From the NCBI RefSeq assembly GCF_014647475.1, contig NZ_BMPG01000002.1, positions 496,001-560,000 on the forward strand: a stretch of DNA of 64,000 nucleotides, read 5' to 3'. Positions within the stretch are counted from its first letter, which is position 1. Each line of letters begins with the position of its first letter. Shown one piece after another: positions 1 through 64,000 of the stretch. The position numbers and the translations under genes were made by a program. This stretch comes from Halocalculus aciditolerans (lineage in GTDB: Archaea; Halobacteriota; Halobacteria; Halobacteriales; Halobacteriaceae). The notes under the pieces were generated by a model. That model had not been told where the DNA came from and searched no databases. It saw nothing but the letters and a program-made list of their open reading frames with translations.

Positions 1-58
1 CACCGACGAGTTCGGCTACGAGAACGCGACCTACGCCTACCTCGCGAGCGTCGCGTAG
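1..58 (+). CDS. C-terminal end of an unidentified gene (partial)
   Basis: The window opens inside a plus-strand reading frame that ends with TAG at 56-58. Only 18 codons are visible, reading TDEFGYENATYAYLASVA. That is too short to assign a family. The residue mix (acidic and aromatic) and third-position GC are typical of coding DNA in this genome, so I treat it as the true end of a gene rather than chance. Confidence 0.55.
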   Translation, partial: TDEFGYENATYAYLASVA

Positions 59-76
59 GCAGCGCCCGCCACTCCG

Positions 77-985
77 TCACCGCTCCGCGAGCACGTCGCG
101 CGCGAACCGTTCGAGTTCGCGTTCGGGGTCGCCGCCGAGGGAGACGACGACGTGGTCGACGCCCCACGCGTCGAGGTCGTCGAAGTAGTCGCGGAGCCAG
201 CGCGCGCCGGCGCGGTAGCCCTGATTGACGCGCGTCATTCCCTCGGTCTCGTCGGCGGCGAGGTCGACGCCGAGCGCCATCGCGAAGGGCGCGCCGCCGC
301 TCGCCGCCCGCCAGTCGTCGAGGAAGGACTGGAGCGTATCAGGGGGGAGGTGGTAGAAGAGCCAGGCGTCGCCGTGCGCGCCGAGCCAGTCCACCGATTG
401 GCGGGCGCGCCCGGTGGGGACTATCGGGATTCGCTTTTCGGGTTTCGGTCGGGTGTCGAGCGTGCCGTCCATCGTCCCCCACGAGGTTTCGAGCTCGGGG
501 AAATCAGCGGTCCAGGCGGCGCGAATCACGGTGGCGGCGTCGCGGAACCGCTCGCCTCGCGAGTCCTCGTCGACGCCGAACGCCTCGTACTCGGGCGGGC
601 GGTCGCCGGACGCGACGCCGAGGACGACGCGTCCCCCGGAGAGTCGGTCGAGGGACGCCGCCGCCTTCGCCGCGTGGAGCGGGTGGCGGAGCGCGAGGAC
701 GAGGCTTCCCGTCGCCAGCGCGAGGTCGTCCGTTTCTCGCGCCACACGGTCGAGGTAGAGCCACGGGTCGATTCCCTGTCCGAGGTCGTTGAACTTCGGC
801 CAGACGGTGGGGACGTCGCGCGCCCACACCGCCGCGTAGCCGAGGGCTTCCGCTCGCTGGGCGAGTTCGACCTCGCGCGGCATATCGGGGACGCTCTCGT
901 CGAGTTCGCCGAAGGGCGCGCCGACGCCGACGGTCAGGTCGTCGCCGCCGAACACACGCTCGTAGCCCGCGTTCCACTCGCTCAC
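77..985 (-). CDS. LLM-class (luciferase-like) oxidoreductase
   Basis: Flavin- or F420-dependent luciferase-like monooxygenase fold protein of about 302 residues. The segment LATGSLVLALRHPLHAAKAA followed by LSGGRVVLGVASGD is the classic luciferase-family core and looks like the BA3436-type subgroup. The frame stays open to a TTG at 1012, but the first common start is GTG at 985, which gives a protein beginning near VSEWNAGYERVF; I prefer this start. Substrate is unknown. In archaea such proteins often use F420, but nothing here proves the cofactor. It is transcribed away from the partial gene at the left edge and stands alone. Confidence 0.8.
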   Translation of the reverse strand: MSEWNAGYERVFGGDDLTVGVGAPFGELDESVPDMPREVELAQRAEALGYAAVWARDVPTVWPKFNDLGQGIDPWLYLDRVARETDDLALATGSLVLALRHPLHAAKAAASLDRLSGGRVVLGVASGDRPPEYEAFGVDEDSRGERFRDAATVIRAAWTADFPELETSWGTMDGTLDTRPKPEKRIPIVPTGRARQSVDWLGAHGDAWLFYHLPPDTLQSFLDDWRAASGGAPFAMALGVDLAADETEGMTRVNQGYRAGARWLRDYFDDLDAWGVDHVVVSLGGDPERELERFARDVLAER

Positions 986-1275
986 ACTCAGGCGTTCGAA
1001 CGGCTGCGACAAGTCGCGTGTGGTCGCGGAAGAGGTGACACGGGCAGTGGGGACAGCCGGCGAGGCGGTCCACGAGTTACCGCGGGCGGCCCGACCGACG
1101 GAGTGGGAAATCGAACGGGGTTCTCGTGGGTGCCGACGGCACGAACGAGCGGCAGCGAGCCGCAGACCGCGAGAGCACGGGGGCTTTCGGAGACGCCGAC
1201 ACCGACGTGACTCTCAGCTGCGGGTAGAAGTGCGGCCGGAGAATCGGTGGATTCCCCAGAAGAGGCGCGCCCGAT

Positions 1276-2031
1276 TCAGAGCGGGAGGCCGCCCCAGCGG
1301 AGGTAGACCATGGCGGCGATGATGACGAGCTGGAGGACGCCCTGCACGCCTGATAGTTTGGCGTTGCGGAGGCCGATCCGGCCGATGAGGTCGGTGTCGG
1401 GGTCGTCGGAGGTGATCTGGTAGTAGATGCGGACTTCGCCGGGCATGAGGGTGCCGTTGCCGAGGATGGTGAGGAGGGCGATGTCGGCGAGGATGATGAG
1501 CATGAGCGGGCTCGTCCACGCGAACGCGCCGAGCGTGGTGTAGAGGAAGGAGCCGCTGCCGAGGACGGCGATGGCGAAGAAGGCGAGCCAGCGCCGATCA
1601 GTAAACGCGTCGAACTGGTAGCCGATGGAGAGGAGGGGGAGGGTGGTGGCGGCGGCGGTGAAGAGGGCGAGCCACGGCATGGCGTGCGGGAAGACGCCGA
1701 GGTCGAGGGCGAGCGTGATGCCGCCGAACGTGGTGACGACGGCGAGCGTCGGCATGAGGAAGAAGAGTTTCGGGGTGAATCGCTCGAAGACGGCGGCGCG
1801 GGCGCGGCCGTCGAGCCCGCCGAGGACGGGGCCGAGGACGAGCGCCATGAAGAGGTCGATGCCCGTCCAGAGCACGCCCGCCATGACGTGCACGTAGGTG
1901 AGTTGCTGGAGCGTGCCGGCGAGGGCGGCCGCGAGGAGCGCGGCGACGGGGACGGCGACGACGCCGACGGCGAACGCGGGGTTCGCACGGACGCCCATCC
2001 CTCGAATCGTCCCGAGAACGCTGTGACGCAT
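1276..2031 (-). CDS. Multi-pass membrane protein, function unknown
   Basis: A 251-residue integral membrane protein with about six or seven hydrophobic helices. The second helix contains YVHVMAGVLWTGIDLF, a His-containing pattern reminiscent of CopD/DUF2269-type membrane proteins, but I cannot place it firmly in a family. The C-terminus has an Asp-rich loop (ITSDDPDTDLIGRIGL) before the last helix. It starts at ATG 2031 and is divergent from the diaminobutyrate genes. No cofactor motif is evident beyond the helix-2 His. Confidence 0.75.
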   Translation of the reverse strand: MRHSVLGTIRGMGVRANPAFAVGVVAVPVAALLAAALAGTLQQLTYVHVMAGVLWTGIDLFMALVLGPVLGGLDGRARAAVFERFTPKLFFLMPTLAVVTTFGGITLALDLGVFPHAMPWLALFTAAATTLPLLSIGYQFDAFTDRRWLAFFAIAVLGSGSFLYTTLGAFAWTSPLMLIILADIALLTILGNGTLMPGEVRIYYQITSDDPDTDLIGRIGLRNAKLSGVQGVLQLVIIAAMVYLRWGGLPL

Positions 2032-2162
2032 ATCTCGACCTCACGGTGATACGTCAAAAGGATTGGGTGTCCGGCAGAGCGTGGGCGGCGGGGAGCGCGA
2101 ACCCGCGGAGAGCGGCGTGTGAGCGTACCACAGCCGGCAATTCCTTCGAGTGGCGACAGCCC

Positions 2163-2189
2163 TTACCCCGATAGGGCGGTATCCGGGGT
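2163..2189 (+). promoter_or_regulatory. Putative promoter of the diaminobutyrate operon
   Basis: A TTAC-type box at about 2163 lies 27 nt before an ATG at 2190, the same spacing seen at the apparent leaderless genes of this window. If transcription starts near 2189, the aminotransferase message has a leader of about 41 nt rather than being leaderless. The purine-rich GGGAGG at 2218-2223, seven bases before ATG 2231, would then act as a Shine-Dalgarno site. Confidence 0.45.
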
Positions 2190-2234
2190 ATGACCACGCA
2201 CCAGCGACAGCGAACGCGGGAGGGCGAGCGATGA
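2190..2234 (+). CDS. Possible 14-codon leader ORF overlapping dat start
   Basis: ATG 2190 opens a 14-codon frame (MTTHQRQRTREGER) whose TGA at 2232-2234 overlaps the ATG at 2231 of the aminotransferase in an ATGA arrangement. The start sits where a leaderless transcript from the upstream TTAC box would begin. It could be a leader peptide giving translational coupling, or a chance short frame. The sequence resembles no peptide I know. Confidence 0.25.
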   Translation: MTTHQRQRTREGER

Positions 2235-3592
2235 CGTACGAGGGCGTCGGGAACGCCGAGCTCCTCGACCAGCAGGCGGCGCGCGAGTCGAACGCGCGCA
2301 CCTACCCCCGGCACCTGCCGTTCGCCATCGACGAGGCGCGGGGCGTCGAAGTGACGGACATGGACGGGGACACCTACTACGACTGCCTCGCGGGCGCGGG
2401 AACGCTCGCGCTCGGCCACAACCACCCCGTCGTCGTCGAGGCGATGGAGTCGGCGCTGGAGCAGGACCGGCCGATTCACACGCTCGACATCACGACGCCC
2501 ACGAAGGAGGCGTTCGTCGACTCGCTGCTGGAGAGCCTCCCGGACGACTTCTCGGAGACCGCGAAGGTCCAGTTCTGCGGGCCGGCGGGGACGGACGCCA
2601 TCGAGGCCGCGTTGAAGCTCGTGAAGACCGCGACGGGGAACGACGACGTGCTCGCGTTCCGCGGGGCCTACCACGGGATGACGAACGGCGCGCTCTCCAT
2701 GATGGGGGATACGCACGCGAAGGAGGGGCTCTCGAACCTGATGCCGGGCGTCCAGCACCTCCCCTACCCCTACGAGTACCGGAGCCCGTTCGGGAGCGCG
2801 GGCGACGCCGACGGCGCGCTCGCTGCAGAGTACGTCGAGCGCCTCCTCGACGACCCCGGGCGCGGCTTCACGGACCCGGCGGGGCTCTTCGTGGAGCTCG
2901 TGCAGGGCGAGGGCGGCGCGGTGCCCGCGCCGGACGCGTGGACGCGGGAGATTCGGCGCATCACGCGAGAGCGCGACATCCCGATGGTCGTCGACGAGAT
3001 TCAGACCGGGCTCGGGCGAACGGGCGAAACGTACGCGTTCGAGCACGCGGACGTCACGCCGGACGCGGTGACGCTCTCGAAGGCGGTGGGCGGCGGGCTG
3101 CCGCTCGCCGTCGTCGTCTACGACGAGTCCCTCGACGTCTGGGAGCCGGGCGCGCACGCCGGGACGTTCCGGGGGAACCAGCTCGCGATGGCGGCCGGCG
3201 AGGCGACCATCGACTACGTCCTCGAAAACGACCTCGACGAGCACGCCGACGCGATGGGCGCGCTCCTCCGCGAGGAGTACTTAGAGCCGCTCGCGGAGCG
3301 CTTCGACGCGGTCGGTGACGTCCGCGGGCGCGGCCTGATGCTCGGCGTCGAGTTCGTGGACGCGGACGCGGACGCGGATAGCGCTGGCGCGCGCCCGGCG
3401 GACGACGACCTCGCCGACCGAGTGCGGACCGAGGCGTTCGAGCGCGGGCTCGTCGTCGAGCTCGGCGGGCGCGGCGGGTCGACGGCGCGCTTTCTCCCGC
3501 CGCTCGTCGTCGACCGCGAGCAGACGACGGACATCGGGCAGATATTCACGGAGGCGGTCGAGGCCGCGGTGAACGCGGAGGGGTCGGCGTGA
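2231..3592 (+). CDS. dat: Diaminobutyrate--2-oxoglutarate aminotransferase
   Basis: Class III PLP aminotransferase of about 453 residues that makes L-2,4-diaminobutyrate from aspartate semialdehyde with glutamate as amino donor. Visible features are the PLP-phosphate region CGPAGTDAIEAALKL, the DEIQTGLGRTG motif and the Schiff-base lysine in LSKAVGGG (K284). An upstream in-frame ATG at 2150 would add 27 residues, but the family begins near MTYEGVGNAELLDQQAARES and a GGAGG precedes ATG 2231, so I chose 2231. It overlaps the downstream decarboxylase by four bases (GTGA). The pairing identifies diaminobutyrate rather than ectoine or ornithine metabolism, because no ectA or ectC is nearby. Confidence 0.88.
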   Translation: MTYEGVGNAELLDQQAARESNARTYPRHLPFAIDEARGVEVTDMDGDTYYDCLAGAGTLALGHNHPVVVEAMESALEQDRPIHTLDITTPTKEAFVDSLLESLPDDFSETAKVQFCGPAGTDAIEAALKLVKTATGNDDVLAFRGAYHGMTNGALSMMGDTHAKEGLSNLMPGVQHLPYPYEYRSPFGSAGDADGALAAEYVERLLDDPGRGFTDPAGLFVELVQGEGGAVPAPDAWTREIRRITRERDIPMVVDEIQTGLGRTGETYAFEHADVTPDAVTLSKAVGGGLPLAVVVYDESLDVWEPGAHAGTFRGNQLAMAAGEATIDYVLENDLDEHADAMGALLREEYLEPLAERFDAVGDVRGRGLMLGVEFVDADADADSAGARPADDDLADRVRTEAFERGLVVELGGRGGSTARFLPPLVVDREQTTDIGQIFTEAVEAAVNAEGSA

Positions 3593-5070
3593 CCCGCGAG
3601 CACGACCGGCAGTTCCTGGGGACGCCCGCGGGCGACGCGGCGTACCGGGAGGCCGTGGAGCGAGCGCGCGAGCTCGCGCTCGACGCGGCAAACAGTGAAA
3701 AGCCGTTCTCGGGCGCGGAGCCGGCGGCCATCCGGGACGCGCTCCCCGAGGACGTGCTCCCGGAGTCCGGCGTCGGGCTGGACGCGGCGCTCGACGAGGT
3801 CGCCGAGGACGTGCTCGCGCACACGGTGAACGTCTCGCACCCGCGGACGGCCGCACACCTCCACACGCCGCCCTCGGTACCGGGACTGGCGGCGGAGACC
3901 CTGGTGGCGGCCACGAATCAGTCGCTCGACTCCTACGACCAGAGCGGCGCGGCGACCGTCGTCGAACAGCGCCTCGTCGAATCACTCCTCGACCTCTACG
4001 ACCTCCCCGAGTCCGGCGACGGCGTGGTGACGAGCGGCGGGACGCAGTCGAACTTCCAAGCGCTCCTGCTCGCGCGCGACCGCCACCTCGCCGAAGCGTT
4101 CGACCACGACGTCCAGAAATCCGGCCTCCCCCCGGCGGCGAGCGATCTTCGTGTACTCTGCTCGGCGGAAGCCCACTTTACCACTGAGCAGTCCGCCCAC
4201 CACCTCGGCCTCGGCCACGACGCCGTCGTCACGGTCGACACCGACGAGAACCACCGGATGGACGTGGACGCGCTCGACGCCGCCATCGACCGCCTCGAAG
4301 CCGACGGGAAGTCGGTCTTCGCCGTCGTGGGGACGGCGGGGACGACGGACTTCGGCGCGGTCGACCCGCTGGACGCGGTGGCGGAGCGCGCCGCGGCCGC
4401 GGGCGCGTGGTTCCACGTGGACGCCGCGTTCGGCGGCGCGCTCGCCCTCACCGAGGACGCCGACCGCCTCGCGGGCGTAGAGCGCGCGGACTCAGTGTCC
4501 GCGGACTTCCACAAGCTCTTCTTCCAGCCCATCAGCGCGGGCGCACTCCTCCTCGGGGACGCTGCCGACTTCGCGCACGCCGCGCGGAACGACGACTACC
4601 TCAACCCCGCGGACTCCGCGCTCCCGAACCTCGTGTCGAAGTCGACGCAGACGACGCGGCGGTTCGACGCGCTCAAACCCTACCTCGCGTTCCGTGCGCT
4701 CGGCCGCGACGGCCTCGGCGGCCTCGTCGACGCGGTCCGGCAGACCGCGAACCGCGCCGCGACGCTCCTCGACGCCGCCGACGACTTCACGCTCCTCGCC
4801 GAGCCCTCCATCAACACCGTGCTCTTCCGATACGACCCCGGCGCGCTCTCTGACGACGCGCTCGACGAACTGAACACGGCGACGCGAGAAGCGCTCTTCC
4901 GCGACGGCCGCGCCGTCCTCGCACGCACCGAAGTCGGCGGCGTCGAAGCGCTCAAGCTCACGCTGATGAACCCGCGGACGACGCTCGACGACGTCGCCGA
5001 CGTCCTCGACCTCGTCCGGGAGGTCGGCCGCGACATCGCCGTCGACCTCGAAGCGGCGACGACTACCTGA
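3589..5070 (+). CDS. ddc: L-2,4-diaminobutyrate decarboxylase
   Basis: Group II PLP-dependent decarboxylase of 493 residues that converts diaminobutyrate to 1,3-diaminopropane. The lysine that binds PLP lies in the SADFHKLFFQP motif (K309), and FHVDAAFGGAL carries the Asp that contacts the pyridine nitrogen. It starts at GTG 3589 inside the stop of the aminotransferase, so the two are surely co-translated. In haloarchaea 1,3-diaminopropane feeds hydroxamate siderophores of the schizokinen type or serves as a polyamine. No siderophore synthetase (iuc-like) genes are visible here, so the end use cannot be decided. Confidence 0.88.
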   Translation: MTREHDRQFLGTPAGDAAYREAVERARELALDAANSEKPFSGAEPAAIRDALPEDVLPESGVGLDAALDEVAEDVLAHTVNVSHPRTAAHLHTPPSVPGLAAETLVAATNQSLDSYDQSGAATVVEQRLVESLLDLYDLPESGDGVVTSGGTQSNFQALLLARDRHLAEAFDHDVQKSGLPPAASDLRVLCSAEAHFTTEQSAHHLGLGHDAVVTVDTDENHRMDVDALDAAIDRLEADGKSVFAVVGTAGTTDFGAVDPLDAVAERAAAAGAWFHVDAAFGGALALTEDADRLAGVERADSVSADFHKLFFQPISAGALLLGDAADFAHAARNDDYLNPADSALPNLVSKSTQTTRRFDALKPYLAFRALGRDGLGGLVDAVRQTANRAATLLDAADDFTLLAEPSINTVLFRYDPGALSDDALDELNTATREALFRDGRAVLARTEVGGVEALKLTLMNPRTTLDDVADVLDLVREVGRDIAVDLEAATTT

Positions 5071-5401
5071 GCGCGTCCGCGCGGTCCACGAGCCGGGAGG
5101 CGACGAGGCCGGCGATGCAGAGGACGACGAGGTCGAACGCCGCGTTGAAGAGCGGCTGGTACTCGTCGGCGATCCAGATGTAGACGGCGTCGTGGATGCT
5201 CTGGTACGCGCCGACGACGGCGAAGAGCGCGACGAGCGCGCAGACGCCGACGCCGACCCAGAGGAGCACGCGACGCGCACGGGTCCCCATCGACCCCGCG
5301 TCCGACGCCTCGTCTTCGTCGCTCTCGGCGCGCTCGACGGCCGCCTCGGGGTCGCGGTCAGCGGTCTCGGTCTCGTTTCCGTTCCCGGTCTGGTCGCTCA
5401 T
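5063..5401 (-). CDS. Small two-helix membrane protein
   Basis: About 112 residues starting at MSDQTGNGN (ATG 5401). The first 40 residues are strongly acidic and hydrophilic, followed by a hydrophobic helix (VLLWVGVGVCALVALFAVVG) and a second near the C-terminus (FDLVVLCIAGLVA). The start overlaps the stop of the upstream PGF-CTERM gene in an ATGA junction, so the two form a minus-strand operon. Its stop overlaps the 3' end of the decarboxylase gene by eight bases on the opposite strand. Function is unknown. Confidence 0.75.
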   Translation of the reverse strand: MSDQTGNGNETETADRDPEAAVERAESDEDEASDAGSMGTRARRVLLWVGVGVCALVALFAVVGAYQSIHDAVYIWIADEYQPLFNAAFDLVVLCIAGLVASRLVDRADALR

Positions 5402-6408
5402 GCGGACCACCTCCGGACGGCGAGGAGCGCGCCGAGGACGCCGGCGAGCGCGGCGAGTGCGCCGAAGCCGGGCGTGGACGTCGAGGTCGTCGTCTGGTAG
5501 CCGTCACCGGCGCTCGCGCCGCCCGACTTCTCGGTGGTCTCGAAGTCCGATACCTGCAGGCCGACGTCGCGTTGGGTTTCGTTCACTGAGATCGTCTCCG
5601 TGGGGTCGAGGTTCGCCGCGGTGCGCGTGCTGCCGACGATGACGCCGTCCTTCCAGAGCACGGCGTCGAGGTAGTAGTTGTACTCGGAGGGGACGGTGAG
5701 CGTCGTCGACGGCGTCACGGTGTGACCGGGCGGGATCTGGCCGACGCGGACGCTCCCGCGGTCGGCGACGATGTTCGAGTCCGCCTGGCGCGCGACGAAG
5801 GTCACGCGGACGTCGCCGGCGTTCCCACCGGTGTTGGTGAGGTAGGCGGAGACGTTCAGCGTCGTCCGGTCCTCTCCGGCCTCCTCGACGGCGAAGGAAA
5901 CAGCCGGGAGATTTCCGGCGGGGTCGAAGCGGTGGAACTCGACGGGCGTCCGGGCGTAGGTGGGCGTGAGCGACCCCATGCCTTCGACGGTCTTCGCGCC
6001 GGACGCGACGCGCGAGCCGTTCCGGTAGAGGAGGGTTTCGAGGCGGTAGCCGCCGGCGCGTTCGACGGTGAGGTGGCCGGTGGCGTTCACTTCGCGGTCG
6101 CCGGCGACGGTGCCGAGGTCGCGGCTGGCGGTCGCGGCGACGAACCCGGTGTCGGTGTCGACGGCGCGGTAGCGGACGGTGACGTTCTCCGTCGGACCGC
6201 CGCGGTGTTGGAGGTAGGTGGTGACGGCGAGCGTGGCGTTCGCGCCGGCGGTTCCGTCGGGCGTGACGGTGACTTCGGCGAGGCCGATTCGGCCGGGCGG
6301 TTCGCTCCGGTCGGGGCCGCTGACGGCACCGGGGAGGGCGAGCGCGCCGGCGGCGGCGAGGAGGACGATGCCGACGGCGACGCCGGCGAGGACAACATCC
6401 CGATTCAT
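5398..6408 (-). CDS. Secreted PGF-CTERM protein, DUF7490-like
   Basis: A 336-residue surface protein. An N-terminal hydrophobic segment (GVAVGIVLLAAAGALALPGAV) acts as signal or anchor. Two beta-rich repeats follow, each with LTV-type strands and many NxT/S sequons. The C-terminus has a Thr/Ser linker, the STPGFGALAALAGVLGALLA segment and a final Arg pair, which is the tripartite PGF-CTERM signal recognised by archaeosortase ArtA. The protein is therefore probably lipid-anchored after processing. It is the first gene of a two-gene unit with the small membrane protein downstream. The assignment to DUF7490 is from memory and less certain than the CTERM call. Confidence 0.78.
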   Translation of the reverse strand: MNRDVVLAGVAVGIVLLAAAGALALPGAVSGPDRSEPPGRIGLAEVTVTPDGTAGANATLAVTTYLQHRGGPTENVTVRYRAVDTDTGFVAATASRDLGTVAGDREVNATGHLTVERAGGYRLETLLYRNGSRVASGAKTVEGMGSLTPTYARTPVEFHRFDPAGNLPAVSFAVEEAGEDRTTLNVSAYLTNTGGNAGDVRVTFVARQADSNIVADRGSVRVGQIPPGHTVTPSTTLTVPSEYNYYLDAVLWKDGVIVGSTRTAANLDPTETISVNETQRDVGLQVSDFETTEKSGGASAGDGYQTTTSTSTPGFGALAALAGVLGALLAVRRWSA

Positions 6409-6453
6409 ATCGGAAAATCGAAAGCACTCGGTAAGTGTCTTCTGCAGGACCGG

Positions 6454-7209
6454 TCAGTCGAACGCGGCGAGACTCGACTGGCGGTCGGCGGTCGCGCCGC
6501 CCGCGTCGAGGTCGTAGCCGACGAGGTCGCGCATGTCGACGGCGTACGTCGTCCCGGCGTCGTCAACAAGGAGGACGCGCCCCTTCGTGCCGCGGACTGT
6601 GCCGGACGCGAGCGTCTCGGGGACGGGCGCGCTCGCGAGGTCGAGGCCGTAGTCGAAGTCGAACGTCTCGATGGGGTCGTAGGGCGCGACGAAGTCCGCC
6701 CACGCCGCGTCGTCGAAGGGCGCGCCGAACCCCCGAATCTTCCGGGGGACGCGCACGCGGTCGCGGACCGTCTCCGCGATGCCCGCCTCGATCTCGCGGG
6801 CGCGTTTGCCCGTGTCGACGGTGCGAATGTGCGCCGCGCGGTCCGCGCCCTGCTCCCGCAACCGCGTCTCCAGCCGCCACGACCGGGTGACGCCGACCTT
6901 CCACGTGTCGGGCGCGAACCCCGCGAGATACACGGCGTGCTCCTCGTAGCAGTCCATCTCGTCCTTCAGGCAGTCGCCGGTGCATTTCGCGCAGACCCAC
7001 GTCGAGGCGTGATCGAGGCAGTAGGGCGCGCGCTCGGCGTCGCAGGCGACGTGGTGGCCGCCCTGCATCGTCCCGGCGCAGCGGCGCTCGCCGAGGCCGT
7101 AGTCGAGTTCCGCGCCGGGCGCGAGCGAAATCATCCGCACGCCGTCGTCGTCGACGACGAGGCACGCCTGCCCCTCCACCGCGGCCGTCTCGTACCCGAT
7201 GACCTGCAC
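6454..7209 (-). CDS. DUF2797 family protein
   Basis: 251 residues beginning at GTG 7209. A Cys/His-rich block (ERRCAGTMQGGHHVACD, then YCLDHASTWVCAKCTGDC) suggests zinc binding. It is followed by HAVYLAGFAPDTWKVGVTR, which resembles a GIY-YIG-like core with the Y and the R placed as in that fold. This layout matches DUF2797. Nuclease activity has not been shown to my knowledge. It stands alone, separated from the operon to the right by about 170 bp. Confidence 0.78.
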   Translation of the reverse strand: MQVIGYETAAVEGQACLVVDDDGVRMISLAPGAELDYGLGERRCAGTMQGGHHVACDAERAPYCLDHASTWVCAKCTGDCLKDEMDCYEEHAVYLAGFAPDTWKVGVTRSWRLETRLREQGADRAAHIRTVDTGKRAREIEAGIAETVRDRVRVPRKIRGFGAPFDDAAWADFVAPYDPIETFDFDYGLDLASAPVPETLASGTVRGTKGRVLLVDDAGTTYAVDMRDLVGYDLDAGGATADRQSSLAAFD

Positions 7210-7342
7210 GGCCTCGCGTAGGCGCGGACGGGCTAAAGCCGTACTGCTCCACCGGCCGCGGGGCGCGACTCGACGCGCTCCGCCGGAGCAGCCCGACGGA
7301 GCGGTATGGCGGATGAACGGGGGAGAACGGGAGTCAGGTTGG

Positions 7343-7350
7343 CTTACTTA
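7343..7350 (+). promoter_or_regulatory. TATA-like box of the Yip1/ABC operon
   Basis: TTACTTAG at 7343-7350 lies 28-35 nt ahead of ATG 7378. That spacing predicts transcription starting at or just before the start codon, so the first gene is probably leaderless. An alternative in-frame start at 7306 would lie upstream of this box, which supports the start at 7378. Confidence 0.5.
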
Positions 7351-7377
7351 GAAGTAGCCGGGGGGCCGAGAGGGAGT

Positions 7378-8013
7378 ATGTTCAGGGCACTCGTGGACCC
7401 GAACGCGTTCTTCGGGGAGCGCGCCGGGGACCCCTCGTTGCGGCGGCCGGCGCTCGTCGTCGCGACCGTCGCGGTTATCGGAACGATCTCCGCGGCGTAC
7501 AGTCTCTCGGTGATGCGCGCACAGCTCCCGGCGGAGGCGCAGGGGCTCGTCACGATAATCCTCGGCGTCGGCGTCGCCGGCTCGCTGCTCGGCCCCTTCA
7601 TCGGCTGGCTGGTCTTCTCGCTCTTCTACTACTTGATTTCCGGCTTCTTCGGCGGCGAAGGGTCGTACCGTGACACGCTCGCCCTAGCGGGGTACGGCTA
7701 TCTGCCGCGGGTGTTCGGCGCGGTCGTCGCGCTCGCGCTCACCGTCGTCCTCTACCAGACCGTGCCGCCGACCGGCAACTATCAGACGTACGCGGCGGCC
7801 ATCGCGGCGAGCCCGTACACGAAGCTCTCGACGGTACTCGGCTGGGTGTTCCTCGTCTGGCAGGGCTTCCTGACGACGTACGCCGTGAAACACGCGCGCT
7901 CGGTCTCGTTCCGCGACGCCGCCATCTCGGTCTGGGTGCCGGTCGGCCTCTACCTCCTCGTCTCCGTCGCCGGATTCGCCCTCCAGTTCATCGGATTCGG
8001 AGGGACGCCATGA
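7378..8013 (+). CDS. Yip1 family membrane protein
   Basis: A 211-residue protein with about five transmembrane helices. The sequence PNAFFGERAGDPSLRRPALV at the N-terminus followed by a helix, and the SYRDTLALAGYGYLPRVFGAV segment, are typical of prokaryotic Yip1-domain proteins. The start at 7378 is favoured by the upstream promoter. It overlaps the following CARDB-like gene by ATGA and heads a four-gene operon with an ABC ATPase and a FtsX-type permease, so it is probably a membrane accessory of that transporter. Confidence 0.8.
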   Translation: MFRALVDPNAFFGERAGDPSLRRPALVVATVAVIGTISAAYSLSVMRAQLPAEAQGLVTIILGVGVAGSLLGPFIGWLVFSLFYYLISGFFGGEGSYRDTLALAGYGYLPRVFGAVVALALTVVLYQTVPPTGNYQTYAAAIAASPYTKLSTVLGWVFLVWQGFLTTYAVKHARSVSFRDAAISVWVPVGLYLLVSVAGFALQFIGFGGTP

Positions 8014-9476
8014 GGACGCGGAAGCGCCTCCTGGCGCTCTTCTTCGCGGCGCTCCTCGTCGTTCCGGCGGGCGGCGTCGTCGCCGGCGCGTCCGCGTACG
8101 TCTCGGTCTCCGGCGTCACCGTGACGCCGGAGCAGCCCGCGCCGAACGACCTCGTCACGGTGCGCGCGACCGTCCAGAACCTCGGGTCGAGCAGTAGCCC
8201 GCTCACCGTCGAGAAAGTCGTGCTCGAACGCACGAACGGCATCGACGTGGCGAGCGAGAAGGACCTCGGAACGCTCTCGCCGGGCGCGACTATCGAGGTC
8301 CCGCTCACGACCTCGTTCGGGAACCCGGGGACGAAGCGCCTGCGCGTGAACGTCTACGGCGAGGACGAGAACGGCGAGAACGTCCGCGTCAACTACCCCG
8401 TCGTCGTCCAGGTCACCGACGACGACCCGCAGCTCGACATCACGGCACCGAACGCGGTCGCGAACGCGGACACGACCGCGACCGTCACCGTCTCGAACGG
8501 CCTCCCCGAGGACGTCCGGAACCTCGAAGTGACGCTCGACGCCGGCGGCGTGACGGTCGAGGAACCGCGGAAGGTCCGCGCCGCCCTCGCGTCGGGACAG
8601 ACCACGGACTTCGACTTCACCGTCAACGCCGCCGCGCCCGGCGACCACACGCTGAACGCGACGCTCACCTACACGACGGCGGACGGAACGCGGCGGAGCG
8701 TCGACCGGCAAGCGACCGTCGAGTTCGAGTCGCTCCGCGACGACGTCGTCGTCGCCGCGGACGCGACGAACGCCGGGAAATCAATCGCCGTACACGTCAC
8801 GAACCGCGGGAACGCGCCCGTGACGAACGTCACCGTGTCCGCCCTCGCGCCCGACGCGGCGTTCAGCACCGCGTTCGTCGAGACCGTCGCGCCGCGCTCC
8901 ACGAAGACCGTCGTCGTGAACGCCACGACCATCGAGGGCGACGCGACCGCGACCGTCCGGGCGAGCTACGACATCGGCGAGCGCAGCGCGGCCTCGGAGA
9001 CGACCGCGGACGTGAGCGCGAACCCCGCGACGCTCACTCTCACCGGCCTGAACGTCGAGGAAGAGGACGGGAAGCTCCACGTGACGGGGAGCGCGAGCAA
9101 CCTCGGGCTCGCGGCCGCGAACAGCGTCGTCGTCAGCGTCATCCCCGCGAAGGGCGTCGAGCCCGCCTACCCCGGCCGGGAGTACTTCGTCGGGACCGTG
9201 CCGGCGAGCGACTTCGTCACCTTCGACGTCTACGCGCGCGTCGACGCGAACGCGACGTCGATTCCGCTCCGCGTGACCTACCTCGCGGACGGCCACGAGC
9301 GCACGGAGACCGTCGAAGCACCCATCGAGGGCGCGACGGCGTCGACGCCGCCGGACGAGTCGACCGACAGCGAGGGCGGCGGGTGGCTCGTCCCCGCGCT
9401 CGTCGGCCTCGTGGTCGTGGCGCTCGTCGGCGCGGCCGTCGCTCTCGCGTGGAGGAACAGCCGTGGGAGCGAGTAG
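8010..9476 (+). CDS. CARDB/COG1361-like extracellular protein with C-terminal anchor
   Basis: 488 residues. A Sec signal (LLALFFAALLVVPAGGVVAG) is followed by four or five beta-sandwich repeats of the CARDB/alpha-galactosidase-NEW3 type, marked by recurrent phrases such as VTVRATVQNLGSSS and VTNRGNAPVTNVTVSAL. The tail is a Ser/Gly linker, one helix (LVPALVGLVVVALVGAAVAL) and a short positive cytoplasmic end. It lies between Yip1 and the ABC ATPase, with 4-bp and 14-bp overlaps, so it is very likely the extracytoplasmic partner of this transporter, by analogy with MacA-type adaptors. That role is inferred. Confidence 0.82.
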   Translation: MRTRKRLLALFFAALLVVPAGGVVAGASAYVSVSGVTVTPEQPAPNDLVTVRATVQNLGSSSSPLTVEKVVLERTNGIDVASEKDLGTLSPGATIEVPLTTSFGNPGTKRLRVNVYGEDENGENVRVNYPVVVQVTDDDPQLDITAPNAVANADTTATVTVSNGLPEDVRNLEVTLDAGGVTVEEPRKVRAALASGQTTDFDFTVNAAAPGDHTLNATLTYTTADGTRRSVDRQATVEFESLRDDVVVAADATNAGKSIAVHVTNRGNAPVTNVTVSALAPDAAFSTAFVETVAPRSTKTVVVNATTIEGDATATVRASYDIGERSAASETTADVSANPATLTLTGLNVEEEDGKLHVTGSASNLGLAAANSVVVSVIPAKGVEPAYPGREYFVGTVPASDFVTFDVYARVDANATSIPLRVTYLADGHERTETVEAPIEGATASTPPDESTDSEGGGWLVPALVGLVVVALVGAAVALAWRNSRGSE

Positions 9477-10137
9477 CCCGCCCGTCCTCGAGACGCGCGA
9501 CCTCGGTCGGCGCTACGAGAGCCGCGGCGAGACCGTGGACGCGCTGAAGGGCATCGACTTCCGAATCGAGCGCGGCGAGTTCGTCTCCATCATCGGCCCC
9601 TCGGGGTCGGGGAAGTCGACGTTCCTCAACATGCTCGGCCTCCTCGACGAGCCGACCTCGGGGGAGGTCCTCCTGAACGGGGAGGACGTCAGTCACCTCA
9701 CGGACCGCGAGCAGACGACCGTGCGAAAGCGCACCATCGGGTTCGTCTTCCAGCAGTTCTACCTCATCGGGACGCTCACCGCGCAGGAGAACGTCGAAGT
9801 CCCCCGGCTCTTCGACGACGACCCACAGACGGCAGAGCGCGCCGCCGACCTCCTCGGGCGCGTCGGCCTCGCGAACCGCCGCACGCACCTGCCGAGCGAG
9901 CTCTCCGGCGGCCAGAAACAGCGCGTCGCCATCGCGCGCTCCCTCATCAACAACCCGGGCGTCGTCCTCGCCGACGAGCCGACGGGGAACCTCGACCGGA
10001 AGACGGGCGAGACCATCCTCGAAGAGTTCACGCGCGTCACCGAGGAAGGCGTCGCCGTCATCGCCGTCACGCACGACGAGAAAGTGAACGATTACGTCGA
10101 CCGCACGGTCGAAATCGTCGACGGGGAGCTCGCCTGA
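9463..10137 (+). CDS. ABC transporter ATP-binding protein, MacB/LolD type
   Basis: 224-residue ATPase that starts at GTG 9463, inside the end of the preceding gene. Walker A GPSGSGKST is at residues 45-53, the signature LSGGQ at 147-151 and Walker B VVLADEPTGNLD at about 167-178. The phrase LDEPTSGEVLLNGEDVSHL and the short length fit the LolD/MacB/FtsE clade that pairs with FtsX-fold permeases. It abuts the permease gene with no gap. Confidence 0.93.
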   Translation: MGASSPPVLETRDLGRRYESRGETVDALKGIDFRIERGEFVSIIGPSGSGKSTFLNMLGLLDEPTSGEVLLNGEDVSHLTDREQTTVRKRTIGFVFQQFYLIGTLTAQENVEVPRLFDDDPQTAERAADLLGRVGLANRRTHLPSELSGGQKQRVAIARSLINNPGVVLADEPTGNLDRKTGETILEEFTRVTEEGVAVIAVTHDEKVNDYVDRTVEIVDGELA

Positions 10138-11268
10138 ATGTCGAAGACCCGCTTCCCAGCGCTCCTCATGGCGCGCCGGAACATCCGCCGTACGCCCCTC
10201 CGCTCCGCGCTCGCGGTCCTGGGAATCGTCATCGGGGTCGTCGCCATCGCCAGCCTCGGCGTCTTCGGCGCGACCCTCCAGTACTCCGCGACGAACACGC
10301 TCGGCGACTTCGGGAGCGACATCCTCGTCCAACCGAATCAAGCCGAAGGCTTCACCTCCATCAGCGACCGGGACGTCCGCCGGATGGAGCGCGTCGTCAC
10401 CGACGGCGCGGTCGTCCCGCTCCGCCAGGACCAAGCCGTCGTCTCCTACGGCCGCGAGCGGACGGTCGTCACCGTCTACGGGATGAACAACCCGAGCGCC
10501 GCCTTCGCCGCCGAATCCGGGCGGATACCGGATCGGTTCAGGGGCGGCGCGCTCGTCGGCACGAACGCCGCCGAGAACCTCGGCCTCCGCGTCGGCAACA
10601 CCCTCAACGTCGGCAACCGCTCCTACCGCGTGAACGCCATCCTCGAATCCGGCAGCGGCCTCTCCGTCATCAGCCCCGGGAACGCCGTCATCCTCCCGGT
10701 CGGCGAGGTCGACGGCCGCGGCTACGACCAAGTCCTCGTCACCGCGTCCTCCGGCCAGCAGGCCAACGAATCCGCCATGGCGGTCAAAGACGCCGTCAAC
10801 GGCCGCGAGGAGAAGATCACCGTCTTCGAGTTCGGCTCCATCACCGAGCAGATCGGCTCCTTCTTCGGCATCCTCAACGCCTTCCTGCTCGGAATCGGCT
10901 CGATCAGCCTCGTCGTCGCCGGCGTCAGCATCCTCAACGTCATGCTCATGAGCACCGTAGAGCGCCGCGAGGAGATCGGCGTGCTCAGAGCCGTCGGCTA
11001 CCAGAAACGCGACGTCCTCAAGATCATCCTGGCGGAGGCCGCGCTCCTCGGCGTCGCCGGCGGCCTCGGCGGCGTCGTCCTCTCCGTCGGCGCGGGCCTC
11101 GCCATCAACCAGTTCGCCCTCGGCGACCCCCTCTACACGTTCGCCCCCGCGAACCTCGCCTACTTCGCCCTCGCCTTCGCCTTCGGCTTCGGCACCGCGG
11201 TCGCATCCGGCTTCTACCCCGCGTGGAAGGCCGCGAACCTCAACCCCGTCGAAGCCCTCCGCCGGTAG
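10138..11268 (+). CDS. ABC transporter permease, FtsX/MacB type
   Basis: 376-residue permease with one N-terminal helix (LAVLGIVIGVVAIASLGVFG), a large extracellular MacB-like periplasmic-core domain and three C-terminal helices of the FtsX domain ending PAWKAANLNPVEALRR. RRNIRRTPLRSALAVLGIVIG is the characteristic start of this family. It is the last gene of the operon. Together with the ATPase it should form a type VII ABC (mechanotransmission) complex that acts on an extracytoplasmic substrate, not yet identifiable. Confidence 0.92.
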   Translation: MSKTRFPALLMARRNIRRTPLRSALAVLGIVIGVVAIASLGVFGATLQYSATNTLGDFGSDILVQPNQAEGFTSISDRDVRRMERVVTDGAVVPLRQDQAVVSYGRERTVVTVYGMNNPSAAFAAESGRIPDRFRGGALVGTNAAENLGLRVGNTLNVGNRSYRVNAILESGSGLSVISPGNAVILPVGEVDGRGYDQVLVTASSGQQANESAMAVKDAVNGREEKITVFEFGSITEQIGSFFGILNAFLLGIGSISLVVAGVSILNVMLMSTVERREEIGVLRAVGYQKRDVLKIILAEAALLGVAGGLGGVVLSVGAGLAINQFALGDPLYTFAPANLAYFALAFAFGFGTAVASGFYPAWKAANLNPVEALRR

Positions 11269-11272
11269 CCCC

Positions 11273-11689
11273 TCAGGGCTCCCCGCGGAGGTAGTCGTCC
11301 CGCGTCCGCATATCCGCGTAGAGGTCTGCGAGCACGTGCGCGTAGAGCGTCACCGCCGTCGCCACCGCCCAGTACGCGTCCACCGCCCAGCAGAGGGCGA
11401 CGAGGACGCCGCCGAGCAGGTGGTGACTGAGCAGTCGCTGGTCGCGCCAGAGGTCGCCGCGGCCGAAGATGGACGCCGGATCCCGGACGATCAGCGTGGG
11501 GTCGCGGAGCACCCGCCGCGCGTTCCGCCAGTCACCCCGGTTCAGCCGCGCGACGAGGAAGTGGTCGACGTCGATTCCCACGCCGAGCGCGACCGCCCAC
11601 GCCCAGACGAACAGCGGGTGCGCCGGCGCGGCGACCGCCAGCGGCACACCCACCGCCGCGGAGACGACCGCGTGGTCTCGCGAGTACAC
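11273..11689 (-). CDS. Membrane-bound hydrolase-like protein (YdjM/DUF457-like)
   Basis: About 138 residues from GTG 11689; a TTG at 11716 would lengthen it. Helices are interrupted by conserved-looking His/Asp motifs: DVDHFLVARL, LLSHHLLGG and YAHVLADLYAD. That pattern of His/Asp near membrane segments recalls the LexA-regulated YdjM/DUF457 metal-dependent hydrolase-like proteins. It is convergent with the ABC permease, the two stops being four bases apart. Function and family are tentative. Confidence 0.6.
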   Translation of the reverse strand: MYSRDHAVVSAAVGVPLAVAAPAHPLFVWAWAVALGVGIDVDHFLVARLNRGDWRNARRVLRDPTLIVRDPASIFGRGDLWRDQRLLSHHLLGGVLVALCWAVDAYWAVATAVTLYAHVLADLYADMRTRDDYLRGEP

Positions 11690-11832
11690 CCCGACATCTC
11701 GCCCGCACGCCCCCAAATAGGTTCACGTCCGCTCGGGACACTCAACCGGAACACCACGCCAATCGCGCTCGGCGTCGAGCGGAAAGTGAACGGAGCGGAG
11801 CGATGGCCGTCGAATCACGACGGGTCGCGGGG

Positions 11833-12414
11833 TCAGTCGCGGCCGAGCGCGTAGAACTCGTCGTTCGGTCGCATTCCGGCGACGGTCGCCATGCGGTTGG
11901 AGAGGTTGAAGAAGGCGCAGACGGCGGCGACGTCCCAGATTTCTTCGTCGCTCAGTCCGGCTTCGCGGAGGGCCTGGCGGTCGGCGTCGTCGATTCGCTC
12001 GACGTCGTTCGTGAGTTTGACGGCGAACGCGACCATCGCCTCCTCGCGCTCGCTGAGGTCGGCGCTCCGGTAGTTGGTGGCGAGCTGGTCGGCGAGCTGC
12101 GGGTCGTCGGCGTAGACGCGGAGGAGCGCGCCGTGGGCGACGACGCAGTAGAGGCAGTCGTTCGCCCCCGAAGTCGCGACGATGATCATCTCGACTTCCG
12201 CGCGCGTGAGGTCGGTGTCCTCGCAGAGGGCGTCGTAGTAGGCGAAGAAGGGGCGGAAGTGACTCGGCTTGTAGGCGAAGGCGTCGAAGACGTTCGGCGT
12301 GAAGCCCGCGCGCTCGGTCTCCTCGGCGATGCGCTCGCGGAGGTCGTCGGGGAGGTCGTCGCGGTCAGGTACGGGAAACGCGGTCATCGCGGGGTCTTCG
12401 TCGGCGTCGCTCAT
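11833..12414 (-). CDS. AhpD-like peroxidase-related protein (carboxymuconolactone decarboxylase fold)
   Basis: 193 residues starting at MSDADEDPAM. The motif DCLYCVVAHGALLR contains the CxxC and downstream His of the AhpD/CMD fold, and the LTNDVERIDDADRQAL and LSDEEIWDVAAVCAFFNLSNR segments match the uncharacterized peroxidase-related subfamily. It probably acts in thiol-dependent peroxide removal in the cytoplasm. A much longer open frame runs through it, but the rest lacks coding character. It is divergent from the peptidase gene. Confidence 0.85.
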   Translation of the reverse strand: MSDADEDPAMTAFPVPDRDDLPDDLRERIAEETERAGFTPNVFDAFAYKPSHFRPFFAYYDALCEDTDLTRAEVEMIIVATSGANDCLYCVVAHGALLRVYADDPQLADQLATNYRSADLSEREEAMVAFAVKLTNDVERIDDADRQALREAGLSDEEIWDVAAVCAFFNLSNRMATVAGMRPNDEFYALGRD

Positions 12415-12507
12415 ACTCGGTGGCGCGCGCGGCACGGTGAAAGGCGTTGTGCCGGTCGGGGGTTCCGCCAGCCAAACCTCCTTGTCGGCGGCGGATGAGG
12501 TGCGTGC

Positions 12508-14520
12508 ATGGACCTCTCGAACTACTACGACCTCCGAACGCTGTCGGGTCTCGCGGTGTCGCCGGACGGCGAGCGGGTGGCGTTCACGACGACGGAGTAC
12601 GACGAAGTCGAGGACGAGCGGGTGTCGGGGCTGTTCGTCGCGCCGGCGGACGGGAGCGGGGAGCCGCATCGGCTGACGCGCGCGTCCGGCGCGGGGTCGC
12701 CGGCGTGGAGCCCGGACGGCGAGCGGCTGGCGTTCACGGCGACGCGCGACCGAGACACCGGCATCCGCATCGAGCGCGACGGAGACGAGGAGGAGGGCGA
12801 GAACGGGGACGACGAGCCGTCGTCGCAGGTGTGGGTGTTCGACCTCGCGCGCGGCGGGGACGCGCGGCAGGTGACGGAGCGCGACCGCGGCGTCGCCGAG
12901 TTCGACTGGAGTCCGGACGGCGAGCGCCTCGTCGTCGCGGCGCGCGACCCGACCGAGGACCAAGAAGCGTATCTCGACGGCGTCGAGGACGGCGAGCCCA
13001 TCGAGGTGGAGCGCCTCCAGCACAAGCAGGACGGGATGGGGTGGCTGGACGACGTGCGGACCTATCTCTTCGTGGTCGACGTCGAGACGCGCGAGGAGAC
13101 GCGGCTGGACGAGGCGTACGGGACGGCGGCGGGGACGGACGGCACGTCGCTCAGCCCGGCGTGGGGCGAGTCGGGTATCGCCTTTCTCTCGAAGCGCGAG
13201 CGCCGCCCCGACGACCAGAAGGCCGTCGGCCTCTACACGATTCAGCCGGACGGAACGGGGCTCGACCGCGTCACCGGGGACGAGGTGTCGGCGAGCGCGC
13301 CGGCGTGGGGGCCGGACGGCGCGCGCCTCGCGTTCGTCGGCGGGAACCCCACGGACTGGTACGAACCGCCCGAAGTCTACGTCACTGGGGAGCGCGGGTA
13401 CGCGAGCGTCTCCGGCGGTCTCGACCGGCCGGTGGCGCGGTACGCCGGGCTCTCTTGGGTAGATGACGAAACGCTCCTCACCGCGTTCGGCGACGAGGGG
13501 CGGACGCGGCTCGCGCTCCTCGACGCCGACGGCGAAGACGAGCCGAGCTGGACGTTCGGCGCGCAGGGCGACTTCGAGAGCGTCCGCCACCTCGGCACGG
13601 GCGGGAAAACGGTCGCGCTCTCCGTCACGGACCCGAGCGCGGGCCACGACGCCTACGCGCTCTCTGCGTCCGCACTCGACGACGGCGAGCCGGAGCGGCT
13701 CACGCATCTGAATCGGCCGCTCACGCGGGAGACGCCGACGCCGACCTGCGAGGACGTCCGCTGGGAGAACGAGGACGGCGACGAACTCCACGGCTACCTC
13801 TACCTCCCGCGAGACTACGACGGCGACGAGGAACTCCCGCTCGTCACGTCGATTCACGGCGGCCCCATCGCGTACGACGACCCGGCGTTCAGCTTCGACA
13901 CGCTCCACTGGACGACGCAGGGGTACGCGGTCTTCCGGCCGAACTACCGGGGGAGCTCCTCCTACGGCTACGAGTTCTCCGCGGCCATCGCGGGCGAGTG
14001 GGGGCCGAAGGAGACGCACGACGTCATCGCGGGCGTCGAGCGCCTCGTCGAGTCGGGCGTCGCCGACGCCGACCGCCTCTTCGCCACCGGCTTCTCCTAC
14101 GGCGGCATCACGACCGGCTACCTCGTCGCCGAAACCGACATGTTCGCGGCGGGCGCGGCCGAACACGGCCTCTACGACTACCGCTCGGCGTTCGGCACGG
14201 ACGACTGTCAGAACTGGTGGGAGGCCGACTTCGGCCTGCCGTGGGACGAAGAAGAACAGTACGACGCGTCGTCGAGCATCCGCGACGTCGACCAGATGGA
14301 GACGCCGCTCCTCATCACGGCAGGGGAGAGCGACTGGCGGTGTCCGCCGACGCAGTCCGAACAGCTCTACGTCTCCTTGAAGAAACGCGACGTGCCCGCG
14401 AAGCTCGTCGTCTACCAGGACGAACATCACGCCATCGGGAGCCCGGACCGCGCCATCCACAGGTTGGAGGCAATCGACGCGTGGTTCGACGAATACGACC
14501 CGGAGGCGTCGGCAGAATAG
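12508..14520 (+). CDS. S9 family serine peptidase (acylaminoacyl-peptidase-like)
   Basis: 670 residues. The N-terminal half is a beta-propeller with repeated SPDGER blades (for example AWSPDGERLAFTATRD). The C-terminal half is an alpha/beta-hydrolase with nucleophile motif GFSYGG (S530), Asp in ESDWRCPP (D609) and His in EHHAI (H640 or H641). It should release N-terminal residues or acylated residues from short peptides in the cytoplasm, since no signal peptide is present. Start ATG 12508 follows a 93-bp divergent spacer. Confidence 0.9.
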   Translation: MDLSNYYDLRTLSGLAVSPDGERVAFTTTEYDEVEDERVSGLFVAPADGSGEPHRLTRASGAGSPAWSPDGERLAFTATRDRDTGIRIERDGDEEEGENGDDEPSSQVWVFDLARGGDARQVTERDRGVAEFDWSPDGERLVVAARDPTEDQEAYLDGVEDGEPIEVERLQHKQDGMGWLDDVRTYLFVVDVETREETRLDEAYGTAAGTDGTSLSPAWGESGIAFLSKRERRPDDQKAVGLYTIQPDGTGLDRVTGDEVSASAPAWGPDGARLAFVGGNPTDWYEPPEVYVTGERGYASVSGGLDRPVARYAGLSWVDDETLLTAFGDEGRTRLALLDADGEDEPSWTFGAQGDFESVRHLGTGGKTVALSVTDPSAGHDAYALSASALDDGEPERLTHLNRPLTRETPTPTCEDVRWENEDGDELHGYLYLPRDYDGDEELPLVTSIHGGPIAYDDPAFSFDTLHWTTQGYAVFRPNYRGSSSYGYEFSAAIAGEWGPKETHDVIAGVERLVESGVADADRLFATGFSYGGITTGYLVAETDMFAAGAAEHGLYDYRSAFGTDDCQNWWEADFGLPWDEEEQYDASSSIRDVDQMETPLLITAGESDWRCPPTQSEQLYVSLKKRDVPAKLVVYQDEHHAIGSPDRAIHRLEAIDAWFDEYDPEASAE

Positions 14521-14566
14521 GGGAGACATAGGAACGGCCTTCCGGCCGGCGGTCCGTTATGCCTCT

Positions 14567-15238
14567 ATGTGTGGCCGGTACGCGCTGTATCACGACGCGG
14601 AGACGCTGAACGAGCGGTTCGGAGTGTCGAACGCGGGCGACTTCGACGCGACGTACAACGCCGCGCCGTCGGAGACGCTCCCGGTGAAGACGAACGAGCA
14701 CTCAGACGCGTTTTCGGGGTTCCAGTGGGGGCTCGTGCCGCCGTGGGCGGACGACGACACGAACCCGCCGATCAACGCGCGAGCGGAGACCATCGCGGAG
14801 AAGCCGACGTTCGAAGAATCGTATCGCGAGAGGCGGTGTATCGTGCCCGTCTCCGGGTTCTACGAGTGGGCGGACGGCACGCCGTACTACCTCGAACGCG
14901 CGGACGGCGAGCCGCTGGGGCTCGCGGGCGTCTGGGCGACGTGGACGCCGGAGACGAAACAGACGGGGCTCGGGGAGTTCGGCTCGGGCGGGCCCTCCGG
15001 TGAGGCGGAACCCCGGCACTCGTTCGCGGTGGTGACGACGGAGCCGGCGGGCGTCGTCGCGGACCTCCACCACCGGCAGGCCGTCGTCGTCGAGCCGGAG
15101 AACGAGGACGCGTGGCTGCACGGCGACGACCCGCGGGAGCTGTTCGAGCCGTCCGACCCCGGCCTCGTTGCGCGCGAGGTCTCCACGGCCGTGAACGACC
15201 CGACGACGGACCACCCGGGGCTCGTCGAGGGCGTTTAG
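14567..15238 (+). CDS. SOS response-associated peptidase / abasic-site crosslinking protein (SRAP, YedK/HMCES)
   Basis: 223 residues beginning MCGRYALY, where Cys2 becomes the N-terminus after Met removal and forms a thiazolidine link with abasic sites in single-stranded DNA. NARAET, VSGFYEW and the His in the PRHSFAVVTT region match the other conserved SRAP residues. It shields abasic DNA during replication. An Asp/Gly-rich insertion (GLGEFGSGGPSGEAE) sits in a loop between beta-strands. Its stop overlaps the convergent aspartoacylase-like gene by four bases. Confidence 0.92.
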   Translation: MCGRYALYHDAETLNERFGVSNAGDFDATYNAAPSETLPVKTNEHSDAFSGFQWGLVPPWADDDTNPPINARAETIAEKPTFEESYRERRCIVPVSGFYEWADGTPYYLERADGEPLGLAGVWATWTPETKQTGLGEFGSGGPSGEAEPRHSFAVVTTEPAGVVADLHHRQAVVVEPENEDAWLHGDDPRELFEPSDPGLVAREVSTAVNDPTTDHPGLVEGV

Positions 15239-16245
15239 TCGCTCCCGCCGCCGTCCTGGATGCTCTCGGCGATGTCGTCGTCGACGCCGATGAGGTGGCA
15301 GACGGGGTGGCCGGGCTGGGCGACGGGGTTCTGGAGGAGGCCGGCGACGATGCCCTGGAAGGGCGCGACGACGTCTTCTTCCTTCGAGGCGAAGTGGTCG
15401 GTGACAGTACAGATGGTTTCGCCGGCGGCGACGACGTCGCCGGTGTCGACGGCGAGGTCGACGAGGCCGCCGGCGTTCGAGCGCACCCACGTCTTCTCGC
15501 GGTTCGCGTCGACGACGCGCGTCCACGTCGGCTCGACGCGCTCGCCGTCGTACATCCCGAGGTCGGTGAGGACGGATTCGATGCCGGCGAGCGCGCGCGA
15601 CACGTAGCGGTCTTCGAAGCGGTGGGCTTCCCCCATCTCGACGGTGAGCGTCGGGACGCCGCGCGCGGTGCAGGCCGCGCGGATGGAGTGCCCCTCGTCG
15701 CCCGTGCCGACGAGCGTGACGTTCGCGCCGAACGCCTCGTTGAGCCGCGCGACGTCGTCGTTGTCCGTGAGGGAGGCGCGCGTGTGGAACATGGTGGTGC
15801 GGCCGCGCGTCGACGTGTGGAAGTCGAGGCCGTAGTCGCAGTGCGAGAGCACGCCGCGGTAGACGGCGTTCGCGATGCGGCTCGCCGGCTGGCCGGCCTC
15901 CTTCCCGGGGAAGAACCGGTTGAGGTCTTGGTCGTAGAGCGGGAGGTAGCGCTGCTGTGAGCCGTACGCGGGGACGTTCACGACGTGGACGACGACGAGG
16001 ACGCCGTCGAGGTCCGCGGGCGCGAACCGCTCGACGGCTTCGTGGGCGACTTTGACGCCGTTGAGCTCGTCGCCGTGGACGGCGGCGGTGAGGAAGACGA
16101 CGGGGCCGTCGCCGTCGCCGTTCACGACGGTGACGGGAATCTCGATGGGGTCGCCGAGGAAGGACTCGTGCACCGGATAGTACGCGTGGTGGGTCTCGCC
16201 CGCGGGGACGTCCTGCCCGCCCCACTCGAACGTGCCGGAGTTCAT
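15235..16245 (-). CDS. Succinylglutamate desuccinylase/aspartoacylase family protein
   Basis: 336-residue M14-like zinc amidohydrolase. AAVHGDELNG supplies the His and Glu zinc ligands, QDLNRFFPG is the conserved Asn-Arg substrate clamp and DFHTSTRGR has the third zinc ligand. A C-terminal beta domain (VVAGETICTVTDHF) resembles a lipoyl-like or barrel-sandwich extension seen in this family. It should remove an acyl group from an amino acid or amide; the true substrate is not clear. Start ATG 16245. Confidence 0.88.
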   Translation of the reverse strand: MNSGTFEWGGQDVPAGETHHAYYPVHESFLGDPIEIPVTVVNGDGDGPVVFLTAAVHGDELNGVKVAHEAVERFAPADLDGVLVVVHVVNVPAYGSQQRYLPLYDQDLNRFFPGKEAGQPASRIANAVYRGVLSHCDYGLDFHTSTRGRTTMFHTRASLTDNDDVARLNEAFGANVTLVGTGDEGHSIRAACTARGVPTLTVEMGEAHRFEDRYVSRALAGIESVLTDLGMYDGERVEPTWTRVVDANREKTWVRSNAGGLVDLAVDTGDVVAAGETICTVTDHFASKEEDVVAPFQGIVAGLLQNPVAQPGHPVCHLIGVDDDIAESIQDGGGSD

Positions 16246-16335
16246 AGCGGGTGGTCGTCGGGTGACTACTTGGCCGTGTCGCCCGGCCGGTCTCGTCCCG
16301 TAGGTTCAAGCGTCGCGGCGTCGAAGTCGCACGGT

Positions 16336-17592
16336 ATGAGCATCAAGTACGCCGACTTCGTCGACGAGTCCTACGAACCGACCGCCGAGGACCTCGTCTG
16401 CACGTTCCGCCTCGTCCCCGGCGAGGGCCTCACGTTGGCGGAGGCCGCGGGCCGCGTCGCCTCCGAGTCCTCGAACGGGACGTGGGCGGCGCTCGACGCC
16501 CCCGAACGCGTCCGCGAACTCTCCGCGATTGCCTTCGACCTGGCGGGCGACGCCGACGGCGGGGAGGTTCAGGTGGCGTACCCGGACGCGCTCTTCGACC
16601 CGGGCAATATGCCGCAGATTCTCTCCTGTATCGCGGGGAACATCCTCGGGATGAAGGCCGTCGACACGATTCGCCTGCTGGACTGCGAGTGGCCGGCGTC
16701 GCTCGCGACGTCCTTCCTCGGCCCGCAGTACGGCCCCGACGTGAAGACGGAGATTCTGGACGCGGAGGGTCGGCCGCCGACGGCGACGGTGCCGAAGCCG
16801 AAAGTCGGATTGAACACGGAGGAGCACGCCGACGTGGGCTACGAGGCGTGGATGGGCGGCGTCGACCTCCTGAAGGACGACGAGAACCTCACGGACCAGT
16901 CGTTCAACCGCTTCGACGCGCGCCTGAAGCGGTCGCTCGAACGCCGCGACGAAGCACAGGAAGCGACGGGCGAAGCGAAGGACTACCTCGTGAACATCAC
17001 GGACGAGACGAACGTCATGCTGGAGCGCGTCGACGAGGTCGCCGCGCAGGGCGGCGGGTTCGTCATGGTCGACGTCGTCACGGCGGGCTGGTCGGCCGTG
17101 CAGTCGGTGCGCGAACGCTGCGAGGAGCAGGGCCTGGCGATTCACGCGCACCGCGCGATGCACGCGGCGTTCGACCGCCTCCCCGAGCACGGCGTGTCGA
17201 TGCGCGTCCTCGCGCAGGTCGCGCGCATCGTCGGCGTCGACCACATCCACACCGGAACCGCCGGGTTCGGGAAGCTGGAGAACGAGGATACCGTGGGGAT
17301 TAACGCGTGGCTCGCGAGCGACTTCCACGGCGTCTCGCCTGTTCTTCCGGTTGCGTCCGGCGGCCTCCACCCCGGCATCGTCGAACCGCTCCTCGACACC
17401 ACGGGCACGGACGTGATGGTGCAGGCCGGCGGCGGCATCCACGGCCACCCCGACGGCACGCGCGCCGGCGCGAAGGCGTTCCGCCAGTCGATTGACGCGT
17501 ACGTCGCGGGCGTGCCCGTCGGCGAGTACGCGGACGACCACCCTGAGCTCGCCGCGGCGCTCGCCGAGTGGGGGACGGAATCACCGCGCTAA
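16336..17592 (+). CDS. rbcL: Ribulose-bisphosphate carboxylase, archaeal Form III
   Basis: 418 residues, normal for Form III RuBisCO. Catalytic KPKVGL is at K154/K156, the carbamylated lysine and metal ligands are in GGVDLLKDDE (K180, D182, E183), and HAHRAMH, HTGTAGFGK and VASGGLHPG supply the substrate contacts. In archaea this enzyme works with AMP phosphorylase and ribose-1,5-bisphosphate isomerase in nucleoside salvage rather than in a Calvin cycle. Neither partner is in the window, so the gene is alone here. I set the start at ATG 16336 (MSIKYADFV), since the upstream extension lacks family similarity. Confidence 0.94.
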   Translation: MSIKYADFVDESYEPTAEDLVCTFRLVPGEGLTLAEAAGRVASESSNGTWAALDAPERVRELSAIAFDLAGDADGGEVQVAYPDALFDPGNMPQILSCIAGNILGMKAVDTIRLLDCEWPASLATSFLGPQYGPDVKTEILDAEGRPPTATVPKPKVGLNTEEHADVGYEAWMGGVDLLKDDENLTDQSFNRFDARLKRSLERRDEAQEATGEAKDYLVNITDETNVMLERVDEVAAQGGGFVMVDVVTAGWSAVQSVRERCEEQGLAIHAHRAMHAAFDRLPEHGVSMRVLAQVARIVGVDHIHTGTAGFGKLENEDTVGINAWLASDFHGVSPVLPVASGGLHPGIVEPLLDTTGTDVMVQAGGGIHGHPDGTRAGAKAFRQSIDAYVAGVPVGEYADDHPELAAALAEWGTESPR

Positions 17593-17763
17593 GAAGAACC
17601 AACGAAGACGGGCGTCCGGTGATCGCTGACGAGGCGGCCGGAACGCCCACAGAGGCACAGCCGGTGGCGAACCACCAGCGTGTGTGGGTAGGGAACTCAC
17701 ACTCATTAATCCACCCACCGGCGGATGACGCAACCCACGGTACTAGGGCATGGAATTTTCGGT

Positions 17764-17794
17764 GGTTTATACGGCGGTGACGGTGGGGTTTATG
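17764..17794 (+). promoter_or_regulatory. Tandem TATA-like boxes ahead of an HTH regulator gene
   Basis: Two GGTTTATA/GGGTTTAT boxes at about 17764 and 17785 lie upstream of ATG 17820. The second is about 30 nt from the start and predicts a leaderless transcript; the first may be a second promoter. The remaining 170 bp back to the RuBisCO stop contains no gene that I can support. Confidence 0.4.
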
Positions 17795-17819
17795 ATGACG
17801 CGGAGTCCAGACGTGATAG

Positions 17820-18602
17820 ATGACTGGGGGTACGGTCGACGAACTCGTGCGATTGGTGAGCCAGCGACGCCCCCTCCTCGACGAGCTGCGAGCGGGCGAG
17901 ACGACGAAAGCCGACCTCGTCGCGTCCCTCGACGCGTCCCGGTCGACCATCGACCGCGCCGTCCGCGAACTGGAGTCCGTGGACGTCGTGACGCGCCGGC
18001 ACGGCCGCGTGCAGTTGACGCTCGCCGGCCGCCTCGTCCTCGACGCCTACCACGGCCTGCGCGACGCCGTCGACGGCGTGGAGCGCGCGAACGGCCTGCT
18101 CACCCACCTCCCCGCGGACGCGCCGTTCGACCCCGAGTTCTTCGCCGGCGCGAACGTCGTCAACGCCGACGAGACCTCTCCCTACCGGCCCGTCACGACG
18201 ATGGAGGAGATCATCCGGGAAGCCGACACCGTCCGGTCGTACGCCACGACGGTCGTCCCCGGCCTCATCGACGCGTTCACGGACGGCATCTTCGACGGCC
18301 GCCTCGACGTGGAGATGGTCGTCACCGACGCCGTCCTCGACACGCTCGTCGCCGAGCACTCCGACGCCCTCCGCGCGACGCTCGACTCCGGTCGCCTCAC
18401 GCTCCTCTCCCGCGAGCAGTGCGTCCCCTACGGCTTCTTCATCGCGTGCTGCCCCGGCGACGACCGCGTCGGCGTCGTCACCGCCGGCGACCACGGCTAC
18501 GTCGCCGCCGTCGAGAACGACCACCCCGACGCCGTCTCCTGGCTCGACGGCCTCTTCGAGAGCGTTCGCGCCGGCGCAACCCCCGTCGACGCCGCCCCGT
18601 GA
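17820..18602 (+). CDS. Winged-helix transcriptional regulator with DUF1724-like sensor domain
   Basis: 260 residues. Residues about 20-65 form a winged helix (TTKADLVASLDASRSTIDRAVRELE). The C-terminal 150 residues, with FFAGANVV, EEIIREADTVRSYATTVVPG and PYGFFIACC, fit the haloarchaeal COG4742-type regulators whose DUF1724 domain senses an unknown signal. It is downstream of RuBisCO and upstream of a VOC protein, each with its own apparent promoter, so no target can be assigned from context. Confidence 0.82.
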   Translation: MTGGTVDELVRLVSQRRPLLDELRAGETTKADLVASLDASRSTIDRAVRELESVDVVTRRHGRVQLTLAGRLVLDAYHGLRDAVDGVERANGLLTHLPADAPFDPEFFAGANVVNADETSPYRPVTTMEEIIREADTVRSYATTVVPGLIDAFTDGIFDGRLDVEMVVTDAVLDTLVAEHSDALRATLDSGRLTLLSREQCVPYGFFIACCPGDDRVGVVTAGDHGYVAAVENDHPDAVSWLDGLFESVRAGATPVDAAP

Positions 18603-18651
18603 CGCCGACGTAACTGCCACGCCTTTACCCGTGGACGGCCACACTCGACGT

Positions 18652-19122
18652 GTGAGCAGTCCCCCCGAGACGACCGGCATCCACCACGTCACGAACATCT
18701 GCACCGACATGGCGGAGACGAAGGCGTTCTACGAGGACGTCCTCGGCTTCCACACCGTGAAGCGGACGGGGAACTACGACGACCCCGGCACCCCGCACTA
18801 CTACTTCTCCAGCACGCCCGAGGGCGAACCCGGCACGAACGTCACGTACTTCGAGTACCCCGACGACGACGGCGACCCCGGCCCCGGCGCGAGCCACCAC
18901 TTCGCGCTCGGCGTCGAGGACGAAGAGGCCCTCCGCGAGTGGCGCGACTACCTCCGCGACGAGGGAGTCAGAGTCTCCGACGTCCGCGACCGAACCTACT
19001 TCGAGAGCATCTACTTCGCCGACCCCGACGGCCTCACCATCGAGCTCGCCACGAACGGCCCCGGCTTCGCCGTCGACGAAGCCGAACCCGGGAGCGAGTT
19101 CGTCGAACCGCCCGAACGCTAG
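18652..19122 (+). CDS. VOC family (glyoxalase/dioxygenase fold) protein
   Basis: 156 residues with two beta-alpha-beta-beta-beta modules. GIHHVTNICTDMAETKAFYEDVLGF is the standard opening with the first metal-ligand His, ASHHFALGVED gives the second and SIYFADPDGLTIELA the terminal Glu. The substrate is unknown; it resembles ring-cleaving dioxygenase-type VOC proteins. GTG 18652 lies 29 nt after a CTTTACCC box at about 18623, so this start suits a leaderless gene better than GTG 18631. Confidence 0.85.
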   Translation: MSSPPETTGIHHVTNICTDMAETKAFYEDVLGFHTVKRTGNYDDPGTPHYYFSSTPEGEPGTNVTYFEYPDDDGDPGPGASHHFALGVEDEEALREWRDYLRDEGVRVSDVRDRTYFESIYFADPDGLTIELATNGPGFAVDEAEPGSEFVEPPER

Positions 19123-19179
19123 GTATCGACCGGTGACCCCACCGACACTACTTACCGGGTGGGGGACGCGTTCCAGCAT

Positions 19180-20043
19180 ATGATTCGGGCACGCGGGCTG
19201 GAGAAGACCTACGGGTCCGTGCGGGCCGTGCGCGGCATCGACCTCGACGTGGACGAGGGCGAGGTGTTCGGGCTCGTCGGGCCGAACGGAGCGGGGAAGA
19301 CGTCGACCCTGAAGATGCTGTCGGGCCTGGTCGAACTGTCTGCTGGGGAGGCGACGGTCGCGGGCTACGACTCGCAGGACGCGGAGATGCGGACGGAGCT
19401 CGGCTTTCTCCCCGAGGAGTCGCCGCTCTACGAGGAGATGACGCCGACGTCCTACCTCCGGTTCTTCGCGGACCTCTACGACGTGCCGCGGGACGTGGCG
19501 GACGAGCGGATGGCGGACGTGCTCGACCGCCTCGACCTCGACGTGCGGGACCGGCCGGTCGGGGATTTCTCGAAGGGGATGAAGCGGAAGGTCGCCATCG
19601 CGCGGTCGCTCGTGAACGACCCGTCCGTGCTCGTGTACGACGAGCCGGCGTCGGGGCTCGACCCCGTGACGCAGCACACGCTGGAGGAGTTCACGCGCGA
19701 GCTGGCGGCGGACGGGAAGACGGTGTTGTTCAGCGCGCACGACCTCCACCGAGTCGAGGCGGTCTGCGACCGCATCGGCATCCTCGTGGACGGCGAGATT
19801 GCCGCGCGCGGGACGATGGACGAGATCCGCGGCGAGTTCGGCGAGGTCGAGTACCGCGTCACTACCTCCGTACCGGTGACGGGGAGCGAGGAGCGAGACG
19901 GCGCGCACGTCGTCGTCCTCCCCGACATGGACGCCGTCGAGGAAATTCGGACAGAAGCGCACGCGGCGGGTGGGGAGGTGCGCGACATCCGCACGCGGGA
20001 GTCCGACCTCGAAGACGTCTTCCTCGCGGTCGCGGGGAGATGA
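19180..20043 (+). CDS. ABC-2 type transporter ATP-binding protein
   Basis: 287 residues. Walker A GPNGAGKTS at about 34-42, signature FSKGMKRKVAIARSL and Walker B VLVYDEPASGLDP identify a drug/natrium-type exporter ATPase (CcmA/NatA clade). A C-terminal domain of about 80 residues follows the ATPase fold, as in that clade. ATG 19180 lies 29 nt after a CTTACC box, indicating a leaderless start. It overlaps the fused permease gene by four bases and heads a three-gene operon. Confidence 0.92.
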   Translation: MIRARGLEKTYGSVRAVRGIDLDVDEGEVFGLVGPNGAGKTSTLKMLSGLVELSAGEATVAGYDSQDAEMRTELGFLPEESPLYEEMTPTSYLRFFADLYDVPRDVADERMADVLDRLDLDVRDRPVGDFSKGMKRKVAIARSLVNDPSVLVYDEPASGLDPVTQHTLEEFTRELAADGKTVLFSAHDLHRVEAVCDRIGILVDGEIAARGTMDEIRGEFGEVEYRVTTSVPVTGSEERDGAHVVVLPDMDAVEEIRTEAHAAGGEVRDIRTRESDLEDVFLAVAGR

Positions 20044-21839
20044 ACCTCCGGAAGACGCTCCGCATCTCGCGGTGGGAGGTCGCGAAGGGCGCGGGGTCGA
20101 TGGGGCGGCGGACGGCCGTCGCGCTCGTCGTCCTCCTCGTCGTCCTCGCGGGCGTCACGGCGGCGCTCGCCGCGACGCAGCCGTCGCCCGAACAGGGCGT
20201 CTACCGCGTCGCCGTGACCGACGACGACGCGTACCGACCGGTCGTCGAGGAGAGCGCGTCCCTCCGCGCGGTCCCCCCCGGCACGCCGGTCGGGAGCGGG
20301 GCCGAACTCCAAGCCGACGACGGCCGCGTCACCTACGCGGACACCGAGAAGGGGCGAGCGGCCGCGGCGGCCTTCCGACGCGCCGTCACCGCCTACAACG
20401 ACCGCCTGATGGCGGAAGAGGACGACCGGGCCGCCGCGTTCCCCGTCTCCGTCACCCTCACCTACGCCGAACAGGACACCGGCGTCACCGCCGGCGCTGG
20501 CGGGAGCGGCGGCGGAACCGCAGGTGGCGGCGGTGGAACCGCGGGCGGCGGCTCCGGCTCCGGTGGCGGGGCGACGGACGGCGGCGGAACCGCGGGCGGA
20601 GGCAGTAGCGGCGGCGGTGCGGGGTCAGGTTCGGGGAGCGGTGGCGTGGGCGGCGGCGGGCTGCCGGGCCTCGGCGGGTCGCTCGGCGGCGCGCAGTCCG
20701 GGACGCCCGGCCAGCTCTCCTCGCCGTTCCCGCTGACGTCGCTCGTGCTCGCGTTCGCGTTCCTCCTCCCGTTGAACGTCGTCATCCAGGCGTACGGGTC
20801 GAGCGTCATCGACGAGCGCATCAACCGGCGGGGTGAGCTTCTGTTGGTCTCACCGGTCTCCCGCGGGGATATCGTCGTCGGGAAGACGCTCCCCTATCTC
20901 CTCGGCGCTATCGGGGTGAGCGCGGTCATCGCGGCGGCCGTCGGCGGCGGCGCGCTCTCCGTGCTCGCCGTCGCACCGCTCGCCGGCCTCTTCCTCGGGA
21001 CGACGTTCCTCGGCGCGCTTCTCGCGCGCTCCTACAAGGAACTCACGTTCGTCACGGTGACGGTGAGCGTGACGCTCACGGCGTACGCGTTCGTCCCGGC
21101 GGTCTTCACGGACGTCCACCCAATCGCCGCTATCAGCCCGCTCAGCCTCGTCGTGAAAGACCTCCTCGGCGAACCCATCGGGGTCGGCGAGTTCGTGCTC
21201 GCGACCCTCCCCGTCTCCCTCGCCGCGCTCGTCTCCTTCGTCCTCGGCGCGGGCATCTACCGAGAGGAAGACCTCTTCACGCAGAAGCCGATTCCCGGGA
21301 AGGCGATGGACGCCCTCGCCGCGCCGGTCACGTCGCTCGCGCGCGTGCCGCTCTGGACGGCGCTCCTCATCCCGTTCGTCCTCCTCGCCGAGCTCTTCGT
21401 CGTCGCCATCGCGTTCGTCCTCCCCACGGGGCTCGCCGTCGTCGGCCTCCTCGTCGGCGTCTCGCTCGTCGAGGAAGCCGCGAAGAGCCTCCCCGTCCGC
21501 GCGGGCTTCGCGCACGCCCGCTTCCCCGACACCACGAAGAGCGCGCTCGTCGTCGGCGTCCTCGCCGGCGTCGGGTTCTTCGCCGGCGAGAAGCTCACGC
21601 TCCTCGTTCAGCTCGTCGGCCTCCCCTCCCTCGACGTCGGGCGCGCGGCCTTCACGTCGGCGAGCGCCGGCCTCGACCCGCTCCTCCTGCTCGCCGCGCC
21701 GCTCGTCTTGCACACGGTCACGGCGACGGTGTCCGCGCTCGGCGCGCGGCGCTCCCGCGCCACCTACCTCGCGGCGTACGGGGGCGCGGTCGTGATTCAC
21801 GTCGCCTACAACGCCGCCGTGCTGGGGGTGCGGCTGTGA
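20040..21839 (+). CDS. ABC-2 permease fused to a PrsW-like intramembrane protease domain
   Basis: 599 residues in two parts. Residues 1-410 form an ABC-2 permease: one N-terminal helix, a long extracellular loop with a Gly/Ser-rich tract (about 152-222) and five more helices. Residues about 440-599 form a second bundle with motifs like those of PrsW glutamic-type intramembrane proteases: EExxK (E478, E479, K482), GVGFFAGEK (E517), LHTVTATVSALG (H558) and VIHVAYN (H587). The domain order and motif spacing are read directly; protease activity is inferred. The gene overlaps its ATPase upstream and a second permease downstream by four bases each. Confidence 0.82.
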   Translation: MNLRKTLRISRWEVAKGAGSMGRRTAVALVVLLVVLAGVTAALAATQPSPEQGVYRVAVTDDDAYRPVVEESASLRAVPPGTPVGSGAELQADDGRVTYADTEKGRAAAAAFRRAVTAYNDRLMAEEDDRAAAFPVSVTLTYAEQDTGVTAGAGGSGGGTAGGGGGTAGGGSGSGGGATDGGGTAGGGSSGGGAGSGSGSGGVGGGGLPGLGGSLGGAQSGTPGQLSSPFPLTSLVLAFAFLLPLNVVIQAYGSSVIDERINRRGELLLVSPVSRGDIVVGKTLPYLLGAIGVSAVIAAAVGGGALSVLAVAPLAGLFLGTTFLGALLARSYKELTFVTVTVSVTLTAYAFVPAVFTDVHPIAAISPLSLVVKDLLGEPIGVGEFVLATLPVSLAALVSFVLGAGIYREEDLFTQKPIPGKAMDALAAPVTSLARVPLWTALLIPFVLLAELFVVAIAFVLPTGLAVVGLLVGVSLVEEAAKSLPVRAGFAHARFPDTTKSALVVGVLAGVGFFAGEKLTLLVQLVGLPSLDVGRAAFTSASAGLDPLLLLAAPLVLHTVTATVSALGARRSRATYLAAYGGAVVIHVAYNAAVLGVRL

Positions 21840-22876
21840 CCCGCCTCGTCGTCGCGAAGCGCGAGCTCGCCTCCCTCCGCGCGGAGAAGACCATCGTGCT
21901 CGCTATCGCCATTCAGCTCTTCGTCGCCGCGTTCTCCGGGTTCCTCGTCGTCGGCCTCGTCAGCCTCTACGAGCCCGGCGCGACCGGCGGCGGCTACACC
22001 GTCGACGTCGGCGTCGCGGGGAACGCCACCGACGACCTCGCGCCCGTCGTCGACGCCGCCAGCGAACGCCGCGTCAGCACCTTCGAGACCGAGACGGCCG
22101 CCCGCGACGCCTTCGAGCGCGGCCGCGTCGACGCGCTCATGCTCGCCACCGAACGCCCGAACGGCCGCGTCGCCGTACAGGCCATCGCCCCGGAGGGGAG
22201 CTTCCGGACGACGCTCATCGTCACCCAGCTCAAGGACGCCCTCCAGGAGTTCGAGCGCCAGCGCCGCGCCGAACTCGACGGCCGCCTCCACCGCCAGCCG
22301 CTCGACGTCCCCGACGAGGTCCCCGCGAACCCCTACTTCGGGTTCGCCTACACGGTCCTCGTCCCCCTCCTGATGGTCCTCCCCGCGTTCATCTCGGGCT
22401 CTATCGCCGCGGACTCACTCGCCGAGGAGCGCGAACGCGGCACGTTAGAGCTCCTCCGCGTCGCCCCGCTCTCCCTCCCCGAAATCGTCGACGGGAAAGC
22501 GCTCGCCTTCGCGGGCATCGCCCCCGTGCAGGCGGCCGTCTGGCTCGGCCTCCTCGCGCTCAACGGCATTCAGGTCGCCCACCCGCTCGCCCTCCTCTGC
22601 TTCGTCGCCGCCGCCGCCACCGTCCTCGTCGGCGCGGGCGAAGCCCTCGCGCTCCGCGTCCCAGATAGAAGAGACGCCCAGCTCCTCTACTCGTTCGGCG
22701 CGCTCGCCGCCATCGGCGCGGCCAGCCTCCTCCCGGAGTCGCCCGCGAACGTCGCCGCGAAACTCGCCATCGGCAGCCCCACGCTCGTCACGTGGCTCAC
22801 GCTCGCCGGCCTCGTCGCCGTCGCCGCCGCCGTCTACGCCGGCTTCCGCCGCGCCACGAGCGACTACGGACCCTGA
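21836..22876 (+). CDS. ABC-2 type transporter permease
   Basis: 346 residues with an N-terminal helix, a soluble extracellular loop (residues about 45-160) and a C-terminal bundle of five helices. LAEERERGTLELLRVAPLSL is the cytosolic coupling motif of ABC-2 permeases. It starts at GTG 21836 within the previous stop. With the ATPase and the PrsW-fused permease it should form a heterodimeric exporter of the NatAB type. Five T residues at 22904-22908, after its stop, may serve as terminator while also supplying the promoter of the next gene. Confidence 0.88.
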   Translation: MTRLVVAKRELASLRAEKTIVLAIAIQLFVAAFSGFLVVGLVSLYEPGATGGGYTVDVGVAGNATDDLAPVVDAASERRVSTFETETAARDAFERGRVDALMLATERPNGRVAVQAIAPEGSFRTTLIVTQLKDALQEFERQRRAELDGRLHRQPLDVPDEVPANPYFGFAYTVLVPLLMVLPAFISGSIAADSLAEERERGTLELLRVAPLSLPEIVDGKALAFAGIAPVQAAVWLGLLALNGIQVAHPLALLCFVAAAATVLVGAGEALALRVPDRRDAQLLYSFGALAAIGAASLLPESPANVAAKLAIGSPTLVTWLTLAGLVAVAAAVYAGFRRATSDYGP

Positions 22877-22932
22877 CGTCGTCGTTCGCCGGCACACCAC
22901 GTTTTTACTGCCGGCCGCGAGACCCACCGCGT

Positions 22933-23907
22933 ATGGAGTACACGACGTTCGGCCGGACCGGCGTGGAGGTCTCCGAGCTCTGCCTCGGCTGCATGAGCTT
23001 CGGGACCTCGGAGTGGCGCGACTGGGTGCTCGACGAGGAGGAGTCCCGGGAGATCATCGAGCGCGCCATCGACCTCGGCATCAACTTCTTCGACACCGCG
23101 AACATGTACAGCGAGGGCGAGTCCGAGCGCGTCCTCGGGAACGTCCTCGACGACTACGACCGCGACGAGCACGTCGTCGCCTCGAAGGTCTACCACCCGA
23201 TGGGCGACGACCCGAACGCCAGCGGCCTGAGTCGAAAGAGCATCGAGCAGGAGCTCGAGAACTCCCTCGATAGGTTAGGAATGGACACCGTCGACCTCTA
23301 CCAGATCCACCGCTGGGACGACCAGACGCCCATCGAGCAAACCCTCTCGGCGCTCGACGACGCCGTCCGGCGAGGCGAGGTCCGCTACCTCGGCGCGTCC
23401 TCGATGTGGGCGCACCAGTTCGCCGACGCGCTCGCCGCGTCGGAACGCGAGGGCCTGGAGGCCTTCGTCTCCATGCAGAACCACTACAACGCCGTCTACC
23501 GCGAAGAAGAGCGAGAGATGCTCCCGCTCTGCGAGAAGGAGGGAATCGCCGTGATGCCCTGGTCGCCGCTCGCCCGCGGCTACCTCACCCGCCCCCACGA
23601 GGACGTCCGCGCGACGACCCGCGGCCAATCGGAGGAGTACCTCTACGAACACCCCTACCGCGAGGGCGGCGGCCCCGAAATCAACGAGCGCGTCCGCGAA
23701 CTCGCCGCCGAGAGAGGGGTGAAGATGGCGCAGATCGCGCTCGCCTGGCTCCTCCACAAGGACTGGGTCACCACCCCCATCGTCGGCACCACCAGCGTCG
23801 AACACCTCGAAGATGCCGTCGAAGCCACCGAGCTCAAACTCTCCGAGAGCGACATGGAGTACTTAGAGGAACCCTACGAGCCCGTTCGCGTCTCCGGGCA
23901 CGTGTAA
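22933..23907 (+). CDS. Aldo/keto reductase
   Basis: 324-residue TIM-barrel oxidoreductase that uses NADPH. Catalytic tetrad residues are visible in FFDTANMYSEGESE (Asp and Tyr), VVASKVYHP (Lys) and LYQIHRWD (His). IVGTTSVEHLEDAVEA is the cofactor-binding end of the barrel. It resembles the YajO/GSP69-like branch and may reduce sugar or alpha-keto aldehydes. ATG 22933 follows a GTTTTTAC box by about 28 nt, so it is likely leaderless. Confidence 0.92.
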   Translation: MEYTTFGRTGVEVSELCLGCMSFGTSEWRDWVLDEEESREIIERAIDLGINFFDTANMYSEGESERVLGNVLDDYDRDEHVVASKVYHPMGDDPNASGLSRKSIEQELENSLDRLGMDTVDLYQIHRWDDQTPIEQTLSALDDAVRRGEVRYLGASSMWAHQFADALAASEREGLEAFVSMQNHYNAVYREEEREMLPLCEKEGIAVMPWSPLARGYLTRPHEDVRATTRGQSEEYLYEHPYREGGGPEINERVRELAAERGVKMAQIALAWLLHKDWVTTPIVGTTSVEHLEDAVEATELKLSESDMEYLEEPYEPVRVSGHV

Positions 23908-23944
23908 CAGCATCGTTCCATCGGCCGTCCCGCGAACCGAGTGG

Positions 23945-24445
23945 TCACGACGAGCCGTGGTCGCCGTCGAGGTACGACGCACCGTATTCGCCAGCAAACG
24001 CGTATTCACTGGGAAAGACCGGATCGGTCGTGGCCGTCCAGAGGTCGTTGATTCGACGTTCGACCGTCTCCAGAACGCATCGGAGGACGGCCGTTGGATC
24101 CGGCGGGTACGAGGCGTCGACGGCGGCCGCTTCGGACGGCGTAGGTGGGACGTGGAAGTGATCGCGCGTGTTGTGCGTGTTCGGATGCCGGTCCCAGCGA
24201 CACGACCACTGTTCACCGGCCCACTCTTCGAAATACTGGACGTTGAAATCGCCGTTCAAGCGAAGCCGCAACTCGAGACGGGACGCGTCGACGACGTCCG
24301 GATAGTAACGGTGGTCGAACGCCGCGACGACCCGGTCTTCTTTTTCGCTGGGGAAATACTGGACCGTCTCGACGAGCGAGAGGTCGGCGAGATACCGGCC
24401 GAGGATTCGGAGCCGTTCCTCGTTCAGGTCGTCACCGCGCTCCAT
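23945..24445 (-). CDS. TumE-like putative toxin
   Basis: 166 residues. The central part, with RLELRLRLNGDFNVQYFEEW followed by WSCRWDRHPNTHNTRDHFH, resembles the DUF6516/TumE toxin family, in which a beta-rich core ends with R-D/Y-x-x-P-H and a His-rich phrase. The gene starts at ATG 24445, overlapping the stop of the upstream HTH gene by one base (TGATG), the usual order antitoxin then toxin. Base composition is lower in GC than its neighbours and the codon choice is more mixed, a sign of recent transfer. Similarity is judged by eye; a ribonuclease activity is only inferred. Confidence 0.6.
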   Translation of the reverse strand: MERGDDLNEERLRILGRYLADLSLVETVQYFPSEKEDRVVAAFDHRYYPDVVDASRLELRLRLNGDFNVQYFEEWAGEQWSCRWDRHPNTHNTRDHFHVPPTPSEAAAVDASYPPDPTAVLRCVLETVERRINDLWTATTDPVFPSEYAFAGEYGASYLDGDHGSS

Positions 24446-24984
24446 CAGGGGAACGAGGACGCGGGTGCTGGCTCGGAGCCGGATTCGAGCCGGAGCTTCG
24501 CCTCGTGCAGCTCACGCAGGCGTCGAGTGACCGCGCGCCACTCACTCAGTCGGTCGTACGCCTCGTCGAGATCGTCGTACTCGACGTCGGCGAGGACGAC
24601 CGAACCGGGGGACGCAGCCTCGAAGTGTCCGGAAAGCTCGCGTTCCCGTTCACGATACGCTTCGATCGCGTCCGCGACCGCTGCTGGCGTCTCGAACTCG
24701 CGCGCGAGCTCGGTGACGCGCCGGAACTCGAAGTACGCCTCGTTACGCACGAAGAGCGCGGGGTTGTCCGCGACTTTCTCGAGGACGCCGAGGTCGACGA
24801 ACCATTCGAGATGCGGACGCGCACCCTCTTTCGTGCAGTCCGCACGCCCGGCGATGTCCGCAACCGACGTCGGCGCTGTGAGTGTCGTCGCGACTTCGTA
24901 GACGCGGTCCTTCACCGTCCGGCCTTCGACGGCCGCATCCCATTCTCCGGTAAGGTCGATATCCGGTGGGTTGTCCCCGCTCAT
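24445..24984 (-). CDS. DUF7342-like HTH protein, putative antitoxin/regulator
   Basis: 179 residues. Residues about 25-75 form a winged helix (SVADIAGRADCTKEGARPHLEWFVDLGVLE), followed by the YFEFRRVTELAREF segment and a long acidic helix ending in ESGSEPAP. This layout matches a haloarchaeal family (DUF7342 from memory) commonly found upstream of a TumE-like gene. ATG 24984 lies about 30 nt after an AAATTAATG box on the minus strand. It probably binds its own promoter and neutralises the neighbour, but both statements are inferences from gene order. Confidence 0.7.
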   Translation of the reverse strand: MSGDNPPDIDLTGEWDAAVEGRTVKDRVYEVATTLTAPTSVADIAGRADCTKEGARPHLEWFVDLGVLEKVADNPALFVRNEAYFEFRRVTELAREFETPAAVADAIEAYRERERELSGHFEAASPGSVVLADVEYDDLDEAYDRLSEWRAVTRRLRELHEAKLRLESGSEPAPASSFP

Positions 24985-25150
24985 CGCTTCCCGCTACGCC
25001 TTGCGCCCACATTAATTTGCGCCCTCAAAGATATCTTATTGGACTGTCCGGGATGCTGGTTCTGCCTCGACCAGTTCTTTCACTCTTGAGTCTCGCAACC
25101 GGCGGCGAGGAGCGGGAGACAGTCGTGTACGCGCGTCGGTCTGAGGCGCG

Positions 25151-25540
25151 TCAGAGCCAGCAGTCGGGTGCGTTCGGAGGGGCTGCTGTGTGTGCGTGGA
25201 TCACGTCGCTGATGCGGACCCAGAGTCCGTAGTAGTCGCCGTTCCGTTCGAGGGAACTCTTCTGGGAGACGCGGTCGGCGAAGTCGTGAAGTGCGGGTGG
25301 GATACCGCAGGTGTGGTGGACGCCGTCTTCGAGAGCGTCGTCGACGATGGCGCGTTCGTCGGCGGGGAGGTCGGCGTAGTGGACGACGGTCACGCCGTCC
25401 GTCGAAGTGTCGGGTTCGGAAGTGGGTTCGGTGGCGACGACGGCGTCGTGCGGCATCCCGTCGACACAGCCGGCGAGCGCGGTCGCGGTGACGCTCACGA
25501 CTCCTGTGAGGAGCCGGCGGCGAGAAGGGCGAGAGCGCAT
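25151..25540 (-). CDS. Tat-dependent lipoprotein, function unknown
   Basis: 129 residues from ATG 25540. The N-terminus has an RRR-LL twin-arginine motif and a lipobox LAGC, so the protein should be exported by Tat and lipid-anchored outside the membrane. The mature part is small, with DGVTVVHYADLPADERAIVDDAL and a Cys pair (HTCGIPP and PDCWL). I do not recognise a characterised family. It is followed on the same strand, upstream, by an EamA-like gene 38 bp away. Confidence 0.75.
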   Translation of the reverse strand: MRSRPSRRRLLTGVVSVTATALAGCVDGMPHDAVVATEPTSEPDTSTDGVTVVHYADLPADERAIVDDALEDGVHHTCGIPPALHDFADRVSQKSSLERNGDYYGLWVRISDVIHAHTAAPPNAPDCWL

Positions 25541-25578
25541 ACCGTAGTCGTGTTCGCTGGCCGGGAAGCGTCGTCTCC

Positions 25579-26007
25579 TCAGGCGCGCGGGCCGGCGGTG
25601 AGGTAGACGGCGGCGATGGCGAAGAGGACGCCGGCGCTCTTGCGGAGGGTGAGGTCGTCGCCGAGGAAGAGGATGCCGGCGAGCGAGCTGGTGACGAGGA
25701 ACATCCCGAAGACGGGGACGACGATGCTGACGGGGCCGGTGGAGAGGGCTTTGTAGTAGGCGAGGATGCCGACGGTGAGGCAGACGCCGGCGGCGGCGAC
25801 GTAGGGGATGCGCGGGTGTGTGAGGTAGTCGACGACGGGGAGGCCGGTGTAGAGGACGACGCCGATGGTACCGAGGACGAGGATGGCGTTGGCGACGAGG
25901 GCGGCGACGGTGGAGGGGATGCCGCCGGGGCCGGTGGCGATCTTCATCAGCGGCGCGACGAAGGTGTAACCGGCGAGCGCGACGAGCGCCCACTTGAGAT
26001 AGTCCAT
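25579..26007 (-). CDS. EamA-domain membrane protein (single repeat)
   Basis: 142 residues with five hydrophobic helices, corresponding to one EamA/DMT repeat instead of the usual two. YYKALSTGPVSIVVPVFGMF and LFLGDDLTLRKSAGVLFAIAAVYL are the hallmark second half of the repeat. Half-size members presumably dimerise. ATG 26007 is preferred over a longer basic N-terminal extension, which has no coding character. Substrate is unknown. Confidence 0.85.
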   Translation of the reverse strand: MDYLKWALVALAGYTFVAPLMKIATGPGGIPSTVAALVANAILVLGTIGVVLYTGLPVVDYLTHPRIPYVAAAGVCLTVGILAYYKALSTGPVSIVVPVFGMFLVTSSLAGILFLGDDLTLRKSAGVLFAIAAVYLTAGPRA

Positions 26008-26159
26008 ACCGGGAGAAGGGAGAGCGGCTGGAAATCGGTGTCGACTCGCGGAGATGTGCCGCCGGCGTCGGTGTCGGCGAGGTGCGTGTGGCGTCGTCGA
26101 CGTGCAGCGCGGAGCGTCGACGACGCGGGACGTAGGGTGTGGGACGGGGTGCGACGACG

Positions 26160-26840
26160 CTACGCGTCTTCGAGCGGCACCCACTCGGTGGGAGTGGCGG
26201 AGATGCCGGTGACGCGGGCTTCGCGGACGCCGTCGTCGGTGAGCCGGATTTCGAGTCGGCCGTCGAAGAGCTGGCTGAGGGTGTTGACGACCTGGTCGTC
26301 GTGGCTGTCGGGGTCGATGGAGAAGAGGCCGAGCCAGTCGCGGCTCTGAATCTGGCTCGTGAAGACGTGGAGGAAGCGGAAGAGCCGCTGGAGGTCGACG
26401 TACATCAAGAGCGGGGAGAGGGAGTCGAAGCCGATGCGGAGGCGGTCGACGCCGCGTTCTTCGGCTTCGCGCGCGATCTCCGAGAACTGGATGCCGACGC
26501 CGGTGAGGTCGCCGGGCGAGGAGACGAAGTGCGCGAAGTCGAGGTTCTCCTCGCCGCCGCTGCGCGAGCTGACGCAGTCGATGACGCGGAGGAAGGTGCC
26601 GTCGTCGACGAGCGGGCGGTACTCTTCGGCGACGTCCGAGGCGGGAGTTCGGGAGGTGACGACGACCGCGCCTTCGTCGTCGTCGGTGCCGCGCGCGAGC
26701 AGGCGGAGCAGGAGCTGTCGCTTCCCAGTCATCGCCTGACCGCTCACGAGGAGGTTCGTCCCCGGTTCGACCTCCGCGAGCAACTCCTGGGGGAGTACGC
26801 CGTCGAGCGTGTATGGTTTAGCTGCTGGATGCACCGACAT
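26160..26840 (-). CDS. KaiC-like RecA-superfamily ATPase (haloarchaeal HTR-like/DUF7504)
   Basis: 226 residues. A degenerate Walker A reads SGQAMTGKRQLLL, and hydrophobic Walker B-like LRIGFDSLSPLLMYVD follows near residue 135. The rest resembles the RAD55/KaiC-type proteins common in haloarchaea with no known function, sometimes linked with signal transduction. Start MSVHPAAK (ATG 26840) is chosen over a TTG nine bases upstream. The gene lies downstream of the K+ channel on the same strand but has its own AT-rich upstream region. Confidence 0.78.
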   Translation of the reverse strand: MSVHPAAKPYTLDGVLPQELLAEVEPGTNLLVSGQAMTGKRQLLLRLLARGTDDDEGAVVVTSRTPASDVAEEYRPLVDDGTFLRVIDCVSSRSGGEENLDFAHFVSSPGDLTGVGIQFSEIAREAEERGVDRLRIGFDSLSPLLMYVDLQRLFRFLHVFTSQIQSRDWLGLFSIDPDSHDDQVVNTLSQLFDGRLEIRLTDDGVREARVTGISATPTEWVPLEDA

Positions 26841-26877
26841 CGAACCCAACTATCCGTTGGTGTTCGTACGCTCACGA

Positions 26878-26891
26878 CACATAAGTATGTG
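26878..26891 (-). promoter_or_regulatory. Palindromic AT-rich site upstream of the KaiC-like gene
   Basis: CACATA-AG-TATGTG is a perfect inverted repeat at 26878-26891, about 38-51 nt upstream of ATG 26840. It includes the most TATA-like sequence in the spacer (CTTATG on the minus strand), so it may be both promoter and operator. No regulator for it is evident nearby. Confidence 0.35.
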
Positions 26892-26947
26892 CGGGATAGC
26901 GCGGGAACGACTCCGACCGACAGTCGCGTGCAGAAGTGGACGAACGG

Positions 26948-28600
26948 TCAGTCTGTCGCGGGTGCGGGGGTGACGCCCGCGAGTTCGTTGAACGTCGCGA
27001 TGTCGGTGTCGGTGCCGGCGACGACGAGCGCGTCCCCGGTCCGGATGCGGAAGTCCGGGCCGAGGTCGGTGTGGACGTCGTCGTCGCGCTCCACGGCGAC
27101 GACGGTGCAGCCGGTTCGCGAGCGGATGTCGGCTTCGGCGAGCGTCAGTCCCTCGAAGCCGGGGGCGTCGGTGCGGACGATATCGACCTGGGTGTCGAGC
27201 GTCATGACGTCCTCGCCGAGGAGGGTGGCGGCGAGCATCCGGCCGCTGACGCGGGAGAGCGTGAGGACGTAGTCCGCGCCGGCGGCGTAGATGCGGTTCG
27301 CGGCCTCGGCTTCGTTCGCGCGGCAGATGATGTCGAGGTCGGCGGCGAACTCGCGCGCGACGAGCGTGGAGAAGACGGTGCTGGAGTCGTCGCCGAGCGC
27401 GAGGATGAGGGCGTCGGCGTCGCCGAGGTCGGCGGCTTCGAGCGTCTCCGTCTCGGTGACGTCGCCGACGACGTCGACGTCGTCGCCGTCGACGCGGTCG
27501 ACGAGCGTGGCGTCGATGTCGGTGCGTTCGAGGGATTCGTGGACGATGGAGCCGACTTCGCCCGCGCCGGCGACGACGACGCGCCCGTGGTCGCGGTCGT
27601 ACCGCGGGTCGGCGAGCGTGTACCGCTTGAGAGATTCGAGGGCCTCGCGAGAGCCGGCGACGAGGAGGATGGTGTTCCGGTGGAGTTCGCGGGCGGGCGG
27701 CGGGCCGGCGACGAACTCGCCGGCGAACCACGCCCCGATGACGTTCACGCCGGTCCGCTCGCGGATGCCGGCGTCGGCGAGCGTCGCGCCGTCCAGCTCG
27801 CTGTCGGACTGGATGGGGATTTCCGCGATTTCGAAGTCCGAGCCGATTTCGACGGTCTCTCCGAGGTCGGGCGTGATGGCGGACGTGACTCTGTCGGCGA
27901 GGCTGCGCCCGAGGATGACGTGCGGGCTGAGCACGCGGTCCGCGCCGGCGAGCCGGATGTAGCGGCCGCCCGCGGGGTCCTGGACGAACCCGACGAGCTC
28001 GACGTCGGGCGCGACTTCGCGGACGGAGAGCGCGACGATGGCGTTCGCCTCGTCGCCGCCGTCGAGCACGACGGCGCGGGCGTCGTCGACGCAGGCGCGT
28101 TCGAGCGTGCGTTCCTCCTCGGGGTCGCCGGCGACGACGGTGCGGCCGGCTTCGTGGAGTTCTCGCGCGCGTTCTTCGTCGTCGAGGACGATGACGTGGT
28201 CGACGCCCTGCGCGTCGAGTTCGTCGACGAGCGTGTCGCCGCGCGGCGTGAACCCGCAGATGACGACGTGGTCGGTGACGTCGACGCGCGTCGGCGGCTC
28301 GACTTCGAGCCGGCGTTCGATCCACGGGACGACGAAGATCGGGAGGGCGAGGAAGACGAGGAGGATGCCGGTGAACTGCATGACGACCATGAGGACGAGC
28401 ATCGGCGCGCTCTGCCAGCCGGCGTCCTCGCCGTACCCCGTCGTCGTGAAGGTCTCGACGACGACGTGGAGGGAGTAGAGGAGGGAGCGCGGGCGGCCTT
28501 CGAAGGTCGCCATGCCGTAGGCGTAGGCGAGCGTGCAGGCCACGGTGACGGCGGCGACGAGCGCGAGGTAGCCGGCGACGCGCCGCTGCTGGCGGTCCAT
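26948..28600 (-). CDS. Potassium channel with duplicated TrkA (RCK) domains
   Basis: 550 residues. Two helices flank a pore loop with the K+ selectivity filter TTTGYG (residues about 52-57). Two TrkA-N Rossmann domains (VVICGFTPRGDTLVDEL and RVVVAGAGEVGSIVHESL) and two TrkA-C domains (ending LDGATLADAGIRERTGVNVI and FEGLTLAEADIRSRTGCTVV) follow. One subunit therefore carries a full RCK tandem. It should conduct or gate K+, the main osmolyte of salt-in haloarchaea. Start MDRQQRR (ATG 28600) is preferred over one at 28645. Confidence 0.93.
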   Translation of the reverse strand: MDRQQRRVAGYLALVAAVTVACTLAYAYGMATFEGRPRSLLYSLHVVVETFTTTGYGEDAGWQSAPMLVLMVVMQFTGILLVFLALPIFVVPWIERRLEVEPPTRVDVTDHVVICGFTPRGDTLVDELDAQGVDHVIVLDDEERARELHEAGRTVVAGDPEEERTLERACVDDARAVVLDGGDEANAIVALSVREVAPDVELVGFVQDPAGGRYIRLAGADRVLSPHVILGRSLADRVTSAITPDLGETVEIGSDFEIAEIPIQSDSELDGATLADAGIRERTGVNVIGAWFAGEFVAGPPPARELHRNTILLVAGSREALESLKRYTLADPRYDRDHGRVVVAGAGEVGSIVHESLERTDIDATLVDRVDGDDVDVVGDVTETETLEAADLGDADALILALGDDSSTVFSTLVAREFAADLDIICRANEAEAANRIYAAGADYVLTLSRVSGRMLAATLLGEDVMTLDTQVDIVRTDAPGFEGLTLAEADIRSRTGCTVVAVERDDDVHTDLGPDFRIRTGDALVVAGTDTDIATFNELAGVTPAPATD

Positions 28601-28669
28601 GCCGGGAGCGTCCGCGCGGGCGACAGATAAATCCCGAACGTTCAATCCGCTCGCGCACCGACGTCCCCT

Positions 28670-29089
28670 GTGTCACTCGCTACTGCGCTCGCGGGGTTCG
28701 TCGTGGACGCGTCGCTCGGGAGTTGGCTCGGCGCGATGGCCTTCTTCTCCTTCGTCGCCGCGCCGACGACGTTCCGCGTGCTCGACGACGACGCGGGCCG
28801 CGTCGTGAACGCCATCTTCCCGACGTACTACGTCGTCGGCGTCGCGCTCGGCGCGCTCGCGGTCGTCGCGTGGGCGGCGCTGGGCGCTCTGAGCGCAGCG
28901 CCCTCGCTCGGCGTGCCGGCGATGGCGCTCGTCGGCGTGCTCTGTCACGCCTACGCGCGCTGGGCGCTCGTCCCGAAGATGGAGGCCGCGGGCGACGACG
29001 CGTTCGCGACCTATCACAAGCAGTCGGTCGGGCTGAACGGCGTCGCGATACTCGCCGTCACGCTCGCTCTGCTCGCCGCGCAGTTCTGA
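28670..29089 (+). CDS. DUF4149-like four-helix membrane protein
   Basis: 139 residues beginning at GTG 28670, with four helices. SWLGAMAFFSFVAAPTTFRVL, then AGRVVNAIFPTYYVVG, is the pattern of DUF4149/TMEM205-like proteins. KMEAAGDDAFATYHKQSVGLN before the final helix also fits that family. Function is unknown. It is divergent from the K+ channel, and the 69-bp spacer holds the promoters of both. Confidence 0.82.
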   Translation: MSLATALAGFVVDASLGSWLGAMAFFSFVAAPTTFRVLDDDAGRVVNAIFPTYYVVGVALGALAVVAWAALGALSAAPSLGVPAMALVGVLCHAYARWALVPKMEAAGDDAFATYHKQSVGLNGVAILAVTLALLAAQF

Positions 29090-29176
29090 TTACGCGCTCG
29101 GCTCGGAGCCGGCGTCCTCGACGCGCTGCCCGCGGTGCCCACAGCTCGTCCCGTCGACGGTGAGCGCCGTCGGCAT
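29090..29176 (-). pseudogene. Remnant of an HMA metallochaperone with an internal deletion
   Basis: A 28-codon frame reads ALTVDGTSCGHRGQRVEDA and then GSEPSA to a TAA. The front matches the start of an HMA domain (xLTVxGMxCGHCxxxV) and the end matches its usual C-terminus (VEDAGYExxA), while the roughly 36 residues between are missing. The first half also lost the CxxC second cysteine (CGHRG) and the GM methionine. It looks like an in-frame deletion between similar VEEA/VEDA codons. It lies 280 bp upstream of the copper ATPase, facing away from it. It could not bind metal as a normal chaperone. Confidence 0.65.
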
Positions 29177-29456
29177 CACCACCGGCTCCTCGGCTCACGG
29201 ATGAGGGACCGCTGACCCGGCCGTCGAACCACCGGCAGGGCTCCGAGAATGACTTTCGAAACCAAACCACGTACGAAGAGCCTCGAATCGCGTCCTCCCG
29301 CCGAGATACCGGGTTCTGATACCTCCTCAGTAGTGTGCAGTGTTCGGAGAATCGGCGTTTGATCGGCGAGTTCCCGAATCTTCTGAGGTTCGCCGCGCTG
29401 GATTCGTATTTTCGTAACGGGAACTGCATTAAACGAGGTCCACGTAGCGTGGGGTA
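29177..29456. other. Intergenic region upstream of copA, no gene seen
   Basis: These 280 bases have lower GC than the flanks. I found no plausible reading frame; the minus-strand frame through it is basic and Ser/Arg-rich, unlike proteins of this organism. The last 30 bases hold the copA promoter. The remainder may be decayed sequence linked to the HMA remnant on its left. Confidence 0.4.
29428..29452 (+). promoter_or_regulatory. copA promoter with inverted-repeat operator
   Basis: ATTAAAC (29429-29434 core) lies 27 nt before ATG 29457, so copA is probably leaderless. Between box and start sits the inverted repeat CCACG-TAG-CGTGG at 29440-29452. Its place right ahead of the transcription start suits a repressor or activator site for copper control; the AsnC-TRASH regulator 3 kb downstream is the obvious candidate. 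Confidence 0.45.
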
Positions 29457-32087
29457 ATGAGCGAACAGACCGGAACGATCGACGTGATGGGGATGTCCTG
29501 TGCGAGCTGTTCGGGGAGCGTGCGGGACGCCGTCGCCGCGCTCGACGGGGTGTCGTCGGCGAGCGCGAACTTCGCGACGGACGGCGCGACCGTGACGTAC
29601 GACCCGGAGCGCGTCTCGATGGCGGAGATTTACGACGCCATCCGCGGGGCGGGCTACGACCCGGTCTCCGAGACGGTCACGGTCGCCATCACGGGGATGA
29701 CGTGTGCGAACTGCGCGAGCACGAACGAGACGGCGCTGGAGGGCGTTCCCGGCGTCATCGAGGCGGACGTGAACTTCGCGACGGACGAAGCGCGCGTGAC
29801 CTACAACCCTTCGATGGTGTCGCTCGACGACCTCTACGACGCCGTCGAGGACGCGGGCTACGAGCCCGTGCGGGAGTCGGGAGCCGACGGCGGGGAGGGG
29901 GGTGCCGTCGACGAGGCGCGTTCCGCGGAGCTCGCGCGGCAGAAACGCCTCAGCCTCCTCGGCGCGGCGTTCACCGCGCCGCTCCTCGCGCTCATGGCCG
30001 TCCACCTGCTCTCACCGGGCACCGTTCCCGACACGATTCCGGGGACTGCGCTGCCGTTCGGTCTCGTGCCGTTCGCGCTCGCGACGCCCGTGCAGGTCCT
30101 GCTCGGCCGCGAGTTCTACGAGAACTCCTACCACGCGGTCTGGAAGAACCGGTCGGCGAACATGGACGTGCTCGTGGCGCTCGGGTCGACGACGGCGTAC
30201 GCGTACAGCGTCTTCGTGCTCGCCGGCGTGCTCCCGGGCGAGCTCTACTTCGACACGGCGGCGTTCGTCCTGCTCTTCGTAACGGTAGGAAACTACTTCG
30301 AGGCGCGGACGAAACACCGCGCGGGCGACGCGCTGCAGGAGCTCCTCGAACTCGAAGCCGACGAGGCGACGGTACTGGAGGACGGCGAGGAGCGGGCGGT
30401 CGACGTCGACGACATCGCGGTCGGCGACCGCCTGCTCGTCCGACCGGGGGAGAAGGTCCCGACGGACGGCGTCGTCGTCGAGGGGCAGTCCTCGGTGGAC
30501 GAGTCGATGGTGACGGGCGAGTCCGTGCCAGTGGAGAAGTCGGTCGGCGACGACGTGGTGGGCGGGACGGTGAACGAGAACGGCCGGCTCGTCGTGGAGG
30601 CGACGGCGGTCGGCGCGGACACGGCGCTCCAGCGCATCGTGCAAACGGTGAAAGAGGCGCAGTCGCGACAGCCGGACGTACAGCGGGTCGCGGACCGCAT
30701 CAGCGCGTACTTCGTGCCCGCGGTCGTGGTGAACGCGCTCGTCTGGGGAGTGCTCTGGTACGCGTGCCCGGGCGCGCTCGCGGGGTTCGTGGAGTGGCTG
30801 CCGCTCTGGGGGCTCACTGGTGGCGGGCCGGCGGTGGTCGGCGGCGCGGTGACGGCGTTCGAGTTCTCCGTGCTCGTCTTCGCGTCAGCGGTCCTCATCG
30901 CGTGTCCGTGCGCGCTCGGCCTCGCGACGCCGGCGGCGACGATGGTCGGGACGGCGCTCGGCGCGCAGAACGGCGTCCTGTTCAAGGGCGGCGACGTCCT
31001 CGAACGCGTGCAGTCCGTCGACACGGTCGTCTTCGACAAGACGGGAACGCTCACGACGGGCGAGATGACGCTCACCGACGTCGTCGCGCTCGACCGGACC
31101 GCGGCGGACGGCGGCGAGCGAACGGACGGTTCGCGAGGGACGTCGGAGCTCCGCTCCGACGGAGGGGCGGTGGCGAGCGGCGGCGGCGCGGACGCCGAGA
31201 CGACGCCCGCGGAAACCCGCCTGCTACGTGCGGCGGCGAGCGCGGAGCGCGGGAGCGAACACCCGCTCGGCGAGGCGCTCGTCGACGGCGCAGCGGAGCG
31301 AGGCATCGACCTCACGCATCCCGAGACGTTCGAGAGCGTCCCCGGGCACGGCATTCTCGCGTCCGTGGACGGCCACCGGGTTCTCGTCGGGAACCGCGCG
31401 CTCTTCGACCGCGAGGGGATTTCGGTTGACGCGGCCGAGTCGACCATCGAGGACGTCGCGTCGCAGGGGAAGACGCCGGTGCTCGTCGCCATCGACGGCG
31501 ACTTCGCGGGCGTGCTCGGCGTCGGCGACACGGTCCGCGAGACGGCGAAGGAGACGGTACAGGAACTCCTCGACCGCGGGCTGGGCGTCCGCCTCCTCAC
31601 GGGCGACAACGAGCGGACGGCCGCGGCGGTCGCCGCCGAGCTCGACATTCCCAGCGGGTGCGTCCGCGCGGACGTCCGTCCGGAAGAGAAGGCCGAGGTC
31701 ATCGACTCCCTGCGGACGCCGGGGACGCGCGTGATGATGGTCGGCGACGGCGTGAACGACGCGCCCGCGCTCGCCGCCGCGGACGTCGGCGTCGCCGTCG
31801 GTTCCGGGACGGACGTCGCCATCGAGGCGGCGGACGTCACGCTGATGCGCGACGACCCCTCGGACGTCGTGAAAGCCATCAACATCTCCGAGGCGACGCT
31901 GCAGAAAGTGAAGCAGAACCTCTTCTGGGCGCTCGGGTACAACACGCTCGCCATCCCGCTCGCCTCGCTCGGTCTCCTCCAACCCGCGCTCGCCGCGGCC
32001 GCGATGGCGTTCTCCTCGATGAGCGTCCTGACGAACAGCCTCCTCTTCCGGAACTACGACCCGAGCGAGCGGTACGAACGCCGCTGA
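29457..32087 (+). CDS. copA: Copper-translocating P1B-type ATPase
   Basis: 876 residues. Two N-terminal HMA domains have GMSCASC (C15, C18) and GMTCANC (C83, C86). Eight helices include the transport motif [11 protein letters not shown] (C483-P-C485); DKTGTLT has the phosphorylated Asp (D527), and VPGHG, GDNERTA and GDGVNDAP follow. The end [10 protein letters not shown] fits Cu+ exporters. It pumps Cu+ (or Ag+) outwards. A Gly/Ala/Asp-rich insertion (about residues 550-590) expands the ATP-binding region. The CopZ-like gene converges on its 3' end with no gap. Confidence 0.95.
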
Positions 32088-32291
32088 CTACTCTTTCTTC
32101 GTCGCCTTGTAGCCGACTTCTGCGATAGCGTCCTCGATGTCCTCGGCGTCGGCGTCGCCCTCGACGGTCGCTTCTTCGTCTGCGAGCGAGACGTCGACGT
32201 TCCGCGTGCCGGTGACGCCGTCGATCGCGCTCGTCACGACGCGCGAACAGCCTTCGCAGGTCATCCCCTCGATGTCGAACTTCTGGGACAT
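32088..32291 (-). CDS. copZ: HMA-domain copper chaperone, CopZ-like
   Basis: 67 residues, a single ferredoxin-like HMA domain with GMTCEGC (C12, C15) and a C-terminal KATKKE. It should carry Cu+ in the cytoplasm to the ATPase HMA domains. It is transcribed towards copA and ends exactly next to the copA stop, while its promoter is shared back-to-back with the AsnC-TRASH regulator gene. The two genes are thus likely to be regulated together. Confidence 0.9.
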   Translation of the reverse strand: MSQKFDIEGMTCEGCSRVVTSAIDGVTGTRNVDVSLADEEATVEGDADAEDIEDAIAEVGYKATKKE

Positions 32292-32386
32292 ATCCCGACG
32301 TACGACCCACCAATAATTCAGTGTTTTGGTTGCTTGAAAATAATTCGGGCGGGGGCGCTATATACCTCGGGCCGTAAGCTGACGGC
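32292..32386. promoter_or_regulatory. Divergent copZ / regulator promoter with direct repeats
   Basis: A strong TATATA box at 32359-32364 lies 23-28 nt before ATG 32387 and indicates a leaderless regulator gene. On the other strand an ATTATT box near 32311-32316 serves the copZ-like gene. The octamer AATAATTC occurs twice as a direct repeat (32312-32319 and 32339-32346), one overlapping the copZ box. These look like binding sites for a metal-responsive regulator, probably the AsnC-TRASH protein. Confidence 0.5.
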
Positions 32387-32977
32387 ATGCGGACGCTGGA
32401 CGACATCGACCGCGAGATTCTGCGCTTGCTCGCCGCCGACGCGCGACGGCCGTACAGTGAGATCGCGGAGGCGGTGGACCGCTCCCCGCCGACCGTCTCG
32501 GAGCGCATCGACCGCCTCCAGGAGCTCGGCGTCGTCCGCCGGTTCACGGTGGACATCGACCGCTCCCTCCTCGACACCGGGACGCCGATTCTCCTCGACG
32601 TCGAGGTGAAGCCCGCGGAGGTCGAATCCGTGCGGGCGGCGCTCGCGGAGTCCGACCGCGTCGAGCACGTCTTCGTGACGGCGGACGCCCGCGTCGTCGC
32701 GCAGGTCTACGTCCCCGACGGCGGCGTGCGGACGTTCCTCGCGGAGAACGTCCCGTTCGACGCGGTCCGCGAGTACGACGTCTCCCTGCTGAGCGAGAGC
32801 GACTGGACGCCGCGCGTCGGCGAGGCGGAGCTCGCGCTCACCTGCGCGGAGTGCGGAAACACCGTCACGGCCGAGGGGGAGTCCCTCCGCGTGGACGGAG
32901 AGCGGTACCACTTCTGCTGTCCGTCCTGCCTCGACCGGTTCGAGTCGACGTACGAGCGGTTGAGCGGCGGCGCGTGA
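32387..32977 (+). CDS. AsnC/Lrp family regulator with C-terminal TRASH domain
   Basis: 196 residues. Residues 1-55 are an AsnC winged HTH (DDIDREILRLLAADARRPYS then SPPTVSERIDRL). Residues about 65-135 resemble the Lrp RAM domain. The C-terminus is a TRASH metal-binding module with C153, C156, C177 and C181 (CAECGNT and HFCCPSC). TRASH proteins sense copper in archaea (CopR/CopT), and this gene sits between the chaperone and another HMA protein, so control of the island is the natural guess. Confidence 0.9.
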   Translation: MRTLDDIDREILRLLAADARRPYSEIAEAVDRSPPTVSERIDRLQELGVVRRFTVDIDRSLLDTGTPILLDVEVKPAEVESVRAALAESDRVEHVFVTADARVVAQVYVPDGGVRTFLAENVPFDAVREYDVSLLSESDWTPRVGEAELALTCAECGNTVTAEGESLRVDGERYHFCCPSCLDRFESTYERLSGGA

Positions 32978-33017
32978 GTAGCGTAAGGCCCTAACGTATC
33001 CCCCGCAAAAGCCGGGT

Positions 33018-33302
33018 ATGAGCACGACGCTCACCGTGGACGGCATGAACTGCGATGGCTGTGCGGACATCATCACCGGCGCGCTCGAGGAAGTCAGCGG
33101 CGTCGACGACGCGAGCGCGGACCTCGACGCGAAGACGGTCTCGGTCGACGGCGACGCCGACGCCGACGACCTGCTCGAAGCAGTCGAGTTCGCCGGCTAC
33201 GACGCGTCAATCGACGAGGCCGCCGACGAAACTGACGACGCCGACGAGGAGGCTGACGCCGAGGCCGCCGACGACGAGGGCGACGCCGACGACGAGGAGT
33301 AA
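33018..33302 (+). CDS. HMA-domain protein with long acidic tail
   Basis: 94 residues. The first 62 are an HMA domain with GMNCDGC (C11, C14). The last 32 are almost entirely Asp, Glu and Ala, without any other Cys or His. The N-terminal phrase STTLTVDGM is very close to that of the degenerate relic at 29090-29176, so the two may derive from one ancestor. The tail could be a halophilic solubility extension or a metal-buffering arm. It probably works with the neighbouring copper genes. Confidence 0.85.
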   Translation: MSTTLTVDGMNCDGCADIITGALEEVSGVDDASADLDAKTVSVDGDADADDLLEAVEFAGYDASIDEAADETDDADEEADAEAADDEGDADDEE

Positions 33303-33476
33303 GACGTCACCCCCCGGTTTTCTCTCGAACGCTCGACCGACGAGCGGCCGCTCCGCGATTCCCCGGCGACCGCTCCTCCGTCGTCCGAACGCGCGTGGTC
33401 GAGTTTCTTCGCCCCGCGGTTCGACTGTCGATATGTTCGGAGCACTATTCACTTCGGGGAGAATAGACGGGCAGCA

Positions 33477-33785
33477 ATGGACGACCTCACCGGGTTCCAG
33501 CGAGACCTCTTCTACGTCGTCGCCGGCCTCGACGAGCCGAAGGGTATCACCGTGCAGCGCGAGCTCGAATCCGCGTACGGCTCGTCGGTCATCCACGCCC
33601 GCGTCTATCAGAACCTCGACACGCTCGAAGGCGAATCACTCGTCGAGAAGGGCGCGAAGGACGCGCGGACGAACTACTACGACCTCACCGAGGCGGGCGA
33701 GGACGTCATCAGGGAGCGCCGGGAGTGGGAGCGCGAGTACCTCGCGGAGAGCGACGTCGAGGTCGAGGCGGTTACCGACACGTAA
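33477..33785 (+). CDS. PadR family transcriptional regulator
   Basis: 102 residues. LTGFQRDLFYVVAGLDEPKG followed by VQRELESAYG and VIHARVYQNLDTLE is the PadR winged-helix signature, and NYYDLTEAGEDVI closes the wing. The family normally represses a neighbouring target on sensing a small molecule. It is followed by another small HTH gene at 58 bp. A TATTCAC box about 30 nt upstream suggests a leaderless start at ATG 33477. Confidence 0.88.
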   Translation: MDDLTGFQRDLFYVVAGLDEPKGITVQRELESAYGSSVIHARVYQNLDTLEGESLVEKGAKDARTNYYDLTEAGEDVIRERREWEREYLAESDVEVEAVTDT

Positions 33786-33793
33786 CCCCCTGA

Positions 33794-33811
33794 CTCGGTC
33801 GTTACCGAGTA
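33794..33811. promoter_or_regulatory. Inverted repeat between two regulator genes
   Basis: ACTCGG-TCGTTA-CCGAGT forms a six-base inverted repeat with a six-base loop, between the PadR gene and the next HTH gene. It could be a hairpin ending the first transcript or an operator for the second. The loop carries a GTTACC motif that recurs nearby. Confidence 0.35.
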
Positions 33812-33843
33812 CCTAAGGGGGAGGCGGTCCTGGTTACAGGTAG

Positions 33844-34098
33844 ATGTTCAGCGAAGAAACCGTCCGTGATCTGCCGCCCAGCGCGAAGCTCGTCCTGAAG
33901 GTACTCGAGTACAACGGCGGCCTCACGCAGAAGGAGATCGTGGAGAAATCCCGACTCTCGCAGCGAACGGTTCGAGACGCGCTCGACCGCCTCCAAGAAG
34001 CGGACGTCGTGGAGAAAGACATCTACATCCCCGACGCTCGACAGAACCTCTACCGGCTGACGGTCGAGGACGCGAAGGCGACCATCGAAGCCGAGTAA
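33844..34098 (+). CDS. Small winged-helix regulator (MarR/TrmB-like)
   Basis: 84 residues, nearly all one winged helix. SAKLVLKVLEYNGGLTQKEI then LSQRTVRDALDRLQEADVV is the recognition helix region. No ligand domain is present. Homologues in haloarchaea are usually called MarR or TrmB-like. CCTGGTTACAGG lies six bases before its start, resembling sites ahead of the convergent HxlR gene. The stop is ten bases from the HxlR stop. Confidence 0.82.
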   Translation: MFSEETVRDLPPSAKLVLKVLEYNGGLTQKEIVEKSRLSQRTVRDALDRLQEADVVEKDIYIPDARQNLYRLTVEDAKATIEAE

Positions 34099-34108
34099 GT
34101 AGATTCGT

Positions 34109-34480
34109 TCAGACGACGGACGCGCTCCCTTCTTCCGCCTGAACGAGGTGTTCCTCGCCCCACTCGCCGAGCGCGACGATGACGGGTTCGAGGGACTCCC
34201 CGTGTTCGGTCAGCGAGTACTGGACGCGCACGGGTTTCTCGTTCACGACCGTCCGGTCGACGAGTTCCTTCTCTCCGAGGTCGTCGAGGCTCTCCGAGAG
34301 CACCTTACTGGAGATGCCGTCGACTTCCGATTCGAGTTCGCTGAAGCCGAGCGGGCCGTCTTCGAGGAGGCGGGCGATGATGACGGGATGCCACTTCTTG
34401 CCGACGAGGGAGGCGGTGGCGGTGACCGGACACCACTCCTCGCCGGGACAAGACGTCGGGAGTCGCGCGTCGTCGCTCAT
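34109..34480 (-). CDS. HxlR family transcriptional regulator
   Basis: 123 residues from ATG 34480. CPVTATASLVGKKWHPVIIARLLEDG and FSELESEVDGISSKVLSESLDDL are diagnostic of HxlR winged helices. An N-terminal Cys pair (C-PGEEW-C) could sense redox or electrophile stress. It lies downstream of the photolyase gene on the same strand, with 64 bp between. Several TTACC/GGTAA copies surround its promoter and may be its own operator. Confidence 0.9.
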   Translation of the reverse strand: MSDDARLPTSCPGEEWCPVTATASLVGKKWHPVIIARLLEDGPLGFSELESEVDGISSKVLSESLDDLGEKELVDRTVVNEKPVRVQYSLTEHGESLEPVIVALGEWGEEHLVQAEEGSASVV

Positions 34481-34502
34481 GCTGGGTCGAAGGCCGCCCG
34501 CG

Positions 34503-34549
34503 GCCATAAACTTACCTTCCGTAACCAGGTAACCACTGGGTTCGTTACC
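34503..34549 (-). promoter_or_regulatory. HxlR promoter with repeated GTTACC motifs
   Basis: On the plus strand CTTACC (34511), CGTAACC (34520), GGTAACC (34529) and GTTACC (34544) fall within 40 bases just upstream of the HxlR gene. On the minus strand TTAC-GGAAG-GTAA is an inverted repeat next to the likely TATA box (AAGTTTATGG, about 34503-34512). The cluster also overlaps the 3' end of the photolyase gene. Autoregulation by HxlR is likely. Confidence 0.45.
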
Positions 34550-36041
34550 ACGGGGCGTCGTCGCCGACGCGCTCTCGGACCACGTCGGCGCGGTCGCGGA
34601 TGGCCTCGAGGTCGCCGGTCTCGCGTTTGTCGTCGAGGTGCGCGTAGACGAGCCCCATCCGGTGGTTCGACCGCAGCGCGTCCTCGTGTTCCGCGAGGAA
34701 GTCCCAGTAGAGGCCGTTGAACGGGCACGCGCCCTCGCCGGTCGTCGCGTGGGGGTCGAACGCACAGCCCGCGCAGTGGTCGCTCATCCGGTCGACGTAG
34801 TTCGCGGACGCCGCGTACGGCTTCGTCGCGAGCGCGTCGCTCCCGTAGACGCCCATCGCGACGACGTTCGGCGTCGTCACCCAGTGGTAGGCGTCGACGA
34901 AGCCCGCGTGGAACCAGTCGTTCAGCGCGCCCGGGTCCACGCCGTACGTCAGCGCGAAGTTCGAGAGCACCATCAGCCGCTCGATGTGGTGGGCGTACCC
35001 CCGCTCGCGCACGCCCTCGACGGCGTCCCCGAGACACGCCATGTCCGTCTCCCCCGACCAGTAGACGTCGGGGAGGTCGCGCGTCGCGCCCAGCCGGTTC
35101 TCGTCCGCTAAGCGAGGTTCGCGCCGGTAGACGTGCCGCACGAACTCCCGCCAGCCGAGCAGCTGCCGGACGAACCCCTCCACGGAGTTGAGCGGGACGT
35201 CGTCACGTTCCTCGTAGGCGGCTTCGGCGGCCTCGACGGCCTCCATCGGTCCGAGCAGTCCGAGGTTGATCGCGGGGGCGAGGAGGGCGTGGTTCACCGC
35301 CCACTCGCCTTCGACTATCGCGTCCTGATACGGGCCGAAGTCCGCGAGCCGATTCTCGACGAAGTCGTCGAGGGCGTCCAGCGCGCCCCCGCGCGTCACC
35401 GGCCAGTCGAAGCCCTCGACGCTCCCCCACGTCTCGTGGGTCGCCTCGACGTCGTCCATCACGTCCCGCGTGAGGGCGTCGGGCTCGAAGCGAACCGGCT
35501 CGGGATAGTCGTAGTCGTCGGGGGGCGTGTCGCGGTTCTCGCTGTCGTAGTTCCACTCGCCGCCAACCGGCTCCCCGCCGTCCATCAACACGCCCGTTCG
35601 CTCGCGCATCCGCCGGTAGAACGCCTCCTGTTTCGGTATCTCGTCGAACCACTCGTCGAACGCCGCGGGCGTCGAGAGAAACGTCTCGTTCCCGACGAAC
35701 TCGACGTCGCCGCCCGCGTCCGCGATGGTCTCGCGGAGCGCCGCCGCGGCGTTCCGGCCCGCCGGCCGCATACACGTGAGCGTCTCCTCCGGGTGGTCGT
35801 CGAAGAAGGCGGTGAAGCCCTCCGCGAAGGAGTCCGCCTGTTCGTAGCGGACGGTGACGCCGTCGTCGCGGAGGGCGTCGCGGAGATGCCGCATCGCCGA
35901 GAACACGAGGACGAGCTTCTTCGCGTGGTAGGGTTTCCGAGCCGCGAACTCGCGGGACTCCACCATGAGCACGCGCTCCGGGTCGTCGGCGAGCGGACCG
36001 GCGCGCCGCACGAGCTGGTCGCCGAGCACGAGGACCGTCAT
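34545..36041 (-). CDS. Iron-sulfur bacterial-type cryptochrome/(6-4) photolyase (PhrB-like)
   Basis: 498 residues. The N-terminal half opens with MTVLVLGDQL, the DPRP-domain start. The FAD-binding half contains the four Cys that bind a 4Fe-4S cluster in FeS-BCP photolyases: C336, C423, C426 and C439 (DHCAGCAF and GACPFNGLYW). Length and cysteine spacing match Agrobacterium PhrB, which repairs (6-4) lesions. It is expected to repair ultraviolet damage, useful in sunlit brine. ATG 36041 is chosen; longer N-terminal extension in the same frame lacks homology. Confidence 0.93.
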   Translation of the reverse strand: MTVLVLGDQLVRRAGPLADDPERVLMVESREFAARKPYHAKKLVLVFSAMRHLRDALRDDGVTVRYEQADSFAEGFTAFFDDHPEETLTCMRPAGRNAAAALRETIADAGGDVEFVGNETFLSTPAAFDEWFDEIPKQEAFYRRMRERTGVLMDGGEPVGGEWNYDSENRDTPPDDYDYPEPVRFEPDALTRDVMDDVEATHETWGSVEGFDWPVTRGGALDALDDFVENRLADFGPYQDAIVEGEWAVNHALLAPAINLGLLGPMEAVEAAEAAYEERDDVPLNSVEGFVRQLLGWREFVRHVYRREPRLADENRLGATRDLPDVYWSGETDMACLGDAVEGVRERGYAHHIERLMVLSNFALTYGVDPGALNDWFHAGFVDAYHWVTTPNVVAMGVYGSDALATKPYAASANYVDRMSDHCAGCAFDPHATTGEGACPFNGLYWDFLAEHEDALRSNHRMGLVYAHLDDKRETGDLEAIRDRADVVRERVGDDAPW

Positions 36042-36123
36042 AGTCGACGAGACGCTCGGACGACTCTTCAGCGTATCCGCTAACGAGGAAGTTTGAACTG
36101 ACCTCAGTGAGACGCGCCCGGCG

Positions 36124-36870
36124 ATGCCCTCCACACATCCAGGCGACGACCCGGACGGCCGAGCGGACGCAGACGGCGTCGACGCCGCAGGTGACGCGGA
36201 CCCGCCGGGGGACGGACGGGCCGCGTCGGCGTCGCGACTGGCGGAGGCGAAGCGCGTCACCGGGGACGCGCCGTGGCTCGCGGTCGTTCCCGCGCTCCTG
36301 TCGGTCGCGTCGCCGGACAAAATCGGTGAAATCGCGGCCTACGACGGCTTCCACGTCGGCGTGAAGTTCGCGCTCCCGCCGGGCGTCGGGTCGCTCTGGA
36401 CGCTCGTGGACCCGCCGAGTCAGGGAGTCACCGTGAACGCGCCGCCGTCGCTCCTCGTGCTCGCGGCCGGCGCGGCCCTGGCGCGCTCGGCGCGGGGTAT
36501 CTCGGCGCGCTCGGCCAGCGCGCTCGCGGCGACCCGCTCGCCGCCCGCGAGTGCGCACGGCTCCTCCCGCACGTCCTCGGGTTCACCGTCCTGCGCGCCG
36601 GCGTCGGGTACGCGCTTCTCGTCCTGCTCGTCGGCCGGGGTGCGGTCGGCGTCGCGTCCGCGTTCGTCCTCCTCGCCGTCCTCGGCTACCTGACCTGCGG
36701 GACGCCCTACCTCCTCGCATACCACGTCGGCCTCCCGCGCGCCCTCGTCGAGAGCCTGCGACGCGCCGTCGACGACCCGCGGTACGCCGGATTCGTCGCG
36801 CGCTACCTCGTCGCCGCGGCCGTCGTCTCGGTCCCCCTGAGCGCCGTCACGGTGAACGCCGGCGTCGGCG
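36124..36870 (+). pseudogene. Frameshifted and truncated membrane-protein gene
   Basis: From ATG 36124 the frame reads a normal acidic N-terminus and helices up to VLAAGAAL (near 36480). The continuation is found one frame away as GALGAGYLGALGQRARG and runs through LPHVLGFTVLRAGVGYALLV and GYLTCGTPYLLAYHVGLP to SVPLSAVTVNAG. A net one-base loss around 36478-36485 explains this. The gene then stops matching near 36870, where minus-strand nitric oxide reductase sequence begins, so the C-terminus is also missing. It resembles a haloarchaeal family of uncharacterised multi-helix proteins. Confidence 0.6.
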
Positions 36871-37109
36871 GCGGCGTACCCCTGCGTGTAGACGGCGTCG
36901 AGCTGGAGGAAGCCGACGGGGAGGGGGCTCGCGAGGACCATGACGGCGAGGCCGGCGTTAGCGAGCCAGAAGGAGCGGCGGCACCACGGCGGGTCCCGGT
37001 CGGCGCTGGTGGCGCGGAGGACTACGCGCGTGCCGAGCGCGAGCATCCCGAAGGCACCGAAGAGCGCGGCGAGGGCGGCGGCGACGGTGCGACGCGAGAG
37101 TTCCGTCAA
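36867..37109 (-). pseudogene. norB: Fragment of quinol-dependent nitric oxide reductase (qNor)
   Basis: The frame encodes AALFGAFGMLALGTRVVLRA, then RRSFWLANAGLAVMVLASPL and PVGFLQLDAVYTQGYAAA. These match the last two or three helices of qNorB, where known proteins read xHAALFGxxGxLALG then FWxxNxGLALMxxxSLLPxGxxQ. Only about 80 of more than 700 residues remain, and the conserved His/Thr just before ALFG is gone. Past YAAA the frame enters the opposite-strand membrane gene. It cannot be functional. It sits 75 bp from a halocyanin gene. Confidence 0.6.
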
Positions 37110-37183
37110 TCGCCGCGACGGAGACCCGCGTCGAGTAGCCCGCGGCCCGAGAGGTTTTAGTCGGCGAGCGGCGAGGGAGAGGC

Positions 37184-37642
37184 ATGGTCGAGACGCGGCG
37201 GTCGTTCCTGCGGGCGGCGGGCGTGACGGCGCTCGCGGCGACCGCTGGCTGCATCACGGACGCGGCAGAGACGCCGGAGTTCCTCACCGACGGGCCGAGC
37301 TACGACGGCTGGTTCGAGAACACGTCGAACTTCACGGGCACGCTCGACTACACGGGCCGCGGGCAGGTGGAAGTCGAGGTGGGCGTGCCGGGGAACGGCG
37401 GACACTTCGGGTTCGGGCCGGCGGCGATAAAGGTCTCGCCGCGCACGGTCGTGCGCTGGGTGTGGACGGGGAAGGGCGGCAGTCACGACGTCGTGGCGGT
37501 CGACGGCTCCTTCGAGTCCGACTACCACCATCAGCCCGGCGCGTCGTTCACGCATCAGTTCGACGAGCAGGGCGTCCACCGGTACGTCTGCGAGGCGCAC
37601 GCCGAGAAGGGGATGCGGGGCGCGGTCGTCGTCGGCCACTGA
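37184..37642 (+). CDS. hcp: Halocyanin (blue copper protein), Tat lipoprotein
   Basis: 152 residues. RRSFLRAAG and lipobox TAGC (C23) mark Tat export and lipid anchoring. The type I copper ligands are H101 (GSHDVV), C136, H139 and M144 (YVCEAHAEKGM). It carries electrons at the outer membrane surface to a terminal oxidase or, in denitrifiers, to nitrite or nitric oxide reductase. A TTTTAG box about 28 nt upstream suggests a leaderless start at ATG 37184. The neighbouring reductase remnant hints that the gene was once part of a denitrification cluster. Confidence 0.93.
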   Translation: MVETRRSFLRAAGVTALAATAGCITDAAETPEFLTDGPSYDGWFENTSNFTGTLDYTGRGQVEVEVGVPGNGGHFGFGPAAIKVSPRTVVRWVWTGKGGSHDVVAVDGSFESDYHHQPGASFTHQFDEQGVHRYVCEAHAEKGMRGAVVVGH

Positions 37643-37706
37643 CGCCACACGGTCTGCGACCCGCGCGACCGTGCGGTCTAAACCTCCGCGTCGCCTACCG
37701 GAGACC

Positions 37707-38339
37707 GTGCAGAACGTCACCGACCGTACGAGCAACCCGTTCGGCATGAGCCCGCCCGGTGACCGCGTCGTCCACGGCTACGGGGACGCGAACGCGGACT
37801 TCCACGTCGTCGGCGACCACCCCGGCGTCCACGGCGGCGTCGACACCGGCATCCCGTTCACGGGGACCGCGGCCGTCGAGCGATTCTGGGACGCGCTCGC
37901 CGCCGTCGGCCTCGCGGCCGCGGAGCCGGAGCCGACGCTCTCGAACTGCTTTGCGTCCTACCTCCACGCCGCCGTCCCCGACGCCGACGGCGCGCCCACG
38001 AGCGCGTCCTACGACCGCCACGAGGCGTTCTTCGATTCGGAGCTCCGCGCCATCACCGCCCACGTTCTCCTCCCCGTCGGCGAGCGCGCGACCCGTCACG
38101 TCCTCGAACAGTACACGCCCCGCCCGGCGGCGCTCGCGGACGACCTCGACGCGATTCACGGCGAGGAACTCAGCGGGTCGGGCTTCCTCGTCGTCCCCGC
38201 GAAAGACCCCGCGGACTGGACGGGCAGCGACTTCGACGACTACGTCGACGGCGTCGAGCGCGTCATGTCGTGGGACTACCGTCGAGAGAGCGACCTCGGT
38301 CGATTCCTCCCCGGCGACGAGACGTACACCGTCCGGTGA
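37707..38339 (+). CDS. Uracil-DNA glycosylase family protein
   Basis: 210 residues starting at GTG 37707, about 28 nt after a TCTAAAC box. ADFHVVGDHPGVHGGVDTGIPFTG resembles the GExPG...G.PFxG motif of family 4-6 UDGs, with the Glu replaced by Asp (GDHPG). NCFASYLHA stands in the second motif region, and LLPVGERATRHVLEQ resembles the G-x-x-A late strand. The usual FeS cysteines of family 4 are absent. It may be a repair enzyme or a catalytically altered relative. Confidence 0.75.
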   Translation: MQNVTDRTSNPFGMSPPGDRVVHGYGDANADFHVVGDHPGVHGGVDTGIPFTGTAAVERFWDALAAVGLAAAEPEPTLSNCFASYLHAAVPDADGAPTSASYDRHEAFFDSELRAITAHVLLPVGERATRHVLEQYTPRPAALADDLDAIHGEELSGSGFLVVPAKDPADWTGSDFDDYVDGVERVMSWDYRRESDLGRFLPGDETYTVR

Positions 38340-38400
38340 CGACGCCGATGAGCGAGCTGCCGTGACTGTCCGTCCGCCCGTCGCTCCCTCGACGAATCGA

Positions 38401-40071
38401 TTACTCTCCCGTCTCGTCTCGGAGTTCCGTCCGCCGAATTTTTCCAGTTACCGTCTTGGGGAGGTCGTCGACGAACTCGACCTCCCGAGGGTACTCGTGG
38501 GCGGCGACCTCCTGCTTGACGTGGCTCTGGATGTCCTCGACGAGCGCGTCGTCGGCGTCGCCGCTGTAGGAGTCGGAGCGGACGACGTAGGCTTTCACGA
38601 TGTTGCCGCGTTCGGGGTGTGGTTTGGGGACGACGGCGGCTTCGGCGATGGCGGGGTGTTCGCCGAGCGCGCTCTCGACGTCGAACGGCCCGATGCGGTA
38701 GCCCGAGGAGAGGATGACGTCGTCCGCGCGGCCCTCGAACCAGAAGTAGCCGTCGTCGTCGAGGTGGCCGAGGTCACCCGATAAGTACCACTCGCCGTCC
38801 GGGCCGTCGACGAAGCAGCGCTCGGTCTTCTCGGGCTGCTCCCAGTAGCCGGCGAAGAAGCAGGGGTAGTCGCCGCGCTGGGCGATCTCGCCGGTTTCGC
38901 CGGGCGGGAGAACCTCGCCCGATTCGGGGTCGACGACGGCGGCCTCAATACCAGGGAGGGGTTTCCCCATGCTGCCGGGCCGGATGTCCATCGCCGGGTA
39001 GTTGTTGATGATCATGTTCCCGGTCTCGGTCTGCCCGTAGGTGTCGTGGACGGTGACGTCGAGGACGTCCTCGCCCCACTCGACGACGCCCGCGGAGAGC
39101 GGTTCGCCGATGGAGAGGGCGTGCCGGAGGTCGAGGTCGACGTCGTCGAGCGTGTCCTCGTGCTCGCGGAGCATCCGGTAGGCGGTGGGGACGCTGAAGA
39201 GCACGGAGACGGGGAACTCGTCGAGGAGGTCGGCCCAGGCGTCGGGGTCGAACTCGCCTTCGTAGACGAAGAGGTCGGTGCCCCAGAACCAGGCACCGAG
39301 GGTGTTGATGCAGCCGGTGAGCCAGCCGAGGTCGCCGGTGCTCCAGTAGGTGTCGTCCTCCCGGAGGTCGACGGCGTAGCGCTGGGTGGCGGCGACGCCG
39401 GCGAGCCAGCGGTGGCGGTGCTGGACGCCTTTCGCGGGGCCCGTCGTCCCAGAAGTGTAGTAGAGGAGGGCGTCGTCCTCGCGGTCGGTTTCGACGGCGT
39501 CGAAGTCGGGGCTGGCGTCGGCGAGTGCGTCGCCGAAGTCGACGTCGCCCGGGCGCGTGGTCTCGGCGAGGGCGTCGGAGACGAAGACGGTCTCGACGGA
39601 GTCGACGTCGTCGAGTGCGTCGGAGACGGTGTCGCGGTTGTCGCCGGTGGTGACGAGCGCGGACGCGCGACAGTCGTTCAGCCGGTAGGCGATGCCGTCC
39701 GGGCCGTAGCGTTCGTTCACGCTCCCCCAGACGCAGCCGGCTTTGAGCGCGCCGACGAGCGCGACGTAGTGGTCGGGCGTCCGCGGCATGTAGGAGAACA
39801 CGCGACTCCCCTCCTCGACGCCCTCGGCGCGGAGGGCGTTCGCGAAGCGACTCGACCGCTCGGCGAGCTCGTCGAACGTCAGGGTCTCGCGCTCGCCGTT
39901 CGCGCCCGCCCAGCGGAGCGCGATGCTCCCGGAGCCGTCGGCGTGGCGGTCGCAGACCTCGTGGGCGATGTTGAAGCGCTCTCCGGCGTTCCAGTCGGCT
40001 TCGTCGTAGATGTCCTCCCAGTCGAACGTCTCCCGCGCGGCGTCGTAATCGTCGAGATTGTTCGTTGTCAT
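38401..40071 (-). CDS. AMP-forming acyl-CoA synthetase
   Basis: 556 residues. P-loop YYTSGTTGPAKGV, adenylate motif YGQTETG, YLSGDLG and the C-terminal TGKIRR lysine are all present. Its length and the GAWFWGTDLFVYEGEFDP region fit the acetyl/propionyl/medium-chain branch rather than long-chain FadD. It should activate a carboxylic acid to the CoA ester in the cytoplasm. ATG 40071 is the likely start, after which TGACCAACTC leads to the divergent MBL gene. No cognate beta-oxidation gene lies nearby. Confidence 0.92.
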   Translation of the reverse strand: MTTNNLDDYDAARETFDWEDIYDEADWNAGERFNIAHEVCDRHADGSGSIALRWAGANGERETLTFDELAERSSRFANALRAEGVEEGSRVFSYMPRTPDHYVALVGALKAGCVWGSVNERYGPDGIAYRLNDCRASALVTTGDNRDTVSDALDDVDSVETVFVSDALAETTRPGDVDFGDALADASPDFDAVETDREDDALLYYTSGTTGPAKGVQHRHRWLAGVAATQRYAVDLREDDTYWSTGDLGWLTGCINTLGAWFWGTDLFVYEGEFDPDAWADLLDEFPVSVLFSVPTAYRMLREHEDTLDDVDLDLRHALSIGEPLSAGVVEWGEDVLDVTVHDTYGQTETGNMIINNYPAMDIRPGSMGKPLPGIEAAVVDPESGEVLPPGETGEIAQRGDYPCFFAGYWEQPEKTERCFVDGPDGEWYLSGDLGHLDDDGYFWFEGRADDVILSSGYRIGPFDVESALGEHPAIAEAAVVPKPHPERGNIVKAYVVRSDSYSGDADDALVEDIQSHVKQEVAAHEYPREVEFVDDLPKTVTGKIRRTELRDETGE

Positions 40072-40153
40072 CTCTTGACCAACTCGGCGGGTTCCACATA
40101 AACGTTCACGACGGTCGGAAAGCCACTTATCCCCCGGTGTGCAAGCGTGTAGC

Positions 40154-41095
40154 GTGAAGTACATCTCCCTCCGGAACACGGCGTTCGAGGGGCAGAACTC
40201 CGTCTACCTCCTCGACGGCGACGGACCGACGACGCTCGTGGACACGGGCGTCGCGACACCGGACGTGGAACGGGACCTCCGCGACGCGCTCGGCGACTAC
40301 GACACGACGTTCGCGGACATCGACCGCGTGCTGGTGACGCACTGGCACGAGGACCACGCGGGACTCGTCGCGCGCATTCAGGCCGAGAGCGGCTGTGACG
40401 TCGTCGCGCACGAAGCCGACGCGCCCCTCGTGAGCGGCGATACGGCCGCGTACGCGGCGATGGACGAGAAACGCCGCGACCTCCTCGCGGCGTGGGGGAC
40501 GCCCGCGGCGAAACAGGAGGAGCTCGCCCAGACCTTCGGCGCGCACGACGACCTCGGCGGCGAGGAAGCGGACGTGACGGCCGTCACTGACGGCGACACG
40601 GTTCGGGCGGGCGACCACGAGGTCGAAGTCGTCCACCTGCCGGGGCACGCCAAAGGGCTTTCCGCGTTCTTCCTGGAGCGAGAGGGGCGGCGGGAGGCGT
40701 TCGTCGGCGACGCGATTCTCCCGAAGTACACGCCGAACGTCGGCGGCGCGGACGTCCGCGTCGACCGCCCGCTCGCCACCTACCTCGCGAGCCTCGACCG
40801 CATCGTCGACCTCGACCTCGACCGGGCGTGGCCCGGCCACCGCGGCCCCATCATCGACCCGTCGGGGCGGGCGCGCGACATCGCGACACACCACGACGAA
40901 CGCACCGAGCGCGTCCTCGACGCCGTCGAAACACGCGGGACGGCGACGGCGTGGGAGGTGAGCGCCGACCTCTTCGGCGAGCTCCACTCCATCCACATCC
41001 TCCACGGGCCCGGCGAGGCGTACGCGCACTTAGACCACCTCGCCCGCGACGGCGTGCTCGACGCGACTTCCGACGGGTATCGGCTCGCCGACTGA
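40154..41095 (+). CDS. MBL-fold metallohydrolase
   Basis: 313 residues. The HxHxDH motif THWHEDHAG gives H63, H65, D67 and H68. VVHLPGHAKGLSAFFLER and VGDAILPKYTP carry later ligands, and AWPGHRGPI the last His. The C-terminal 80 residues look like the LACTB2-type winged-helix extension, so it may act as an endonuclease or thioesterase; the substrate is undecided. GTG 40154 lies 27 nt after an ACTTATCC box, indicating a leaderless gene divergent from the acyl-CoA synthetase. Confidence 0.9.
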   Translation: MKYISLRNTAFEGQNSVYLLDGDGPTTLVDTGVATPDVERDLRDALGDYDTTFADIDRVLVTHWHEDHAGLVARIQAESGCDVVAHEADAPLVSGDTAAYAAMDEKRRDLLAAWGTPAAKQEELAQTFGAHDDLGGEEADVTAVTDGDTVRAGDHEVEVVHLPGHAKGLSAFFLEREGRREAFVGDAILPKYTPNVGGADVRVDRPLATYLASLDRIVDLDLDRAWPGHRGPIIDPSGRARDIATHHDERTERVLDAVETRGTATAWEVSADLFGELHSIHILHGPGEAYAHLDHLARDGVLDATSDGYRLAD

Positions 41096-41302
41096 CCCGC
41101 ATTGCCCACGATAGATTGTTTAAGACCGTGAATATTCAAGCCACAGTGGTTTCTACACACGTGTGTTCTACCCACGTGCCTGCTCTGCAGGCGTTGTGCC
41201 TCTGAGGCCGCTCCACCCTTCGGAACGGCCTTCAGAACCCCACGGTGACCAGCGGGACCGTTGACCGCAACGGCCTTCCACGGCGCGCTCGATGCACCCG
41301 GT
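41096..41302. other. Palindrome-rich intergenic region
   Basis: About 200 bases without a plausible gene. It contains a perfect 12-bp palindrome ACACACGTGTGT (41155-41166), a hairpin GCCTGC-TCT-GCAGGC (41178-41192) and two copies of AACGGCCTTC (about 41223 and 41268). An AT-rich TTGTTTAAG lies near 41117. These could form a structured RNA or an operator for the redoxin gene. I found no tRNA or known RNA signature. Confidence 0.4.
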
Positions 41303-41872
41303 ATGGTGCAGACCGAATCCGAGAGCGAGCTCGAACGCGGCGACCGAGCGCCCGACTTCTCTTTACCCGACGTCCGCGACGACCAGGTAGCACTGGCCGA
41401 CTTCGCCGACGCCGACGCGGTGCTCCTCGTCTTCACGTGTAACCACTGTCCGTACGCGAAAGCGAAGTTCGACACGCTGAACGACATCGCCGCCGACTAC
41501 GACGACGTCGCCGTCGTCGGCGTGAACCCGAACGACGCCGAAGCGTACCCCGACGACTCGCTCGAACGGATGCGCGAACTCGTCGAGGACGGCACCATCC
41601 AGTACGACGCCTACCTCCGTGACGAGACGGGGGAGGTCGCACGCGCCTACGGCGCGGTCTGCACGCCCGACCCCTTCCTCCTCCGGAACGAGGACGGGGA
41701 GTTCACGCTCGCCTACCACGGCCGCCTCGACGACGCGCTCAACCCCGACGACGAGCCGACGAGCGAAGGCGGCGACGCCCGCGACGCCATCGACGCCGTG
41801 CTCGCCGGCGACGAACCCGAAGACGCGTTCAAACCCTCGCGCGGCTGCTCCATCAAGTGGCCGGACGAATAA
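41303..41872 (+). CDS. Thioredoxin-like redoxin (AhpC/TSA family)
   Basis: 189 residues. RGDRAPDFSLPDVRDDQVAL opens a thioredoxin-like fold, and FTCNHCPYAK carries the CxxC (C46, C49). The PDPFLLRNEDGEFTLAYHGR cis-Pro region and the C-terminal RGCSIKW motif match the small group of thioredoxin-family redoxins of aerobes. It probably reduces peroxide or protein disulfides in the cytoplasm. ATG 41303 is taken as start, about 200 bp after the MBL gene. Alone in its operon. Confidence 0.88.
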   Translation: MVQTESESELERGDRAPDFSLPDVRDDQVALADFADADAVLLVFTCNHCPYAKAKFDTLNDIAADYDDVAVVGVNPNDAEAYPDDSLERMRELVEDGTIQYDAYLRDETGEVARAYGAVCTPDPFLLRNEDGEFTLAYHGRLDDALNPDDEPTSEGGDARDAIDAVLAGDEPEDAFKPSRGCSIKWPDE

Positions 41873-42026
41873 CGCGCTACCCTCCTCTCTCCTCTCCGTG
41901 TTCTCGCAGCCCACGACCGCCAGCAGCGCCCGCGCCGCACCGCCCATAAACGATATCGCGCGATAGGAAACCGCGTGTGGTGCCGTCATCGGTACGCTCA
42001 CTGTGCCGGGCGAAGAGGAGTGCGGT

Positions 42027-43271
42027 ATGCAGGCTGACGCGGAGCGACTGCGCGGTGATATCGAGGCGAACGGCGAGTTCGGCGCGGTCGACGCGCTGAC
42101 GGGGCGCGGGCGGACGTGTCTCACGGGGAGCGAGGCGAACCAGCGGGCGCGCGAGCGGTTCGTCCGCGAGCTGGAGAACGCGGGGCTGGACGTGCGCGTG
42201 GACGCGGTGGGGAACATCGTCGGGACGTGGCGGCCGCCGAGCGCGGACCCGGACGCGAAAGCGGTGGCGTCGGGGAGCCACCTCGACTCCGTCCCCGAGG
42301 GCGGGCTGTTCGACGGGCCGCTCGGCGCGTACGGCGCGCTGGAGGCGGTGCGCGCGATGCAGGACGCGGGCTTCGAGCCGTCCCGCCCGGTCGAGGTGGT
42401 GTCGTTCACGGAGGAGGAGGGGCAGACGTTCGCGGACGGTCTGCTGGGGTCGAGCGTGGCGGCGGGCGACCGCACCGTGGACGACGCGCTCGCGCTCACC
42501 GACGGCGAGGGCCACACGCTGGAGGCCGCGCTCGCCGACATCGGCTTCGACGGGACCGGCCGGGTGAGCGCGGACGAGTGGGACGCGTTCCTCGAACTCC
42601 ACGTCGAGCAGGGCGAGCGGCTGGAGCGCGCGGGCGCTGGCGTCGGCGTCGTCTCGACCATCACGGGCATCACGCACTGCGACGTGACGGTGCGCGGCGA
42701 GGCGGACCACGCGGGCGCGACGCCGATGGCCGAACGCACGGACGCGCTCGCGGCGGCGAGCGAGTTCGTCCTCGACGTCGAGGAAGCGGCGAACGCGCAG
42801 GCCGCGGACGCGGGAACGACGGTCGGAACGGTCGGGAGCCTCGACGTCTCGCCGAACGCGACGAACGTCGTCCCCGGCCGCGTCGAGATGGGCGTCGACG
42901 TCCGCGACGTCGAGTACGATCGAATGGAGCGCGTCGTCGCCGCCGCGAAGGAGAGCCTCGAACGAGTCGAGGCGGAACGCGGCGTCGACACGGAGTTCCG
43001 CCGCCCGTTCGACCTCCCGCCGACGCCGATGACCGAACGCGTTCGAGACGCGTCGCACGCCGCGGCCGCCGACGCCGGCGTGGACGCGCTCGGCCTCCAC
43101 TCGGCGGCGGCCCACGACGCGATGAACGTCGCGAAACGAACAGATGCAGGAATGCTCTTCGCGCCCAGCGAGGGCGGCTACAGCCACAGCCCGAAGGAGT
43201 GGACGGACTGGAGCGACTGCGCCGACGCCGTCACCGTCCTCGCGAACGCCCTCGCGGAACTTGCCGGCTGA
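42027..43271 (+). CDS. M20 family Zn-dependent hydrolase (carbamoylase/allantoate amidohydrolase type)
   Basis: 414 residues. SGSHLDSVPEGGLFDGPLG carries the first His and bridging Asp, FTEEEGQTF the catalytic Glu pair, and LELHVEQGERLE the next His; HSPKEW supplies the last. The lid domain has GEADHAGATPM. This set fits N-carbamoyl-L-amino-acid hydrolase, beta-ureidopropionase or allantoate amidohydrolase, which cannot be told apart by motifs alone. Start ATG 42027 (MQADAERLRG). No purine or pyrimidine catabolic genes are close. Confidence 0.9.
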   Translation: MQADAERLRGDIEANGEFGAVDALTGRGRTCLTGSEANQRARERFVRELENAGLDVRVDAVGNIVGTWRPPSADPDAKAVASGSHLDSVPEGGLFDGPLGAYGALEAVRAMQDAGFEPSRPVEVVSFTEEEGQTFADGLLGSSVAAGDRTVDDALALTDGEGHTLEAALADIGFDGTGRVSADEWDAFLELHVEQGERLERAGAGVGVVSTITGITHCDVTVRGEADHAGATPMAERTDALAAASEFVLDVEEAANAQAADAGTTVGTVGSLDVSPNATNVVPGRVEMGVDVRDVEYDRMERVVAAAKESLERVEAERGVDTEFRRPFDLPPTPMTERVRDASHAAAADAGVDALGLHSAAAHDAMNVAKRTDAGMLFAPSEGGYSHSPKEWTDWSDCADAVTVLANALAELAG

Positions 43272-43318
43272 CGCATCGGCAAGTACGTTCGACCGTGCCG
43301 GCTGACGCGTCAGCATGG

Positions 43319-43386
43319 GTGCGCCGTGGTTCGACGGACGCGGCGAGAAGACTCCCGTGCGCCGCGGTTCGACGGACGCGGCGAGA
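43319..43386. repeat. Two 30-bp direct repeats (29/30 identical)
   Basis: Copies at 43319-43348 and 43357-43386 read GTGCGCCG[T/C]GGTTCGACG followed by GACGCGGCGAGA, separated by eight bases. Just upstream GCCGGCTGACGC also occurs twice (43263-43274 and 43297-43308), the first copy including the stop of the M20 gene. The 3' untranslated zone thus holds two unrelated short duplications. Confidence 0.7.
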
Positions 43387-43397
43387 TTGCGTTCCGG

Positions 43398-44453
43398 TTA
43401 GTCGGCGAGCCAGTAGCCGAAGCCGAGGAGGGTGACGCCGCCGAGCGGGACGGTGAACGCGCCGAGGGCGAGGACGACGGCGGCGAGGAAGGGCGATGAG
43501 AGCGCGGCGAGAACGGCGGCGGTGGCGAGGAGTGCGCCGGCGGCGGCGAGCGTGGCGAGGGCGGCGCGCCCCCAGTTGCGGTGGGCGAGCGCGGTGCCGG
43601 CGGGGAGCGCGCAGGTGAACGGGAGGACGAGGACGCCCCAGACGAGGACGCGGCCGAGCGTGAGGGGCGCGGTGAGGGTCGCGGCGGCGAGGAGACCGAG
43701 GGGGAGCGTGGCGGCGGTGACGCCGAACGCGCGGCGGTACGTGAGCGGTCGTGGGACGCCGGTCTGGAGGAGGAGGACGCCGAGGGGGACGCCGGCGGCG
43801 AGGTACGCGCGCCCCGTCATTCCGAGCGGGATGGAGACCGCGGCGAGGAAGATGGTGCTGAAGAGTTCGCCGCCGTTCTCGACGGTAACGAGGTAGTACG
43901 TCCCGTCCGTATCGACGAGCGTCGTCGTGGTGAGGTTCCCGTCGTTCGTGCCCGTGCCGGTGTCGACGATGTGCTGGACGCCGGGAGTGGCGTTCGCGTA
44001 GTCGACGGCGAGGTCGTTCATCGCCGTCTCGGTGGGGACTCGCGTGAAGTTCATCGCGAGGCTGAAGTTCGACCGGCCGACCCCGTCGGGGTCGTGGAGG
44101 TAGGTGACGTTCGCGCGGTAGTAGCGGTCGTGGAGGACGGCGTACTCGATGTCGTCGTCGGGGAGTTGGGAGAGGGCGGCGTTCGGCTCTAGCACCCGGA
44201 CGGGCGGACCGTCAGTCGCGTTCTCGACGGCGCGGCGGTCGCGCGCGGAGAACTCGGCGAGGCGGCTGTCGAGGTCGAGGACGGCGGGCGTGTGGGTGGC
44301 GATGTCCGGCGCGTCTGCGACGGGGTCGACGGGTTCGGCGGCGTACTCGGTCTGGAAGCCGGTGACGCTCGCGGAGAACGCGCTCGACAGCGCGAGGCCG
44401 ACGAGGAGGAGGGCAGCGACCGCGGCGACGCGGCGGGCAAACGGGCGGTCCAT
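43398..44453 (-). CDS. Membrane protein with large extracellular N-terminal domain, function unknown
   Basis: 351 residues. One N-terminal helix (VAALLLVGLALSSAFSASV) is followed by a soluble extracellular domain of about 180 residues with several NxT/S sites and a DGTYYLVTVENGGELF tail, then six helices packed closely to the C-terminus. I do not recognise the family. Codon use is normal for the genome. It is divergent from the MscS gene. Confidence 0.72.
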   Translation of the reverse strand: MDRPFARRVAAVAALLLVGLALSSAFSASVTGFQTEYAAEPVDPVADAPDIATHTPAVLDLDSRLAEFSARDRRAVENATDGPPVRVLEPNAALSQLPDDDIEYAVLHDRYYRANVTYLHDPDGVGRSNFSLAMNFTRVPTETAMNDLAVDYANATPGVQHIVDTGTGTNDGNLTTTTLVDTDGTYYLVTVENGGELFSTIFLAAVSIPLGMTGRAYLAAGVPLGVLLLQTGVPRPLTYRRAFGVTAATLPLGLLAAATLTAPLTLGRVLVWGVLVLPFTCALPAGTALAHRNWGRAALATLAAAGALLATAAVLAALSSPFLAAVVLALGAFTVPLGGVTLLGFGYWLAD

Positions 44454-44533
44454 ACCGGACGACGAGACGAGAGCCCGAAAGGAATTCCGGTCCGGTGGGG
44501 AACCGTTTTGGCGCTCGCCGCTCCACGTCGAGT

Positions 44534-45484
44534 GTGAAACGCCGCGGTCTCCTCACGCTCGCGCTCGCGACGCTGTCGGCGCTCGCAGCCGGACTCCTCG
44601 CCGGGTCCGGCTGGGTCGGGCCGACCGTCTACGCGTACCCGCTCGTCGACATCGCGGTGAAAGTTCTCCTCGTCGCCGCCGTCATCAGCGCCGTCTACGG
44701 CGGCTACGGCGTCGTGCTCTCCGTGCTCGTCCACGAGCCGATGAGCAAACGCCGGCGGCACAAAGTTCGCTCCGTCGTGCAGCTCGTCTTCATCGCGCTC
44801 GGCGTCGTCGCCGTCCTCGGCGCGCTCACCGACCAGTGGGTGCCGGCGCTCGTCTCCCTCGGCGTCGCCGGGTTCGCCATCACGTTCGCCCTCCAGCAGC
44901 CGCTCCTCTCGCTCTTCGGCTGGATCTACATCATGGTGAAAGAACCCTACCAGGTCGGCGACCGCGTCGCCATCGAGGGGCAGAAAGGCGACATCATCGA
45001 CGTCGACTTCCTCGCGACCACGCTCTGGGAGGTGAACGGCGAACTCGTCTCCACGAACCAGCCGTCGGGACGGCACATCACCATCCCGAACAGCGTCGTC
45101 CTCTCCCAGCCCGTCACGAACTTCAGCCGCGACGAGTTCCCGTACGTCTGGAACGAAATCTCCTTCCAGGTCGCCTTCGAGACCGACCTCGCCTTCACTC
45201 AAGAACTCCTCTGCGAGGTCGCCGAGGAGTTCCTCGGCGCGGAGATGGAGGCGAACATCGAGCGCTACCAAGACCTCTTAGAGGACACGCCCGTCGAGCT
45301 CGAGGTCGCGAAGCACCCGAGCGTCAACGTCAAACAGCAGGAGTCCTGGGTGGAGCTCCGCCTCCGCTACCTCACCCGGCCGAAGCAGGGGCAGAAGGTG
45401 AAGAACGAACTCTACGCGCGCTGCCTCGACCGCCTCAACGACAACCCGGAGCGCGTCGCGTTCCCGGTCAGCCGGAACCGCTGA
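44534..45484 (+). CDS. MscS-type mechanosensitive channel
   Basis: 316 residues from GTG 44534, 27 nt after a GTTTTGG box. Four helices lead to the pore helix (LVSLGVAGFAITFALQQPLLS), then the MscS beta domain (FGWIYIMVKEPYQVGDRVAI, then IVLSQPVTNF-like SVVLSQPVTNFSRDEF) and a C-terminal alpha/beta domain. It should open under membrane tension to release solutes on hypo-osmotic shock, which matters to an extreme halophile. Confidence 0.9.
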   Translation: MKRRGLLTLALATLSALAAGLLAGSGWVGPTVYAYPLVDIAVKVLLVAAVISAVYGGYGVVLSVLVHEPMSKRRRHKVRSVVQLVFIALGVVAVLGALTDQWVPALVSLGVAGFAITFALQQPLLSLFGWIYIMVKEPYQVGDRVAIEGQKGDIIDVDFLATTLWEVNGELVSTNQPSGRHITIPNSVVLSQPVTNFSRDEFPYVWNEISFQVAFETDLAFTQELLCEVAEEFLGAEMEANIERYQDLLEDTPVELEVAKHPSVNVKQQESWVELRLRYLTRPKQGQKVKNELYARCLDRLNDNPERVAFPVSRNR

Positions 45485-45541
45485 CCCCGCCGCGGCCGAA
45501 ATCACCGGTGACGTTATGCCGGCCGCGTCGCCCCTTCCGGT

Positions 45542-46201
45542 ATGGGTCGCATCCTCACTGACGACGCGGCGGCGGCGATAGCGGCGGAGAACGGACCGCT
45601 CCCGGACTTGCTCGCCGAGATGACGGCGTACGGCCGCGAGCGCGACTTCCCCATCGTCGGCCCGGACGGCGGGCGGTTCCTGCGGACGCTCGCCGCGCTC
45701 GCCGGCGCGCGCCGCGTCTTCGAGTTCGGCTCCGGGTTCGGCTACTCCGCCGCCTGGTTCGCGGGCGCGCTCCCCGCGGACGGCGACCTCGTCCTCACCG
45801 ACTACGACGCCGACAACCTCGCGACAGCCGAGGCGTTCCTCGACCGCAGCGACTACGCGGGAGCCGCCCACTACGAGGTCGGGGACGCGATGGAGTCGTT
45901 CGCCGCGCACGACGGCCCGTGGGACGTCGTGCTCATCGACCACGACAAGACGCGGTACGCGGACGCCCTCGAACTCGCGCGCCCCGCGCTCGCGGACGGC
46001 GCGGTCGTCGTCGCCGACAACGTCCTCCGCGGCCCGGCGAGCGCCGACGAGATTCGCGCCGCGCTCGCCGGCGACGAACCCGCGTCCGAGCACGCCGCCG
46101 GCCTCGCGGCCTACGTCGAGGCGGTGCGCGACGACGACGCCTTCGAGACGAGCGTCGTCCCGCTTGGCTCGGGTCTCGCGGTCAGCGCTTACCGACCGTA
46201 G
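45542..46201 (+). CDS. O-methyltransferase, class I SAM-dependent (COMT-like)
   Basis: 219 residues. VFEFGSGFGYSAAWFAGAL is the SAM glycine motif, DYDADNLATAEAFL the acidic ribose contact and WDVVLIDHDKTRY the metal-binding Asp of caffeoyl-CoA/catechol O-methyltransferase-type enzymes. The substrate is unknown. A GTTATGCC box about 28 nt upstream suggests a leaderless start at ATG 45542. It stands alone. Confidence 0.88.
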   Translation: MGRILTDDAAAAIAAENGPLPDLLAEMTAYGRERDFPIVGPDGGRFLRTLAALAGARRVFEFGSGFGYSAAWFAGALPADGDLVLTDYDADNLATAEAFLDRSDYAGAAHYEVGDAMESFAAHDGPWDVVLIDHDKTRYADALELARPALADGAVVVADNVLRGPASADEIRAALAGDEPASEHAAGLAAYVEAVRDDDAFETSVVPLGSGLAVSAYRP

Positions 46202-46347
46202 CCGTCGCTACGCGGCGGAAAAACGGAAGAATCGCGAATCGCGAACCGTGAATTGCGGGCGGCCGCGGTGGCCGCAGCCGGAACGAAGCGTCCGCAGGTC
46301 AGTCGCGGTGATTCCGAGACCGGGCGTCTCGGCTGGTGGGAAGGCCG

Positions 46348-47217
46348 TTAGTCCTTCCGGCGGAGCACGACGAGCGCCGCGCCGAGGGCCGCGACGACAC
46401 CGGCGGCGAGACCGAAGCCGGGCGAGGAGCCCTGCGTCGTGGTCTCGCTACCGCCGGACTGCGTCGTCGTGTCGCTGCCGCTGGCGGTCGTCGTGGACGA
46501 CGTGGTCGAGTCAGCCGTAGTGGACTCGGTCGTGGACGCCGTCGTCGAATCCGTCGTCGTGGTCGTGGACGTCGTCGTCGAATCCGTCGTCGTGGTCGTG
46601 GACGTCGTCGTCGAATCCGTCGTCGTGGTCGTGGACGTCGTCGTCGAATCCGTCGTCGTGGTCGTGGACGTCGTCGTGGTCGTGCTGGACGACTCCGTGA
46701 TTTCGAGCGTCGCCATCGCTTCGCCACCGCTGGACTGCGGGTTGGCGTCGACCGTCACGTTGTACGAACCCGCTTCGCTGGGGTTCTGGACGTTGTCGTA
46801 GACGACGACGAGCTGGTCGCTCTCGTTGAGCGAGTACGACCCGCCGAGCGTGAGCGTCAGCGTGTTCCCGTTGTTGCTCGCCGAGACCTGGTCGAGGTCG
46901 TCGGAGACGTTAACGTCGATGGTCGACCCGGAGGCGTCGTTCCCGCGGTCGATACCGATCTTCTGGATGTCTTCCTGTGCGACGTCGCTCACGTTCGCAC
47001 TGCCGTCGGCGTAGCTGACGGCGAAGCCGTTCCAGGAGCCGGTCGTCTGGTTCCCGATGACTTCAGTCGCGGTGTGCGTGGAGGTCGCACCGGGGGTTGC
47101 GGGGTCCGCGCTGATGGAGCCCGTCGCGCTCGCGGCGGCGGCGACGCCCGACACGGCGAGCATCAGAACTGCCGCGCCAGCGAGGACGGCGAGGACTCGA
47201 CTGTTGGTGTCACTCAT
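46348..47217 (-). CDS. Secreted PGF-CTERM protein with Thr-rich stalk (paralogue A)
   Basis: 289 residues from MSDTNSRV (ATG 47217). A signal peptide leads to a beta domain with DIQKIGIDRGND, SASNNGNTLTLTLGGSYSL and VDANPQSSGGEA. A low-complexity Thr/Ser stalk of about 80 residues, built from an 11-residue repeat, precedes the SSPGFGLAAGVVAALGAALV sorting helix and the RRKD tail. The protein should be exported, heavily O-glycosylated and anchored by archaeosortase. An ATATAA box lies 28 nt upstream. A close paralogue is immediately upstream on the same strand. Confidence 0.85.
   Translation of the reverse strand: MSDTNSRVLAVLAGAAVLMLAVSGVAAAASATGSISADPATPGATSTHTATEVIGNQTTGSWNGFAVSYADGSANVSDVAQEDIQKIGIDRGNDASGSTIDVNVSDDLDQVSASNNGNTLTLTLGGSYSLNESDQLVVVYDNVQNPSEAGSYNVTVDANPQSSGGEAMATLEITESSSTTTTTSTTTTTDSTTTSTTTTTDSTTTSTTTTTDSTTTSTTTTTDSTTASTTESTTADSTTSSTTTASGSDTTTQSGGSETTTQGSSPGFGLAAGVVAALGAALVVLRRKD
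46541..46672. repeat. Four tandem copies of a 33-bp unit in the Thr stalk
   Basis: GAATCCG recurs at exactly 33-base spacing (starts near 46547, 46580, 46613 and 46646). Each 33-bp unit encodes DSTTTSTTTTT on the minus strand, and the last three copies are essentially identical. The array sits in the stalk of the secreted protein and should expand or contract by slippage, changing stalk length. Confidence 0.85.
46829..46903. repeat. 75-bp block identical to 47789-47863
   Basis: The two PGF-CTERM genes share an unbroken 75-base identical stretch encoding the DDLDQVSASNNGNTLTLTLG core, at a constant offset of 960 bases. Flanking sequence is clearly more diverged. That suggests strong constraint or recent gene conversion between the tandem copies. 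Confidence 0.85.
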
Positions 47218-47469
47218 TGTTGCAATCATCACGAGGCGGTTATATCGTAAAGGTGTGGTGGCCGGAATGAAAGTCGCCCGAGGTGTAGCGCGCCGTGCGA
47301 TAACGGCACCCACACCAGCTCGGGAGCGCGTTTTCTCCCACCTCTCGCAGGGAACTAGTTAGCACACCATCAATGCTCGAACGCGGTGAAGCGACCCGCC
47401 TTCGGCGACGAGCGAGTGAGAGTCAAAATCCGACGGAGAGTCGGGAAAGAGCCGCGACCGAGTGACGCG

Positions 47470-48174
47470 TTATTCGCGCCGGCGGAGAGCGACGACTGCG
47501 ACGCCGAGCGCGGCGACCGCGGCGGCCGTCACGCCGAATCCGGGACTGGAGGTCTGCGTCGTGGTCTCACCGCCACTCCCGCCGGCGGTGGTCGTATCGC
47601 TCCCACCGGACTGCGTGGTGGTCGTCGACTGCGTGGTCGTTCCGCCGTCGGAGGAGCCGATTGCGAGGGTTGCGTTCGTCTCACCGCCGCTCGACTGCGG
47701 GTTCACGTCGAGGGAAACGTCGTACTCACCGGCTTCCTCGGGGTTCGTGACGTTCGTATAGACGACGACGACTTCGTCCGTCGCGTTCAGCGAGTACGAC
47801 CCGCCGAGCGTGAGCGTCAGCGTGTTCCCGTTGTTGCTCGCCGAGACCTGGTCGAGGTCGTCGCGGACCGTGACGTCGACGGTCTCGCCGGTGTCGTCGT
47901 CACCGTAGTCGATACCGATCTTCTGGATGTCGGGTTTGGCGACGTCACTCACGTCCGCGCCGGCGTCGCCGTAGTCGACGGCGAATCCGTTCCATGAGCC
48001 GGTCGCGTCGTCGCCCACTGTGACCGTCGTGGCGTGCGTCGAGGACGCGCCGGGCGTCGCGGGACCGGCGGTAATCGAACCGTTCGATGCGGCAGCGGCC
48101 GCGCCGGTGAACGCGCCGGCGACGACCGTGACAGTGAGGAGTGCGGCGAGCGCGCCGCGAGCGGGTGAGTCCAT
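47470..48174 (-). CDS. Secreted PGF-CTERM protein (paralogue B)
   Basis: 234 residues starting ATG 48174. A signal peptide is followed by the same beta domain as paralogue A (DIQKIGIDYGDDDTGETVDV then SASNNGNTLTLTLGGSYSL and VNPQSSGGETNATL). The stalk is short (GGTTTQSTTTTQSGGSDTTT) and lacks the long repeat array. The TSSPGFGVTAAAVAALGVAV helix plus RRRE end is the PGF-CTERM signal. The two genes appear to be a tandem duplication with diverged stalks. Confidence 0.85.
   Translation of the reverse strand: MDSPARGALAALLTVTVVAGAFTGAAAAASNGSITAGPATPGASSTHATTVTVGDDATGSWNGFAVDYGDAGADVSDVAKPDIQKIGIDYGDDDTGETVDVTVRDDLDQVSASNNGNTLTLTLGGSYSLNATDEVVVVYTNVTNPEEAGEYDVSLDVNPQSSGGETNATLAIGSSDGGTTTQSTTTTQSGGSDTTTAGGSGGETTTQTSSPGFGVTAAAVAALGVAVVALRRRE
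47789..47863. repeat. Second copy of the 75-bp identical block
   Basis: This is the partner of 46829-46903 and lies in paralogue B. See that entry for the comparison. Confidence 0.85.
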
Positions 48175-48251
48175 CTACACTGGAAGCGTGGAGTGGGCTC
48201 AGCAAAGGGCTTCGGGCCGACTGCAGCACGTGAGAATTCCGGCGTCGACGG

Positions 48252-49214
48252 TCAGAGGGTGGTTTCGTCGCCGATACCTCGTTCGGTGGCGTCGCGGTAG
48301 ACGCGTTCGGCGGTCGCGGCGTCGAAGACGGCGGAGCCGACGCTGAGGGCGACGCGGACGCCGTCGCGGACGGGGTGGTCGAGCGCGTCAGTGAGGGGTC
48401 GGAGGTCGGCCGCGTCGAGGTCGGCGGCGAGGGCGTCGCCGGTTTCGGCGACTTCCTCGGGGACGTCGGCCCAGACGCCGGCGGCGGCGCGGAGCGTCGC
48501 GGGGTCGAGCTCCTGCATCTCCGAGGTGTACGCGCCGACGGCGACGACGAGGACGTCGTCGGGGAGCGCGTCGTGGGCGACGACGGGTTCGGTGGCGGTC
48601 GTCGCGGTGACGACGGCGTCGGCGTCGCGCACGGCTGTTTCGGGGGTGTCGACGGCGGTGACAGAACAGTCGAGGTCGTCGCGGAGGTCGGCCGCGCAGC
48701 GCTCCCGGGAGACGCTCGGCGAGTAGACGCGGACGGCGTCGAGGTCGACGGCCGCGTCGGCGGCGCGCGCCTGCCAGCGGGCCTGCGCGCCAGCGCCGAT
48801 GAGGCCGAGCGTCACGGACCCCTCGGTGAGGGAGCGGACGGCGAGCGCGCCGACACAGCCCGTCCGCGCGTTCGTGATGCGGTTCCCGGCGAGGTAGGCG
48901 AGCGGCTCCCCGGTCTCGGCGTCCGTGACGGCTATCTGGGCGTTCACCGTGTCGCGGCCGCGCTCGGGGTTCTCGGGGTGGACGCTCGCGAGCTTCGTCG
49001 CGTAGACGTCGCGGCCGTGGACGTACGCGGGCATCGTGAGCGCCGTGCCCGCCGGGTCGCTCCCGTTCGCGTCAGTTCCAACGGGGAAGTGCGGTCGCGG
49101 CGGGCGCTCCACGCGCCCGGCGTCCTGTGCGCGCACGGCGTCCTCGACGACCGGGAGGAGGTCGGAGAGGGAGAGCACGGCCGCGACGTCGGCGTCGGAG
49201 AGAACACGAACCAT
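48252..49214 (-). CDS. Ornithine cyclodeaminase / mu-crystallin family protein
   Basis: 320 residues. NARTGCVGALAVRSLTEGSV and LGLIGAGAQARWQARA form the Rossmann NAD(P)-binding core, and VVAVGAYTSEMQELDPATL the substrate-side strand. The K (TKLASVHPENPERG) and D residues expected in this family are present. Members include ornithine cyclodeaminase, alanine dehydrogenase and ketimine reductases; sequence motifs alone do not separate them. It lies next to a peroxiredoxin gene, 51 bp away, possibly in one transcript. Confidence 0.88.
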   Translation of the reverse strand: MVRVLSDADVAAVLSLSDLLPVVEDAVRAQDAGRVERPPRPHFPVGTDANGSDPAGTALTMPAYVHGRDVYATKLASVHPENPERGRDTVNAQIAVTDAETGEPLAYLAGNRITNARTGCVGALAVRSLTEGSVTLGLIGAGAQARWQARAADAAVDLDAVRVYSPSVSRERCAADLRDDLDCSVTAVDTPETAVRDADAVVTATTATEPVVAHDALPDDVLVVAVGAYTSEMQELDPATLRAAAGVWADVPEEVAETGDALAADLDAADLRPLTDALDHPVRDGVRVALSVGSAVFDAATAERVYRDATERGIGDETTL

Positions 49215-49265
49215 ACGCGGGATTCACCCGGCGGAGAGAAAACCGTTCGGCCGCCTCGGTGCCGC

Positions 49266-49727
49266 TCAGTCCTCGTCGAGCGCGGCGAGCACTTCGTCCG
49301 CGTGGACCTCGGGGTCGACGTCGGGGAAGACCGCCGCGATACGGCCGTCCGGCCCGACGAGGTACGTGTTCCGGAACACTCCATCAAAAGTGTTGCCGAA
49401 CATCTGCTTCTCGCCGTAGGAGTCGTACTGGCTCGCGACCGCGCCGTCCTCGTCGGAGAGCAGGTCGAAGGGGAGGTCGTAGTCGGCCGCGAAGTCCGCG
49501 AGGTCGTCGACGGGGTCGTCGCTGATTCCCAGCACGGCGACGTCCCGTTCTTCGTACTCGTCCCAGTCGTCCCGGAACCCGCAGGCCTCGGTCGTGCAGC
49601 CCGGCGTGTCCGCGCGGGGGTAGAAGTAGACGACGACGTGCCGGCCGTCGAAATCCGAGAGGGAGACCGCGTCGCCGTCCTGATTGTCGAGCGTGAACTC
49701 CGGCGCGTCGTCGCCAACGTCGAGCAT
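49266..49727 (-). CDS. bcp: Thioredoxin-dependent peroxiredoxin (BCP/PrxQ)
   Basis: 153 residues. DTPGCTTEACGFRDDW has the peroxidatic Cys (C44) and resolving Cys (C49) four residues later, the PrxQ/BCP pattern, and YFYPRADTPGC is the active-site loop. It reduces hydroperoxides in the cytoplasm with thioredoxin or a low-molecular thiol. Transcribed in the same direction as the cyclodeaminase family gene downstream. Confidence 0.94.
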   Translation of the reverse strand: MLDVGDDAPEFTLDNQDGDAVSLSDFDGRHVVVYFYPRADTPGCTTEACGFRDDWDEYEERDVAVLGISDDPVDDLADFAADYDLPFDLLSDEDGAVASQYDSYGEKQMFGNTFDGVFRNTYLVGPDGRIAAVFPDVDPEVHADEVLAALDED

Positions 49728-49790
49728 ACGCGACGCATCGCAGAGCGAGGAGAAGGCCCTGGCGGTTTCCGCGCTCCCCGCGTCCCGGCT

Positions 49791-51158
49791 TTAGACGCGG
49801 TACTCGTCTTCGGTGATCTGGGCGTACTTCCCGTTCCGGTAGCGGAACTTCGCCTGCTTGTAGTCCTTGTAGAGGCGGAGGCCGTCGAGGCTCACGGAGG
49901 CGTTCTTCCGCGAGATGATGCGGCCGGATTCCGCGGACTCGATCATCTGTCGGGCGACGCGGAACGTCTTGTCCCAGTCCTTCGGGCCGTAGTCGCTGAC
50001 GACGTCCGCCATCGCGCAGTTCCGGAGGATCTCGTCGCCGATGGCGTCCTTCCACGCCTCGTTGTAGAAGTCGAGGTCGCCCGTCGCGGCGAGCTCGCCG
50101 GCGAGCTTCCCGGTGCGCATCGCGACGTGGTCGCCGCCCTCGTGGAACGCCGACGTCGTCCCCATCGCGCCGCCGACGACGGCGACGTTCGCGTCCGTCG
50201 GCGAGTCGATGGGGCGCGTCGAGGAAATCGAGTACGTCTCGGTGCCCTTCGACTTCCCGTAGCCCTCTTCGACGAGCGGGAAGTCCTCGTCGACGTCGTA
50301 CTCGTCGCCGTAGAGGTCTTCGAGGAGCCGGCGGATGTACGTCTTCCCCTGCGGGATGCGCTCGTCGTCCTCGCGGAGGAGCCGCCACTCCGACTTATCG
50401 AAGTCGTCGATGTCCATCCCGATGGGCATCGTGAGGCCGACGCGCGCGACGTTGTCCTTGTTCGGGAAGACCCACGGGTAGGCGGTCTCGCCCGGCATCC
50501 ACCCCCACCAGAACTTGATGTTGTTCTCCTCCAGCGCGCCCTCCGGGAACTCTCTGTACTCCTGATAGGCGATGTGGTTCGCTTCGGGCGGGCTGAGGCG
50601 CTCCGAGGCGTCGGGGAGGAAGCGGTCGAGGACGCGCATCGTCACCTGGCGCTGCGGGCCGTCGGCGAGCACGAGGTAGTCGGCCTCGTAGACGTCGCCG
50701 CCGGCGAGGTGGACTTCGTGCGTCGGCTCGCCGTCGAAGTCGTGTTCGACGTCGGTGACGGACTTCCCGACCTTGTACTCCGCGCCGGCTTCCTCGGCCT
50801 GCTCGCGGAGGTAGTCGTCGAGCTTCGCGCGCTGGAACGTGAACCCGAAGCCGTCGTAGGAGGAGTCCATCCCGGTCGTGTCGACCTTCACGGACTCCGT
50901 GGGACCGACGAACTCGGCGAGGTCGAGTTCGCACTGGACGACGTCCTCGGGGAGGTCGTCGACGTCGAGCTGCGCGATGTCGACCCAGTAGTCGAGGAAG
51001 CCCGCGGCGTCAGTCGAATCCGGCCCGAGGCGCTCTCGGTCCGCCCGCGGCACGCCCTTCTCGAACGCGACGACGTCCGCACCCTGCTCCGCGGCCGCCC
51101 GCGCCGCCGACGACCCCGCGGGGCCCCCGCCGACGATGGCGACGTCCACTCGATTCAT
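49791..51158 (-). CDS. Geranylgeranyl reductase family flavoprotein (digeranylgeranylglycerophospholipid reductase-like)
   Basis: 455 residues. DVAIVGGGPAGSSAARAAAEQGA is the FAD-binding motif; YLVLADGPQRQVTMRV and VAVVGGAMGTTSAFHEGGDH are the second and third flavin contacts. The YPWVFPNKDNVARVGLTM segment is characteristic of archaeal geranylgeranyl reductases, which saturate the isoprenoid chains of membrane lipids. An in-frame ATG two codons upstream (51164) is possible. A TATTTTAG box at about 51181-51188 lies 28-30 nt before 51158. Confidence 0.88.
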   Translation of the reverse strand: MNRVDVAIVGGGPAGSSAARAAAEQGADVVAFEKGVPRADRERLGPDSTDAAGFLDYWVDIAQLDVDDLPEDVVQCELDLAEFVGPTESVKVDTTGMDSSYDGFGFTFQRAKLDDYLREQAEEAGAEYKVGKSVTDVEHDFDGEPTHEVHLAGGDVYEADYLVLADGPQRQVTMRVLDRFLPDASERLSPPEANHIAYQEYREFPEGALEENNIKFWWGWMPGETAYPWVFPNKDNVARVGLTMPIGMDIDDFDKSEWRLLREDDERIPQGKTYIRRLLEDLYGDEYDVDEDFPLVEEGYGKSKGTETYSISSTRPIDSPTDANVAVVGGAMGTTSAFHEGGDHVAMRTGKLAGELAATGDLDFYNEAWKDAIGDEILRNCAMADVVSDYGPKDWDKTFRVARQMIESAESGRIISRKNASVSLDGLRLYKDYKQAKFRYRNGKYAQITEDEYRV

Positions 51159-51360
51159 ACCCATCAATTCCGACCGCCCACTAAAATACTTCCAGATTCG
51201 ACCCGACCCCGCCCAGACGACGGAATCACCGCCTGCGACGTCGACGCCACGACGCCCCCGAACCGCTGAGCGGGCGGACACACAGGCGCGTTGACGCGGT
51301 CGATGATGGGAGTCCGGCGCTCCGCCGGGTTTATGTCGCCAGGATGCAATTCCGGGGTGT

Positions 51361-51600
51361 ATGGATAGCGGGCGACTCATCTACCGGCTCACGGAGGCGT
51401 ACGTCGTGCTCCTCGCTATCGGTGCCGTCGTGACAGTCGTCTGGCTGTACGTCCCGCGAATCGCGGCCAGCCCGACGCTCGCCGGCCTCTGGTTCGCCAT
51501 CGGCGGATTCGGCGCGCTCGTCGCCGTCACCGTCATCCTCGCCCAGCGCGGCCGCAACTCCCCACAGGAGAACCGCCGCGGCCGCGACCGCCAACGGTAG
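51361..51600 (+). CDS. Small two-helix membrane protein
   Basis: 79 residues. Two helices (AYVVLLAIGAVVTVVWLYV and LWFAIGGFGALVAVTVILAQ) are followed by a positive tail rich in Arg. A GGGTTTATG box lies about 30 nt before ATG 51361, fitting a leaderless gene. No known family is recognised. Codon use is normal. Confidence 0.7.
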   Translation: MDSGRLIYRLTEAYVVLLAIGAVVTVVWLYVPRIAASPTLAGLWFAIGGFGALVAVTVILAQRGRNSPQENRRGRDRQR

Positions 51601-51615
51601 CCCGCGAACCGCTCG

Positions 51616-51822
51616 CTACCGCGACTCCCGAGACGCCACAAACTCCCACGCGTCCGAGAACCGACTGAACAACCCACCAGCGACAGCCAACCGAACAAAC
51701 CACCGACAACAGTCGACGAAACGACCAATTAGCAACAGCCAACCAAGCAAACCACCGGCGATAGCCAACCAAACCAAATAGTCGCGGAGCGCGAGCGCCT
51801 CCCGTGGCGCGAGCGCTCCCAC
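51616..51822 (-). CDS. Possible small membrane protein in an AT-richer repeat region
   Basis: A frame of 68 residues from GTG 51822 encodes LVWLAIAGGLLGWLLLIGRFV and RLAVAGGLFSRFSDAWEFVA, two hydrophobic stretches that resemble each other because the DNA repeats (ACAGCCAACC and AAACCACC units at 51684-51705 and 51735-51756). It could be a real short gene or a by-product of the repeats. No promoter at the usual distance is convincing. Confidence 0.25.
   Translation of the reverse strand: MGALAPREALALRDYLVWLAIAGGLLGWLLLIGRFVDCCRWFVRLAVAGGLFSRFSDAWEFVASRESR
51684..51790. repeat. Imperfect ACAGCCAACC repeats in an AT-richer stretch
   Basis: A 22-base unit at 51684-51705 recurs at 51735-51756 with two mismatches, and a shorter relative (TAGCCAACCAAACC) lies at about 51772-51785. 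The strand is poor in T and G, so it is compositionally unlike the genome around it. Confidence 0.6.
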
Positions 51823-51888
51823 GTAGAATCTACACAGACCACGAAGCGAGCGACAGCGAGCGCCTGGCGGGACATAGAAAGGGGCGAG

Positions 51889-51971
51889 CGGCGACGGCTT
51901 GCGGGCCGTCGCCGCGAGGGTCCTCGAAAATCGGAGACTTTCGGTCTCTCAAAAACGCTGCGCGTTTTTGA
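51889..51971 (-). terminator. Array of hairpins downstream of the glutamate dehydrogenase gene
   Basis: Three stem-loops follow the gdh stop at 51978. Nearest is TCAAAAACGC-TGC-GCGTTTTTGA at 51949-51971, a perfect 10-bp stem just seven bases past the stop. Next is GAGAC-TTTCG-GTCTC at 51934-51948, and then CGGCGACGGC-TTGCGG-GCCGTCGCCG at 51889-51914, another perfect 10-bp stem. They are likely terminators or RNA 3'-end stabilisers, since archaea usually end at T-runs. Confidence 0.6.
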
Positions 51972-51977
51972 TGACTT

Positions 51978-53228
51978 TCAGGGAAAGAGCCCTCTGAGGT
52001 CGTGGGCGTCGGCGACGCGTTGGAGGGCGATGACGTAGGCGGCGGTGCGGAGGTCGGGGGTGTTCTGTTGGTCGTAGACGCGGACGACGTTGTCGAAGGC
52101 GGTGGTGATGCGGTCTTCGAGGTCGCGGTTGACTTCGTCGAGGGTCCAGGAGTACTGTTGGGAGTTCTGGACCCATTCGAGGTAGGAGACGATGACGCCG
52201 CCGGCGTTGGCGAGGATGTCGGGGACGACGGGGATGTCGCGGTCGGTGAGGATGGTTTGGGCGGCGAAGGTGGTGGGGCCGTTGGCGGCTTCGACGATGA
52301 CGTCGGCTCGGGTGTCGCGGGCGATTTCGGGGGTGATGGCGTCTTCGATGGCGGCGGGGACGAGGGCGTCGACGTCGAGGGTGAGGAGGTCGCGGTTCTC
52401 GATTTCCTCGTGGTCGCCGGGGAGGCCGGCGAGTTGGCCGTGTTCGGCGACGTGGGCGGTGGCGGCGTCGATGTCGAGGCCGTCGGGGTGGTAGTAGCCG
52501 CCGGTGATGTCGGAGATGGCGACGACGTTCGCGCCGCGGTCGGCGATGAAGCCGGCGGCGACGGAGCCGACGTTCCCGAAGCCCTGGATGGCGACGTCAG
52601 CGCCGCGGAGGTCCTGGTCGAGGTAGTCGAAGGCGTTTTCGAGAGTGATGGTGACGCCGCGGCCGGTGGCGTCGACGCGGCCCTCGGTGCCGCCGAGTTC
52701 GAGGGGTTTGCCGGTGACGACTTCGGGGACGGCGTGGTCGTGGTAGGTGGAGTAGGTGTCCATGACCCACGCCATCGTCTGGGGGTCGGTGTTGACGTCG
52801 GGGGCGGGGATGTCGGTCTGCGGGCCGATCATGCGGCGGACGCCCTGCGTGTAGCGGCGGGTGAGTCGGCGGAGTTCGGTCCGGCTGAGTTCGGAGGGGT
52901 TGCAGACGACGCCGCCTTTCGCGCCGCCGAAGGGGAGGCCGACGACGGCGCACTTCCACGTCATCCAGCCGGCGAGCGCTTCGACTTCGTCCATGCTGAC
53001 GGCGGGGTGATAGCGGATGCCGCCCTTGTAGGGGCCGCGCGCGGAGTCGAACTGGGCGCGGTAGCCGGTGAAGACTTCGACGCTGCCGTCGTCGAGTTCG
53101 ACGGGGAGGGCGACTTTCTGCGTCCGCTCGGGGTGTTTCAGGCGTTCGTAGACGCCCGGCTTGATGTCGACGTGGTCTCTGGCCCGATCCATCTGGGCCA
53201 GCATGTTCTCGAGCGGCGAGGAAGCCAT
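51978..53228 (-). CDS. gdhB: Glu/Leu/Phe/Val dehydrogenase (glutamate dehydrogenase)
   Basis: 416 residues. KGGIRYHP, KCAVVGLPFGGAKGG (catalytic K about 104) and DIPAPDVNTDPQTMAWVMDTYS are the substrate domain. VAIQGFGNVGSVAAGFIADRGA is the NAD(P) fingerprint. The hexameric haloarchaeal type is expected; it links ammonia with 2-oxoglutarate. A CCTTAAGC box about 25 nt before ATG 53228 suggests leaderless transcription. The hairpins beyond its stop probably end the message. Confidence 0.94.
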   Translation of the reverse strand: MASSPLENMLAQMDRARDHVDIKPGVYERLKHPERTQKVALPVELDDGSVEVFTGYRAQFDSARGPYKGGIRYHPAVSMDEVEALAGWMTWKCAVVGLPFGGAKGGVVCNPSELSRTELRRLTRRYTQGVRRMIGPQTDIPAPDVNTDPQTMAWVMDTYSTYHDHAVPEVVTGKPLELGGTEGRVDATGRGVTITLENAFDYLDQDLRGADVAIQGFGNVGSVAAGFIADRGANVVAISDITGGYYHPDGLDIDAATAHVAEHGQLAGLPGDHEEIENRDLLTLDVDALVPAAIEDAITPEIARDTRADVIVEAANGPTTFAAQTILTDRDIPVVPDILANAGGVIVSYLEWVQNSQQYSWTLDEVNRDLEDRITTAFDNVVRVYDQQNTPDLRTAAYVIALQRVADAHDLRGLFP

Positions 53229-54179
53229 ACGTAAGAATTGACGTGACGGGGCTTAAGGCTGTACTGGCCGGGTCGGGTTCGTCAGCGGGGGCGGGTCGGG
53301 GCGACCCGATTGGGCGACTGAACGGTCGCGCTCGCCGAACCGTCGGCCGTCGAGGGTGTCGGCGAGTCTCGCTGCGGTCGTCGTGCCGTTCAGCCGTGTC
53401 GGGGGGAGAGTGGCTGTGCCTTCGAACCGGGTGCGGCCGCGTCGACGGGGGGTCCGGAGCGCGCCGCGACTGCGGTGAACGCCGTCTCCCGCCGTCTGTC
53501 GAACCGGCGGGTACCCGTGTTCCCCGCCGGCCGTCGAACCGGCGAGTATGGGGTCGCGCTCTGCTGGCGTGTGCCTCTGCGTTGTGCCGTTGGGTCGGCG
53601 GCGAACGAGCGATCGTTCGCGCGCCGGTCGTGTCGTCGCGGGCCGCGTCGTGGTTCGGTTCGGTTCGGCGAGCCCGTCGCGCGCGGACGTCGACGTCGGG
53701 AGGAACTACCGCGTCCCGGAGCGCAGTGTGGTCGACGTCGGGCGTCCGCGCGAGCGCGGCCGAGGCTCGTCGACGCGTGGTGGCGTCGGGGCCGCGGCGG
53801 CTGTCGGCGGGCTCACCGGCGATGAGTCAGTGTCCGGACGCGTGCGGCCTCGGCTGTGCCGCCACGGCTGGGAGAGAACTCCCGACCGCGGCTGCGACCA
53901 GCGCGGGCGGCGCACGGATGTCGTCCGGTTCATCGCATCCGCTGATAGAGCCCCCGGTTCCATATAAGGGGCCGACAGTACCGGCGAGTTTCGGACTGTT
54001 GAGCGCGGTTGAACGGTCGTGAACAGTCCGCGTTCCCGGCGTTCTACCGCCGGTCAGGCTGGCTCTCGAATCGCCGCTGAGCGGCCGGTGGCGCGCCGCT
54101 TGCGGTGCGGTCGGGTCGTTCCACGGCCTCGACGTAGCCACAAGGTATATACTGCCACTTCCGAAACTGCCGCTCCGAG
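53229..54179. other. Gene-free region of about 950 bp with promoter-like elements
   Basis: I find no credible gene; all open frames here are Arg/Ser/Gly-rich, unlike the acidic proteins of this genome. The segment has a hairpin CCGGCGGG...CCCGCCGG (53504-53530) followed by a repeated GTCGAACCGGCG, another hairpin GCGAACGA...TCGTTCGC near 53602, and a perfect CCATATAAGG at 53960-53969 that would act as a TATA box on both strands. A minus-strand 75-codon frame starting near 53933 would be leaderless from it. GTATATAC (about 54146-54152) is the promoter of the next gene. A non-coding RNA is possible. Confidence 0.45.
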
Positions 54180-54884
54180 ATGCGGCCGGGACTCAGAGAC
54201 GTCATCGACGCGGTCCGAGCGCGCGAGCGGACGCTGACAGTGTACGCATCGGACGCGTCGCTCGCCGACGCGCTTCGCGCGCACTTCGCGTCGCAGAACG
54301 TCCGCGTCCGCCACGAACCCCTCGAATCGGGGGTGCCGCGCGTCGAGGTGAGCGAGCGCGGGCGGGTTCGCGCGACCGTCGACGCGTCCTCGGTCTCGGA
54401 TTTCGTCGCGGACGACCCGCCGCTGAAGCGCGTCGGCGAGGACGTGGCGTACCGCGAGATTCTGGAGGCCGTCGACGACGCGACGTTCACCGCGTGCGAC
54501 GTGGACGCGATGTTGCACGCGAGCCGCGAAATCGAAGACCGGGCGTGGCGAGCCGACCGCGGCACGCTCGCGGCGGGGTTTCAGTTTCCGGCGGCGTTCG
54601 AGGCGCAGCGGCACACGTACGAGGTGTTGGCGTCCGGCGGCCTCGACGTCCACGTGTTCGTGCCGGGCGGTCTCGACGACCCGGTGGACGAGGTGACGGT
54701 TCACGAGGCGGCGGCGCGTCGCGTCGACCCGTGGTTCGTGCTGTACGACGGCGGCGGAGAGCGCCCGCAGAAGTCGGCGCTCCTCGCAGAAGAGGGGGTT
54801 CTCGGACAGTTCTACGGGGTGTTGACCTACGACCCGGGACTCGTCGACGACGCGTTCGCCGCGCTCGACCTCCCTCACGGATAA
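54180..54884 (+). CDS. DICT sensory-domain protein
   Basis: 234 residues. The first 90 residues resemble an N-terminal half-domain (GLRDVIDAVRARERTLTVYA and VPRVEVSERGRVRATVDAS) and the second half carries the DICT signature, with AAFEAQRHTYEVLASGGLDV, FVLYDGGG and GQFYGVLTYDP. DICT domains are sensory modules linked to signalling, common as stand-alone proteins in haloarchaea. A GTATATAC box 27-34 nt upstream predicts a leaderless transcript starting at ATG 54180. Confidence 0.85.
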   Translation: MRPGLRDVIDAVRARERTLTVYASDASLADALRAHFASQNVRVRHEPLESGVPRVEVSERGRVRATVDASSVSDFVADDPPLKRVGEDVAYREILEAVDDATFTACDVDAMLHASREIEDRAWRADRGTLAAGFQFPAAFEAQRHTYEVLASGGLDVHVFVPGGLDDPVDEVTVHEAAARRVDPWFVLYDGGGERPQKSALLAEEGVLGQFYGVLTYDPGLVDDAFAALDLPHG

Positions 54885-54916
54885 ACTCTCCTGCGGTTCC
54901 GTCTCGTTTCCGGCCG

Positions 54917-54950
54917 ATTTAAGAACCGTCGGACTGAACGTTCATTCAGC
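54917..54950 (+). promoter_or_regulatory. MMPL operon promoter with TetR-type operator
   Basis: GATTTAAG at about 54917-54923 predicts transcription starting near 54944, leaving a short leader before ATG 54966. Over that start lies ACTGAACGTTCATTCAG (54933-54949): a perfect TGAACGTTCA palindrome inside a longer ATTCA half-site, the pattern bound by TetR regulators of the FadR/QacR kind (TGAATGA...TCATTCA). The left half is degenerate. No TetR gene is present in the window. Confidence 0.55.
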
Positions 54951-54965
54951 AACGGACATCCGTAC

Positions 54966-56555
54966 ATGCGCAAGAAACTCATCACACTCGTCCTCGTCGC
55001 CTGCCTCCTCGTCTCCTCGGGGGCGGCAACCGGCCTCGTCCGCGGGCAACCAGACCTCAACGCGACCCTCCCGAACAGTCAGGTCGCTCCGGGCGAAGAC
55101 GCACAACTCACCGTCCAGCTTTCGAACGGGGCTTCCCTCGACTACGTCGACGCCAGGAGCGCAGAAGCCACCAGCACTGTCACCACCGCGAAGGCCGTGC
55201 GCGCCTCCCTGAAGAGCGACGACGCGCCCATCGAGGTGAACTCGGGAACCGTCTCCGTCGGGAGCGTCCCCGACGGCGGGCTCAAAACCGCGCAGTTCGA
55301 CATCAGCGTGAAACCGGGAGCGGAGCCCGGGACGTACAAACTCCCCGTCAAGCTCCACTACGACTACACCTACCAGTACGACGCCTCCGAGAACATCATC
55401 TCCGAGCTCAGCCGCACGGAGACCGCGTACGTCAAGGTCGAAGTGAAGGACGCGCCCCGCTTCGAAGTCGTCGATTCGAAGACGAACGTGAGCGTCGGTG
55501 ACACCGGCGACGTCTCGCTCACTCTCCGGAACGTCGGGTCGGCGGCCGCGAACGCCTCCCACGTCGCCGTGCAGTCGACGTCCTCCGCGTTCGCCGTCGG
55601 CACCAGCGGCTCCGTCTCTCAGTTCACGGGCGACTGGCAGCCCGGCGAGAACCGGACGGTCGTCGTGAGCGCGTCCGCCGCGGGCACCGCGAACCCCGCG
55701 CCGTACACGTTCCGGTCCGCGGTCACCTACGAGAACGAAGACGGCCAGACGCGCGAAGCCGACCCCGCCATCGTCGGCGTCGCGCCGCAGCCCGAGCAGA
55801 CGTTCGACGTCTCGAACGTGCAGAGCGAACTCCGCGTCGGTGAGGACGGAAACGTCACCGCGAGGGTGACGAACGCGGGGCCGCGCGCGGCCGACCACGT
55901 CGTCGTCCACGTCGCCGCGAGCGCCGACGGCGTCGTGCCGAAGAGCAGCGAGTACGCCGTCGGCTCTCTCGACGCCGGCGCGGCCACCACCGTCGACTTT
56001 CCCATTCAGGTGAGCAGCGCCGCCGAATCCGGCCCGCACCAACTCGACTTCAGCGTCACCTACCAGAACCCGGAGGGCGACACGCGAGAGAGCGACTCCC
56101 TCCCCGCCGAAGTCCCCATCAGCGGTGAACGCGACGCCTTCCTCGTCCAGCCGCAGGACGTCAACGTCACCGCGGGCGGCTCCGCGGAAATAACCCTCGA
56201 GGTGACGAACAACATGGACGAGCCCGTGTCGAACGTGAACGCGAAGATCTTCACCAACAGTCCCCTGTCCGCGAACGACGACACGGCGTTCACCACGGCG
56301 CTCGACCCCGACGAGTCGACGACGATGACGTTCGACGTCGGCGCGTCCGGGAGCGCCATCGAGAAGAACTACCCGCTCCGGATGGACTTCCAGTACGAGA
56401 ACGCACAGGGCGAACAGACGCTCTCTGACACCTACCAGGTGCCGGTGCAGGTCACCGTCCCCGAGGGCGGCGGGCTGCCGGTCGTCCCCATCGTCGCGGT
56501 CATCCTCCTGCTCGTCGCGGCCGTGGGCGGCTACTACTACTGGAACCGGGACTAG
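54966..56555 (+). CDS. CARDB/COG1361-like extracellular protein of an RND/MMPL exporter operon
   Basis: 529 residues. A signal peptide (LITLVLVACLLVSSGAATG) is followed by four repeats of a CARDB-like beta sandwich, with VSLTLRNVGSAAANASHVAV and VTARVTNAGPRAADHVVVHV. The tail has a helix (VVPIVAVILLLVAAVGGYYYW) and NRD at the cytosolic end. It lies eight bases upstream of the RND/MMPL gene, so it is probably the extracytoplasmic part of that exporter, as in the ABC operon at 7.4-11.3 kb. Confidence 0.85.
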   Translation: MRKKLITLVLVACLLVSSGAATGLVRGQPDLNATLPNSQVAPGEDAQLTVQLSNGASLDYVDARSAEATSTVTTAKAVRASLKSDDAPIEVNSGTVSVGSVPDGGLKTAQFDISVKPGAEPGTYKLPVKLHYDYTYQYDASENIISELSRTETAYVKVEVKDAPRFEVVDSKTNVSVGDTGDVSLTLRNVGSAAANASHVAVQSTSSAFAVGTSGSVSQFTGDWQPGENRTVVVSASAAGTANPAPYTFRSAVTYENEDGQTREADPAIVGVAPQPEQTFDVSNVQSELRVGEDGNVTARVTNAGPRAADHVVVHVAASADGVVPKSSEYAVGSLDAGAATTVDFPIQVSSAAESGPHQLDFSVTYQNPEGDTRESDSLPAEVPISGERDAFLVQPQDVNVTAGGSAEITLEVTNNMDEPVSNVNAKIFTNSPLSANDDTAFTTALDPDESTTMTFDVGASGSAIEKNYPLRMDFQYENAQGEQTLSDTYQVPVQVTVPEGGGLPVVPIVAVILLLVAAVGGYYYWNRD

Positions 56556-56563
56556 AACGCTCG

Positions 56564-59029
56564 ATGGCTAGCTATCAGGACGTCATCGACCGGATCGACT
56601 ACCTCGTCGCCGAGCGGCCGAAGGCCGTCATCGTCGCGTTCCTCCTCGTGACGCTCGTGATGGGGGCCGGCCTCGGCTCCATCAGCACGCAGTCCGGGAC
56701 GAGCCAGTTCACGGAGGGGTCCGACGCGATGGAGGCCTACGACGCCGTGCAGGACGAGTTCTCGCCCGCGTTCAGTTCGAGCGGCGGCTCCACGCAGCTC
56801 ATCCAGCGCGGACAGAACGTCCTCGCGAAACCCGCGCTCGTCCGGATGTTGAAGGCCGAACACCGGATGAAGGAGCGCGAAGAACTCCGGGTAGACACGA
56901 CGTCCAGCCCCGCGGACGTCATCGCGGTGACGCTCGACCCGAGCGCGGATTCGCTCTCGGAGAAGATCGACGCCGTCGAGGACGCGACGCCGAGCGAAAT
57001 CGACGCCGCGGTCCGTGAGAACGCGGACAACCCGGCGTTCACGTCGTCGGTGTCCGACGACTTCAACGCGCCGTCGGCGTCCGCGACCGCGGCCGTCGGC
57101 GTCGTCACGCACGAACTCCCCGGCGGGACCTCGTCTTCCGTCGGGTCGTCCGGGTCGAGTCCGCTGATGGACATCCAGCTCGAAGCGCAACACGTCGTCG
57201 ACTCCGTCGGCGGCGACATCACCGTCTTCGGGGCCGGCATCCTCTCGCAGGACTTCAGTAACGTCATCGCCGACTCCCTGCTCATCGTCGTGCCGGCCGC
57301 GGCGCTCCTCATCGTCGCGTTCCTCGTCTACAGCTACCGCGACCCGTTCGACCTCCTGCTCGGCATCGTCTCCCTCGTGATGGCGGTCATCTGGACGTTC
57401 GGGTTCATGGGGCTCGCCGGCATCGCGTTCAGCCAGATGCTCATCGCGGTGCCGCCGCTGTTGCTCGCGGTCGGCATCGACTTCGGTATCCACGCGGTGA
57501 ACCGCTACCGCGAGGAGCGCGTCGACGGCCACGGCGTCGTCGAGTCGATGGAGACGACGACCGACCAGCTCCTCGTCGCGTTCTTCATCGTCACCGGCAC
57601 GACCGTGCTCGGCTTCCTCTCGAACCTCACGAGCTCGCTCGGCCCCATCAAGGACTTCGGGCTCGTCGCCGCCATCGGCATCACCTTCACCCTCCTCGTC
57701 TTCGGCATCTTCCTCCCCGCGGGGAAGGTCTTCATCGACACCTTCCGGGAGGAGCGCGACATCCCCGCGTTCGGCTTACGCCCCATCGGCGGAGAAGGGT
57801 CGCTCCTCGGGCGCGTCCTCCCCGCCGGCGTCGTCGTCGCGAAGAAGGCCCCCTACGTCTTCCTCATCTGCATCGTCCTGTTCACGGCGGGCGCTGGCTA
57901 CTACGGCACGGGGGTGAACACCTCGTTCAATCAGGACGACTTCCTGCCGCCGGAGGACACGCCGGCCTACCTCGACTCGCTCCCCGAGCCGTTCGCGCCG
58001 AGTGAGTACACGGCGACCGCGCAGACGAACTTCCTCACCGACCACTTCAGCCGGGTCGGCGGGAGTTCCGTCACCGTCTACGTCACCGGGCCGATGCGGC
58101 AAGACGACTCCTTGGAGCAGATACGACACGCGAGCGCGAGCCCGCCGAGTTCGGTCGCGGCGGCGAACCGGACGGCGGACGCGAGCAGCATCATCGGCGT
58201 CATCCAGTCGTACGCCGACGCCTCGCCGTCGTTCGCCCGGCTCGTCGAACGGAACGACGTGAACGACAACGGCGTCCCCGACGACAACCTCGAAGTCATC
58301 TACGACGAGCTCATGGAGAGCCCGTACAGCGGGCAGGCGAGCCAGTATCTCGCGGAGGACTACCGCTCGATGAAGGTCGACTACACCATCGAGGCGTCCG
58401 CGAGTCAGGACGAAGCCGCCGCGGCCGCCGAGTCGCTCGCCGACCGCTACCACTCGAACTCCATCGGCACCGGCCAGCCCGTCATCTTCCAGGCGCTCAC
58501 GTCCGTCATCCTCAACTCCGCGCTCCGGAGTCTCGTGACCGCGATACTCGCCGCGCTCGTCTTCCTCGTCATCTGCTTCTGGGGCTTCGAGCGCCGGCCG
58601 TCGCTCGGTCTCGTGAACATGGTTCCCATCCTCGTCACCATCGCGTGGCTCGCGGGCGCGATGCGCTTCCTGAACATCCCGTTCAACGCGATGACGGCGA
58701 CCATCCTCTCGATCAGCATCGGGCTCGGCGTCGACTACTCCAGCCACATCGTCCACCGGTTCGCGGACGAGTACGACGGCGACGTCGTCCCGGCCGTCGA
58801 GACGTCCATCCGCGGGACGGGCGGCGCGCTCGCCGGCAGCATGTTCACGACCGTGTCCGGCATCGGCGTGCTCGCCATCGCCATCACGCCCATCCTCGGC
58901 CAGTTCGGGACGGTGACCGCGCTCTCCATCTTCTTCTCGTTCCTCGCCGCGGTCATCGTCACGCCCTCGGTGTTCGTGGTCTGGCACGACCTCCAGGCGC
59001 GGTTCGGCACCGCGCCCGACGCCGTCTAG
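56564..59029 (+). CDS. RND superfamily / MMPL family transporter
   Basis: 821 residues. Two halves each have one helix, a large extracellular loop and five or six helices. The first SSD-like bundle has LLAVGIDFGIHAVNRYREE and the second ISIGLGVDYSSHIVHRFADE, which carry the Asp residues of the proton pathway. It should extrude lipids or hydrophobic compounds. Its start lies eight bases from the CARDB gene's stop, so the two share the TetR-type promoter. Confidence 0.9.
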   Translation: MASYQDVIDRIDYLVAERPKAVIVAFLLVTLVMGAGLGSISTQSGTSQFTEGSDAMEAYDAVQDEFSPAFSSSGGSTQLIQRGQNVLAKPALVRMLKAEHRMKEREELRVDTTSSPADVIAVTLDPSADSLSEKIDAVEDATPSEIDAAVRENADNPAFTSSVSDDFNAPSASATAAVGVVTHELPGGTSSSVGSSGSSPLMDIQLEAQHVVDSVGGDITVFGAGILSQDFSNVIADSLLIVVPAAALLIVAFLVYSYRDPFDLLLGIVSLVMAVIWTFGFMGLAGIAFSQMLIAVPPLLLAVGIDFGIHAVNRYREERVDGHGVVESMETTTDQLLVAFFIVTGTTVLGFLSNLTSSLGPIKDFGLVAAIGITFTLLVFGIFLPAGKVFIDTFREERDIPAFGLRPIGGEGSLLGRVLPAGVVVAKKAPYVFLICIVLFTAGAGYYGTGVNTSFNQDDFLPPEDTPAYLDSLPEPFAPSEYTATAQTNFLTDHFSRVGGSSVTVYVTGPMRQDDSLEQIRHASASPPSSVAAANRTADASSIIGVIQSYADASPSFARLVERNDVNDNGVPDDNLEVIYDELMESPYSGQASQYLAEDYRSMKVDYTIEASASQDEAAAAAESLADRYHSNSIGTGQPVIFQALTSVILNSALRSLVTAILAALVFLVICFWGFERRPSLGLVNMVPILVTIAWLAGAMRFLNIPFNAMTATILSISIGLGVDYSSHIVHRFADEYDGDVVPAVETSIRGTGGALAGSMFTTVSGIGVLAIAITPILGQFGTVTALSIFFSFLAAVIVTPSVFVVWHDLQARFGTAPDAV

Positions 59030-59060
59030 GGCGTCTTACTGAACTGGGTTTCCGCGAACC

Positions 59061-59066
59061 GTTATA
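59061..59066 (+). promoter_or_regulatory. TATA-like box of the Rieske gene
   Basis: GTTATACC at 59061-59068 lies about 28 nt before ATG 59091, suiting a leaderless transcript. Confidence 0.5.
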
Positions 59067-59090
59067 CCCTCGCCCGCCGACGACTCGGGT

Positions 59091-60809
59091 ATGTCGACGG
59101 AGTACGTGCACGTCGCAGACCTCGACGACCTCCGTGCGGAGGGACGACGGCTCGTGAACGAGAACGGGCAGGCCATCGCGCTCTTCTACGAGGACGGCGC
59201 GGTCCGCGCAATCGACAACCGCTGTCCGCACATGGGGTTCCCGCTCACGCAGGGGACGGTAGACGACGGCGTGCTCACCTGTCACTGGCACCACGCGCGC
59301 TTCGAACTCGCCTGCGGGGACACGTTCGACCCGTGGGCGGACGACGTCCCGACCTACCCGGTGGAGGTACGAGGGAACGAGGTCTGGGTGAAGCCCGTCC
59401 GGGAGCGCGACGACCCGCCCGCGGTTCACTGGGCGCGCCGACTCGACACCGGTCTGGAGGAGAACCTCCGGCTGGTGCTCGCGAAATCGGCGGTGGGGTT
59501 GGACGACGCGAACGTCGCGTACCGCGACCCCTACGTGAGCGCGCTGGAGTTCGGAACGCGGTACAGAGAGAGCGGGTGGGGGCCGGGCCTCACGATTCAC
59601 ACGGCGCTCGCGAACATTCGTGACTCGCTCGACCGGGACGGGCGGCGGCGCGCGCTCTATCAGGGCGCAGTCGAGGTGGCGGGCGACTGCGCGGGCGAGC
59701 CGCCGCGGTTCGCACAGCCGGCGTTCGAGCCGGCGGACCGCTCCCCGGAGCGCCTCACCGAGTGGTTCCGCGAGTGCGTCGAACTCCGGGACGCCGACGG
59801 CGCGGAACGCGTCCTCCACACCGCCATCCGGTCCGTCTCGCCGACGCAGGTGTGCGGGATGCTGTACGCCGCCGCGACGGACCACCGCTACCTCGACACC
59901 GGGCACGCGCTCGACTTCGTCACGAAGGCCGTCGAGTCCCTCGACCACGCGGGCTGGGACGCCGCAGAAGACGTGCTCCCGACCGTCGTCTCCGGGCTCG
60001 CGAACGCCGAGCGCGCAGAAGAAGACCAGGAGTGGCGACAGCCGGTCGACCTCGCCGCCGTCCTCGACGACGCCTTCGAGGACCTCCCCGAGGAGAACGG
60101 GTCGGGCGAGTGGCGCGAGCCGGACGGCTTCGTGGAGACGCTCCTCGGCGACGATCCGGACGCCGTCGTGGACGCCCTCAGCGACGCCGTCGACGCGGGG
60201 GCGAGCACGACGCAGCTCGCCGGCGTCGTCCGGTTCGCGGCCGCGCGGCGGGTGGCGCAGTTCGGTACGGCGAACGAGTTCAACGACTGGAACACCGTCC
60301 TCCACACGTTCACCTACGCGAACGCCGTCTATCAGGGGACGCTGGTGACTGACACGCCGCTCCTCTACCGCGGCGTCTTCGACGCCGCAGCCTCGGTGTA
60401 TCTCGACCGCTTCCTCAACACGCCGCCCGCGCGGATTCCCGACGGCGACGCGGACGCGGACCCCGAGGACGCACTGAGTCGGCTGCTCGACGCGTTCGAC
60501 GTCGAGGGCGGCGCGGACGCCGCGAGCCGCCACGCCGCCGACTTCCTCGCCGGCGGCGGCGACCCCGACGCGCTCCGGGAGGCGCTCGGCGGCGCGCTCG
60601 TCCGCGAGGACGCCGGCTTCCACACGTTCCAGGCGGTCGAAGCCGCCTTCCAGGGCGCACTCGACAGCGACGGGGACCGCAAGACGGTCTTCCTCGTCGC
60701 CGCCGCGCGCTACCTCGCCGCCCACACGCCGACGCGCCGCGAACGCGAACAGACCTTCCGCATCGCCGAACGACTCCAAGCAGGCGAATCGCTCCACGAC
60801 ACCGAGTAA
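59091..60809 (+). CDS. Rieske iron-sulfur protein with a large C-terminal helical domain
   Basis: 572 residues. Residues 1-110 form a Rieske [2Fe-2S] domain with ligands C45, H47 (RCPHMGF) and C64, H67 (CHWHHARFEL). The remaining 450 residues are mostly helical and contain recurring HTFTYANAVYQ and HTFQAVEAAF phrases and several ARDYLAAH-like stretches, without a family I can name. The Rieske part lacks the mononuclear-iron oxygenase domain of ring-hydroxylating enzymes. It may act as a ferredoxin-like donor joined to a scaffold or to a new catalytic domain. It is upstream of a convergent alcohol dehydrogenase. Confidence 0.8.
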   Translation: MSTEYVHVADLDDLRAEGRRLVNENGQAIALFYEDGAVRAIDNRCPHMGFPLTQGTVDDGVLTCHWHHARFELACGDTFDPWADDVPTYPVEVRGNEVWVKPVRERDDPPAVHWARRLDTGLEENLRLVLAKSAVGLDDANVAYRDPYVSALEFGTRYRESGWGPGLTIHTALANIRDSLDRDGRRRALYQGAVEVAGDCAGEPPRFAQPAFEPADRSPERLTEWFRECVELRDADGAERVLHTAIRSVSPTQVCGMLYAAATDHRYLDTGHALDFVTKAVESLDHAGWDAAEDVLPTVVSGLANAERAEEDQEWRQPVDLAAVLDDAFEDLPEENGSGEWREPDGFVETLLGDDPDAVVDALSDAVDAGASTTQLAGVVRFAAARRVAQFGTANEFNDWNTVLHTFTYANAVYQGTLVTDTPLLYRGVFDAAASVYLDRFLNTPPARIPDGDADADPEDALSRLLDAFDVEGGADAASRHAADFLAGGGDPDALREALGGALVREDAGFHTFQAVEAAFQGALDSDGDRKTVFLVAAARYLAAHTPTRREREQTFRIAERLQAGESLHDTE

Positions 60810-60860
60810 ACGGGGTTCGGGGGAGGCAGGCGAAGCGGGTTCGCGTGTCGCGGTGGGCGG

Positions 60861-61898
60861 TTACGGCGTGATGACCGCACGGCCTTCGATTTCGTTGTGT
60901 TCGAGTTTCTCCGCGACGTCGTTGATGTCCGCGAGGTCGTACTGGCTGGTGGTGAGGTGCATCTGGCCTCCCTCGACGAGCGCGACGAGCTCTTGGAGTT
61001 CGGTGTAGGTGCCGACGAGGTTGCCGCGGTAGCTGAACTCGCCGTCCACGAGGTCCTGACTGGGGCGGTGGACGTGGCCGCCGTAGCCGACGATGTGGTG
61101 GTCGCCGCCCGGTGAGACGATGTCGGGTGCCAGGTCGGTGGTGGCGTCGGCACCGACGAAGTCGAGGACCTGGGTGGCACCCGAACCGTCGGTGATCGCG
61201 TCGACGGCTTCGGCGACGTCCTCCTCGCTGGAGTTCACGGTGTGGGCCGCGCCGAGGTCGTCGGCGAGCGAGAGGGCGTCGTCCTTGATGTCGACGGCGA
61301 TAGTTCGGGCGGCGCTCATCGCGTCGACGGCCTGCAGGCCGATGTGGCCGAGGCCACCGATGCCGACGAGGACGCAGTAGTCGCCGGGGACGAGGTCGTC
61401 GACGGCCTTCTTCGCGGCGTGGTAGGCGGTGATACCGGCGTCGGCGTGCGGCGCGATGTCGACGGGGTCGACGTCGTCGAGGACGATTGCGGAGCGTTCG
61501 GAGGTGAGGAGGTACTCGGCGAACCCGCCGTCGTGGGTGAGTCCGGAGAACGCGCTGTTCTCGCAGTACATGTCCTCGCCCTGCCGGCAGGCGCGACACT
61601 TCCCGCACGTCCGCACGGGGTGACAGATGACGGCGTCCCCCTCCTCGACGGTCGTGACCTCGTCGCCGACTTCGACGACGGTGCCGGCGTTCTCGTGGCC
61701 GAGCGTCATCGGGAGGGTCTGCGGGGCGTACGGCTCCCACATCCCCTCGATGATGTGGTTGTCTGTCTGACACCATCCCGCGCCCTCGACTTCGACGATA
61801 ATCTGGTCAGACGTCTCGATAGTCGGACGGGGGACGTCCTCGACGGTGAGGGCGTCGCTCATGTCGTCGGTGTACTCGTGGAGTCGTGCGGCACGCAT
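60861..61898 (-). CDS. adh: Zinc-dependent alcohol dehydrogenase (MDR family)
   Basis: 345 residues. GAGWCQTDNHIIEG has the catalytic zinc Cys, LGHENAGTVVEVGDE the His and Glu, and CGKCRACRQGEDMYC the four structural zinc ligands. VLVGIGGLGHIGLQAVDAMS is the NAD(P)-binding glycine motif. It is divergent from the amidohydrolase gene and about 150 bp from it. In bacterial propane-monooxygenase operons an MDR alcohol dehydrogenase oxidises the 2-propanol product; see the findings. Confidence 0.92.
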   Translation of the reverse strand: MRAARLHEYTDDMSDALTVEDVPRPTIETSDQIIVEVEGAGWCQTDNHIIEGMWEPYAPQTLPMTLGHENAGTVVEVGDEVTTVEEGDAVICHPVRTCGKCRACRQGEDMYCENSAFSGLTHDGGFAEYLLTSERSAIVLDDVDPVDIAPHADAGITAYHAAKKAVDDLVPGDYCVLVGIGGLGHIGLQAVDAMSAARTIAVDIKDDALSLADDLGAAHTVNSSEEDVAEAVDAITDGSGATQVLDFVGADATTDLAPDIVSPGGDHHIVGYGGHVHRPSQDLVDGEFSYRGNLVGTYTELQELVALVEGGQMHLTTSQYDLADINDVAEKLEHNEIEGRAVITP

Positions 61899-62045
61899 AC
61901 GAGAACCCTCTCGGACACCCCGGCTAAGGCTACCTCTTCCGGAAGGTGTTAACGGATGCCAAAAGGATATGTGTTTATAATTGACTATCGGCACAGATTA
62001 CACAGACAATAATAATTAACATCCACCGTGCGGATTGTTACCAGT

Positions 62046-63095
62046 ATGTACCGCCATCAGGGCGAGGACATCTTCGTCGTCGACGAGCACCTGCACGCCT
62101 GGGACGCTACGGAGGAGAACATCATCCACGACGGCGGCGAACAGTTCATTCGGTGTTTCTACGACTACCACACCGGGTTCACGCCCGAGGACCGACAGTG
62201 GACGCTCGACGAGTTCCGCACCTACACCGACGACCGACTCCTCGAAGACGTCTTCGGCCCCGGCAGCGTCGACATGGGCATCTTCCAGCCGACGTACCTC
62301 AAGGAGTTCTACGAGAACGGCTTCAACACCATCGACGACTGCGGCGCGCTCGCCGACGAGTACAGCGAGCGCCTCATCACGAACGGCCGATTCGACCCGC
62401 GCGAGGGCGAAGAAGGCCTCCGGGAGCTCGAACGGCAGAAGCGTGAGTACGATATCGACGGCGTCAAAGTGTACACTGCTGAGTGGCGGGGAGACTCGAA
62501 GGGCTGGCGGCTCGACTCCGACGACGCCTTCGAGTTCCTCCAGAAGTGCGCCGACCTCGGCATCAAGAACGTCCATCCGCACAAAGGCCCGACCATCCGC
62601 CCGCTCAACCGCGACGCCTTCGACGTCGCCGACGTCGACGACGCCGCCAGCAGCTTCCCCGAACTCAACTTCGTCGTCGAACACGTCGGTCTCCCCCAAC
62701 TCGACGACTTCTGTTGGATCGCCACCCAGGAACCCAACGTGTACGGCGGGCTCGCCGTCGCCGCCCCAATGGCGCGCGACCGCCCCCAGAAGTTCCGAGA
62801 GATCCTCGGCGAACTCCTCTACTGGCTCGGCGAGGACCGCGTCCTCTTCGGCAGCGACTACGCGATCTGGGAGCCCGACTGGGTCATCGAGGCCGTCCTC
62901 AACACCGAGTTCACGGAGGAGGAGAAGGCAGAGTACGGCGTCGAGTTCGACATGGAGACGAAGAAGAAAGTCATGGGGGAGAACGCCGCCGACCTCTACG
63001 ACATCGACATCGAGGCGAAGAAAGAGGCGCTCGCGGGCGACTCTATTTCCGAGCGCTTCGACACCGGCGACCAGTACGCGGGGGCCGCCGACTGA
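62046..63095 (+). CDS. Amidohydrolase 2 family protein (TIM barrel)
   Basis: 349 residues from ATG 62046, about 30 nt after an AATAATTAAC box; a GTG at 62028 is too close to that box. VDEHLHAWDA carries the HxH metal motif; NVHPHKGP, FVVEHVGLP and FGSDYAIWEPDW contain the later His and Asp. This branch resembles the uncharacterised amidohydrolase found in propane-monooxygenase clusters. It is one base from the DUF59 gene and cotranscribed with it. The reaction is unknown. Confidence 0.88.
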   Translation: MYRHQGEDIFVVDEHLHAWDATEENIIHDGGEQFIRCFYDYHTGFTPEDRQWTLDEFRTYTDDRLLEDVFGPGSVDMGIFQPTYLKEFYENGFNTIDDCGALADEYSERLITNGRFDPREGEEGLRELERQKREYDIDGVKVYTAEWRGDSKGWRLDSDDAFEFLQKCADLGIKNVHPHKGPTIRPLNRDAFDVADVDDAASSFPELNFVVEHVGLPQLDDFCWIATQEPNVYGGLAVAAPMARDRPQKFREILGELLYWLGEDRVLFGSDYAIWEPDWVIEAVLNTEFTEEEKAEYGVEFDMETKKKVMGENAADLYDIDIEAKKEALAGDSISERFDTGDQYAGAAD

Positions 63096-63096
63096 G

Positions 63097-63837
63097 ATGA
63101 GTACCCAGACGCCCGACGCGGCGGCCGTCCGCGAGGCCGTGCGTAGCGTCACCGACCCCGAGCTCGACCGGTCCATCGTCGAACTCGACTACCTCGCGGA
63201 GGTCGCCGTCGACGACGGAGACGTAACGCTCGCGCTCGTCCTCCCGACCGCGTGGTGTTCACCCGCGTTCGCGTGGATGATGGCGACCGACGCCCGGGAC
63301 GCTCTCCGCGACCACCCCGCGACCGACGCGGTCCGGATCGAGCTCCGCGACCACATGCACGCCGAGGAAGTCACCACCGGCGTGAACGAGGGGCTGTCGT
63401 TCGCGGAGGCGTTCGACACCGCCGACGGCGACGTGGCCGGGACGCGGGCGGAACTCGACCGCAAAGCCCGACTCGCGCGTCAACGCGACGCCGTCGACGC
63501 GCTCCGGGACGCCGGCCTGAGCGACGCCCAGGTCGCGGCTCTGAAGCGCGACGACCTCACCCTGGAGGACGGCCGCGCGACCGTGGCTCTCGACGGGTTC
63601 TACGTCACGCTCGACGCCGACCCGCTCGAACGCTACCTCGAGAAGGCGACCGCCGTCGGCGTCGGTGTCGAACCGGGAGACCGCGTGTTCGCCGACCGCG
63701 ACGGCGACTCGCTCACTCCCGAAGGGGTCGAAGAGGCCCAAAAGGCGGCGCGGCTCGCCCGCACGAACATGGGCGGCCAGGGCGGCGTCTGCGAGAGTCT
63801 TCACGCCGCGCGAAACCCGGAGCTCGCGGGAGACTAA
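63097..63837 (+). CDS. DUF59/MIP18 family iron-sulfur assembly-like protein
   Basis: 246 residues. Residues 5-100 are a MIP18/PaaD-like DUF59 domain (SVTDPELDRSIVELDYLAEV, then LPTAWCSPAFAWMMATDA). The remainder is an extension with a helical region and a GGQGGVCESLHAARNP end. Such proteins aid maturation of iron-containing oxygenases or insert Fe-S clusters. It begins one base after the amidohydrolase stop. A T5 run at 63848-63852 may terminate the transcript. Confidence 0.85.
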   Translation: MSTQTPDAAAVREAVRSVTDPELDRSIVELDYLAEVAVDDGDVTLALVLPTAWCSPAFAWMMATDARDALRDHPATDAVRIELRDHMHAEEVTTGVNEGLSFAEAFDTADGDVAGTRAELDRKARLARQRDAVDALRDAGLSDAQVAALKRDDLTLEDGRATVALDGFYVTLDADPLERYLEKATAVGVGVEPGDRVFADRDGDSLTPEGVEEAQKAARLARTNMGGQGGVCESLHAARNPELAGD

Positions 63838-64000
63838 CCGAAGACGTATTTTTCGCTCGCCCGTCTCCGTCTAATCGTGACGGCCCGCCCACCGCCATCC
63901 ACGAGACCGACTCCGGCCGCGCGGCAGAGCACGATGCCGGGGGTAGTGACGCGGAACGACTCCAGGTCGGCCGAACCGGCCGGTAGCGCCAGGTTTGCGC
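63838..64000. other. Right-edge region, no assignable gene
   Basis: After the T5 run a box GTATTTTTC and a GTG at 63876 open a plus-strand frame that runs off the window (VTARPPPSTRPTPAA...). Its Pro/Arg-rich look is atypical. Another frame has a better amino-acid mix (TAIHETDSGRAAEHDAGGSD) but stops at 63986. I cannot tell whether a gene starts here. Confidence 0.3.

Follow-up and report, generated by a model that had tools for sequence, protein, structure and literature searches.

The segment at 36,124 to 37,642 of the window, the 64,000-nucleotide stretch of the Halocalculus aciditolerans genome analysed here, is best explained, with a probability of roughly 0.78, as a genomic scar in which a remnant of the nitric oxide reductase qNor and a frameshifted membrane-protein pseudogene were joined by a deletion, the qNor gene being probably an acquired one of the type with a long N-terminus. 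On the minus strand, a 74-codon qNor remnant adjoins the shortened 3' end of the plus-strand pseudogene, within the following arrangement.

34545 to 36041, minus strand: intact photolyase-related gene (DPRP), a flanking syntenic marker
36124 to 36872, plus strand: pseudogene belonging to a haloarchaeal family of uncharacterised membrane proteins, with homology to relatives over 36232 to 36872 and the C-terminal ~34 residues gone
36479 to 36485, plus strand: frameshift in the membrane-protein gene, net one base short, found against all seven relatives
36867 to 36875: GGCGGCGGC stretch where the two homologies meet, at which we infer a deletion joint and its mechanism
36867 to 37088, minus strand: qNor (NorB/NorZ) relic of 74 codons, equivalent to residues 621 to 698 of the 770-residue NorB, with the HxH heme-ligand motif changed to A.L
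37184 to 37642, plus strand: intact halocyanin with a Tat-type signal and type-1 copper ligands, whose closest relative, in genome G023, occupies the same locus
37671 to 38339, plus strand: intact uracil-DNA glycosylase (UDG) superfamily gene, a flanking syntenic marker

Judged by homology, the minus-strand piece is a real qNor remnant, as the initial annotation had proposed. Its translation, TVAAALAALFGAFGMLALG...FWLANAGLAVMVLASPLPVGFLQLDAVYTQGYAAA, aligns to qNor without a frameshift, matching the intact NorB of the same genome at E=1.5e-15 (55% identity); the best match in 392 genomes from the same order has E=3.4e-23 (66% identity). Of the extent first given for it, 36867 to 37109, the start at 36867 holds, whereas the homologous part ends at 37088, and a frame-tolerant alignment in search of more norB sequence beyond 37088 added none. 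Compared with haloarchaeal qNor/NorZ, members of the heme-copper oxidase superfamily (COX1, PF00115), the 74 residues correspond to the helix carrying HxH and the one after it, with 51-66% identity, but around 90% of the protein is absent, including ~620 N-terminal and ~72 C-terminal residues. Pfam returned only a sub-threshold COX1 match for the fragment, and NCBIfam no family over threshold.

A full haloarchaeal qNor catalytic subunit has about 14 helices, and in heme-copper oxidases the HxH histidine pair binds hemes. At these positions, which are invariant as HxH in 40 intact copies, the relic carries A and L, and the piece would therefore be non-catalytic even within a protein. What it retains is qNor sequence of recognisable origin, including 21 of 24 highly conserved positions, and neither the full catalytic subunit nor the HxH ligands.

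The plus-strand gene had been described as frameshifted and deprived of its C-terminus near 36870, and alignment to seven relatives confirms both features. A single frameshift at 36479 to 36485 recurs in every frame-tolerant alignment, and homology stops at 36869 to 36878 in five of the seven, the other two alignments extending into norB antisense. Approximately 34 of the 254 residues found in relatives are absent from the C-terminus, and this lost portion could not be made out by eye in the 95 bp that separate the relic from the halocyanin. Taken alone, the frameshift could be a sequencing error. The gene has no family match in Pfam or NCBIfam; eight genomes of a single genus in the family carry relatives with 34-43% identity, and two more genera give weak matches. 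These same-family relatives occupy the same position and direction ahead of UDG, but the copy here is frameshifted and C-terminally truncated. A working protein from either remnant is unlikely.

The relic and the plus-strand gene overlap in their last codons, within the repeat at 36867 to 36875, a meeting point that suggests a deletion joint. Because two convergent genes both lack their 3' ends at one GGC repeat, a deletion between short repeats may be proposed; the proposal is drawn from the joint alone, since no close relative with an intact ancestral arrangement was found and the genus is represented by a single genome in the comparison. The earlier picture of two convergent genes whose ends were removed by a deletion thus holds for the missing 3' ends. 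It does not hold for the whole, as norB is also without its N-terminal 620 codons, and one deletion between convergent 3' ends cannot explain everything. A further loss is required at the other end of the relic, between 37088 and the halocyanin start at 37184.

Comparison of gene order shows that, apart from the scar, the locus is a conserved photolyase-UDG neighbourhood, to which the halocyanin belongs in one other genus at least. The window and its relatives have in common, and in the same order, a copper-ATPase-like gene, a small metal-binding protein, regulators, photolyase, UDG and other genes. In seven genomes of genus g4, a member of the plus-gene family stands directly ahead of UDG, with neither norB nor halocyanin there, and the gene is thus not the nor or denitrification partner suggested; in three of the seven (G010, G011 and G018) the family member is itself immediately preceded by the photolyase, which is divergently oriented. 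The plus-strand gene is often lost, because it is absent in G013, G015 and G024, where photolyase abuts UDG, and only a short piece with an internal stop is found in G025. This piece, beside UDG at L096:7694-7840, represents an independent decay of the same gene.

The adjacent halocyanin is intact, as initially annotated, scoring 119.6 bits against TIGR03102 (cut-off 93.8); its Tat-type signal and type-1 copper ligands were recognised by reading the sequence. Its best match among 146 genomes is in G023, which belongs to another genus, at 59-61% identity. There, the halocyanin lies between photolyase and UDG, its start nearly adjacent to that of the photolyase, and no norB is present at the locus; the norB of G023 lies almost 1 Mb from there, in the vicinity of copper-protein genes, some of which have halocyanin-like domains. 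Since a halocyanin occurs at this locus without norB in G023, it is a resident of the locus and does not on its own signal a nor cluster, contrary to its description as a survivor of denitrification genes. Nor does its genomic setting suggest that the halocyanin would donate electrons to nitric oxide reductase. Copper-ATPase-like and small metal-binding genes at 29457 to 33302, near the halocyanin, are also conserved in relatives, and the locus may be concerned with copper handling.

Nitric oxide reduction is probably retained, since another contig of the same genome (C3) encodes an intact 770-residue qNor, through which the organism is predicted still to be able to reduce NO. The gene after it encodes 105 residues and resembles, by eye, the DUF2249 genes of nor clusters. 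This qNor lies in an approximately 11 kb block (G000:C3 199.5-210.8 kb; L035:497-11771) with 93-95% DNA identity to G004 of genus g3, compared with 71-85% identity for the genes common to the window and G004. The block was thus probably transferred recently between genera, judging from this difference in identity. Of the two genes suggested for a search in the rest of the genome, intact norB was accordingly found, and NirK gave no match over the family cut-off, which the same search exceeded for one control genome out of 14.

The nir-nor clusters of Haloferax mediterranei contain nirK, nor, DUF2249 and halocyanin genes (PMC11218638), and halocyanins also lie within nir-nor clusters of other haloarchaea (PMC7754194, PMC11218638). 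In the window a qNor piece and a halocyanin are similarly close together, but nirK, an intact nor nearby and a DUF2249 gene are all absent from the locus, and the halocyanin belongs to the photolyase-UDG neighbourhood. No norB was found at this locus in the other 25 genomes of the family, where every match is a long intact gene elsewhere; the fragment itself is the sole support for a lost denitrification cluster.

These clusters, together with the occurrence of halocyanin only a few kb from norB in G008, G011 and G023, would fit a norB-halocyanin denitrification module in an ancestor shared by this genus and that of G023, after which norB decayed here, norB and the membrane gene were deleted in G023, and halocyanin survived in both; the near-adjacent halocyanin and photolyase starts in G023 make an intervening deletion plausible. 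We consider such a history doubtful, given that no genome was found to have norB at this place, that G023 has the halocyanin at the locus without it, that neither nirK nor another nor-cluster gene is seen in the window's locus and that those long-type norB loci inspected by eye have no obvious adjacent halocyanin. The lineage of the relic bears on a separate alternative. A tree of the 74-residue region, which is short and gives the relic a long branch, separates it from the intact NorB and places it, with support of 98/92, in a second qNor lineage of haloarchaea. This lineage has long N-terminal extensions and frames of ~1020-1100 residues (L137-L147; clade of L108-L111, L116, L119-L121, L123, L125-L127, L129, L132-L135), and the relic is likely derived from it on the basis of this placement. 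An AU test does not reject grouping the relic with the clade of the genome's own NorB (p=0.247), which would allow it to be a decayed older resident or duplicate of that type; this origin appears unlikely, as the best tree places it in the long-NorB clade and the relic is only 51-55% identical to the intact protein.

The state of the reading frame raises the further idea that the short qNor-derived frame is still expressed, having been recruited to serve as a small membrane protein of two helices. The frame is open, with codon GC by position of 0.74/0.57/0.96, and differences by codon position are alike for the relic (0.30/0.23/0.47) and intact genes (0.29/0.24/0.45), so that either the loss was recent or the frame is still constrained; the retained conserved positions also fit recruitment. 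On the other hand, no stop follows the homologous part and the frame continues for ~149 codons antisense to the membrane pseudogene, the piece is known at this place from this genome only, and among the matches listed from the 392 genomes nearly all lie in long frames, apart from a few frames of 177-248 aa. Recruitment is therefore very improbable, and its more specific form, a heme-free membrane protein transcribed divergently from the halocyanin, would be slightly less credible again. If dead, the relic died recently, as its codon-position differences resemble those of intact genes.

In the preferred reading of a deletion scar, a qNor gene, probably acquired and of the long-N-terminus type, would have stood between the membrane gene and the halocyanin, directed at the membrane gene. 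A deletion at the GGC repeat would have taken the facing 3' ends of both genes, additional loss would have taken ~620 N-terminal codons of qNor, and the intact qNor on the other contig would now probably serve NO reduction.

The initial annotation saw the scar correctly and read too much into it in proposing a lost denitrification cluster; a single fragment next to a halocyanin is insufficient to call denitrification lost or a cluster formerly present. The segment is an ordinary pseudogene scar that documents, on a small scale, the turnover of qNor genes in haloarchaea: one qNor, probably of the long type, was lost from a chromosomal locus, and an intact qNor resides in a block that another genus carries in nearly identical form.
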